A stretch of 37,593 nucleotides of DNA from Paludibacteraceae bacterium (GTDB lineage Bacteria > Bacteroidota > Bacteroidia > Bacteroidales > Paludibacteraceae): the NCBI GenBank assembly GCA_018433525.1, contig JAHDRA010000035.1, positions 1 through 37,593 on the forward strand. Direction: 5' to 3'. The position numbers were made by a program, and so were the translations under genes. Below the pieces are notes generated by a model that did no database searches, was not told where the DNA came from, and saw nothing but the letters and a program-made list of their open reading frames with translations. Positions 1 through 37,593 of the stretch are shown piece after piece (within the stretch, counting starts at the first letter, position 1; every line of letters starts with the position of its first letter).

Positions 1-285
1 GGCTATGGCCGGCGAAGAGGCCACCTTATCTTCTGTTTTGAACTTCCACTTTTCCTGTCCTGTCTTAATATCAACAGCATAAAGATTGCCATCAAAACTT
101 CCGAAATAGACTACCCCATCGGCTATGGCCGGCGAAGAGAACACCGCATCTTCTGTTTTGAACTTCCACTTTTCCTGTCCTGTCTTAATATCAACAGCAT
201 AAAGATTGCCATCAAAACTTCCGAAATAGACTACCCCATCGGCTATGGCCGGCGAAGAGTCCACATCTTCTGTTTTGAACTTCCA
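1..285. repeat. Near-identical 120-bp tandem repeats inside the propeller gene
   Basis: Bases 1-120 and 121-240 differ at only four positions (20, 21, 26 and 27 of the unit). A partial third copy (241 to about 285) has a 3-base deletion in the same variable spot. Each unit encodes one 40-residue propeller blade. The variable bases fall in the residues just before SSPAIA: KVA, AVF and VD. The array continues past the left edge. Confidence 0.95.
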
Positions 286-453
286 CTTTAATTCAGTGAG
301 TTGATGGATACCCTTTGTGTTATAGACACCAGTACGTTGCAGGTTCGCACGAAACATTGCACCCTTGGCATGATCTCCCGGTTTGGTACAACCTGAAAGT
401 AGAATCAACCCAATACCTATGACCGCAGTAATTGTTCCAATTGTTTTTTTCAT
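1..453 (-). CDS. PQQ-like beta-propeller repeat lipoprotein (3' end beyond window)
   Basis: The reverse strand reads from an ATG at 453 without a stop to the window edge, giving 151 residues of a longer protein. It opens with a lipoprotein signal (hydrophobic stretch, then LLSGC with Cys21), followed by the motif MFRANLQRTGVY usual just before PQQ/BamB-type propellers, then 40-residue blades containing SSPAIADGVVYFGSFDGNLY and ending in DIKTGQEKWKFKTED. Such proteins are exported, lipid-anchored propellers, usually scaffolding or binding proteins; no enzyme activity can be assigned. The start is unusually clear for this phylum: GGAGG lies 6 bases before the ATG and overlaps the last codons and stop of ald, only two bases away, so the two genes are probably translationally coupled. 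The repeat DNA is almost identical between blades, so copy number may vary or be misassembled. Confidence 0.85.
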   Translation of the reverse strand, partial: MKKTIGTITAVIGIGLILLSGCTKPGDHAKGAMFRANLQRTGVYNTKGIHQLTELKWKFKTEDVDSSPAIADGVVYFGSFDGNLYAVDIKTGQEKWKFKTEDAVFSSPAIADGVVYFGSFDGNLYAVDIKTGQEKWKFKTEDKVASSPAIA

Positions 454-455
454 TT

Positions 456-1682
456 TTACCTCCATATTTTTTGAGCCATGTCATATAACAGTAAATTTAT
501 GTCATTCGATTTTATGTTGTAGTAGTCGCCAATTAACCTGTTTACAAGGAATCCCTTATAAACATAAACGCCATGACGAAATCCCGAACTTTCTGCTATG
601 GCAGCATTGATACAGCCGGAGTGACCAATTTTCAACAAAATGGGAGACAGAATATTGCTGAGCGCCATAGAGGATGTTCGGGCCACTCGGGCAGAAATAT
701 TGGGAATGCAATAATGAATTACGCCATGCTTTTCGTAAATCGGATTTTGCAGGGTACGACATTCGGAAGTTTCAAAACATCCGCCCTGATCCATGCTTAA
801 GTCAACAATAATTGCTCCACGTTTCATCGTTTTTACCAAATCTTCCGAAACCATAAATCTTTCGGAACCATTGATATATCTCAAATTTCCTATTACCGCA
901 TCAGCTGTTGCAAGAGCTTTGAAAAGTACGGCCGGATGAATGACAGAAGTAAAAACTTGTTGTCCCAAATGATGTTGGATGGTTCGCAATTTATTGATAT
1001 CGTGGTCAAAAATTTTGACTTGTGCCCCAAGTGCCAAAGCTGTTCGTGCAGCAACGGTACCGGTGATGCTTGCCCCCAAAATAACCACTTCAGGAGGACT
1101 GATGCCGGCAACACTTCCCAGCAACAAGCCTTTTCCCCCATGTTGGTTGCTCATTAGTTCGGCTATAAGTGTGATGGCTGTGTTTCCTTCAATTTCCGAA
1201 ATTGAACTGACCACCGGAAATCCCTTTTGTTCGTCGCGAATCAGTTCATAAGCAATTGCATTGAGCTTTTTGCTCATCATTGCCTTAATGCTTTCGGTAG
1301 ATAAATTACTAAGTTGCAGCATGGAAAATATGGATGCATGATCATTCATGCAATTTATTTCATCCAATGTGGGTGGTGTAATTTTTATGACGATATCAGC
1401 ACTGAAAGCATCTTGTGGCGAATCGACCAGAAAAGCTCCTGCTTCGCTGTATTGTAGATCGGAGTAGGACATGGGTTCGCCTGCACCTCGCTCCACATAA
1501 ACGCTATGACCTTCTTCCGTAACAATGGCAACGCCTTCGGGAGTAAGTGCCAGCCGTGTTTCGATGGAGGCATTTTCTTTGGGAATTCCAATGGACAATC
1601 GTGGTTGATTGGCAATTTCCTTCAACAAACATTCTTCGGGAAATAAAGAACGCTGTTTATGCAGTTGGTCGTTTAAACTCAT
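456..1682 (-). CDS. ald: Alanine dehydrogenase / PNT-family NAD(P)-dependent dehydrogenase
   Basis: This is a 408-residue protein of the alanine dehydrogenase/transhydrogenase family, which catalyses reversible NAD-linked deamination of L-alanine to pyruvate and ammonia in the cytosol. The N-terminal domain has the family signature IGIPKENASIETRLALTPEGV. The Rossmann domain has VVILGASITGTVAARTALAL followed by an acidic strand end (KIFDHD), and later GAIIVDLSMDQGG. The open frame extends 19 codons further upstream to 1739, but I place the start at the ATG at 1682 (MSLNDQ), because a good promoter lies inside that extension. The gene ends in TGG AGG TAA, which doubles as the ribosome-binding site of the following lipoprotein. 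Alternative family members such as lysine-forming saccharopine dehydrogenase are less likely given the motifs. Confidence 0.88.
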   Translation of the reverse strand: MSLNDQLHKQRSLFPEECLLKEIANQPRLSIGIPKENASIETRLALTPEGVAIVTEEGHSVYVERGAGEPMSYSDLQYSEAGAFLVDSPQDAFSADIVIKITPPTLDEINCMNDHASIFSMLQLSNLSTESIKAMMSKKLNAIAYELIRDEQKGFPVVSSISEIEGNTAITLIAELMSNQHGGKGLLLGSVAGISPPEVVILGASITGTVAARTALALGAQVKIFDHDINKLRTIQHHLGQQVFTSVIHPAVLFKALATADAVIGNLRYINGSERFMVSEDLVKTMKRGAIIVDLSMDQGGCFETSECRTLQNPIYEKHGVIHYCIPNISARVARTSSMALSNILSPILLKIGHSGCINAAIAESSGFRHGVYVYKGFLVNRLIGDYYNIKSNDINLLLYDMAQKIWR

Positions 1683-1708
1683 TTTCAGTATGTTTTTGCA
1701 ATATTTTA

Positions 1709-1740
1709 CAAAACTAAATACTATTCTTGAAATGAGCAAA
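1709..1740 (-). promoter_or_regulatory. Bacteroidota-type promoter of ald
   Basis: Read on the minus strand: -33 TTTG (1740-1737), a 20-bp spacer, then -7 TAGTTTTG (1716-1709), matching TTTG-N19-21-TAnnTTTG. Transcription would start near 1702, about 20 bases before the ATG at 1682, which supports the downstream start codon. Confidence 0.7.
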
Positions 1741-1762
1741 AATTGTATCTAAATTAATGCTA

Positions 1763-2034
1763 TTATTGTTGAATTAATTTTTTTATTTTTGTTTGATATT
1801 TTGTTAAATATTTGATTGTCAATTGATTTTCCACAAAAAATATTTTTTCGGTATTATCTTTCGGATATTCACCTGCCAGATGCAAAACAATGCGACAGGG
1901 AGCTTTTTCGTTGAAAAGTTCATTGGGAATGGCTAATTTCCATTCAGGGCTTTTGGAAGTGAGTATCACCGGCTCATTGTATTCGGAGGAAAATCTCAGT
2001 ATATTCTCGGAAATCAGTATATTCTCGGAAAATA
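1763..2034 (-). pseudogene. Remnant reading frame without an ATG start
   Basis: An open frame on the minus strand runs from just after a TAA at about 2037 to the stop at 1763. It has no ATG; the only usual start is GTG at 1969 (68 residues, containing PEWKLAIPNELF and PCRIVLHLAGEYPK). The composition looks protein-like, but I do not recognise a family. The upstream part consists largely of a tandem 18-bp duplication, so this is best read as the 3' fragment of a lost gene. It could also be a short GTG-started hypothetical gene. Confidence 0.3.
1996..2031. repeat. Two tandem copies of an 18-bp unit
   Basis: The unit TCAGTATATTCTCGGAAA occurs at 1996-2013 and again at 2014-2031, directly adjoining and identical. 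Confidence 0.9.
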
Positions 2035-2505
2035 GTTTTTAAAATTTTTATTTTAGTACATGACAAAAATTGAGACATTTGTTTTATATATCTGTAAAAC
2101 AGGACATATAAGTCAAGCTCTTGGGGTTGCCTTGTCCTGAATATATTTGAGTAAATCAACATTTAAAAATCTTATGAATATCATTAAATTCAGTTCACAA
2201 TTCTCCAACAAAAAGTTATTTATTGTACATTCTAAGGATTAAAGATATGCTTTCGGAATAATTTATTCCAAATGCAGCATTGTAAACTATTACCCGATGC
2301 AAAATAAACTCTGTTAGGAATACAAACCATGTCCTCATTGTCAACCCTTTCGTTCTTAAACATTAATGGAAGGCAGTAAATTACCTTTTAGATACCGATA
2401 TTTTAACTTTGATAACATTAAAAAGTATACACCTTCTTTTTTATGTACAATTTGTTTTATACATTTGTATGTTTTGTATTTTCAATTGAATTTTCCAATA
2501 ACATT
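2032..2505. other. Gene-free AT-rich stretch
   Basis: I see no convincing coding region, tRNA or other RNA here. There are isolated -7-like matches on the plus strand (TAACTTTG at 2404-2411 and TACATTTG at 2460-2467). Neither has a well-spaced -33 element, though either could serve the lipoprotein gene at 2601. Confidence 0.5.
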
Positions 2506-2571
2506 ATGAAACCCACATGTATTGCATACATAAACACGAATGAATATAATATTCAGACATGTGGGTTTCAT
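2506..2571. repeat. Perfect 15-bp inverted repeat upstream of the lipoprotein gene
   Basis: The arms ATGAAACCCACATGT (2506-2520) and ACATGTGGGTTTCAT (2557-2571) are exact reverse complements, separated by 36 bases. They lie 30 bases before the ATG at 2601. No T-run follows, so a simple terminator is unlikely. An operator, a 5'-UTR hairpin or the ends of a tiny mobile-element remnant are possible. Confidence 0.8.
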
Positions 2572-2600
2572 CAGACCTTTAAAAAATAAATTATATTCTG

Positions 2601-3434
2601 ATGAAATCTATTCAACTCTCAACAGTATTTTTCTTGTCGATAATTTTTCTGGTAGCATGCAATAGCAGGGGGAAGCAAGAAAAAGAAGCCGATAACCAAC
2701 TTCAGAAAATCCAACAACTCATTCAGCAAAATGAATTAAATGCTGCAAAAATTGCCATCGACAGTTTTCACGCAAATTTTCCGCGTTTGGTTGCCAAAAG
2801 ACGAATAGCCGAAGCTTTTCAGGATACTATTACACGCAGAGAATGCAAAAGAACAATAGCATATTGCGACAGTATTTTGCCTTTTAAACAGAAGGAAGCC
2901 GATTCACTGCTGCTAAATTTTCGGTTGGAAAAAAACGAAAAATATCAGGACATTGGAAATTACGTTTACAAAACCCAATCGACTGAAGCAAATGCAGCTC
3001 GTACTTATTTGAAAGCATATGTAGATGAAAATGCCGATTATTATTTGGTGAGTCAGTATATGGGACCAAAAATTGAGCATACTTCGGTTGAAATATCCAA
3101 CGGCGAAGTTTTTGCACATACCGACACCATCGACATTACCAGTGCTTCTTATTTGAGCTTTTCGGATGAAACCGGACGTTGGGAAATTGTAACTTTCAAA
3201 AACGAAGCTGAAAATGGGGTTTCAGAATTTATTTCGCAATATATGAATGAAAATCTGAAAGTTATCCTACACGGAAAAAAGAATTTCAGCTACTTTCTTC
3301 AGAACAACGATAAAAAAGCCATTAAGGAAACTTATCATTTATGGATAGTAAAAAAAGATATTAACCGCTTAAAAAAGGAAATTGAGAAAGCAAAACTGAA
3401 AATAGAGCAAATTAACAGGAGGAATCCGGTTTAG
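2601..3434 (+). CDS. Hypothetical lipoprotein with coiled-coil ends
   Basis: This 277-residue protein has a lipoprotein signal peptide (about residues 1-19, then Cys20 in FLVACNS). The mature part begins with a charged, Gln-rich helix (about residues 25-60) and ends in a Lys/Glu-rich helix (about 245-272), both likely coiled coils. The middle has alternating strand-like segments (NADYYLVSQYMGP, DTIDITSASYLSFSDETGRWEIV). I do not recognise a named domain; similar unnamed lipoproteins are common in Bacteroidales. It probably faces the periplasm or is anchored in the outer membrane. It stands alone: the next gene, mutY, converges on it with a 9-base gap. The start follows from the signal peptide; there is no Shine-Dalgarno. 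Confidence 0.75.
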   Translation: MKSIQLSTVFFLSIIFLVACNSRGKQEKEADNQLQKIQQLIQQNELNAAKIAIDSFHANFPRLVAKRRIAEAFQDTITRRECKRTIAYCDSILPFKQKEADSLLLNFRLEKNEKYQDIGNYVYKTQSTEANAARTYLKAYVDENADYYLVSQYMGPKIEHTSVEISNGEVFAHTDTIDITSASYLSFSDETGRWEIVTFKNEAENGVSEFISQYMNENLKVILHGKKNFSYFLQNNDKKAIKETYHLWIVKKDINRLKKEIEKAKLKIEQINRRNPV

Positions 3435-3443
3435 GCGGGAAAA

Positions 3444-4493
3444 TCAAATTTCTTTTTTCAAATACATTTCCACCAGCCGCGAAACAGCATAATCGCCAAT
3501 TTCCACGTTTGGAATTTCGATAAATTGATTTAATGCCTCATTTTTTTCGGCAATCTGTAAAGTAATGAACTGAGCCGAAATGCGCCGATGCGTCAAAAGG
3601 TGATGAACAGGTTTTGAAATGTTTATAATTTTTACTTGTTCCAGTCCCTGAAACAACTGGCAAAAAAACTCATTTTCAAGCAATTCCTGAACCTGCAACA
3701 AATGGTCTGTTTCGATCAACGGAAATTCGTACAAATTTTTCCAAATATCGTCCGCTGTTCTTTTCTGCAAAAAAATATGATGGTTATAATTGATAACCAG
3801 ATAATTAAAAAATCGTTGTTTGATAGGTGTTTTTTTAGATTTTACCGGCAACCGCTCTACCATTTTCATCTCATAAGCTTTGCAATAAACCCGTAGAGGA
3901 CAAACCGAACAATCGGGAGAAACGGGCACACACTGCAATGCACCAAATTCCATAATGGCCTGATTGTGAAGAGAAGGAACAGAATTTTCCATCAATTGCT
4001 GAGCAAGAGTATCAAATTCTTTTTTACCCGAATGGCTGTCGATAGACGTTTCGATAGCAAAAAGGCGTGAAAGAACGCGATAAACATTTCCATCCACCAC
4101 AGCATACGGAAGATTGAAGGCAAAAGAACAAACAGCCGCTGCGGTATAAGCTCCAACACCTTTTAATTGCATAACTTCCGAATAAGTGGTTGGAAAAACG
4201 CCGCCAAAATCCTGCATGATTTGTCGCGCAGCGTGATGCAAATTGCGGGCACGCGAATAATAACCCAAACCTTGCCAGTATTTCAAGACTTCGTCTTCTT
4301 CAGCGGCAGCCAACGTTTCAACATCCGGGAATCGTTCGACAAACCGTAAATAATAATCCAATCCCTGATTGACACGCGTTTGCTGCAGGATGATTTCGGA
4401 AATCCATATTCGATAAGGATCAGAAATGTTTCGCCAGGGCAAATCACGTTTATGAACCTGATACCAGCTGATAAGTTGATCGGATAAATTCAT
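3444..4493 (-). CDS. mutY: A/G-specific adenine DNA glycosylase MutY
   Basis: This 349-residue enzyme removes adenine mispaired with 8-oxoguanine (GO repair system). Its features are in family order. The catalytic glutamate is in ISEIILQQT (Glu33). The helix-hairpin-helix is LKGVGAYTA (110-118), followed by catalytic Asp134 in VVDGNV. The iron-sulfur loop is C-X6-C-X2-C-X5-C (Cys188, 195, 198, 204). The C-terminal NUDIX-like domain that reads 8-oxoG contains FLQKRTADDIWKNLYEFP and HLLTHRRI. Length is normal for the family. It is apparently monocistronic, with metG upstream on the same strand 345 bases away. Confidence 0.96.
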   Translation of the reverse strand: MNLSDQLISWYQVHKRDLPWRNISDPYRIWISEIILQQTRVNQGLDYYLRFVERFPDVETLAAAEEDEVLKYWQGLGYYSRARNLHHAARQIMQDFGGVFPTTYSEVMQLKGVGAYTAAAVCSFAFNLPYAVVDGNVYRVLSRLFAIETSIDSHSGKKEFDTLAQQLMENSVPSLHNQAIMEFGALQCVPVSPDCSVCPLRVYCKAYEMKMVERLPVKSKKTPIKQRFFNYLVINYNHHIFLQKRTADDIWKNLYEFPLIETDHLLQVQELLENEFFCQLFQGLEQVKIINISKPVHHLLTHRRISAQFITLQIAEKNEALNQFIEIPNVEIGDYAVSRLVEMYLKKEI

Positions 4494-4647
4494 ATTTTCA
4501 AAAAATTCAAAGAAAAACTTTCAACTCTGCAAAAAAAACAAAAAATAGCCTCGATTGAAATGTACTTTATATCAAATGATATTTACGAGGTTTTGCCCCA
4601 AACCTCACTATAAGAAAAATGGACGTTCATTAACAAAAAATGAATTG

Positions 4648-4674
4648 TCCTGTCGGATTTGCAATCCGACAGGA
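4648..4674. terminator. Perfect 12-bp hairpin, probable metG terminator or intergenic palindrome
   Basis: The arms TCCTGTCGGATT (4648-4659) and AATCCGACAGGA (4663-4674) pair fully around the 3-base loop TGC. It is the only GC-rich structure between metG and mutY. The trailing T-tracts are weak in both directions, so a dispersed repeat is an alternative to a terminator. Confidence 0.5.
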
Positions 4675-4803
4675 TTATTTGCGAATTTTAAATCCGCTAT
4701 TAAAACACCAAAGGATTACAAATTTTTTTTGACGAAGACATTTCATGAAACATCGCTAAAAAAACTACAAACTAGTAATTATCAATTAAATAATCCATAA
4801 TCA

Positions 4804-4837
4804 GGACTCCAAACTCGGAACTCGAAACTTGAAACTG
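4804..4837. repeat. Five imperfect 6-7-bp direct repeats beside the metG stop
   Basis: Successive units GGACTCC, AAACTC, GGAACTC, GAAACTT and GAAACTG occupy 4804-4837, ending one base before the last codon block of metG. Confidence 0.6.
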
Positions 4838-4838
4838 G

Positions 4839-6878
4839 TCATTTCACTTCTGCCCCATTCACTACTGTTGTTTGAGGTTGGATCAAAGTTATTCTGCCAT
4901 CAGCATCTTCGGCCGAGAGAAGCATTCCTTCGCTGACAATTCCTTTTAATTTTCGTGGTTCAAGGTTGGCAATAAAGCAAACTTGCTGTCCAATTAACTT
5001 TTCAGGTTCAGGATAATACTGAGCGATTCCGGAAACGATAGTACGACCGCCCAAACCATCATCAATCTTGAACTGTAGCAGTTTGTCGGCTTTCGGAACT
5101 TTTTGACAAGCCAACACTGTGCCGACGCGAATATCGAGTTTTTCAAAGTTTTCGTACGAAATGTTGGATTTTACGTCTTTAGGTTTAAACGCCGAAAGTT
5201 CGTTCTTTTTCTTTGTATTTAGCAGTTTCTGAACCTGATATTCGATAGCACTGTCTTCAATTTTGTCAAAAAGAAGCACCGGCTTTTTCAATTGAAGCTG
5301 AGGTTTCAGTAACTCAATGCTGCCCAAATTATTCCAGTCGAAAGTTTCCAAATTCAACAAATCCCTTAATTTTTCCGAACTGAATGGCAAAAACGGTTCA
5401 AAGACGATGGAAAGATTGGCTGCAATCTGCAAACTCAAATTCAAAATAGTAGCAACTCTATCCTTATCTGTTTTTACAATTTTCCAGGGTTCTGTGTCAG
5501 CCAGATATTTATTACCAAGCCGGGCAAGATTCATGGCTTCTTTTTGTGCATCGCGAAATTTGAAATTATCGAGCAATTTTTCGACATTTCCCTTTATATC
5601 AGAGAGTTCATTAATTGTCTGTAAATCAATTTCTTGCAATTCATTTCGAACCGGAACTTTTCCATCAAAATAATTTTGTGTCAACACAAGAGTTCGATTC
5701 ACAAAATTACCATAAATAGCTACCAATTCATTGTTGTTTCGAGCCTGAAAGTCTTTCCATGTGAAGTCGTTGTCTTTCGTTTCGGGAGCGTTCGCAGTCA
5801 GCACATAACGCAAAGTATCCTGTTTATCGGGAAAATCTTCCAGATATTCGTTCAACCAAACTGCCCAATTGCGTGAAGTTGAAATTTTGTCGCCTTCAAG
5901 GTTTAAAAATTCGTTGGCCGGTACATTATCCGGTAAAATATAAGTTCCTTCGAGTTTTAAAATTGTTGGGAAAATAATACAATGAAAAACGATATTGTCT
6001 TTTCCAATAAAATGAATTAATCGGGTATCTTCACTTTTCCACCATTTTTCCCAGCTTTCAGGCAAAAGTTCTTTGGTGTTGGAAATATAACCAATGGGAG
6101 CGTCAAACCATACATATAGTACTTTTCCTTCGGCCCCTTCGAGTGGAACGGGAATACCCCAATCCAAATCGCGACTTACGGCACGCGGTTGTAAGCCCAT
6201 ATCCAGCCAACTTTTGCATTGTCCGTAAACATTTGGTTTCCATTCTTTGTGCTCTTCCAGAATCCAATGCCGAAGCCATTCTTCATGCTGATCGAGAGGC
6301 AAATACCAGTGTTTTGTTTCACGCAGCACAGGAATATTTCCGGTAATTGCTGAGCGGGGATTAATCAAATCAGTAGGATTGAGCGAGGAACCACAAGCTT
6401 CACACTGATCACCGTAAGCATTTTCGTTTCCGCAATGCGGACATTTTCCAACAATATATCGGTCGGCAAGAAATTGACCGGCTTCTTCATCGTAATACTG
6501 TTCACTCGTTTTTTCTATGAAACCACCTTTATTAGCAATGGTTTTAAAAATATCCGAAGCCAATTCATGATGAATTTTTGAAGTGGTACGAGAATAAATA
6601 TCGAAAGAAATTCCAAAATCTTCAAATGATTTTTTAATCAGAAAATGGTAACGATCCACAATTTCCTGCGGAGAAATGCCTTCTTTTTTTGCCTGTATGG
6701 TAATGGGAACACCATGTTCATCGGAACCGCCAATAAAAATCACTTCTTCTCCTTTCAAACGGAGATACCTTACATAAATATCAGCCGGAACATATACACC
6801 TGCCAAATGGCCGATATGTACCGGGCCATTGGCATAAGGCAAAGCCGAAGTAACCAGCGTACGTTTAAATTTTTTCAT
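4839..6878 (-). CDS. metG: Methionyl-tRNA synthetase
   Basis: This 679-residue class I aminoacyl-tRNA synthetase charges tRNA-Met with methionine. The HIGH motif is at 21-24 ([10 protein letters not shown]). The zinc knuckle is formed by Cys146, 149, 159 and 162. The KMSKS loop is the variant KISTS (331-335). The anticodon-binding helical domain follows. Residues from about 575 to the end form an EMAPII/Trbp111-like tRNA-binding OB domain ([20 protein letters not shown]), used for dimerisation and tRNA affinity. Length matches the long bacterial form. The ATG at 6878 suits the promoter found 46 bases upstream. Confidence 0.97.
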
Positions 6879-6923
6879 TTAAATCAATTAAAAATTTGTC
6901 TTGAAGAGCTTTAAAAGAATGTG

Positions 6924-6955
6924 CAAAATTATATGAAAATGGCTTTATTTCCAAA
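6924..6955 (-). promoter_or_regulatory. Bacteroidota-type promoter of metG
   Basis: Minus strand: TTTG (6955-6952), 20-bp spacer, TAATTTTG (6931-6924). This is a full match to the phylum's housekeeping sigma consensus and has the same spacing as the ald promoter. Confidence 0.7.
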
Positions 6956-7289
6956 CGCATGAAAATAAAAATCAAGGCCGCAAAACTTTAAAGGCTTACC
7001 GTACCGTGCTTTCGAGCACAAATGTTACCTCTGCAAGTTGGTTTTTTTAATAACCAATGAACTAATATGATTATTCGCAATGATTTCTATTGTAAATTCT
7101 TGAGTTGAAATAGGAGTTATAACATAAATAAAAACATATATATAATTGATAATTAAATATTTAACAATAAAAAACATTTGGTATATATTAAATTTTTTCA
7201 AATCCGCTTTTCGAATTGCATCAAATAATTTTCTTTTGAAAGAATAAAAATGTAAATTTGAAAAATCTTTTTTTTAAATTTTAATAACC
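6956..7289. other. AT-rich divergent intergenic region between metG and the hexosaminidase gene
   Basis: No gene is visible. A -7-like TAAATTTG at 7253-7260 on the plus strand lies 30 bases before the hexosaminidase ATG and is the likely promoter, although no well-placed -33 element is seen. A small GTGCT-TTCG-AGCAC hairpin sits at 7006-7019. Confidence 0.5.
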
Positions 7290-9632
7290 ATGAATATGCA
7301 ACTTTCAATTTTGAAAAATCTCCGTTTTTCAGGAGTATTTTTAATAAGTATTTTTTCTGTATTTAGTTCATACTCAGCTTCTCGTTATGATTTGATTCCT
7401 TATCCACAAGAACTAAAACCTCAATCTGGTGAATTTATTTTAAATAAGAAAACCGTCATTCTTTGTCCTTTTGATCAGCCCCAAATCGTTGAAATTGCTC
7501 AACAGTTTTCTGATCATTTTGCTCTGGTTGCTGGCATAAAATTACCTTTACGGGATTATCAAACGTCTTCTACAAATAAAAATTTCATTTTATTTAATAC
7601 AGGTTCATTAACAAATGAAAATCCTGAAGCTTACACCTTAAAAATTTCTACTTCTTCGGTTCAAATTACAGGGAACACATCGGCTGGCGTTTTTTACGGC
7701 TTACAAACATTATATCAGCTTTTCCCGTGCGAAGTTTATGCTTCAAAAGAAAGCGAAAAAATAAAAAAATGGTCAGTTCCCTGTGTTGAAATTACAGATT
7801 TTCCGCGTTTCAGTTACAGAGGACTTCATCTCGATGTTTCTCGTCATTTCTTTCCTGTAGATTTTATAAAAAAATATATCGACTTAATGGCTATTTATAA
7901 GTTCAACTATTTTCATTGGCATCTTACTGATGATCAGGGTTGGCGAATAGAAATAAAAAAATATCCTCGACTTACAGAAATTGGTTCTAAAAGAAATGAA
8001 ACATTGGTTGGGCATTATTATGAGTCGTTTCCACAACAATTTGATGGAAAACCTTATGGCGGTTATTATACCCAAGCAGAAGCTAAAGAAATTGTTGCTT
8101 ATGCTAAAAAACGAGGCATTACTGTAATTCCTGAAATAGAAATGCCGGGGCATGCTCAAGCTGCTATTGCTGCTTATCCTTTTTTGTCGTGTACCCAAGA
8201 CACAACTATTAAAGTTGCCACTAAATGGGGTATATTTAAAGATGTATTTTGTACACGTGATACCGTTTTTAATTTTTTAGAAGATGTATTATCTGAAATT
8301 ATGGAGATTTTTCCTTCAAAATATATTCATATTGGAGGAGATGAATGTCCGAAAGATAGATGGAAGGAATGTTCCTATTGTCAATCGTTGATAAAAAAGT
8401 TGAATTTGAAAGATGAGCATCAATTACAAAGTTATTTTACTCAACGGATTGAAAAATTTATTAATGAACATGGTCGACAAATCATTGGTTGGGATGAAAT
8501 TTTAGAAGGTGGTTTAGCTCCTAATGCTACAGTTATGTCATGGCGAGGAAAAATTGGTGGTATTGAAGCTGCTCGCCTTTCGCACGATGTAATTATGACA
8601 CCAACCGAATACTGTTATTTAGATTATTATCAGGCTGATCCTGAATTTGAACCACTCGCTATTGGTGGTTTTGTTCCTTTATCAAAAGTATATAATTTTG
8701 AACCTATTCCAGATGAGTTGACTCCCGCAGAAGCAAAATTTATATTGGGAGCTCAAGCCAATTTGTGGACAGAATACATCCTTGATGAAAAACAGGTGGA
8801 ATATATGGCTTATCCACGTGCAACTGCATTATCAGAAGTAGTATGGAGCAACAAGGAATCAAAAAATTGGGAAAATTTCAAAGAACGTTTGTCAACTCAT
8901 TTTCAACGATTTGAAAAACTTGGAGTGAATGCCTCTCATGCATTTTATGAACCTCAATTTAATGCTCAAGTAACGGAAAATAATAAATTAAAAATTACTT
9001 TAAGTTGTGATCATCCAAAAGCAAAAATTTATTTTTCATTAAATGAAAAAAACCCCGATCAGCATTACTCAAAACCGTTAATAATTGATTCAACTACTAT
9101 TGTATCAGTTGCTACTTTTGTTGATGGTAAGAAAGCAAGCAGAACTTTACAAAAAACTTTCATAGTTAGCAAATTAACCAATTTAATTTGTCAACCTGAC
9201 TCCAATGTTTCTTATCATCAACAAAGTATTTTTAAATTAACCGATGGAAAATTAGGAAATATAAAGACCACTTTTGAATGGGCGAGATTGATATCAAATG
9301 AAGATTATTTATTAAATATCGATTTACAAAAGAACCAAATTATTCAACGTTTTACGATGGGGATATTGAAAGCATCTGCTTTTTGCGGACAAATTCCTTC
9401 TGAAATTATTCTTTATGGGTCAAAAGATGGAATTAATTATCAACCTCTTGAAGAGCAAAAATTCTCATCTTCTTTTACTGGAAAATATGAAATTATACGA
9501 CCAGTATTTAATTTTCCTCCAGTTGAGGTTCGTTATTTAAAAATAGTGTTGAAAAATCCTCGTTTTTGTATTGAAAATCTTGAAAATGAAAAAAATAATT
9601 CTATTTTCATAGATGAGATTGCTGTATGGTAA
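7290..9632 (+). CDS. Secreted GH20 beta-N-acetylhexosaminidase
   Basis: This 780-residue glycoside hydrolase family 20 enzyme releases terminal GlcNAc/GalNAc from glycans or chitooligosaccharides by substrate-assisted catalysis. A signal peptide covers about residues 1-30. The GH20b domain spans about 32-170. The catalytic barrel begins at FPRFSYRGLHLDVSRHFF and carries HWHLTDDQGWRIEI and the catalytic pair Asp351-Glu352 in HIGGDECP. A chitobiase-type C-terminal segment (KIYFSLNEKNPDQHYSKPL) and a discoidin-like beta-sandwich (about 650-780, with IILYGSKDGINYQPL and VRYLKIVLKN) follow. It is probably periplasmic or surface-exposed. No SusC/D pair adjoins it. The DNA is visibly more AT-rich than the neighbours and a decayed transposase follows, so acquisition by transfer is possible. 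Confidence 0.95.
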   Translation: MNMQLSILKNLRFSGVFLISIFSVFSSYSASRYDLIPYPQELKPQSGEFILNKKTVILCPFDQPQIVEIAQQFSDHFALVAGIKLPLRDYQTSSTNKNFILFNTGSLTNENPEAYTLKISTSSVQITGNTSAGVFYGLQTLYQLFPCEVYASKESEKIKKWSVPCVEITDFPRFSYRGLHLDVSRHFFPVDFIKKYIDLMAIYKFNYFHWHLTDDQGWRIEIKKYPRLTEIGSKRNETLVGHYYESFPQQFDGKPYGGYYTQAEAKEIVAYAKKRGITVIPEIEMPGHAQAAIAAYPFLSCTQDTTIKVATKWGIFKDVFCTRDTVFNFLEDVLSEIMEIFPSKYIHIGGDECPKDRWKECSYCQSLIKKLNLKDEHQLQSYFTQRIEKFINEHGRQIIGWDEILEGGLAPNATVMSWRGKIGGIEAARLSHDVIMTPTEYCYLDYYQADPEFEPLAIGGFVPLSKVYNFEPIPDELTPAEAKFILGAQANLWTEYILDEKQVEYMAYPRATALSEVVWSNKESKNWENFKERLSTHFQRFEKLGVNASHAFYEPQFNAQVTENNKLKITLSCDHPKAKIYFSLNEKNPDQHYSKPLIIDSTTIVSVATFVDGKKASRTLQKTFIVSKLTNLICQPDSNVSYHQQSIFKLTDGKLGNIKTTFEWARLISNEDYLLNIDLQKNQIIQRFTMGILKASAFCGQIPSEIILYGSKDGINYQPLEEQKFSSSFTGKYEIIRPVFNFPPVEVRYLKIVLKNPRFCIENLENEKNNSIFIDEIAVW

Positions 9633-9716
9633 ACAGTTTATCAGAGAAATTTTTCTGTAATTGTTCTGAATCACTGTTGACCTACAAAAAAAATTAAGTA
9701 AAATGGAAGGGACAAG

Positions 9717-10450
9717 TTGGAAGCCTCGTCTGGGGTAGAAAATTTGTATTTCAAACTCAAATTAACAGTCCTGGTTAAAGATACAACGACAAATTTTGTA
9801 GGTCAGCCGAAAAGAAAAAGTCAGTTTTTGAGAAATTTTAAGCATTCGATTCTACTACTATCACACTTTTCCCGAAATAATGAAACGGATAGGCGGAAAT
9901 CCCAAAGGTGAAGGGAAAAGGAAAGGAGGGTTGAAAGTACACATGCTGACCGATGACATAGTCAGACGCCTTTTTTAGTGAAAATTAGTAACGCAAAGAG
10001 GCACGACAAGAAGTTTTTGACATTTTTGCATCCTTGATGGGAAGTACATTAGTTTACGATAAAGCCTATAATTACTATCTCCAATTTGCTGCCTGGAGAG
10101 AGAAAGAAGTAAATTTTGTTTGTCGTCTGAAAGACCATGTCAAGAAACAAGTACAAGAGGTTTTGTTTAAGAAAAAGTGTTCAAAAGAAGCATTTGGTGT
10201 TTACAGGGTAGGGCATATACACTTGGATTATAAGGAAAACAAAGAAAGAAAAAAACACTTTGTTTGCGTTTGGTTATAATAAAGATGAGAAAGGGCAAAA
10301 ATACAAGTTTAACCAATAATTGAGAAATAAGAGCTGAAGAAGAAACTTTGAAATACCATTATCGTTGGACAATAGAGTTGACATTTAAAAAAACTGAAAC
10401 AAAATCTTCAATTGCATTTTTTCTATTCTGAGACAAAAAATGTGATGTAA
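9717..10450 (+). pseudogene. Decayed IS4-family DDE transposase
   Basis: Fragments in different frames add up to an IS4-type transposase. From 9841 one frame reads SIRFYYYHTFPEI and then KRKGGLKVHMLTDD. Around 9980-10035 comes KISNAKRHDKKFLTFLHP. At 10034-10279 an intact stretch contains GSTLVYDKAYNYYLQFAAW and VNFVCRLKD (the second catalytic Asp region), then IHLDYKENKERK. From 10310, after frame changes and an in-frame TGA, the pieces SLTNN, RWTIELTFKK and LKQNLQLHFFYSE supply the Glu region (10430-10432). At least three frameshifts or stops make it non-functional. The N-terminal part (9717-9840) is too damaged to align by eye, and terminal inverted repeats were not located. Confidence 0.85.
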
Positions 10451-10478
10451 AATATCAAAACAACAAAAAATTTAATGC

Positions 10479-10535
10479 CTCTTTTCAAAAAAACCTGATT
10501 TTTTCTCCCTTTTGAAAAAATCAGGTTTTAAGAGG
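10479..10535. terminator. Long hairpin, probable metA terminator
   Basis: Perfect 16-bp arms at 10490-10505 (AAAACCTGATTTTTTC) and 10514-10529 enclose an 8-base loop. The pairing resumes outside with CCTCTT (10479-10484) against AAGAGG (10530-10535). On the minus strand the stem is followed by a T-run, suiting termination of the metA transcript; it may also work in the other direction. Confidence 0.65.
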
Positions 10536-10634
10536 GGATTCAAAATTGAAACAAATAAAAAATACAATTAGTTAATTATCAATTATTTTTTTAAAAAATC
10601 TTGTCTTATACTGAATTAAACACCAAATATTTCT

Positions 10635-11552
10635 TTAATGGATTTTTGAAAGGTCGTAGGGTGTTTCCTGATAAACGAAATAATTCAACCAGTTAGTAAA
10701 TAAAAGATTGGCATGACTTCTCCATCGAACCAGCGGTTCATTGGCAGGATTATTGTCGCGATAGTAGTTTTTTGGCATATCAATAGGCAAACCTTTTGCC
10801 AAATCTCTTTTGTATTCATTATCCAGTGTGGTAGCTGAGTATTCCGAATGTCCCGTAATGAAAAACTCTCTTCCGTTGCGTCCCATTACCATATAAACAC
10901 CCGATTCGTCCGATTCGGAAAGCAATATCAGTTCAGGATTTTTTTTGATATCCTCCGCCCTGACTTCGGTATAACGGCTGTGGGGCACATAAAAAATGTC
11001 GTCGAACCCGCGAAAAATGGGATTTTGCGGATTATGAATATAATGCTCGAAAACGCCAAACATTTTCTTTTCCAACGGATATTTTGGAATACCATAAAAA
11101 TGATACAATCCGGCTTGGGCTGCCCAGCAAATAAACATGGTTGAAGTTACATGCTTGCGCGACCAGTCAAATATCTCTTGAACTTCAGGCCAATAAGTAA
11201 CTTCTTCGTATTCGAGCTGTTCTACCGGAGCCCCCGTAATAATCATCCCATCGTAATTACTTGCTTCAATGGCATCAAAAGTTTTGTAAAAAGCCATCAT
11301 GTGTTCAATAGGCGTATTCTTCGGAGTGTGTGATTTCAATTGAAGAAAATCTATTTCAATCTGCAGGGGAGAATTGGAAAGCAAGCGAATCAAATCGGTT
11401 TCGGTTGTAATTTTGAGCGGCATCAGGTTCAGAATTACAATTTTCAGTGGCCTGATTTCTTGGCTCGATGCCCTTTCGGAATCCATCACAAAAATATTTT
11501 CCTGCCTTAATATTTCAACAGCCGGCATCGATTTTGGTATATTTAACGGCAT
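10635..11552 (-). CDS. metA: MetA-type homoserine O-acyltransferase, predicted acetyl-CoA specific
   Basis: This 305-residue MetA-family enzyme acylates L-homoserine in the first committed step of methionine synthesis. The catalytic triad is visible at the standard numbering: Cys142 in [10 protein letters not shown], and His235 and Glu237 in [11 protein letters not shown]. Residue 111 is Glu ([10 protein letters not shown]). In this family Glu111 is reported to go with acetyl-CoA and Gly111 (as in E. coli) with succinyl-CoA, so O-acetylhomoserine is the predicted product despite the usual name 'succinyltransferase'. It is the last gene of a minus-strand series after the porin and solute-binding protein (82-base gap). 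No SAM riboswitch was recognised upstream. Confidence 0.96.
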
Positions 11553-11634
11553 AGTCGTGAAAAGTTTTTATATTCTGTTTTAATTTGAATCAAATAAATA
11601 GCTGAAAAGCAAGCTCTGTCCATTAAAATTTTAT

Positions 11635-12438
11635 TCAGTAATACTTTCGGTAGATATTCCAATAGGCCGAACTTCCAATAAAATCTTTAAGAAAATCGTT
11701 CAATTGCTGAAGCAGCAATTTCGATTCCTTATCCACCATCCATGCATAATGCTGATCGAACCCAAGCGGCAACGAAATATCAATCTGCGGATAGGTTAAT
11801 TTCAGAAACCGGGCTTCTCTTTCATCGCAAACTGTTTGCCTTATTTTTCCCTGCGCAACCCATTCGACCAACTGCTCCAAATTAACATTAGGAACTTCGA
11901 CAATATGAATGGTATCGGCTATTTCGTCCGAAAGATGTTTCAATCGCAACTTGTGCGGCGACATTTTCGGAACAAATATCGTATCGCCGGCCAAATCTTG
12001 CTGAGAATTTTTCATCAATCGTTTCAAAGAATCCGGAAAATTTTTTTGTACCAAAACCAAACGGGAAGTATTGAGCGGATCGGAAAAAGCAATATCGTTC
12101 ATCCATTCGGTGGTTACGGGAATAAAACCGGCGTAAATATCGTAATCGCCATTTGTCAATCCTTTCAGACAAGTTTCAAAATTATTTTCAGGGGTAATAA
12201 CCAGTGTCAAACCCAACTGATCGGCAAAAGTTTTAACTATTTCGTACTGAAATCCGTAAACGCTGTCGCCTTCCAGACGAAAACCCATCCGGCTACTGTC
12301 GGTAACAACATAAAGTTTCCCCGATTTCAGCATGGCAGGCAAATCGTGCACGGGCTTCTCATGAAAAACAGCCCATGCGCCAGCCATCAAGAGCAGCACT
12401 GCCACAAAATAAATTGTTATTCTAAAACCCTTTCTCAT
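11635..12438 (-). CDS. Membrane-anchored family 3 solute-binding protein (MltF N-domain-like)
   Basis: This 267-residue protein has one N-terminal hydrophobic segment (about residues 6-24, no lipobox Cys) followed by a periplasmic binding fold. Motifs of the SBP_bac_3 family include LYVVTDSSRMGFRLEGDSVYGFQYEIVKTF, LTNGDYDIYAGFIPVTTEW and IAFSDPL. MltF has this domain fused to a lytic transglycosylase; that domain is absent here, and no ABC permease or ATPase gene is nearby. It may therefore sense or present a small ligand, possibly peptidoglycan-derived, but the ligand is unknown. It sits 49 bases after the porin gene, probably in one transcript. Confidence 0.8.
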   Translation of the reverse strand: MRKGFRITIYFVAVLLLMAGAWAVFHEKPVHDLPAMLKSGKLYVVTDSSRMGFRLEGDSVYGFQYEIVKTFADQLGLTLVITPENNFETCLKGLTNGDYDIYAGFIPVTTEWMNDIAFSDPLNTSRLVLVQKNFPDSLKRLMKNSQQDLAGDTIFVPKMSPHKLRLKHLSDEIADTIHIVEVPNVNLEQLVEWVAQGKIRQTVCDEREARFLKLTYPQIDISLPLGFDQHYAWMVDKESKLLLQQLNDFLKDFIGSSAYWNIYRKYY

Positions 12439-12487
12439 GATTTAAAAAATGTTGAACTACAAATCTATCATTTTGTTTACAGCAAAA

Positions 12488-14362
12488 TCAATTGTAAAAA
12501 TTGGTAGCCACGCCAATTTTAAATATGGCAGGGTTAATGGGATAATTCGGCATAGAGAAATAGGCATGATTCATAAACAATTGATTCACATGGAAATATT
12601 CTACAAAGAAACGAGCCTGTTTCAAATGAAAGTTTGCATACACATTTACCACTGGAAAATTCCCGACTTTGGTTTCCGATTGCGTATAGAATTGAGCTAT
12701 GGCAGGCATGTAGCAGGGAGCATAATAGGCAGTATGGTAACGAACATTTGCACCTAATTGAATACTCAAAACATTAAACAACATGTTTTTAAAGTAAAGA
12801 TTATGAAACAGGGTCAAAGTCGGCAAAGGTAAAACACGTTCTTGCGAACTCAATTGATACACCACATTGTTTTCCAAAACAAAATTTCCAACATGAAAAT
12901 CCTTTTTCAAATTGGCTGCAATTACCTGAATATTTCCATCATATTGCTCCGGCAATGCTTCGGAATTGAAATATACATAATTGGTCAGATTTTCTACCGA
13001 AACATTCACTGAAAATTTTCGAGTGGGGATGGAAAAAGTGCCACCGGCATTGGTTCGATATATTTTGTCAAAATTGTTTTCCCACCGGAAATGGTTCGAT
13101 TGATAATAATTTAAAAAATAAGAAGGTTCATCGCTGCGAACAAAACCGTTAGCCGAAAGCACAATACTGTCTTTCCATGCTTTGAAAAATCCGTTTACCT
13201 GTCCCTTTATCGAAAAATCGCCCTGTTTATACCCGAGCAAATAAATATCGCCCAATATGTTGTATCTAAATCTTTCGCCTCGTTGTTTGGACAAAATACC
13301 TCCCACTTTTGTGTTCGATTCGTTTTTCTTTTGGATCAGCGAATCGACATTGTAGGTAAATCGTTGCAATTCATTTTCTACAAAACCTGTCAGTCCAAAA
13401 CGCATCCATTTATTGAACTCTTCGGCAATTCCTACCGACACAGTATTGGTCAAAGTTTGCAAAGCTGCCGTATCATTGGTTTGTGTAAAAGGCAAATAAG
13501 TATTTTTATAAAAATCTTTTTCGACATTCGCTTCATAATAGCGTTTTCGCGGGTCTTCATATTTTATGGTATGCCCGAAATGGGTAACCGGCACGTATTC
13601 TTTCCTCACGGAATCGGGTGAGATTCTTATTATCTGGTCAAAACCTATAGTATATTTCTGATGATAAAAGAAAACATTTTTTCGATAAGTGGAATATCCA
13701 TGTATATTGACGGGGATATCCTGCGTTTTTACGCCAATCGGTTCATAAATATAGGAAGAGTCGCTAATACCTCCATTTTCATGATTGAACATATTATTGA
13801 CCGCAGCCAAACCAACCGCGCTGTAATGCTTGCCATCGTAACTACCAAACAGAGAACCCGTAAAACGTTTGGCAGCCTGATTGGCGTATTCTCCCACCGA
13901 ATAGATGTAATCCAGCGTCGTGCCGAAATTCAATCGCTTGTTGGCATTAAAGGTAAACAAAAATTTAATTTGATCTTCCTGACGATAATTGCTTCCACCG
14001 GTATTGTAAACAATTTTTGTGAAAGGAGTTTTTGTATTGTAAAATACGGCACTTTGCATGTCGGTAATATAAGGATAAAAAGCATCCGAAAAAATAAAAT
14101 CGTTACTTTCCGGACGACTGAAATACAGTTTCGACTGAATGGGCGACCCCAAATTTCCATTATACGAATTGGCAATACTGAACCGATCGATCGGATTTTC
14201 ATCCTGAAAGTTCAAATGCAGCGTATCTACCTGTACAGAATCTGCCATCCCCAATGGATCGGAAACTTTCCAAGTTTTAACATAACGGATCGATGGCGGA
14301 TTGATTGCCCAAACCGATAATGCAGTAACTATAAATAAAATAAACAAAAAATACCTTCTCAC
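12488..14362 (-). CDS. Putative outer-membrane porin (Porin_10-like)
   Basis: This 624-residue protein has a signal peptide (about 1-19, cleavage after VWA) and long stretches of alternating hydrophobic/polar residues rich in Tyr, Phe and Asn, as in beta-barrels. The early region IRYVKTWKVSDPLGMADSVQVDTLHLNFQDENP followed by a series of predicted strands resembles the 'putative porin' family (Porin_10) common in Bacteroidales. It ends in an aromatic-rich strand (FKIGVATNFYN), typical of outer-membrane barrels recognised by BamA. The substrate is unknown. It heads the unit porin, solute-binding protein, metA. Confidence 0.8.
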   Translation of the reverse strand: MRRYFLFILFIVTALSVWAINPPSIRYVKTWKVSDPLGMADSVQVDTLHLNFQDENPIDRFSIANSYNGNLGSPIQSKLYFSRPESNDFIFSDAFYPYITDMQSAVFYNTKTPFTKIVYNTGGSNYRQEDQIKFLFTFNANKRLNFGTTLDYIYSVGEYANQAAKRFTGSLFGSYDGKHYSAVGLAAVNNMFNHENGGISDSSYIYEPIGVKTQDIPVNIHGYSTYRKNVFFYHQKYTIGFDQIIRISPDSVRKEYVPVTHFGHTIKYEDPRKRYYEANVEKDFYKNTYLPFTQTNDTAALQTLTNTVSVGIAEEFNKWMRFGLTGFVENELQRFTYNVDSLIQKKNESNTKVGGILSKQRGERFRYNILGDIYLLGYKQGDFSIKGQVNGFFKAWKDSIVLSANGFVRSDEPSYFLNYYQSNHFRWENNFDKIYRTNAGGTFSIPTRKFSVNVSVENLTNYVYFNSEALPEQYDGNIQVIAANLKKDFHVGNFVLENNVVYQLSSQERVLPLPTLTLFHNLYFKNMLFNVLSIQLGANVRYHTAYYAPCYMPAIAQFYTQSETKVGNFPVVNVYANFHLKQARFFVEYFHVNQLFMNHAYFSMPNYPINPAIFKIGVATNFYN

Positions 14363-14418
14363 CCGTACTGATAAAAAATTGAAAAGTCAATTTGTTCCTA
14401 ACTCATTTTTAGAAAGGA

Positions 14419-14426
14419 CAAAATTA
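14419..14426 (-). promoter_or_regulatory. Candidate -7 element of the porin operon
   Basis: Minus-strand TAATTTTG (14426-14419) matches TAnnTTTG and would start transcription about 50 bases before the porin ATG. No correctly spaced TTTG was found at -33. Confidence 0.4.
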
Positions 14427-14471
14427 AGAAAAATATCCCGTAAATATATTTTTTGGCAAAGTCTTATTGCA

Positions 14472-14508
14472 AAAAACCTTACCCAAGCAATACTCAAGTA
14501 AGGTTTTT
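14472..14508 (-). terminator. Intrinsic terminator of the nuclease gene
   Basis: Arms AAAAACCTTAC (14472-14482) and GTAAGGTTTTT (14498-14508) form an 11-bp stem. On the minus strand it lies 22 bases after the nuclease stop and ends in a T-run. Confidence 0.8.
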
Positions 14509-14530
14509 GTTCCGAAAAAAGCAGAAAAAG

Positions 14531-15619
14531 TTAGTTCTCGTTAGCCTGACTGTCTACTTCTTTAATCAAATAAATCAAGGTTGGAAAATGGTCGCTAAAA
14601 CCATTCAGCCACACTCCTCCGGCAAATGTACGCCACGGATTTCCCTTGTAGCGGCCTTCCTGCTGAATCAGAAAATCACGATTGAAAACTTCCGCTTTCC
14701 AAAATTTCAATTCGGAAGGTGGAGCATTCAGCAATGGAGCTGAAATAATGATTTGATCAAACAAATTCCACTGGTCGTTATAGGCCAAGGAACCAATTCC
14801 CCTATCCAAAATTTTCCAGAAAGGATTGTACAGTTCGGTTTCTTTCACTTCCGAAGCATTTTTTTTGGCTCCCAAAACCTTAGCCACACTTTCGTTAAAG
14901 GGGTCATCATTCAAGTCGCCCATAACAATTATTTTGGCATTTTTATCCACCCGATAAAGAGAATCGACAATGGAGCGCGTCAAAGCAGCAGCGGCATTAC
15001 GTTTGGGGCGCGAACGCATTTCGCCTCCCGAACGCGATGGCCAGTGATTCACAATGACATGAATTTTTTCTCCAAAAAGATAACCGCTTACCATTAGCTG
15101 ATCACGGGTACGGAAAGTTGTGTCAGCAGTATGCAATCGATAAGATTTGCTATTGGAAACAATAAAATATCTCGGATTATACAAAAGTGCAACATCTACG
15201 CCCCGACGGTCAGGACCATCATAATGGACAATTTCGTAAGAACGTTTTTTTAATGACGGTTGGCTCACCAAATCTTCTAACACTCCTCGATTTTCAATTT
15301 CAGAAACACCAATGATGGCAGCTCCGTCAGGTGTTACATCCAACCCGATTTGAGAAATGGCATACGACATTTTCTCGAGCTTCGATTTGTATTTCATCGA
15401 ATTCCAACGATTTGGGCCATTGGGTGTAAATTCATAATCGTTAACATTTTCATTGTCAATGGTATCAAATAAGTTTTCCTGGTTGTAGAAAGCTACACAG
15501 GCAATTTTTACGTTGATTTTTTTCTCGTTCGACGCCCAAAGATTGAGTGATGAAAACAGAAAAAAGCCAAAAATTAAAGCGTAAAAAGAAAAATACTTAA
15601 AGAAATTGTTCATCTTCAT
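14531..15619 (-). CDS. Secreted endonuclease/exonuclease/phosphatase-fold hydrolase
   Basis: This 362-residue exported protein (signal peptide about 1-29, ending LWAS) has the EEP fold shared by DNase I, exonuclease III and sphingomyelinases. Visible active-site motifs are FYNQENLFDT (44-53), the metal-binding Glu in GVSEIENRG (Glu107), HYDGPDRRGVDVALLY (132-147), NHWPSRSGG (His192), GDLNDDPF (Asp235, Asn237) and the terminal SDHFP (Asp343-His344). This is a complete set, so the enzyme should be active on a phosphodiester. The subfamily in Bacteroidota is usually annotated as a nuclease; a phosphatase or lipid phosphodiesterase remains possible. It is divergent from the TonB-receptor operon, suggesting a joint role. 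Confidence 0.88.
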   Translation of the reverse strand: MKMNNFFKYFSFYALIFGFFLFSSLNLWASNEKKINVKIACVAFYNQENLFDTIDNENVNDYEFTPNGPNRWNSMKYKSKLEKMSYAISQIGLDVTPDGAAIIGVSEIENRGVLEDLVSQPSLKKRSYEIVHYDGPDRRGVDVALLYNPRYFIVSNSKSYRLHTADTTFRTRDQLMVSGYLFGEKIHVIVNHWPSRSGGEMRSRPKRNAAAALTRSIVDSLYRVDKNAKIIVMGDLNDDPFNESVAKVLGAKKNASEVKETELYNPFWKILDRGIGSLAYNDQWNLFDQIIISAPLLNAPPSELKFWKAEVFNRDFLIQQEGRYKGNPWRTFAGGVWLNGFSDHFPTLIYLIKEVDSQANEN

Positions 15620-15662
15620 GGCAAAAAAATTATTGAGAATTTATCGTTTTATTAAAGAGGGA

Positions 15663-15670
15663 CAAATGTA
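15663..15670 (-). promoter_or_regulatory. Candidate -7 element of the nuclease gene
   Basis: Minus-strand TACATTTG (15670-15663) matches TAnnTTTG about 44 bases before the ATG. The nearest TTTG (15688-15685) is only 14 bases upstream, so the -33 element is uncertain. Confidence 0.4.
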
Positions 15671-16006
15671 GTAAAAAAGAAATACAAAGAAAAAAATTGA
15701 AAAATAAATTTAGAATTTTGTCAACAAATCTCACAAATTACTGTTTTAATTAAAATTAAAAATTTCATTTACAACTAATTAATCATATAAATAAAGAATA
15801 AACAGTATTTTAACCAAAAAAAATTCTACTTCGCTGTTTTAATTCAAAAAAAGATGCTAACTTGCACGCCCTTTTCCAAAAAACATTAAAAACAGAAAAA
15901 AACAAATTAACACTTTTTTTTTGATTAAAAATTTCATGTTATTCGAAGTCGTTAATAACGAACAACTTTTATGCAATCCACAAAAAACAAATTAAATCAC
16001 AACTGT
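15671..16006. other. AT-rich divergent promoter region of the receptor/nuclease locus
   Basis: No gene is visible. A weak plus-strand -7 candidate TAACTTGC lies near 15858. Several A/T runs surround it. No clear operator palindrome was found. The open frame of the receptor starts at 15971, but its likely start is 16007. Confidence 0.45.
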
Positions 16007-18736
16007 ATGAAAAAACTATTTCTGATACTTTTTGTATTCTTTTTGTGCATTCCACTTTTGATGGCAGAAACTTCCATCAAAGGAACCGTAAAGTCGGCCG
16101 ACACACAAAATCCGATTCCCGGAGTAATTGTTTCCTTAATAGGGCAGAACATTTCGACACAAACCAATGCGGAAGGTCAATTCTCTCTGAGGTTTATCGA
16201 AGCCGGCGATCAGGAAATTCGTATTTCCAAAATCGGCTATTTTACTCAAATCAAGTTAATTCATATTGAACCCGACAAGGAAAATGATTTGGGAACTTTT
16301 TATCTGCGTGAAGATGTTCAGCAACAAACAAAACAGGAAGTTGTTTTGCAATTAAGTGAAAATCAGATAGATGAAGATGAAGGTCGTGCTACTCAAAATA
16401 TATCGGCCGCTTTGTCATCCAAAGGTGATGTATATGTTTCTCAATCCAGCTTTTCTTTTAGTCCGATGCGCTTCAGAACAAGAGGATATGATGATAATTT
16501 TGAATCCACCTATATCAACGGTGTATATTTTAACAGCTTGGAAAGAGGGGGATTCAACTATTCTTCGCTGGGTGGGCTGAATGATGCCATGCGAAATCAG
16601 GATTACACCTACGGTTTTGCTCCAAATTCCTTCAGTTATGGCAATCTGGGAGGAACTACCAATATCAATACAAAAGCCAGCAACTACGCAGCCGGAACAA
16701 AAGCCAGTGTTGCCTACACCAATCGTTCCTATAAATTGAGAGGTCAGGCTACTTATGCTACCGGTTTAATGCAAAATGGTTGGGCATTTGCTGGTTCAGC
16801 TGTTGTTCGATGGGCAGACAAAGGAATTGTTGACGGCACTTTTTACAATTCGTGGGGATATTTCTTTTCTGCCGAAAAAATTCTTAACAAACAACACAGC
16901 CTGTCTTTCGTAACTTTTGGTTCTCCAACTCAACGTGCCCAACAGGGCGCCGTTACCCAGGAAGTCTTTGATTTGGCCGGTTCAATTTATTACAATCCGT
17001 ATTGGGGTTATCAGGAAGGAAAAATTCGAAATTCACGTATCGTAAAAAGTTTCGACCCAACCGCTATCCTTTCTCATGAATATAAAATCAGCAATCATCA
17101 GTTGTTGCGAACCGGATTGGCATTTCATTACAGCCTTTACAGCAACTCGGCTTTGAATTTCTACAATGCTCCTGATCCACGTCCCGATTATTATCGCAAT
17201 CTTCCGAGCTTTGTGAGTGATGATTCGTTAAAAAATGTGATTGCCAATCAATGGAAATCTGACACCAATGTTTCTCAAGTCAATTGGAGTGCTCTCTATC
17301 AAGCCAATTACAAAAACAATGTAATCAATCCCAACGGAACTGCACGATATATCGTAGAACGCCGACACAACAACCTGATGGAAGGAGCTTTGAACTCAAC
17401 CTATACCCAGCAAGTGAATAAACAGTTGAAACTTATTGCCGGAATAGAAGGTAAAATGTCGAAAGGAATGCATTACAAAACACTTGACGATTTATTGGGC
17501 GGTAATCAATGGATTGACATCGATCAGTTTTCCGAACGCGATTTCCCTTCAAATCCCGATATTATTCAGAATGATCTTAGAAACCGAAACGCTGTTATAA
17601 AGGAAGGCGACACTTTTGGTTATAACTACGATATCAATATGGCTTATGCCAATGGTTTTATTCAAAATGAATGGATACTTCCACAGTTTGATATCTATTA
17701 TGCCGCTAAACTGACCTATACGCAATTCTATCGCTACGGACACATGCAAAACGGACGTGCTCCCGAAAATTCGTACGGAAAAAGCAAAACTTGGTATTTT
17801 GTCGATCCTTCATTTAAAGCCGGTTTTACTTATAAAATTGACGGACGCAATCGTTTGTCATTCAATGGACTGATAGAAAGCAGAGCGCCGCTCGCCAGCC
17901 AAGCTTATCTTTCCGAAAGAATAAAGGATATGTTGATTCCTTATTTGCAAAGTCAGGATATTCGGTCGGCCGATATTAACTACAATTTTACCTACTCGAC
18001 CATTAGAGGAAGAATTGGCGTGTTTCAGACAAATTTATACAACACCTCCGATATGTTGGGATATTATGATGACGAATACAGAACTTTTATCAACCATGTG
18101 TTGGCAAAATCGGACAAGGTTTATAAGGGAGTCGAATTGGGAACAACGGTAAAAATCAACAGTAATTTCTCCGTTTCTTTGGCAGGAACGTACGCCGATT
18201 ATCATTATGCCAACAATGCCATCGGCGTAAAAAGTCCTGAAAACGGTGCTTTTGCCGATGTTGCCGAAACCGTTCTTACAAAAGGTTTAAAAATTGCTGC
18301 AGGTCCTCAAGCAGCCGGAAATATTACCATCGATTATTTCCATCCTAAAATGTGGTTTGCCGATGTTACCTTAAATTATTTCGACAACAATTATTTGGAT
18401 TTTGCGCCCAACCGTTTCACCGAAAACAACATGGCAAAATATACCACACCCGAAATGATGGCTGCTTTGGGCACCCAGGAAAAACTGAAAGGTGGTTTTC
18501 TGCTGGATGCTTCTGTAGGAAAGCTTATTTATTTGAAGCATCGTCGTTCTTTGAACTTTAACTTAAGCGCCAGCAACATACTGAACAATACCAAAATGAT
18601 TACCGGTGGTTATCAGCAAGCCCGCTTGCCGCTCTCCAATGGAGCCATTGACCCCACCGGTCTGAACAGATTTCCCAATAAATACTATTATGCTTGGGGC
18701 TTTAACGTGTTCTTCAATATAGGATACAAGTTTTAA
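16007..18736 (+). CDS. TonB-dependent outer-membrane receptor with carboxypeptidase-like N-domain
   Basis: This is a 909-residue outer-membrane active transporter. I start it at the ATG at 16007 because a signal peptide (MKKLFLILFVFFLCIPLLMA) begins there; 12 extra codons are open upstream. A CarboxypepD_reg-like domain follows (about 20-105: IKGTVKSADTQNPIPGVIVS, FSLRFIEAGDQEIRISKIGY), then a plug (RFRTRGYDDNFESTYINGVYF, GFAPNSFSYGNLGGTTNINT), then a long barrel ending in the aromatic strand YYYAWGFNVFFNIGYKF. It is not followed by a SusD homologue but by a DUF5689 and an OB-fold/jelly-roll lipoprotein, so it is not a classical glycan SusCD system. The substrate is unproven; the neighbouring nuclease suggests a nucleic-acid-related ligand. 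Confidence 0.92.
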   Translation: MKKLFLILFVFFLCIPLLMAETSIKGTVKSADTQNPIPGVIVSLIGQNISTQTNAEGQFSLRFIEAGDQEIRISKIGYFTQIKLIHIEPDKENDLGTFYLREDVQQQTKQEVVLQLSENQIDEDEGRATQNISAALSSKGDVYVSQSSFSFSPMRFRTRGYDDNFESTYINGVYFNSLERGGFNYSSLGGLNDAMRNQDYTYGFAPNSFSYGNLGGTTNINTKASNYAAGTKASVAYTNRSYKLRGQATYATGLMQNGWAFAGSAVVRWADKGIVDGTFYNSWGYFFSAEKILNKQHSLSFVTFGSPTQRAQQGAVTQEVFDLAGSIYYNPYWGYQEGKIRNSRIVKSFDPTAILSHEYKISNHQLLRTGLAFHYSLYSNSALNFYNAPDPRPDYYRNLPSFVSDDSLKNVIANQWKSDTNVSQVNWSALYQANYKNNVINPNGTARYIVERRHNNLMEGALNSTYTQQVNKQLKLIAGIEGKMSKGMHYKTLDDLLGGNQWIDIDQFSERDFPSNPDIIQNDLRNRNAVIKEGDTFGYNYDINMAYANGFIQNEWILPQFDIYYAAKLTYTQFYRYGHMQNGRAPENSYGKSKTWYFVDPSFKAGFTYKIDGRNRLSFNGLIESRAPLASQAYLSERIKDMLIPYLQSQDIRSADINYNFTYSTIRGRIGVFQTNLYNTSDMLGYYDDEYRTFINHVLAKSDKVYKGVELGTTVKINSNFSVSLAGTYADYHYANNAIGVKSPENGAFADVAETVLTKGLKIAAGPQAAGNITIDYFHPKMWFADVTLNYFDNNYLDFAPNRFTENNMAKYTTPEMMAALGTQEKLKGGFLLDASVGKLIYLKHRRSLNFNLSASNILNNTKMITGGYQQARLPLSNGAIDPTGLNRFPNKYYYAWGFNVFFNIGYKF

Positions 18737-18771
18737 TGAATAAAAATCATATATTTATAGATATTTAAAAT

Positions 18772-19767
18772 ATGACGAAAATGAAGAATTTTAAAATAGG
18801 TGGAATTTCCATCCTTCTGGCAGCAATTTTTACATCTTGTGCCGAAACAGATTTTGATGCAATTCCCGTCAACAAGTTGATGGGAGATTCATTGACTACT
18901 ACTTATACCATTGAACAATTGAAGAATAATTTTTTGACTTTAAACGATGCTTATTCCGATACAGTCAATTATAAAGGTGGCTTATATACAGCTGATCCCA
19001 TTCAGGCCGAATCGGACATTGTAATCAGTGGTTACATCACTTCTACTGATGTGGATGGAAATGTTTACAAGTATTTTGTTGTTCAGGAACCCGGAGCTAA
19101 CGGTCAAGCCATTAAAGTTTCGATTGATGCTTCAGGATTATCTGCAATTTATCCACTCGGACAGAAAGTATGGATTCGATGCAACGGTTTGTACATAGGA
19201 CGTTATGGAGAAGCCGAACAAATTGGTTCACGCTATGTAAACAAGGAAAGATTTAAAGTTAAAAAATCAACTGGAGATACCATTTACCGAATAGAACCAG
19301 GCCGAATGCCATTTTTGATTGCCAACGAACACATTCACGCTTACGGAATGCCTGATCCTACAGTTATTAAACCTGATACCATGACCATTGCTCAAATAAA
19401 AGCATCAAATCATACTAAACTTGTCAACAAACTGGTATGCATCAAAAATGCCTTCTTCACGGGCAAAAGTGAAGGCGATAATCTTACCGATAGCGAACTG
19501 ATTTTTGCTCCATCCACCAACGGAGCGGGTTATCCGCAATTGCGCGACATAAATGATGGTACCGGAGAAATCAGTATCGCCACCAGCGAGTATGCCAAGT
19601 TTGCAAATTATCCGTTACCTGCTTCCACATATCGTGGCGATATTACCGTTATCATAGGTTGGTATCGTAATTATACTAATGCAGCAGGCGCATGGCAGTT
19701 AACTCTAAGAACCATTAACGACCTTGGAAAAGGCTTTGAAAGTTATAAAGCAAAAATTCAGAAATAA
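18772..19767 (+). CDS. DUF5689 surface lipoprotein (OB-fold-like)
   Basis: This 331-residue lipoprotein has its signal ending in IFTSC (Cys23, or Cys20 if translation starts at the ATG at 18781). After a linker (PVNKLMGDSLTTTYTIEQLK) comes a domain with the DUF5689 pattern: an opening repeat of strands in SDIVISGYITSTDVDGNVYKYFVVQE, then IKVSIDASGLSAIYPLGQKVWIRCNGLYIGRYG, and a late segment GDITVIIGWYRNYTNAAGAWQLTLRTINDL. The strand order is OB-like, as in nucleic-acid- or ligand-binding proteins. In related genomes DUF5689 proteins are, from memory, often next to TonB receptors and secreted nucleases. It lies 35 bases after the receptor gene and is probably its surface-exposed partner lipoprotein. 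Confidence 0.82.
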   Translation: MTKMKNFKIGGISILLAAIFTSCAETDFDAIPVNKLMGDSLTTTYTIEQLKNNFLTLNDAYSDTVNYKGGLYTADPIQAESDIVISGYITSTDVDGNVYKYFVVQEPGANGQAIKVSIDASGLSAIYPLGQKVWIRCNGLYIGRYGEAEQIGSRYVNKERFKVKKSTGDTIYRIEPGRMPFLIANEHIHAYGMPDPTVIKPDTMTIAQIKASNHTKLVNKLVCIKNAFFTGKSEGDNLTDSELIFAPSTNGAGYPQLRDINDGTGEISIATSEYAKFANYPLPASTYRGDITVIIGWYRNYTNAAGAWQLTLRTINDLGKGFESYKAKIQK

Positions 19768-19793
19768 ATCCGACATTAAATTACGAAATCAAA

Positions 19794-21275
19794 ATGAAGA
19801 AATTCAATTCAAAAATAGTTTTTACGGCTTTGGCTGTGTTATTTACGGCAAGCTGTACCAATGTTGAAGATGTTTACATTGAAAAACCAACTTCAGATGT
19901 AATCTATTCCGAAACTTTTCAGAATGGTCTTGGAGATTTTAAAGCGGTAAATGTATTCGGCGATCAGGTTTGGGCCTACAACAGCAGTGGCTATGCCATT
20001 ATGACTGGATATGTCAATCCCACCAATTATGCCAACGAAGACTGGCTTATTTCTCCGGAAATAGATTTGACCAACATCGCTTCAGCTTATTTTTCATTTG
20101 ATTATGTGATGCGCTATTCAAATGATCCGGCAAACGATGCCACTGTCTGGGTATTGGCTGATCATGCATACAGCCCCGATACCTTGCCAAATGTTTCGCA
20201 ATGGGTAAAGCTCGACTTAAAACCGTTTGTCGATCCCGGAAGTTGGACTTTCAGCAATTCCAACGATATCAGTCTGAATGATTTTGTGGGAAAGAAAATC
20301 AGAATAGCATTCAGGTATATTTCTTCCGCAACAAAAGCCGGCACTTGGGAAATTAAAAATTTCACGGTAAAAAAAGGTACTGCTAAAGTAGTTGAAAGCA
20401 ATGATGGCAGCGAAGAAAAACCTTTTACCGTTAAAGAAGCCATTCAAAATCAGGCTGGAGCTTCCGCATGGGTTAAAGGATATATTGTGGGATATATTTG
20501 GTCGGGGACTCAAAATAATTATGTTTTCAGTGCTGATACCTGTACGCAGGCCACCAATATCATTTTGGCCGATACCAACGATTTGTCAGCTTTGTACGTA
20601 TCAAAAATTTTAGCTGTTCAATTGCCTGCCGGTGTTGTGCGCGATAGTCTGAACCTGAAAGATCACAAGGACAAATTTGGGAAAAACGTAACCTTGTATG
20701 GTTCGCTAACTAAATATTTTGGAATTGGCGGACTGAAATCTGTTTCCTACTACAAGCTTGAAGATGGCACCAGCGGTGGTACTAAACCCGTTAAGGCCAT
20801 TTTTAGCGAAACATTTGCAAATTCAAAAGGAGATTTCACAATAGTAGATGTTACTAAAGTTTCTGTTCTGCCTAATATTTGGGCTCACGATGCTTCATAC
20901 AAGTGTATGAAAGCTACTGCTTTTGACAACCCTACCAATTATGAATCTGAAAGCTGGCTCATTTCTCCGACCATAAATCTTTCGGGAGTAACTAATCCGG
21001 TAATGGTTTTTGATTATGTAACCAGATATTTTGCAAATCCCGCAACAGATGCAACCATTCAAGTTTCTGAAAATTATCAGGGAGGCGATCCAAGAAGCGC
21101 AACGTGGACACAAATTCCTTATCCATTTACCAATATGTCGAGCTGGACATTTGTAACAACCAATCCGATAGATTTATCGGCTTTTGCCAACAAAAATATT
21201 CGGATAGCGTTCAAATATACTTCTACCAGTACAAAAGCCGGAACTTGGGAAATTAAAAATCTGGTGATTTATTAA
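19794..21275 (+). CDS. Lipoprotein with two jelly-roll (choice-of-anchor J-like) domains flanking an OB-like domain
   Basis: This 493-residue lipoprotein (signal ending LFTASC, Cys21) has a clear three-part layout. Residues about 38-195 form a jelly-roll domain (YSETFQNGLGDFKAVNVFGDQ, EDWLISPEIDLTN, SWTFSNSNDISLNDF, KAGTWEIKNFTV). Residues about 204-325 are an OB-like domain of DUF6359 type (PFTVKEAIQNQAGASAWVKGYIVGYI, VQLPAGVVRDSLNLKDH, NVTLYGSLTKYF). Residues about 338-493 repeat the jelly roll (FSETFANSKGDFTIVDV, ESWLISPTINLSG, SWTFVTTNPIDLSAF, KAGTWEIKNLVIY). The two jelly rolls are clearly internal duplicates. Such domains bind ligands or mediate adhesion at the cell surface. It is the last gene of the receptor operon, 26 bases after the DUF5689 gene, and is followed by a terminator. 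Confidence 0.82.
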   Translation: MKKFNSKIVFTALAVLFTASCTNVEDVYIEKPTSDVIYSETFQNGLGDFKAVNVFGDQVWAYNSSGYAIMTGYVNPTNYANEDWLISPEIDLTNIASAYFSFDYVMRYSNDPANDATVWVLADHAYSPDTLPNVSQWVKLDLKPFVDPGSWTFSNSNDISLNDFVGKKIRIAFRYISSATKAGTWEIKNFTVKKGTAKVVESNDGSEEKPFTVKEAIQNQAGASAWVKGYIVGYIWSGTQNNYVFSADTCTQATNIILADTNDLSALYVSKILAVQLPAGVVRDSLNLKDHKDKFGKNVTLYGSLTKYFGIGGLKSVSYYKLEDGTSGGTKPVKAIFSETFANSKGDFTIVDVTKVSVLPNIWAHDASYKCMKATAFDNPTNYESESWLISPTINLSGVTNPVMVFDYVTRYFANPATDATIQVSENYQGGDPRSATWTQIPYPFTNMSSWTFVTTNPIDLSAFANKNIRIAFKYTSTSTKAGTWEIKNLVIY

Positions 21276-21314
21276 TACAGTTAATATAAGCGGTTAATTG
21301 TTTTTTTATTTTTG

Positions 21315-21347
21315 AAAAGCTACAGCGATAACTATCCTGTAGCTTTT
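21315..21347 (+). terminator. Intrinsic terminator of the receptor operon
   Basis: Stem arms AAAAGCTACAG (21315-21325) and CTGTAGCTTTT (21337-21347) with an 11-base loop, followed by further T residues. It lies 40 bases after the stop of the jelly-roll lipoprotein gene. Confidence 0.9.
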
Positions 21348-21380
21348 TTGGTATGTCTGGCATGTTATTAAGCTTGCAGG

Positions 21381-21977
21381 ATGCGAGTTCCGGTATGTGC
21401 CGAGTTGATAGGAAACACTAGCGAATGGCAAGGGTGTTGCGAGTAACTGCAAATCTGAAAGAAGCCATCAGCAAAGCTGACGTTTTGACGAACAGAAATC
21501 TGATAGAAGGCTCTAATGAGAGGGTAACCGAGCAATGGATTGGGAACGCCCGAAATTCAACCGTAACTCAAGATGAGTAAATCAGGCAGAACGCAGTGAA
21601 AGTTTAATACCTTATCCCGAGAGGTCTTGTAGGGTACACCAACAGTGTAAGAAATGCAACGATGTATTTTAGGCCATATAAGAAGTCAGCAGAGGACATA
21701 GTATTCTGTTGAAAAACAGAAGAAGGTCTGAATCTTTTAATTTAAGGAGCAGTTAGTTCAAAATTTGTTTTATGGAGCTGCAGCAAGAAATAACGTACCA
21801 ATACGACCTGTTTGATTCAAAGGGTCAGGATGTTATTCGTTCTTTCGCAGGGAGTGAAGCCGTAAGCGGAGCTCAGGCGATAAAGGCGTTGCAAGTAAAA
21901 GAAGCAGGAGAACAGAAACGAGCCTTAACGCAGGATTTGATGGGAGGGTGGGGGAGTAATCCCCCTACCTACTCGAT
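21381..21977 (+). mobile_element. Group II intron with internal deletion
   Basis: The segment starts ATGCGAGTTCCGG (one change from the usual GTGCGA-type 5' end), continues with GTGCCGAGTTGATAGG and AAACACTAGCG, and later has GAAGTCAGCAGAGG and CATAGTA just ahead of an open frame, as in domain I-IV of bacterial group II introns. The end folds as a domain VI hairpin. CTC (21972-21974) pairs with GAG (21944-21946), ACC (21967-21969) with GGT (21947-21949), and CCCCC (21961-21965) with GGGGG (21950-21954). A bulged A at 21971 lies 6 bases from the probable 3' end (CGAT). No domain V (catalytic GNRA-capped 34-mer) is present, and nearly all of the reverse transcriptase is missing, so the copy should be unable to splice or move alone. 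Boundaries are approximate. Confidence 0.75.
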
Positions 21978-22017
21978 CATCTTTTCGGACATAACTTGTG
22001 AAAGAGTGTCAAATTGA
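21772..22017 (+). pseudogene. ltrA: N-terminal stub of group II intron reverse transcriptase/maturase
   Basis: The frame begins MELQQEITYQYDLFDSKGQD, the typical N-terminus of one family of group II intron-encoded proteins (MELQQ, then a Phe-Asp-Ser segment). It follows that family up to ALTQDLM (codon 57, base 21942). There it jumps directly into domain VI sequence and ends 24 codons later. The reverse transcriptase, maturase and endonuclease domains are all gone, consistent with a single internal deletion. Confidence 0.7.
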
Positions 22018-22084
22018 AGTAAATAATACAAATGTCACTTTTCCAAAATCATCAGATTTTTGCTCCAAGTTGTTGAAGAAAAAA

Positions 22085-23395
22085 TTAAACGTTTTTTTTC
22101 ATGTCTTCGGCAAATTCTTTCAAGCGTTTGTCAAGGACAGGAATTTGATCTGGTCGGACAAATGAAACACATATACGTAAACCGTGATTGTCCTTACTAC
22201 CTGTAATGGAGAGTGAAATAGCACTGAGACCGTAATAAAGAAAATTCTTCATCAACTGGCTGCTCGTCATCTCCGGATAAGCCACAGTAAAATAAAAACC
22301 ATCTGCCAGCTCTTCATTTTTTTCTTTGTAAACGATGTAAAATCCATTTTTGAGAAATATTTCCTTCATTATTTTTGCTTTTTCGGCATATTCTTTCAAA
22401 GCTTCCAGAAAATTTATTTTTCCATCATTCACTGCCTTTAAAGTTGCTGCAAATGCATATTGAGCTGTGTGTGAGGTACCTGCCGTGGTAGCATAGAGCG
22501 CTCCATAAGGAATAAAATGTCCCAAAACGTCGCTGGTAAAGTAGTTTTTAAGTTCAGGATAATGACGGGTACGCAACGACTCGGAAATAATCATCATACC
22601 AATTCGCTGTCCGGCATAACTGAAGATTTTTGAAGCTGAAAGCAACAAAATGTAGTTTTCGGTATAACGAGCTACAGTTGGCTGATAAGGCGGCACACCG
22701 GGTCTACCGTAATCTTTTCTGAAATCCATGCCAAAATAAGCCAAATCTTCGACAACAATAACGTCATATTCGGTTGCCAATTCGCCTATAATTTGCAATT
22801 CTTCTTCTGTAAAATTGATCCATGAAGGATTATTGGGCGAAGAATAAGTAATGGTGCAAATATCTCCTTCTTTTAAAAATGAAGTTAATGCAGAACGAAG
22901 TCTTTCACCCCTATTTTCAAGAATGTCAAATGATTTGAATGGAAGTCCTATGAGTTGCAGTTGCGATTTGTTTACCGGAAATCCGGGATCAATAAACAAC
23001 GTACAGGGTTTATTTTTGTTGGTGCGGGCAGCAGCCAGCAAAGCGGCAAAACTTCCCTGCATGGCTCCTACGGTTGGAATGCAGTTCAAAGGAGTAACAT
23101 CAATGTCCATGAATAATTTTGCAAAACGTGCGGTTTCGTTTTTCACAAAAGGAATTCCTTCAATATCGGGATAAAGAGCAGCCAATCCCCTGTCCAATGC
23201 TTCCTTTTCAGCATCTACAGTTGTTTGCAAAGGAGGAAGACCGGGCACACCCATTTCCATGTGGATAAATTCTACATTGGTTTTTTGTTCAATTTGAGCA
23301 ACAAGTTTCCCCATTTCACGAATGGAGAGTTTATTTATATCTTCTTGTCCAAATTGCCTGAAAATCTCATCCACTAAATCTTTAGAAATTGACAT
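22085..23395 (-). CDS. PLP-dependent aminotransferase, class I/II fold
   Basis: This 436-residue fold-type I aminotransferase has the substrate/PLP motifs YSSPNNPSW (Asn189 region), VVEDLAYFGMD (Asp217 binding the pyridine nitrogen), the Schiff-base lysine in LLSASKIFSYAGQRIG (Lys256) and a terminal LRICVSFVRP carrying the carboxylate-binding Arg. It starts with a long N-terminal helix (SISKDLVDEIFRQFGQEDINKL) unlike AspC. Substrate cannot be fixed by eye; aromatic or branched-chain 2-oxo acids are likely given its place downstream of an ACT regulator and an aryl/acyl-CoA ligase gene. It is the last gene of that operon, 19 bases after the ligase. Confidence 0.87.
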   Translation of the reverse strand: MSISKDLVDEIFRQFGQEDINKLSIREMGKLVAQIEQKTNVEFIHMEMGVPGLPPLQTTVDAEKEALDRGLAALYPDIEGIPFVKNETARFAKLFMDIDVTPLNCIPTVGAMQGSFAALLAAARTNKNKPCTLFIDPGFPVNKSQLQLIGLPFKSFDILENRGERLRSALTSFLKEGDICTITYSSPNNPSWINFTEEELQIIGELATEYDVIVVEDLAYFGMDFRKDYGRPGVPPYQPTVARYTENYILLLSASKIFSYAGQRIGMMIISESLRTRHYPELKNYFTSDVLGHFIPYGALYATTAGTSHTAQYAFAATLKAVNDGKINFLEALKEYAEKAKIMKEIFLKNGFYIVYKEKNEELADGFYFTVAYPEMTSSQLMKNFLYYGLSAISLSITGSKDNHGLRICVSFVRPDQIPVLDKRLKEFAEDMKKNV

Positions 23396-23414
23396 GTTTT
23401 TTAATTTAAGACCA

Positions 23415-24713
23415 TTAAATTTTTCGATTATCTATCACTCTTACAGCTTTTCCTTCACTTCTCGGAATACTTTTCGGCTCAACAAGCGTAACTTTTACGC
23501 TCAAACCAAGTGCACTGTGAAGCGAATGTTCTATTTTTCTGGAAAGAGACATCAAATCCTTTATGGTATCTACCATTTTAGTTTCGTCCAGTTCCACTTT
23601 CAGTTCAAGAATATCGAGATTGTTTTCTCTATCAACATATAACATGTAATGTGCACTTGTTTCGCCCATTTCGAGCAGCACCTGTTCGATTTGCGATGGG
23701 AAAAGATTTACACCTCTGATAATCAGCATATCATCACTTCTACCAGTAATTTTCTTCATTCTTACCAATGTACGTCCACATTCACATCTTTCACGCGTCA
23801 GTGTGGTCAAATCGTGTGTATTGTAGCGCAACAATGGAATTCCTTCCTTAGTCAAGGTGGTGAAAACCAATTCCCCCTGTTGGCCGTCGGGTAAAGGCTC
23901 TTTGGTTTTGGGATCGACCACTTCGGGGAAAAAGTGATCTTCATGAATATGTAAACCATCATGAAACTCGCAATCATTGGCAACGCCCGGTCCCATAATT
24001 TCACTTAATCCGTAAATGTCAAAAGCTTTAATTCCCCACTTTTTTTCCAATTCAAGTCTCATATTCTCAGAAAACGGTTCCGCTCCAAATACACCCGTTT
24101 TAAGTTTCATGTCGGAGAGCGAATAACCAAATTCCGACATAGCATCAGCCAAATGAAGTGCATACGATGGAGTACAGGCTAACACAGTGGAACCAAAATC
24201 GGACATGAGTTGTAACTGCCGCCGTGTATTGCCTGCCGAAATCGGGACAACCGTACAACCTACATTTTCAGCACCGTAATGAATTCCCAATCCGCCCGTA
24301 AACAGTCCGTAACCAAATGAAACCTGAACAATATCTTCAGGCGTAACTCCCGACATGATCAGACATCGGGCAAGTACTTCCTGCCAGTTTTCAATATCTT
24401 TTTTGGTATATCCAACAGTTGTTGGTTTGCCTGTAGTACCGCTGGAAGCATGAATCCGCACAATTTCCTTCATGGGAGCAGCAAACAATCCAAATGGATA
24501 ATTGTCGCGCAAATCGGTTTTATTGGTAAAAGGTAATTTGGAAATATCATCAATAGAACGAATATCGGAAGGTCTAACACCCTTTTCATCCATTTTTTTT
24601 CGATAAAATTCCACATTTTGATAAACTTTGTTGACCAATTCTTTCAATCTTTCACTTTGCAGCTTTCGCATTTCACTGCTACTCATGCATTCGATCTCTT
24701 CGTTCCAAATCAT
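23415..24713 (-). CDS. paaK: Phenylacetate-CoA ligase-like acyl-CoA synthetase
   Basis: This 432-residue adenylate-forming enzyme activates phenylacetate or a similar aryl/branched-chain acid to its CoA thioester with ATP. The AMP-binding P-loop is HASSGTTGKPTTVGYT (88-103). Further motifs are DIYGLSEIMGPG, HIHEDHFFPEVVDP, GELVFTTLTKEGIPLLRYNTHDLT and the hinge region KKITGRSDDMLIIRGVNLFPSQIE, the standard PaaK order and length. It overlaps the ACT gene upstream by 4 bases (ATGA), so translation is coupled. In anaerobes this enzyme type often works with 2-oxoacid:ferredoxin oxidoreductases; none is encoded here. The catabolic ring-oxidation genes of the aerobic paa pathway are also absent. 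Confidence 0.92.
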   Translation of the reverse strand: MIWNEEIECMSSSEMRKLQSERLKELVNKVYQNVEFYRKKMDEKGVRPSDIRSIDDISKLPFTNKTDLRDNYPFGLFAAPMKEIVRIHASSGTTGKPTTVGYTKKDIENWQEVLARCLIMSGVTPEDIVQVSFGYGLFTGGLGIHYGAENVGCTVVPISAGNTRRQLQLMSDFGSTVLACTPSYALHLADAMSEFGYSLSDMKLKTGVFGAEPFSENMRLELEKKWGIKAFDIYGLSEIMGPGVANDCEFHDGLHIHEDHFFPEVVDPKTKEPLPDGQQGELVFTTLTKEGIPLLRYNTHDLTTLTRERCECGRTLVRMKKITGRSDDMLIIRGVNLFPSQIEQVLLEMGETSAHYMLYVDRENNLDILELKVELDETKMVDTIKDLMSLSRKIEHSLHSALGLSVKVTLVEPKSIPRSEGKAVRVIDNRKI

Positions 24714-25138
24714 AATTGTGCTTTTAAATCGGATTCGTATATGGGTTTTAATTGATATTTTTGAATTATTTCGATGGCTTTTTCGGCGTTGTCGGGACGC
24801 ATTACCAATATGGATTTGGAGCCAAAACTGAAAGCATAAATATATTCGATGGCAATTCCGTTGTCAGAAAAATGGTTCAATACCCGCGATAATGAACCCG
24901 GAACACCTTCCAGCTCGAGCGATAAAACTTCATGAATGCGAACTGTAAAATTTTCGGTGCGAAGGGCTTCGGCTGCTTTTTCAGGATCGGAAACCAGCAT
25001 TCTAAGAAGTCCAAAATCAATGCTATCGGCCAGCGTCAGGGCAATAATGTTGATGTTGTTGAGTGCCAGAACCGCTAAAATCTGATTGAGATGTCCTGTT
25101 TTGTTTTCTACAAAAACGGAAAGTTGACGGATTTTCAT
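24710..25138 (-). CDS. Tandem ACT-domain protein
   Basis: This 142-residue protein consists of two ACT domains: residues about 1-68 (IRQLSVFVENKTGHLNQILAVLALNNINIIALTLAD) and about 69-142 (VLSLELEGVPGSLSRVLNHFSDNGIAIEYIYAF). ACT domains bind amino acids to control enzymes. In Bacteroidales, stand-alone ACT pairs are frequently encoded beside paaK-like genes, suggesting an amino-acid-sensing regulator or subunit for that pathway; the ligand is not known. It is the first gene of the ACT, paaK, aminotransferase operon. The start at 25138 is supported by homology to the beginning of the ACT fold. Confidence 0.9.
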   Translation of the reverse strand: MKIRQLSVFVENKTGHLNQILAVLALNNINIIALTLADSIDFGLLRMLVSDPEKAAEALRTENFTVRIHEVLSLELEGVPGSLSRVLNHFSDNGIAIEYIYAFSFGSKSILVMRPDNAEKAIEIIQKYQLKPIYESDLKAQL

Positions 25139-25187
25139 GGTTGTCAGTATAAAATGAATATTTATTTAATTTCGTAAATGAACGGCG

Positions 25188-25195
25188 CAAATTTA
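25188..25195 (-). promoter_or_regulatory. Candidate -7 element of the ACT/paaK operon
   Basis: Minus-strand TAAATTTG (25195-25188) matches TAnnTTTG and lies 50 bases before the ACT start codon. A second minus-strand match lies in the palindrome at 25291-25313. No convincing -33 partner is seen for the nearer one. Confidence 0.4.
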
Positions 25196-25290
25196 CAACA
25201 AATTAATAAATTTGTTGGGCTTGCGTTGTAATTATTTAAAAAGGTTTATACACGATAAAAACTGAATTCGTTCTTGATAATAAAAAAATC

Positions 25291-25313
25291 TATAAATTTG
25301 TCGCAAATTTATA
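25291..25313. promoter_or_regulatory. 10-bp palindrome built from two opposed -7 elements (pabB / ACT intergenic)
   Basis: TATAAATTTG (25291-25300), TCG, then CAAATTTATA (25304-25313) is a perfect inverted repeat. Each arm contains TAAATTTG, a -7 match on its own strand. The plus-strand copy (25293-25300) lies 30 bases before the pabB ATG. It could be an operator, a bidirectional promoter, or both. Confidence 0.55.
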
Positions 25314-25330
25314 CACAAAAAAATTTTATC

Positions 25331-26326
25331 ATGTTCCCATATCCATTACTTCATAGGAACGAATTAATCCGGCAAATGAATAATTTGGGAAAATCCAACA
25401 CTCCATTTTTGTTCCTAGTGGATTTTATGGCGCAAAATGGATATATTATCAAAAATCAAGATCTGGACGACCAATATATACGATTTCAATTGTCGGATGA
25501 AAGTTTTTCCAATCAAGAAAAATCGACAAAAAATTCATTTAATTTTCAATGGAATATTCATCCCGTAAATTTTGATGAATACCAATTGAAATTTCATTTT
25601 GTAATGGAAAATATCCGATGCGGAAATTCTTTTTTACTGAATTTAACGCAGCCAACAGAAGTAAGTACCAACTTAAATTTGCTTGAATTGTATGAGTTAA
25701 GTGTTTCAAAATACAAACTATGGCTCAAAGATTTATTTACCGTTTTTTCGCCTGAAACTTTTATAAAAATTGAGGATGGAATTATTTCCACTTTTCCCAT
25801 GAAAGGAACTATTGATGCTTCTGTTGCAAATGCCGAAGATGCGATTTTGAACGACTTCAAAGAACAAGCTGAACATGCAACTATTGTAGATCTTATGCGT
25901 AATGATTTAAGTATGGTTGCCGAAAAAGTTGAAGTCAAGAAATACAGATACATCGATAAAATAATTACCAATCAAAATGAACTTTTTCAAACGAGTTCAG
26001 AAATTACAGGAGAATTACCTGAAAATTATTGTTGTTATTTGGGAAATATTATTATTTCCATGCTTCCTGCCGGTTCGATTTCGGGTGCTCCAAAACGTAA
26101 AACATTGGAAATCATCAGAGAAATTGAAGGATATGACAGAGGTTTTTATACCGGAATTTTCGGGCAATATGATGGAAAAAATTTGGATTCGGCGGTACTG
26201 ATACGCTTCATTGAGCAAAAGAACGGACAAATGATTTTCAAAAGCGGAGGAGGAATAACATCGAACAGCGAAGTTTTAAAAGAATATCGAGAAATGTTAG
26301 AAAAAGTGTATGTACCGATTTATTGA
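25331..26326 (+). CDS. pabB: Aminodeoxychorismate synthase component I
   Basis: This 331-residue chorismate-binding enzyme makes 4-amino-4-deoxychorismate for folate synthesis. The open frame begins at 25274, but I choose the ATG at 25331 (MFPYPLLHRNE), since a candidate -7 element lies within the extra part. Motifs of the chorismate-utilising domain are SFLLNLTQPTEV, FSPETFIKIEDGIISTFPMKGT, ATIVDLMRNDLSMVAEKVEV, MLPAGSISGAPKRKTLEIIREIEG and FYTGIFGQYDG. It is shorter than E. coli PabB because the N-terminal domain is reduced, as is usual for this phylum. Its last 17 bases overlap pabC. The glutaminase partner PabA is not encoded in this window. Confidence 0.92.
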   Translation: MFPYPLLHRNELIRQMNNLGKSNTPFLFLVDFMAQNGYIIKNQDLDDQYIRFQLSDESFSNQEKSTKNSFNFQWNIHPVNFDEYQLKFHFVMENIRCGNSFLLNLTQPTEVSTNLNLLELYELSVSKYKLWLKDLFTVFSPETFIKIEDGIISTFPMKGTIDASVANAEDAILNDFKEQAEHATIVDLMRNDLSMVAEKVEVKKYRYIDKIITNQNELFQTSSEITGELPENYCCYLGNIIISMLPAGSISGAPKRKTLEIIREIEGYDRGFYTGIFGQYDGKNLDSAVLIRFIEQKNGQMIFKSGGGITSNSEVLKEYREMLEKVYVPIY

Positions 26327-26906
26327 ATCCATAAAACTGTTGGATGGAAATTTTTATCGCCTCAAATTTCATCAGAAGAGAATGAATATTTGTTCGGAAT
26401 TATTTTATCCGAATGACGATTTTATTCATCTCCAATCGGCTTTAACCGATTCACATCCACCACAAAAGGGTTTATTCAAATGCAAAGTTACGTTTGAATC
26501 TAAAATTTTGAAGATAGAATATTTACCATACAAAAAAAAGGAAATTAATTCTCTTCGCATAGTACATACCCAGATAGAATCACATCCTTATAAAAAGGAA
26601 GATCGTACAGATTTTAACGCAGCATTCGATATGAGAGGAAATTATGATGACGTTTTGTTGGTGAAAAACGGCTTATTGACAGATACTTCTATTTGCAATA
26701 TTGCCCTTTTTGACGGTTTTTCTTGGCAAACGCCAACCAAACCATTGATTTATGGAGTTAATAGAGCTAATTTGTTAGAAGAAGGAAAGATTTTCGAAAA
26801 AGATATTAAACTTAGCGATTTGCAAAATTATTCTGCCATTAGGCTTTTTAATGCTTTGATCGAATTTGGAGAAATTGAATTGAATATCAGCAATATACAC
26901 TTTTAA
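26310..26906 (+). CDS. pabC: Class IV aminotransferase, probable aminodeoxychorismate lyase
   Basis: This is a 198-residue class IV PLP enzyme, short compared with the usual 270-300 residues but typical of a compact Bacteroidota form. Recognisable pieces are LLDGNFYRLKFHQKRM (substrate-side N-terminus), the lysine-containing HPYKKEDR (candidate Schiff-base Lys), and the cofactor-binding region LLTDTSICNIALFDGFSWQTP ending PLIYGVNRANLLEEGKI. Overlap with pabB in another frame implies coupled expression, and this context supports conversion of aminodeoxychorismate to 4-aminobenzoate plus pyruvate. A branched-chain or D-amino acid aminotransferase role is less likely but cannot be excluded. Confidence 0.82.
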   Translation: MYRFIESIKLLDGNFYRLKFHQKRMNICSELFYPNDDFIHLQSALTDSHPPQKGLFKCKVTFESKILKIEYLPYKKKEINSLRIVHTQIESHPYKKEDRTDFNAAFDMRGNYDDVLLVKNGLLTDTSICNIALFDGFSWQTPTKPLIYGVNRANLLEEGKIFEKDIKLSDLQNYSAIRLFNALIEFGEIELNISNIHF

Positions 26907-26984
26907 AAAAGAAAAATTGTAAATTTTTTTAGTGCTAAAATTGAGAATTGAAACAAAACAACAGAAAAAAATTTCACTTTATAT

Positions 26985-27014
26985 TTTGCATTTAGAAAAA
27001 TTGCAGTATCTTTG
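26985..27014 (+). promoter_or_regulatory. Promoter of the leu operon
   Basis: TTTG (26985-26988), an 18-bp spacer, and TATCTTTG (27007-27014), an exact TAnnTTTG -7 element. Predicted transcription starts near 27020, about 20 bases before the leader peptide ATG. Confidence 0.65.
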
Positions 27015-27041
27015 CGAAAAATTTACAAATTAAAACAAAAC

Positions 27042-27110
27042 ATGAAACTGAATTCTCTACATACTTTGCTAAGCAGCATTATTCTACTTTTGGCAAAAGA
27101 GCAGAAGTGA
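27042..27110 (+). CDS. leuL: leu operon leader peptide
   Basis: This 22-codon open frame reads MKLNSLHTLLSSIILLL then AKEQK and stops at TGA (27108-27110). Seven of 22 residues are Leu and two are Ile; the densest run (Ile-Ile-Leu-Leu-Leu) ends 5 codons before the stop. It lies directly after the operon promoter and before a terminator and leuA, the defining layout of an amino-acid attenuator. It probably has no function as a protein. Ribosome stalling at Leu codons when charged tRNA-Leu is scarce would leave 27105-27111 free to pair with the terminator's 5' side. Confidence 0.8.
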   Translation: MKLNSLHTLLSSIILLLAKEQK

Positions 27111-27180
27111 GTTTGGTATGTAGATATGATAACCGATTTTATTTGAAAAACCTTTCTCACTTAATGTAAGAAAGGTTTTT
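27087..27180 (+). promoter_or_regulatory. Leucine attenuator (alternative RNA structures)
   Basis: Three elements are visible. (1) A small hairpin CTTTT-GGC-AAAAG (27087-27099) over the last Leu codons, which may be the base of a pause structure. (2) AAGTGAG (27105-27111), spanning the leader stop codon. (3) CTCACTT (27156-27162), its exact complement, located at the end of the terminator's 5' arm and in its loop. Pairing of 2 with 3 excludes the full terminator. A ribosome at the stop codon would cover element 2 and allow termination; one stalled on upstream Leu codons would not. Confidence 0.7.
27146..27180 (+). terminator. Attenuator terminator before leuA
   Basis: Arms AAAAACCTTTCT (27146-27157) and AGAAAGGTTTTT (27169-27180) form a 12-bp stem with an 11-base loop. 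The 3' arm ends in a T-run, 62 bases before the leuA ATG. Confidence 0.85.
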
Positions 27181-27242
27181 TACTTTATTATAGTAATGAT
27201 AAAATTAACCAACTTTGAGTTACAATTCAAAAAACAAAAAAT

Positions 27243-28736
27243 ATGGACAGATTATTTATTTTTGACACGACTTTACGTGACGGCGAACAAGTTCCAGGTT
27301 GCCAACTCAATACTGTCGAAAAAATTGAAGTAGCAAAAGCGCTTGAAAATTTAGGAGTTGACGTTATAGAAGCGGGCTTTCCCGTTTCGAGTCCCGGCGA
27401 TTTCAATTCGGTCGTAGAAATTTCAAAAACTGTTACTTGGCCGGTTATTTGTGCCCTGACCCGCGCCGTAGAAAAAGACATTGAAGTGGCAGCAGAAGCA
27501 CTTCAATATGCCAAGAAGAAAAGAATTCACACCGGCATAGGAACTTCAGAATATCATATCCGTTACAAGTTCAATTCCAATCAGGAAGAAATTCTGGAAC
27601 GCTCGATAGCAGCAGTAAAATATGCAAAAAAATTTGTTGAGGACGTGGAATTTTATTGTGAAGATGCCGGCAGAACTGAAAATGAGTATCTTGCACGCGT
27701 AGTAGAAGCCGTAATCAAAGCCGGAGCTACTGTTGTCAATATTCCCGACACCACAGGATATTGCCTCCCTTGGGAATATGGTGAAAAAATCAAATATCTA
27801 ATGGAACATGTGGATGGTATTCACAAAGCCATAATTTCTACACATTGTCATAACGATTTGGGTATGGCAACTGCCAACACCATTTCAGGAATCATGAATG
27901 GAGCACGTCAAGCCGAAGTTACCATAAACGGTATCGGAGAACGTGCAGGAAACACAGCTTTGGAAGAAATTGCCATGATTTTGAAATGTCATAAAAAACT
28001 GAATATCGAAACACAAATCAATACCAAAAAGATTTATTCAACCAGCCGTCTGGTTTCAAATTTAATGAATATGCCCGTTCAGCCCAATAAAGCAGTAGTT
28101 GGTAGAAATGCTTTTGCTCATTCTTCGGGAATTCACCAAGACGGCGTATTGAAAAACAGGGAGAATTACGAAATTATGAATCCAGAAGACGTAGGTATTG
28201 ATCACAATTCAATAGTGTTGACAGCACGGAGCGGACGTGCCGCCTTGAAACACAGACTGAATACTTTGGGTGTGGAATTGGCAGATAAAAAACTGGATGC
28301 TGTTTATGAAGAATTTCTGAAGTTGGCCGACAAGAAAAAAGATATAAACGACGATGATTTGCTGATGCTTGCCGGTAAAGAAAGGACAGAGAAAGAACGT
28401 ATAAAACTCGACTATTTACAGGTAACTTCCGGTGTGGGTGTGAAACCGGTAGCAAGTATCGGACTCATTATCGGCAGTGAAAAATTTGAAGCCGCTTCAG
28501 CAGGAAATGGGCCGGTTGATGCAGCCATCAAGGCTTTGAAAAAAATTATCAACCGAGAAATGACATTGCAGGAATTTACCATTCAGGCCATCAATAAAGG
28601 AAGCGATGATGTGGGTAAAGTTCACATGCAGGTTGAGCACGAAAATGTGGTTTATTATGGATTTGGAGCCAACACCGATATTGTTGCTGCTTCCGTTGAA
28701 GCATATATCGACGCCATTAATAAATTTGTTGAATAA
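27243..28736 (+). CDS. leuA: 2-isopropylmalate synthase
   Basis: This 497-residue enzyme condenses 3-methyl-2-oxobutanoate with acetyl-CoA, the first step of leucine synthesis. The HMGL-type barrel begins [15 protein letters not shown] (metal-binding Asp8), continues [16 protein letters not shown], and has the metal histidines in [11 protein letters not shown], then GIGERAGN. The C-terminal regulatory LeuA-dimer domain (about 385-497) contains [15 protein letters not shown] and [17 protein letters not shown], suggesting feedback inhibition by leucine. Length is normal. It is the first structural gene behind the attenuator. Confidence 0.95.
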
Positions 28737-28895
28737 TTATGTTCGGCAACTAAACATTTTTGTGTTTTCAAATGTTGCAAAAGTAAAATTATTTTACCGA
28801 AAAAATAATTAAAATACATATTTAAAAAATGATTTTTATTTTATTGTCAATCAAAAGAAAACAAAATCTTTTTTCGTTACACAAATCAAAAAAAC

Positions 28896-30296
28896 ATGAA
28901 TACATTATTTGATAAAATTTGGGATGCTCATGTGGTTTCCACGATTGAAAACGGGCCTACTATTTTGTATATCGACAGGCATTATGTTCACGAAGTTACA
29001 AGCCCACAGGCTTTTAATGGATTGAGAGCAAGAGGATTGAAAGTTTTTCGTCCGTTACAAACCACTTTGACTGCCGACCACAATATTCCTACTCTTCATC
29101 AGGATCAGCCGGTGAAAGACCCTGTTTCACGAAATCAGCTGGATACATTTGAGAAAAATGCCAGAGACTTTCAGCTACCCTTGTTTTTCCCTATGGGACA
29201 TGAAAAAAATGGTGTGGTTCATATTATTGGTCCTGAAAATGGTTTTACTCAGCCCGGAATGACCATAGTTTGCGGCGACAGCCATACTTCAACTCACGGC
29301 GCTTTTGGTGCCATCGCTTTTGGAATTGGAACCAGCGAAGTTGAAATGGTGTTGGCTACACAATGTATTTTGCAAACACGTCCCAAAACCATGCGTATCA
29401 CTTTTGACGGAAAATTGAATAAAGGAGTAACCGCAAAAGATTTGGCACTTTACATGATTTCAAAACTTTCGACAGGTGGAGCGACAGGATATTTTGTCGA
29501 ATATGCCGGCGAAGCTATTCGCAATATGAATATGGAAGAGCGAATGACCGTTTGCAACCTGAGTATTGAAATGGGAGCACGTGGAGGCATGATTGCACCC
29601 GACGAAACAACTTTTGCCTACTTGAAAAACCGCGAATTTGCTCCCAAAGGGGAAGAATGGAATAAAAAACTTGCTTACTGGAAAACTTTGTATTCTGACC
29701 AAGATGCTGTTTTCGACAAGGAATATACTTTCGACGCCTCCGAAATTTCTCCAATGATTACTTATGGAACCAATCCCGGTATGGGCATGGGTATTGATCA
29801 AACTATTCCAACTTTGGAACAGGTGGACGAAGCCGGGAGAATTTCTTTTGAAAAAGCATTGAACTATATGGGATTTCGTCCCGGTGAAAAATTACTCGGC
29901 AAACCAATTGACTACGTATTTTTAGGAAGCTGTACCAATGGACGAATTGAAGACTTCCGCACATTTGCACAATTTGTAAAAGGGAAAAAGAAAGCCGACA
30001 ATGTTGTAGCTTGGCTGGTACCCGGAAGCAGAAAAGTGGAAAAACAAATTCACGATGAGGGCTTGCATGAAATTCTAATGGAAGCAGGCTTTGAGTTACG
30101 TCAACCGGGATGTTCTGCCTGTTTGGCGATGAATGACGACAAGGTTCCGGCCGGAAAATATGCCGTATCTACTTCCAACCGAAACTTTGAAGGACGTCAG
30201 GGACCGGGCGCTCGAACTATCCTTGCCGGACCACTGGTGGCCGCTGCTGCTGCCGTTACGGGGAAAATTACCGATCCCAGAGAATTTTTATCTTAA
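28896..30296 (+). CDS. leuC: 3-isopropylmalate dehydratase large subunit
   Basis: This 466-residue aconitase-family subunit forms an isomerase with LeuD that converts 2- to 3-isopropylmalate. The [4Fe-4S] ligands are at family positions: Cys346 in LGSCTNGR, and Cys406 and Cys409 in GCSACLAMN. Other family segments are [24 protein letters not shown] and RGGMIAPDE. It follows leuA after 159 bases that hold no recognised terminator. The same subunit pair could also handle citramalate/methylmalate. Confidence 0.97.
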
Positions 30297-30386
30297 AACC
30301 AATTTATTCATTTAATAAAAAATCAAAAAAAATTGATTGGCATCAGTATAAATATTACACTGTAAATCAATTAAAAAAGAAATATT

Positions 30387-30977
30387 ATGGAAAAGTTTGT
30401 TAAACTGACATCAACTGTTGTTCCACTTCCTATCGAAAATGTGGATACAGATCAAATTATACCGGCAAGATTTCTAAAAGCGACCAACAAGGATGGTTTT
30501 GGAGATCATCTTTTTGCCGATTGGCGTTACAATAAGGACGGAAGTCCCAAAGCCGATTTTGTTCTCAACAATCCTACCTATAAAGGTTCTATTTTGGTAG
30601 CGGGAAAAAATTTCGGTTCAGGTTCAAGCCGCGAACATGCAGCATGGGCCATAGCCGGTTATGGATTTAAGGTAGTGGTTTCAAGTTTTTTTGCTGACAT
30701 TTTCAAAAATAACGCATTAAACAACGGCGTATTGCCGGTAGTTGTTACACCAGAATTTTTAAACGAAATATTTCAATCTGTCAGTGAAAATCCCAATATG
30801 ACCTTAACGGTTGATCTCGAAAATCAGACTATTACCAACAATGCAACCGGCAAATCCGAAAAATTCGATATCAATGTGTACAAAAAGGAATGTCTGATAA
30901 AAGGCCTTGACGATATAGACTATTTGCTTAGCAAAAAGGATTTGATTGAAGCATATGAAGCTTCCAGAACTTTTTAA
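30387..30977 (+). CDS. leuD: 3-isopropylmalate dehydratase small subunit
   Basis: This 196-residue swivel-domain subunit completes the isomerase with LeuC. Characteristic segments are [14 protein letters not shown] near the N-terminus, [17 protein letters not shown] (substrate-binding loop), and [20 protein letters not shown]. Length is standard. It starts 90 bases after leuC in the same transcript. Confidence 0.97.
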
Positions 30978-31040
30978 GTTTTAAATTTTAATTTTTTTAT
31001 TCAATTTTTCTCCTTTTGGGGAAATTTCAAAGCAAGCTTT

Positions 31041-32582
31041 ATGGTAGAAATAATGGATACAACCCTGCGTGATGGCGAACAAACTTCAGGAGTTTCGTTC
31101 TCAGCTCAGGAAAAATTGAGTATTGCCAGAATGCTGTTGCAGGAAATGTGTGTAGATAGGATTGAAATTGCTTCTGCACGCGTTTCGGAAGGTGAATTTG
31201 ACACTGTCAAAAAAATATGTCAATGGGCACGAAATAATGGTTATATCGACAAGATTGAAGTTTTGGGGTTTGTTGATGGAAAAGATTCACTCAACTGGAT
31301 TCAATCGGCCGGCGGAAAAGTTGTCAATCTCCTTTCAAAAGGTTCGTTAAAGCATTGCACTTATCAGTTGAAAAAAACGCCCGAGCAACATGTTACCGAT
31401 ATTAAACAGATAATTGCCCATGCAACGGAAATGGGAATTTCTGTCAATCTTTATTTGGAAGACTGGTCGAATGGGATGAAAGATTCGGAAGATTATGTAT
31501 ATTTTCTGATGGATGCTCTGAAATCCGAAAACATTAAACGTTTCATGTTACCTGATACGTTGGGAGTGCTTAATCCTGAGGATACAAAAAACTTTTGCAA
31601 AAAAATGATTGAGCGTTATCCCAATTTACATTTCGACTTTCATGCACACAATGATTACGATTTGGCTGTTGCAAATGTTTTTGAAGCAGTAAAAGTCGGT
31701 GTAAAAGGCGTTCATACCACTGTCAACGGTTTGGGAGAAAGAGCCGGAAATGCTCCATTGACAAGTGTTTTGGCTGTACTTCACGATCATTTGAAAATAA
31801 AGACCAATTTACGTGAAGACAAAGCTTATGCGTTGAGTAAAATGGTTGAAACCTATTCCGGTATTCGTATTCCGCACAACAAGCCACTTATCGGCGAAAA
31901 TGTATTCACGCAGGTTGCCGGCGTTCATGCCGATGGAGACAACAAGAGAAATCTCTACTTTAACGATTTGCTTCCGGAAAGATTTGGTCGTGAAAGACAG
32001 TATGCTTTGGGGAAAACATCCGGCAAGGCAAATATTTTGAAAAATCTTCAGCAATTGGGCATTGACCTTGATGACAACATTTTGCGAAAAGTTACAGAAC
32101 GTGTTATTGAGTTGGGGGACAAAAAACAGCTCACCACTATGGAAGATCTTCCTTACATTGTATCTGATGTACTCAACGAACAGGAAGAACAATCCATTAA
32201 ACTGCTCAATTATTCGCTATCCATAACTTATGGATTACGCCCTGTTGCGACGGTAAAAATGGAAATAAACGGAGAAGTATATGAACAGACGGCTGCCGGC
32301 GATGGACAATACAATGCTGTTTCCAAAGCCATGTGGAAAATTTATAAAATTCTGAATAAACCAACACCCGAATTGCTTGATTATGAAGTGGTAATTCCAC
32401 CTGGTGGTCAAACAAACGCTATCGTTCAAACAATTATTACATGGAAATTCAATCAAGTTATTTTCAAAACCAGAGGATTGGATCGAGACCAGACCATTGC
32501 AGCCATCAAGGCTACCATGAAAATGCTGAATCTGATCGAAGGCGGTAAATTACGTTCAAATAAATATACAGATTTACCTTAA
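31041..32582 (+). CDS. Second 2-isopropylmalate synthase-family enzyme, possible citramalate synthase
   Basis: This 513-residue HMGL-type synthase differs clearly from the LeuA encoded 3.8 kb upstream. It has [18 protein letters not shown] at the start, then MCVDRIEIASARVSEGEFD where LeuA has an [15 protein letters not shown] segment. It keeps the metal histidines (DFHAHNDYDLA) and GLGERAGNAPL, and carries its own LeuA-dimer domain (SITYGLRPVATVKMEINGEVYE, TRGLDRDQTIAAIKATMKMLN). The altered substrate-side segment suggests a different 2-oxo acid. Citramalate synthase (pyruvate plus acetyl-CoA, leading to isoleucine) is the most economical guess, because LeuCD and LeuB encoded on either side could finish that route. 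A second isopropylmalate synthase or a homocitrate-type synthase are alternatives. Confidence 0.8.
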   Translation: MVEIMDTTLRDGEQTSGVSFSAQEKLSIARMLLQEMCVDRIEIASARVSEGEFDTVKKICQWARNNGYIDKIEVLGFVDGKDSLNWIQSAGGKVVNLLSKGSLKHCTYQLKKTPEQHVTDIKQIIAHATEMGISVNLYLEDWSNGMKDSEDYVYFLMDALKSENIKRFMLPDTLGVLNPEDTKNFCKKMIERYPNLHFDFHAHNDYDLAVANVFEAVKVGVKGVHTTVNGLGERAGNAPLTSVLAVLHDHLKIKTNLREDKAYALSKMVETYSGIRIPHNKPLIGENVFTQVAGVHADGDNKRNLYFNDLLPERFGRERQYALGKTSGKANILKNLQQLGIDLDDNILRKVTERVIELGDKKQLTTMEDLPYIVSDVLNEQEEQSIKLLNYSLSITYGLRPVATVKMEINGEVYEQTAAGDGQYNAVSKAMWKIYKILNKPTPELLDYEVVIPPGGQTNAIVQTIITWKFNQVIFKTRGLDRDQTIAAIKATMKMLNLIEGGKLRSNKYTDLP

Positions 32583-32691
32583 TTCTTTATTTTGAAAAAT
32601 ATTATACTGCATCGTGCGAAAGTTCAGAAATTATGCTCATTTTTGTAAAGAGTAAGAAAAAAAGAAAATCACTTTAAAAACAATAAATAAA

Positions 32692-33771
32692 ATGGGAAAA
32701 AATATTAATATCGCCGTTTTGCCGGGTGATGGTATTGGTCCGGAAATTATCGATCAGGCATTGAAAGTAACAGAAGCTGTTTGTAACAAATTTCAACATG
32801 ACCTCACTTACGAATTTGGACTAGTTGGAGCTTGTGCCATTGATGAAGTTGGAGAACCATACCCCAAAGCAACACATGAGTTGTGTATGCAATCCGATGC
32901 TGTACTTTTTGGAGCCATAGGAAATCCGAAATACGATAATGATCCTTCTGCTAAAGTGCGTCCCGAGCAGGGTTTGCTTAAAATGAGAAAAGAACTGGGA
33001 TTGTATGCCAACATTCGGCCGGTAAATACTTTCCCTTCACTGGTTGAAAAATCTCCATTGCGAGCAGAATTGGTGGACGGAGCCGATTTTATTTGCATCC
33101 GCGAATTAACGGGAGGAATCTATTTTGGCCGTCCTCAAGGAAGAAGCGAAGATGGAAGTACGGCTTATGATACCTGTATTTACACACGGGAAGAAATTGA
33201 AAGAATTGTTCATTTGGCTTATCGCTTTGCTGCACAACGTCGCAAAAAAGTAACTATGGTTGATAAAGCCAATATTTTGGCTACTTCTCGACTTTGGAGA
33301 CAAATAACTCAGGAAATTTCGGCTCAATATCCGGTTGTGGAAACAGAATACATGTTTGTCGACAATGCGGCAATGCGGATTATACAGTCGCCAAAAAATT
33401 TCGATGTAGTGGTAACGGAAAATCTCTTTGGCGATATTCTTACCGACGAAGCTTCAGTGATTACCGGTTCGTTGGGAATGTTGCCATCTGCTTCCATTGG
33501 TGTTCATACTTCACTTTTTGAGCCAATTCATGGTTCCTATCCGCAAGCAGCGGGTAAAAATATAGCCAATCCAATGGCAGCCATCCTTTCGGCGGCTTTA
33601 ATGTTTGAATATGCTTTTGTGTTGAAAGAGGAAGGTGCTTTGATTCGCGAAGCCGTTTCGGCATGTATCGAAGCCGGCGTGGTAACCGAAGATATTGCCA
33701 ACGGTCAAAAAGCATACAAAACTACTGAGGTTGGACAATGGATAGTTAATTACATCGATAATAAAAAATAA
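32692..33771 (+). CDS. leuB: 3-isopropylmalate dehydrogenase
   Basis: This 359-residue NAD-dependent beta-decarboxylating dehydrogenase has the nucleotide/metal features [11 protein letters not shown], the substrate-binding arginine region [37 protein letters not shown], the catalytic lysine in [10 protein letters not shown], and the metal aspartates in [25 protein letters not shown]-type residues follow in [18 protein letters not shown]. It closes the leu operon, 109 bases after the second synthase and just ahead of a terminator. Confidence 0.97.
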
Positions 33772-33797
33772 AATAAGATTTATAATCTTTGCTTCAG

Positions 33798-33829
33798 GCG
33801 GACTTTAATGATTAAGGTTCGCTTTTTTT
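33798..33829 (+). terminator. Terminator of the leu operon
   Basis: An 11-bp stem with two G-U pairs (33798-33808 with 33812-33822) and a 3-base loop is followed by seven T residues. It overlaps the stop of the convergent YiiX-like gene, which ends at 33805. Confidence 0.75.
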
Positions 33830-34422
33830 ATAAAAAAGACTTTATCGAAATACTTGGTATTCAGAAATATAGAAAATTTTGGAAACTCATTGCCCGAAGA
33901 AAGATTGATCCCGAATTGTTTGTTTATGATGTGAATGGGAAGTTCTGTACAGAAAAATGAAGAAGAATCTTTTAAATCATAATTATTGTCAAAAGGGATT
34001 TGTTTTAAAAGATAATAGTGAGCCCATTTGCCAATAATTTGAGCGGAATCTTTTTTGAACCTGACAACCTGTACCGTTTCAATACGACTGTCGGCCATAA
34101 ATTTTTTAAGCGTGCAACTTTGCATGCCATCTTTTTCCGAAACTGCTTTTGAAAGGGAATGAATAACGTACACGGTATGATTGGCATCAATATAAATAAT
34201 GCCACAATGCGAAACGTCAATCGTATCGTTCAATTTAGCCGCTATTATGTTGCTGACAAGCCCGTAACTTTTTCGTAAAATTATGTCGCCGCTACGAAGA
34301 TAATTGGTAATATAAGTATCTGAATTTTCAATTTTTGTCGGAGAATGGCAACTCTCCGGCAAAAATTGAAAACACGACAACAAAAGAAAGCAAATTATTT
34401 GAGCTTGTAATCTACCAGCCAC
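33805..34422 (-). CDS. YiiX/YebB-like permuted papain-fold protein, probable lipoprotein
   Basis: This 205-residue protein has a hydrophobic N-terminus with a possible lipobox (FLPESC, Cys25). It then has the circularly permuted NlpC/P60-type pattern of YiiX proteins: SGDIILRKSYG, the catalytic His in DVSHCGIIYID (His72) and the catalytic Cys in SSFFCTEL (Cys158). The fold hydrolyses amide or thioester bonds, often in cell-wall peptides or lipids; the substrate here is unknown. The only suitable start is GTG at 34422, inside the end of the preceding DUF4878 gene (28-base overlap), suggesting coupled translation. Confidence 0.8.
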   Translation of the reverse strand: MAGRLQAQIICFLLLSCFQFLPESCHSPTKIENSDTYITNYLRSGDIILRKSYGLVSNIIAAKLNDTIDVSHCGIIYIDANHTVYVIHSLSKAVSEKDGMQSCTLKKFMADSRIETVQVVRFKKDSAQIIGKWAHYYLLKQIPFDNNYDLKDSSSFFCTELPIHIINKQFGINLSSGNEFPKFSIFLNTKYFDKVFFIKKANLNH

Positions 34423-34796
34423 TTGCCGTTTTCTTTAACCAAATGAACTTTTGTATCCGTTGAATCGGCTATTTTATCGTTCTGCAAATCGTAAGCGTTT
34501 AACACAACACCCTCAACATCTGCCGAATTTCCATCTTCGGATAAATTGACCGATTTTGTTTCGTATTTAACATTTGCTTTTTTCATATCACCTGCTTTTT
34601 CGGAAACAAAAGAAGCAATTAAATCTACTGCCTGCTTGCTGTCGTCGGTACATAAGGCTTTGGCTGCATTGAAATCGGCCGTATAAATAGCCTTGTTAAA
34701 TTTTTCTGCTACTGCTTCAGGAGAATTACTATTGGAAGAACAAGCTCCAAGTGCCAGAAAAATGACTGCCAAAAAAAATAAATTCAAATTTTTCAT
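34395..34796 (-). CDS. DUF4878-type lipoprotein
   Basis: This 133-residue lipoprotein (signal ending LALGAC, Cys19) has one small alpha/beta domain: SPEAVAEKFNKAIYTADFNAAKALCTDD, VKYETKSVNLSEDGNSADVEGVVL and VHLVKENGKWLVDYKLK. The pattern is that of DUF4878, a cystatin/NTF2-like fold frequent in Bacteroidetes lipoproteins. No function is known. Its 3' end overlaps the GTG start of the YiiX-like gene, and the two are probably one transcription unit. Confidence 0.85.
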   Translation of the reverse strand: MKNLNLFFLAVIFLALGACSSNSNSPEAVAEKFNKAIYTADFNAAKALCTDDSKQAVDLIASFVSEKAGDMKKANVKYETKSVNLSEDGNSADVEGVVLNAYDLQNDKIADSTDTKVHLVKENGKWLVDYKLK

Positions 34797-35033
34797 AATC
34801 TTTTAAATTTTAGTTGAATTAATTACCGAATTTTAATTGTCGGCTGTTTAAAGGCGTAAAAGTATAAAATAAATTTACGAAAAACAAACAAAAACTAAAA
34901 TTAATTCAAAATAATTATAAAAAATGAGAACTTCTAAAAATAGGAATTACAAGTATAAATATCGACATAATTTAAAGTTTGTCGGATAAACTTGATTAAA
35001 AATCTTTTTCTCCTGAATGATTTTTCTTTTGTG

Positions 35034-37190
35034 TCATTTTCCAAAGTTACCAGCCAATGCAAAATCGAGCTCTCTTTTGTCGAGATTGGCTTTGGCAACT
35101 CGAATTTTAATTTCGTCTCCCAAGCGGTAGCGTTTATGGTAGCGTTTTCCGGTAAGACAGTAGTTTTTTTCGTCAAAAATGTAATAATCGTCGTCCAAAT
35201 CGCGAATAGGAATCATTCCTTCACATTTGTTTTCAATTATTTCTACGTAAATTCCCCATTCGGTTATGCCGGATATGATCCCATCGTAGATTTGTCCGAT
35301 TCTTTCAGACATAAATTCCACCTGTTTGTATTTGATGGAAGTGCGTTCGGCTTTGGCTGCCAATTGCTCCATGTCTGAGCTGTGGAGGCAATATTCTTCC
35401 CATTCTTCTGCATTGACACTTTTCCCGTTGGCCAAATATCTGTCGAGCAGACGATGCACCATCATGTCGGGATAACGGCGAATGGGAGAAGTGAAATGGG
35501 TATAATAATCGAAAGCAAGGCCATAATGACCGACATTGTTGGTTGAATAAACCGCTTTGGACATGGAGCGGATAGCCAGCGTTTCTATCAGATTTTGTTC
35601 TTTTTTCCCCTGAACTTCATCCAACAGCTTGTTGATTCCCTTTGAAACTGAGGTTTGTTTACCGGAAGTTTTGAAATGATAGCCAAATTTTTTAACAAAA
35701 GCAGACAAATCGCGTAATTTGTCAGGACTTGGAACCTCATGGACACGATAGACAAAGGTTTTAGCTTTTCTACCTTTTGCCGGCTTGCCAATGTGTGTGG
35801 CTACAGTACGGTTGGCCAGCAGCATAAATTCTTCGATCAATTGATGGGATTCCTTTTGCTCTTTAAAATAAACCGAAATGGGTCGCCCTTTTTTGTCGAT
35901 TTCAAATTGAACTTCGGTACGTTCAAAAGCAATGGCTCCGTTCTCGAAACGTCTTTTACGGAGAATTTGTGCCATTTTGTTCAACTGAAGAATTTCTGCT
36001 GAATAATCACCTTTTCCACTTTCGATGATTTCCTGAACTTCCTCGTAGGTAAATCGACGATTACTATTGATTACGGTATGAACAATTTCGTAGCCTTTTA
36101 CATCTGCATTTTCATCAATTTGAAAAACAACGGAAAAAGTCAGTTTGTCTTCATTGGGTCGAAGCGAACAAATTCCGTTAGATAAGTGTTCAGGCAACAT
36201 AGGTATCGTTCTGTCCACCAAATAGATAGAAGTGGCTCTTTTTTCTGCTTCACGGTCAATAATGGTTCTGGGCTGAACGTAATGAGTTACATCGGCGATG
36301 TGAACGCCAATTTCCCAAAGTCCATTATTGAGTTTTCTGATGGAAAGTGCATCATCAAAGTCTTTGGCATTGCGCGGATCGATGGTAAAAGTGGTTACCT
36401 TTCTCATGTCGCGTCTTTTTGCTATTTCTTCGGGTGTAATTCCGTCGTCAATTTTTTCGGCTGCTTTTTCTTCTTCAACCGGATATCTGTACGGCAACCC
36501 AAATTCGGCCAGAATGGCGTGCATTTCGGTATTATTATTGCCTTTATCTCCCAAGACATCTATTACTTCGCCTACGGGACTTTTCAGATCGGGTTGCCAT
36601 TCCATCAGTTTTACCACAGCTTTTTGACCGTTTTTTCCACCGTTGAGTTTGTTTCTGGGGATAAAAATATCACTGGTCATGATGCGGTTGTCCACCACCA
36701 GAAAGGCAAAATTTTCAGAAACCTGTAAAGTACCGACAAACGTATCCTGTGCGCGTTGCAAAACTTCCACCACTTCTCCTTCCTGCTGTTGGCCTTTTCG
36801 CCGAGCATACAGAACAACTTTTACCTTATCGTTAAGCAGGGCATGGTTGGTTTTGCGTTCGGGTATAAAAATCATTTCTCCGCCATCGTCGGGAATCACA
36901 TAAGTTTTAACGCCTTGTCGGTCAATGGTTCCGATTATGCTGTTTCCATTCGGGAAATTGGCTTTGAAACGTCCTTTCGAAATTTCCGTAACAAATTCTT
37001 CATCTGCCAATCCCTCGAGCAGTTGTCGGATGTATTGTTGCTGCGATTGATTTTCAATATTCAGCATTTTGGCTATTTGTCGGTAATTGTATGTTTCGCG
37101 CGGATGCTGGTTGAAAATATCGCTGATGGCGTTTATCAATTGTTTACGCGGAATTCGCGTGCTGGTATTTCTATTTGTTTTTTTCGACAT
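35034..37190 (-). CDS. rnr: Ribonuclease R
   Basis: This 718-residue 3'-5' exoribonuclease of the RNase II/R family degrades structured RNA. A winged-helix N-terminus (IFNQHPRETYNYRQIAKMLNI) precedes two cold-shock OB domains. The RNB catalytic domain starts near 262 with the four metal aspartates in TIDPRNAKDFDDALS (Asp271, 277, 279, 280). It ends with HFTSPIRRYPDMMVHRLLDRY. A C-terminal S1 domain (about 630-712) follows, without the long basic tail of the E. coli enzyme. The start is the ATG at 37190 (MSKKTNR). Confidence 0.96.
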   Translation of the reverse strand: MSKKTNRNTSTRIPRKQLINAISDIFNQHPRETYNYRQIAKMLNIENQSQQQYIRQLLEGLADEEFVTEISKGRFKANFPNGNSIIGTIDRQGVKTYVIPDDGGEMIFIPERKTNHALLNDKVKVVLYARRKGQQQEGEVVEVLQRAQDTFVGTLQVSENFAFLVVDNRIMTSDIFIPRNKLNGGKNGQKAVVKLMEWQPDLKSPVGEVIDVLGDKGNNNTEMHAILAEFGLPYRYPVEEEKAAEKIDDGITPEEIAKRRDMRKVTTFTIDPRNAKDFDDALSIRKLNNGLWEIGVHIADVTHYVQPRTIIDREAEKRATSIYLVDRTIPMLPEHLSNGICSLRPNEDKLTFSVVFQIDENADVKGYEIVHTVINSNRRFTYEEVQEIIESGKGDYSAEILQLNKMAQILRKRRFENGAIAFERTEVQFEIDKKGRPISVYFKEQKESHQLIEEFMLLANRTVATHIGKPAKGRKAKTFVYRVHEVPSPDKLRDLSAFVKKFGYHFKTSGKQTSVSKGINKLLDEVQGKKEQNLIETLAIRSMSKAVYSTNNVGHYGLAFDYYTHFTSPIRRYPDMMVHRLLDRYLANGKSVNAEEWEEYCLHSSDMEQLAAKAERTSIKYKQVEFMSERIGQIYDGIISGITEWGIYVEIIENKCEGMIPIRDLDDDYYIFDEKNYCLTGKRYHKRYRLGDEIKIRVAKANLDKRELDFALAGNFGK

Positions 37191-37326
37191 GTTTATTTGT
37201 TTTTTGAATGGAAGATTTTAAAAATTTTCCATTATTTTTTTTGAATTAATGTTTGATTATCAATAAATTTTTGCTGTATTAAAAAGTCTCCGGATAGTAT
37301 TTTTGCGGTCAGGAGAAATAAAAATG

Positions 37327-37334
37327 CAAAGTTA
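37327..37334 (-). promoter_or_regulatory. Candidate -7 element of rnr
   Basis: Minus-strand TAACTTTG (37334-37327) matches TAnnTTTG, which would give a 5' leader of about 130 bases. No well-spaced TTTG was found upstream. Confidence 0.4.
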
Positions 37335-37462
37335 CGACTTTTTCTTCAAAAAATTTTGATGGTTACGTTCAACTTAGCGTCCGAATTGAGCAGAAAGTAT
37401 TAAATTTTGGTTTTTGAATATTTCAATTTTATTACATTGTTTATAACTTTTCGTTGCTGAAT

Positions 37463-37593
37463 TCAAGTCACAAATGCAACTTTTTGGTTATACAAATTTC
37501 GTAATAAAAATTCATTTGGTGTTAAGAAATTTAATTTTTTTCTTGGTCTGTTGTTCAAAATATCTTCTACTCGCTTTATATCCTGATCAGAAA
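37463..37593 (-). CDS. IS30-family transposase, C-terminal end (5' part beyond window)
   Basis: Read on the minus strand from the edge, the frame gives SDQDIKRVEDILNNRPRKKL then NFLTPNEFLL and ends KVAFVT-stop at 37463. ILNNRPRK.L.F.TPNE and the terminal VAF.T are the hallmark C-terminus of IS30-type DDE transposases, following the catalytic Glu. Whether the element is complete cannot be seen. Its outer inverted repeat should lie between about 37380 and 37460 but was not identified. Confidence 0.8.
   Translation of the reverse strand, partial: SDQDIKRVEDILNNRPRKKLNFLTPNEFLLRNLYNQKVAFVT

Follow-up and report, generated by a model that had tools for sequence, protein, structure and literature searches.

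The window, a stretch of 37,593 nucleotides from a Paludibacteraceae genome of the phylum Bacteroidota (2.57 Mb in 132 contigs), carries a leu operon with the gene order leuA-leuC-leuD-cimA-like-leuB (Table 1), and the nearest named relatives of its leuA are found in assemblies titled Bacteroidales (98% identical) and Paludibacteraceae (91%). The gene between leuD and leuB is called only CimA-like because its score against NF042433, a Leptospira-type citramalate synthase model that covers nearly its full length, lies below the cut-off, yet is far above that of the next best model (333.9). Among 61 genomes searched, 41 had a leuA match, and in 32 of these a second LeuA-like gene shares the contig and strand of leuA and lies no more than 6 kb from it. 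Upstream of the operon, position 26906 marks the end of a class IV aminotransferase gene. Further away in the window, two Rfam models of group II intron domains D1-D4 match at 21437-21728 (RF02001, 103.3 bits, and RF01998, 61.8 bits).

The interval between the aminotransferase gene and leuA contains a pair of promoter-like boxes (of which TTTG is taken as a -33-like box by a consensus that we presume to apply), a short leader open reading frame (ORF) rich in Leu codons and an intrinsic terminator. An earlier, sequence-only reading of this DNA had seen a leucine attenuator here, and the promoter boxes, the 22-codon leader with seven Leu and two Ile codons, the two complementary 7-mers and the leuA ATG all lie where it had placed them. 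The hairpin that it described as a 12-bp terminator is likewise present, but is longer, folding as 14 bp, one mismatch and 2 bp, with 27144-27160 paired to 27166-27182. Two more AT-rich hairpins are predicted between the terminator and leuA, at 27183-27232.

Table 1. Features of the leu leader region and operon, with positions numbered from the first letter of the window.
Feature	Positions	Strand	Basis
TTTG, presumed -33-like box	26985-26988	+	sequence
TATCTTTG, TAnnTTTG-type -7 box	27007-27014	+	sequence; kept in relatives
Leader ORF MKLNSLHTLLSSIILLLAKEQK, ATG at 27042, 22 codons and TGA (27108-27110)	27042-27110	+	sequence; kept in relatives
CTACATAC, region 1 within the leader codons	27057-27064	+	folding; pairs with 27116-27123
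Regulatory cassette, here Ile-Ile-Leu-Leu-Leu	27078-27092	+	sequence; kept in relatives
AAGTGAG, antiterminator 5' strand, across the leader stop	27105-27111	+	complementary to 27156-27162
GGT, antiterminator extension	27115-27117	+	folding; paired to ACC (27150-27152) beyond a UUU/UUU loop
GTATGTAG, partner of region 1	27116-27123	+	folding; helix encloses the inner helix of antiterminator strand and Leu codons
Intrinsic terminator, stem and U run	27144-27182	+	folding, -16.7 kcal/mol alone
CTCACTT, antiterminator 3' strand, in terminator 5' arm and loop	27156-27162	+	sequence
leuA, 2-isopropylmalate synthase	27243-28736	+	NCBIfam TIGR00973, 685.2 bits, cut-off 598.7
leuC	28896-30296	+	NCBIfam TIGR00170, above cut-off
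leuD	30387-30977	+	NCBIfam TIGR00171, above cut-off
Citramalate-synthase-like (CimA-like) gene	31041-32582	+	NF042433, 672.8 bits, below cut-off of 950
leuB	32692-33771	+	NCBIfam TIGR00169, above cut-off

The complementarity of AAGTGAG to CTCACTT makes the antiterminator and the terminator mutually exclusive, a point on which the earlier reading is borne out by the sequence, by folding and by the pairing kept in relatives. Seen at a single locus, this complementarity is weak evidence, and it is conservation that settles the matter; a complementary run of at least seven bases arises in 9.4% of 20,000 shuffles of 27093-27125. The fold of 27010-27242 as a whole beats all 200 dinucleotide shuffles (z -3.53). 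A simple terminator scan of the window returned no terminator, the hairpin at 27144-27182 included. If the RNA is free from 27104 and its 3' end lies at 27162-27170, the minimum-energy structure is the antiterminator (-14.0 to -14.7 kcal/mol); if it is free only from 27122, the state expected with the ribosome on the stop codon, the terminator folds (-16.7 kcal/mol with the 3' end at 27185). Once the 3' end has reached 27175 or beyond, the terminator is preferred either way (at 27185, -23.3 kcal/mol for the free RNA versus -18.0 kcal/mol with the antiterminator forced), and given that the finished terminator is more stable, the switch must act kinetically, with the decision taken during RNA synthesis.

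In the proposed mechanism, for which the reach of a ribosome on RNA is assumed, a ribosome whose A site holds the last Leu codon (27090-27092) would extend to about 27104 and spare the antiterminator 5' strand, which could then pair with its partner at 27156-27162 before the 3' arm of the terminator emerges, giving read-through. A stall at the Ile codons, slightly upstream, would likely have the same outcome, and a ribosome that has passed beyond the Leu codons would cover 27105-27111 and allow the terminator to form. In the fold predicted without a ribosome, the leader RNA folds on itself, with region 1 and its partner forming an outer helix inside which the 7-mer is held by the Leu codons, so that termination would be the default. 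The layout is that of a leader-peptide attenuator: a short, codon-rich ORF lies between promoter and terminator, the terminator precedes the first gene, the antiterminator shares the 5' arm of the terminator and excludes it, and the codons are placed such that a stalled ribosome could free the antiterminator strand, a placement that is weaker in the homology-drawn set of other operons described below. We consider it very probable that the locus is a ribosome-sensing transcription attenuator, predicted to open the operon under a shortage of charged leucyl- or isoleucyl-tRNA. In the sequences compared, leader and terminator are both present, as are the two complementary strands; all of these are conserved, and the last Leu codon lies at a near-fixed distance from the antiterminator core.

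To follow the module among relatives, 110 leuA upstream regions were collected, which after removal of eight duplicates and one that was too short left 101 distinct regions. Leader and terminator occur together in 86 of them (83 found by motif and three by a hand-set motif), four have a partial module (L035, L041 and L106, which are cut by a contig end, and L108, which has a TTG start) and 11 have none (L055, L058, L069, L076, L080, L084, L087, L094, L099, L103 and L109), with L058 and L084 retaining a terminator-like hairpin in the absence of a leader. In L108, a TTG-started, Leu-rich frame can be seen by eye, and AAGCAGG/CCTGCTT forms a compensated pair that lies outside the alignment used here. 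In 82 of 85 leuA leaders, the 75 nt ahead of the ATG contain a TAnnTTTG box, at a median distance of 22 nt from the start codon, and only two of the 85 have a Shine-Dalgarno-like motif upstream of the ATG. According to the available text of a study of Flavobacterium psychrophilum, TAnnTTTG is the main -7 box in that organism (PMC9723704).

Counted back from the last Leu codon, the preceding codon also encodes Leu in 78 of 80 leuA leaders, variously as CTC, CTT, CTA, CTG or TTG, and Ile is found at position -2 in 64, at -3 in 60 and at -4 in 55 of the 80, giving a conserved cassette of Ile-Ile-Ile-Leu-Leu. Ile thus appears to belong to the cassette as much as Leu does, and Leu together with Ile is the likelier signal; since the Ile codons are conserved and a CimA-like gene lies in the operon, Ile is a probable second signal. 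The leucine attenuator of the earlier reading is upheld by the 86 regions, with Ile as a likely addition to its signal. Between the last base of the final Leu codon and the GTGAG core of the antiterminator there are 14 nt in 52 of the 80 leaders and 13-17 nt in 78, and both exceptions have an extra Leu codon beside the core. The leader stop, which among relatives sits before, within or after the antiterminator strand, has no such fixed place: relative to the first base of the core it lies at +1 nt, overlapping it, in 38 leaders, at -5 in 24, at -4 in nine and elsewhere in nine. The ends and lengths of the leuA leader peptides vary, while the spacing from codons to RNA element is nearly fixed, as would be expected if the position of the antiterminator were set by the leading edge of the stalled ribosome and not by the stop, which is what we infer. 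That a ribosome at the stop would mask the 7-mer, as had been suggested, is possible at this locus, but the conserved distance runs from the last Leu codon.

The sequence-only reading had also proposed that an alignment of leuA upstream regions should show conserved Leu codons and covarying pairing between 27105-27111 and 27156-27162. In a MAFFT alignment of the 80 leaders (A1), the Leu codons are conserved and the pairing is kept, but covariation within leuA is thin, the one clean change from U-A to C-G being a single event on the leuA protein tree. The antiterminator helix is paired in 90.9% of cells and the GGU extension, in which there are no double changes, in 86.5%; together they reach 89.6%, against 43.6-51.8% for slid partners. 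The alignment pair 103:167 is standard in all 80 leaders (UA 68, CG 10, UG 2), and 29 leaders are unpaired at 100:170 and 16 at 101:169. Compared with column shuffles, the antiterminator is no better on two of five measures (double-change pairs were equalled in 91 and further pair types in 135 of 500 shuffles), and tree-based sign tests on the leuA leaders, with too few independent events, gave no significant result on independent pairs. Covariation of the antiterminator within the leuA set alone is therefore best regarded as modest, and stronger support for the pairing comes from comparison between operons, where the sequences differ and the pairing persists. The terminator is paired in 88.5% of cells (slid registers, at most 72.9%), has changes on both sides at 10 of 13 pairs and exceeds the shuffles on all five measures. 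For the outer leader helix the figures are 75.4% of cells and changes on both sides at seven of eight pairs, and shifting the helix by 2 lowers the score only slightly because the motif repeats.

The same genome holds four leader modules, before leu, ilv, phe and trp genes. The ilvD leader MYRKNNFLGIVVLLLVHNQR (L113, C99:109246-109388) has Ile, Val and Leu codons and the strands AAGGTGAGGA and TTCTCACCTT, and the pheA leader MKSRFFTYFYFYFYFKR (L416, on contig C14) has Phe and Tyr codons and the strands GAGCAGGAT and ATCCTGCTC. The trp leader (L429, on contig C7) contains WWW and lies beneath a match to the Rfam family Bacteroid-trp (C7:295-427; 49.9 bits against a cut-off of 49); it precedes a tryptophan-synthase-beta-like frame, trpB as judged by eye, upstream of trpE, and its complement CTCACGA is located, again by eye, in the terminator's loop and 3' arm. 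No leader was found within 320 nt upstream of hisG, thrA or trpE in this genome; for trpE, the trp leader stands before an upstream gene.

A covariance model built from the 80 leuA leaders and applied at E ≤0.01 gave hits within the order in 119 of 295 genomes and across the phylum in 79 of 395, tallies that are not all true modules, as some hits cover only the terminator and the model also matches the palindromic terminator on the opposite strand. Inspection of 180 loci hit by the model, 10 of which had no downstream frame, left 170 in which the first downstream gene was ilvD-like (62), leuA (53), ilvE (11), thrA (6), trpE (5), metY (4), ACT-like (3), pheA (3), ilvB (2), or hisG, asd or cysH (1 each); names were given by NCBIfam on one representative each, and the ACT-like gene received no family. 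At the remaining 18 of the 170 loci the downstream frame is unrelated or unassigned, and these were set aside (e.g. L116-L119, L168, L169, L171, L256, L270, L286, L287 and the pair L269/L284); a misread leuA probably explains L245. Two hits were judged by eye, one with an Ala/Leu-rich leader before an aminotransferase-like gene (L248) and one without obvious sensing codons before a glutamate-synthase-like gene (L214). The codons of the leaders match their operons, with HHHHH at hisG, TWAWFWF and WWWW at trpE, MCMMMCCC at metY, and TTTT plus Ile at thrA. When terminator arms were exchanged between the model-found modules, the strand that follows the codons fitted its own arm better than foreign ones in 142 of 157 cases and, with swaps confined to the same class, in 42 of 50 leuA, 54 of 60 ilvD and 17 of 18 ilvE modules, with p-values that are overstated as the sequences are related. 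These tests use arm-swap scoring, as placing the antiterminator by the single best complementary run misplaces it in trp, ilvN-like and some ilvE leaders.

Several model hits have features of their own. Two leader modules stand in series before ilv-type genes at 18 of 151 loci (ilvD 7, ilvE 7, ACT-like 3, ilvB 1; L149, L150, L153, L154, L155, L157, L158, L159, L161, L164, L165, L190, L191, L195, L198, L211, L215 and L237). Leaders with Met/Cys runs precede O-acetylhomoserine sulfhydrylase genes (L264, L274, L276 and L285), and a CMCMM leader lies about 500 nt upstream of a cysH gene (L170). The leader MIINITIKKHTKMKRVLHGRL, found before an aspartate-semialdehyde dehydrogenase gene (L277), has codons for Ile, Thr, Lys and Met, the products of the branched pathway, and could be a multi-signal attenuator.

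Because the covariance model was trained on leu leaders, which biases the spacing seen in its hits, a second sample was drawn by protein homology, independently of the model, and comprised the best 30 loci each of hisG, trpE, thrA and pheA across the phylum. Leaders with the expected codons within a window of eight (at least three His or Trp, five Thr/Ile or five Phe/Tyr) were present at 17 of the hisG, 27 of the trpE, 11 of the thrA and 16 of the pheA loci. Eight-codon windows with at least four His are found in 50% of the hisG loci and in 0% of loci from other classes, and the corresponding figures for Trp are 27% and 0%; Phe/Tyr windows occur at 63% of pheA loci and 7-20% elsewhere, and Thr-only windows at 33% of thrA loci and 0-7% elsewhere, but Thr/Ile windows in this sample fail to separate thrA (47%) from hisG (43%) loci. 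A terminator is present for 62 of the 71 leaders with expected codons. Their own pairing score averages 18.6, versus 11.8 with arms from other classes, and 56% of the 62 exceed the 95th percentile of the swaps. In 44% of cases, versus 21% of swaps, the best run begins 8-14 nt downstream of the last sensing codon, so that the spacing rule holds less sharply beyond leu. Leaders of thr operons form a weak class and belong to the set less surely than those of ilv, trp, his, phe and met/cys operons: in the five of the 11 thrA leaders that possess a terminator the pairing never exceeds seven bases, and some of the 11 have Ile codons alone.

On balance, we lean towards the view that the Bacteroidota possess a phylum-wide, interchangeable set of ribosome-sensing attenuators built on one RNA plan, in which a TAnnTTTG promoter, a leader free of a Shine-Dalgarno sequence, a terminator, and an antiterminator strand placed one ribosome reach past the last sensing codon, regardless of the stop, would be combined with swappable codon cassettes (Leu/Ile, Ile/Val/Leu, Trp, His, Phe/Tyr, Met/Cys and perhaps Thr/Ile), sometimes with two modules in series at ilv.

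The hydrophobic character of leuA-type leader peptides (e.g. LHILLLGIIILL) would also suit a small functional membrane protein, which the leucines would serve, followed by a hairpin that is an ordinary terminator or processing site. We hold this to be quite unlikely, as the peptides vary in end and length while the codon-to-RNA spacing is nearly kept, the terminator covaries, and the leaders of other operons encode HHHH, WWWW, TTTTTT or FYFYFY on the same plan. Still less credible is that the hairpin ends a pabB/aminotransferase transcript coming from upstream, with the ORF arising by chance and the leuA promoter lying further downstream: a promoter-like -7 box stands between the aminotransferase gene and the leader, as one does before 82 of 85 leaders, and 86 of 101 regions keep the module, which outweighs both the gene end at 26906 and the appearance of a 7-mer in 9% of single-locus shuffles. 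Equally remote is control of the terminator by a leucine-binding protein or a tRNA-binding, T-box-like RNA in place of a translating ribosome, for although the antiterminator core is strongly conserved among leuA leaders, as a protein site could be, Rfam finds no T-box or riboswitch within the window, and the antiterminator sequence differs between operons yet keeps close to the matching codons (median 11 nt, interquartile range 9-13, in the model-found set, a spacing partly biased by the covariance model).

The ribosome-sensing attenuator favoured here is not matched by any Rfam model. None of the Rfam families reached its cut-off on the leader in the window, and the 13 matches obtained at a lax E ≤10 are all far under their cut-offs and were judged to be chance; Leu_leader (which we take to be RF00512) is absent from both, and neither the T-box models nor Bacteroid-trp (RF01692) match at the locus. 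Bacteroid-trp also gave nothing at cut-off on 20 loci, 13 of them trpE, and as it exceeds its cut-off in only nine of 118 genomes of the phylum, it covers just part of the trp leaders. Several of the leuA relatives look termite-associated, presumably, from the style of their isolate names. Termite-leu (RF01730) was considered as the same element and rejected, as none was over cut-off in 119 genomes of the order, which gave three weak matches below it, or at the loci of 15 relatives. This family is listed in Table 1 of PMC2864571, seen in part, and its name suggests leucine genes in termite-gut bacteria; the same table gives Bacteroid-trp, a family of the same phylum that differs from the leu leader in operon and codons, as probably cis-regulatory.

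The mechanism proposed for the leu operon is classical and its kind is already known in the phylum; the leu attenuator, the shared plan and the spacing rule were not found described for Bacteroidota in the available portions of the literature searched. Attenuation in bacteria is reportedly also the subject of work by Lopatovskaya and colleagues from 2010, which may cover the phylum. The classical attenuators are those of the trp, his, leu, ilv, thr and phe operons of enterobacteria. The modules described here resemble them in their runs of product codons, their terminator, an antiterminator that shares its 5' arm and a leader hairpin as the default, and differ in the A-rich start context, the TAnnTTTG box, the A/U-rich stem, the joint use of Ile and Leu codons, and an antiterminator that is spaced from the codons, with the stop before, in or after it. 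The earlier reading had described leader-peptide attenuation as best documented in Proteobacteria and Actinobacteria, and a 2010 screen likewise states, in the part available, that, to its authors' knowledge, only these two phyla had been shown to have leader peptides until the Firmicutes case it presents (PMC2965389). In the text available, a 2021 survey of the superphylum's his genes mentions attenuation for enterobacteria. Attenuation is nevertheless not unheard of in Bacteroidota: besides Bacteroid-trp, there are strong clues, with transcription data, for leader-peptide attenuation before amino-acid biosynthesis operons of F. psychrophilum (PMC9723704), and short ORFs in long 5' untranslated regions of Bacteroides thetaiotaomicron are reminiscent of leader peptides (PMC7366714). 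The available text of these two studies names no leu element, spacing rule or phylum-wide breadth.

Among the titles listed in the literature searched, none on transcription-translation coupling in Bacteroidetes was found. Leader-peptide attenuation needs immediate initiation on the leader and a ribosome that closely trails RNA polymerase. Bacteroidia ribosomes are reported, in the available part of PMC9976891, not to recognise Shine-Dalgarno sequences, and with such ribosomes a broad set of attenuators makes coupling in this phylum directly testable. The modules at leu, ilv, phe and trp would provide natural reporters for coupling within one genome, and the spacing from codons to antiterminator is a prediction in nucleotides that can be checked by toeprinting. 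If the phylum-wide set is true, ribosome loading free of Shine-Dalgarno sequences would have to be fast enough to match RNA polymerase.
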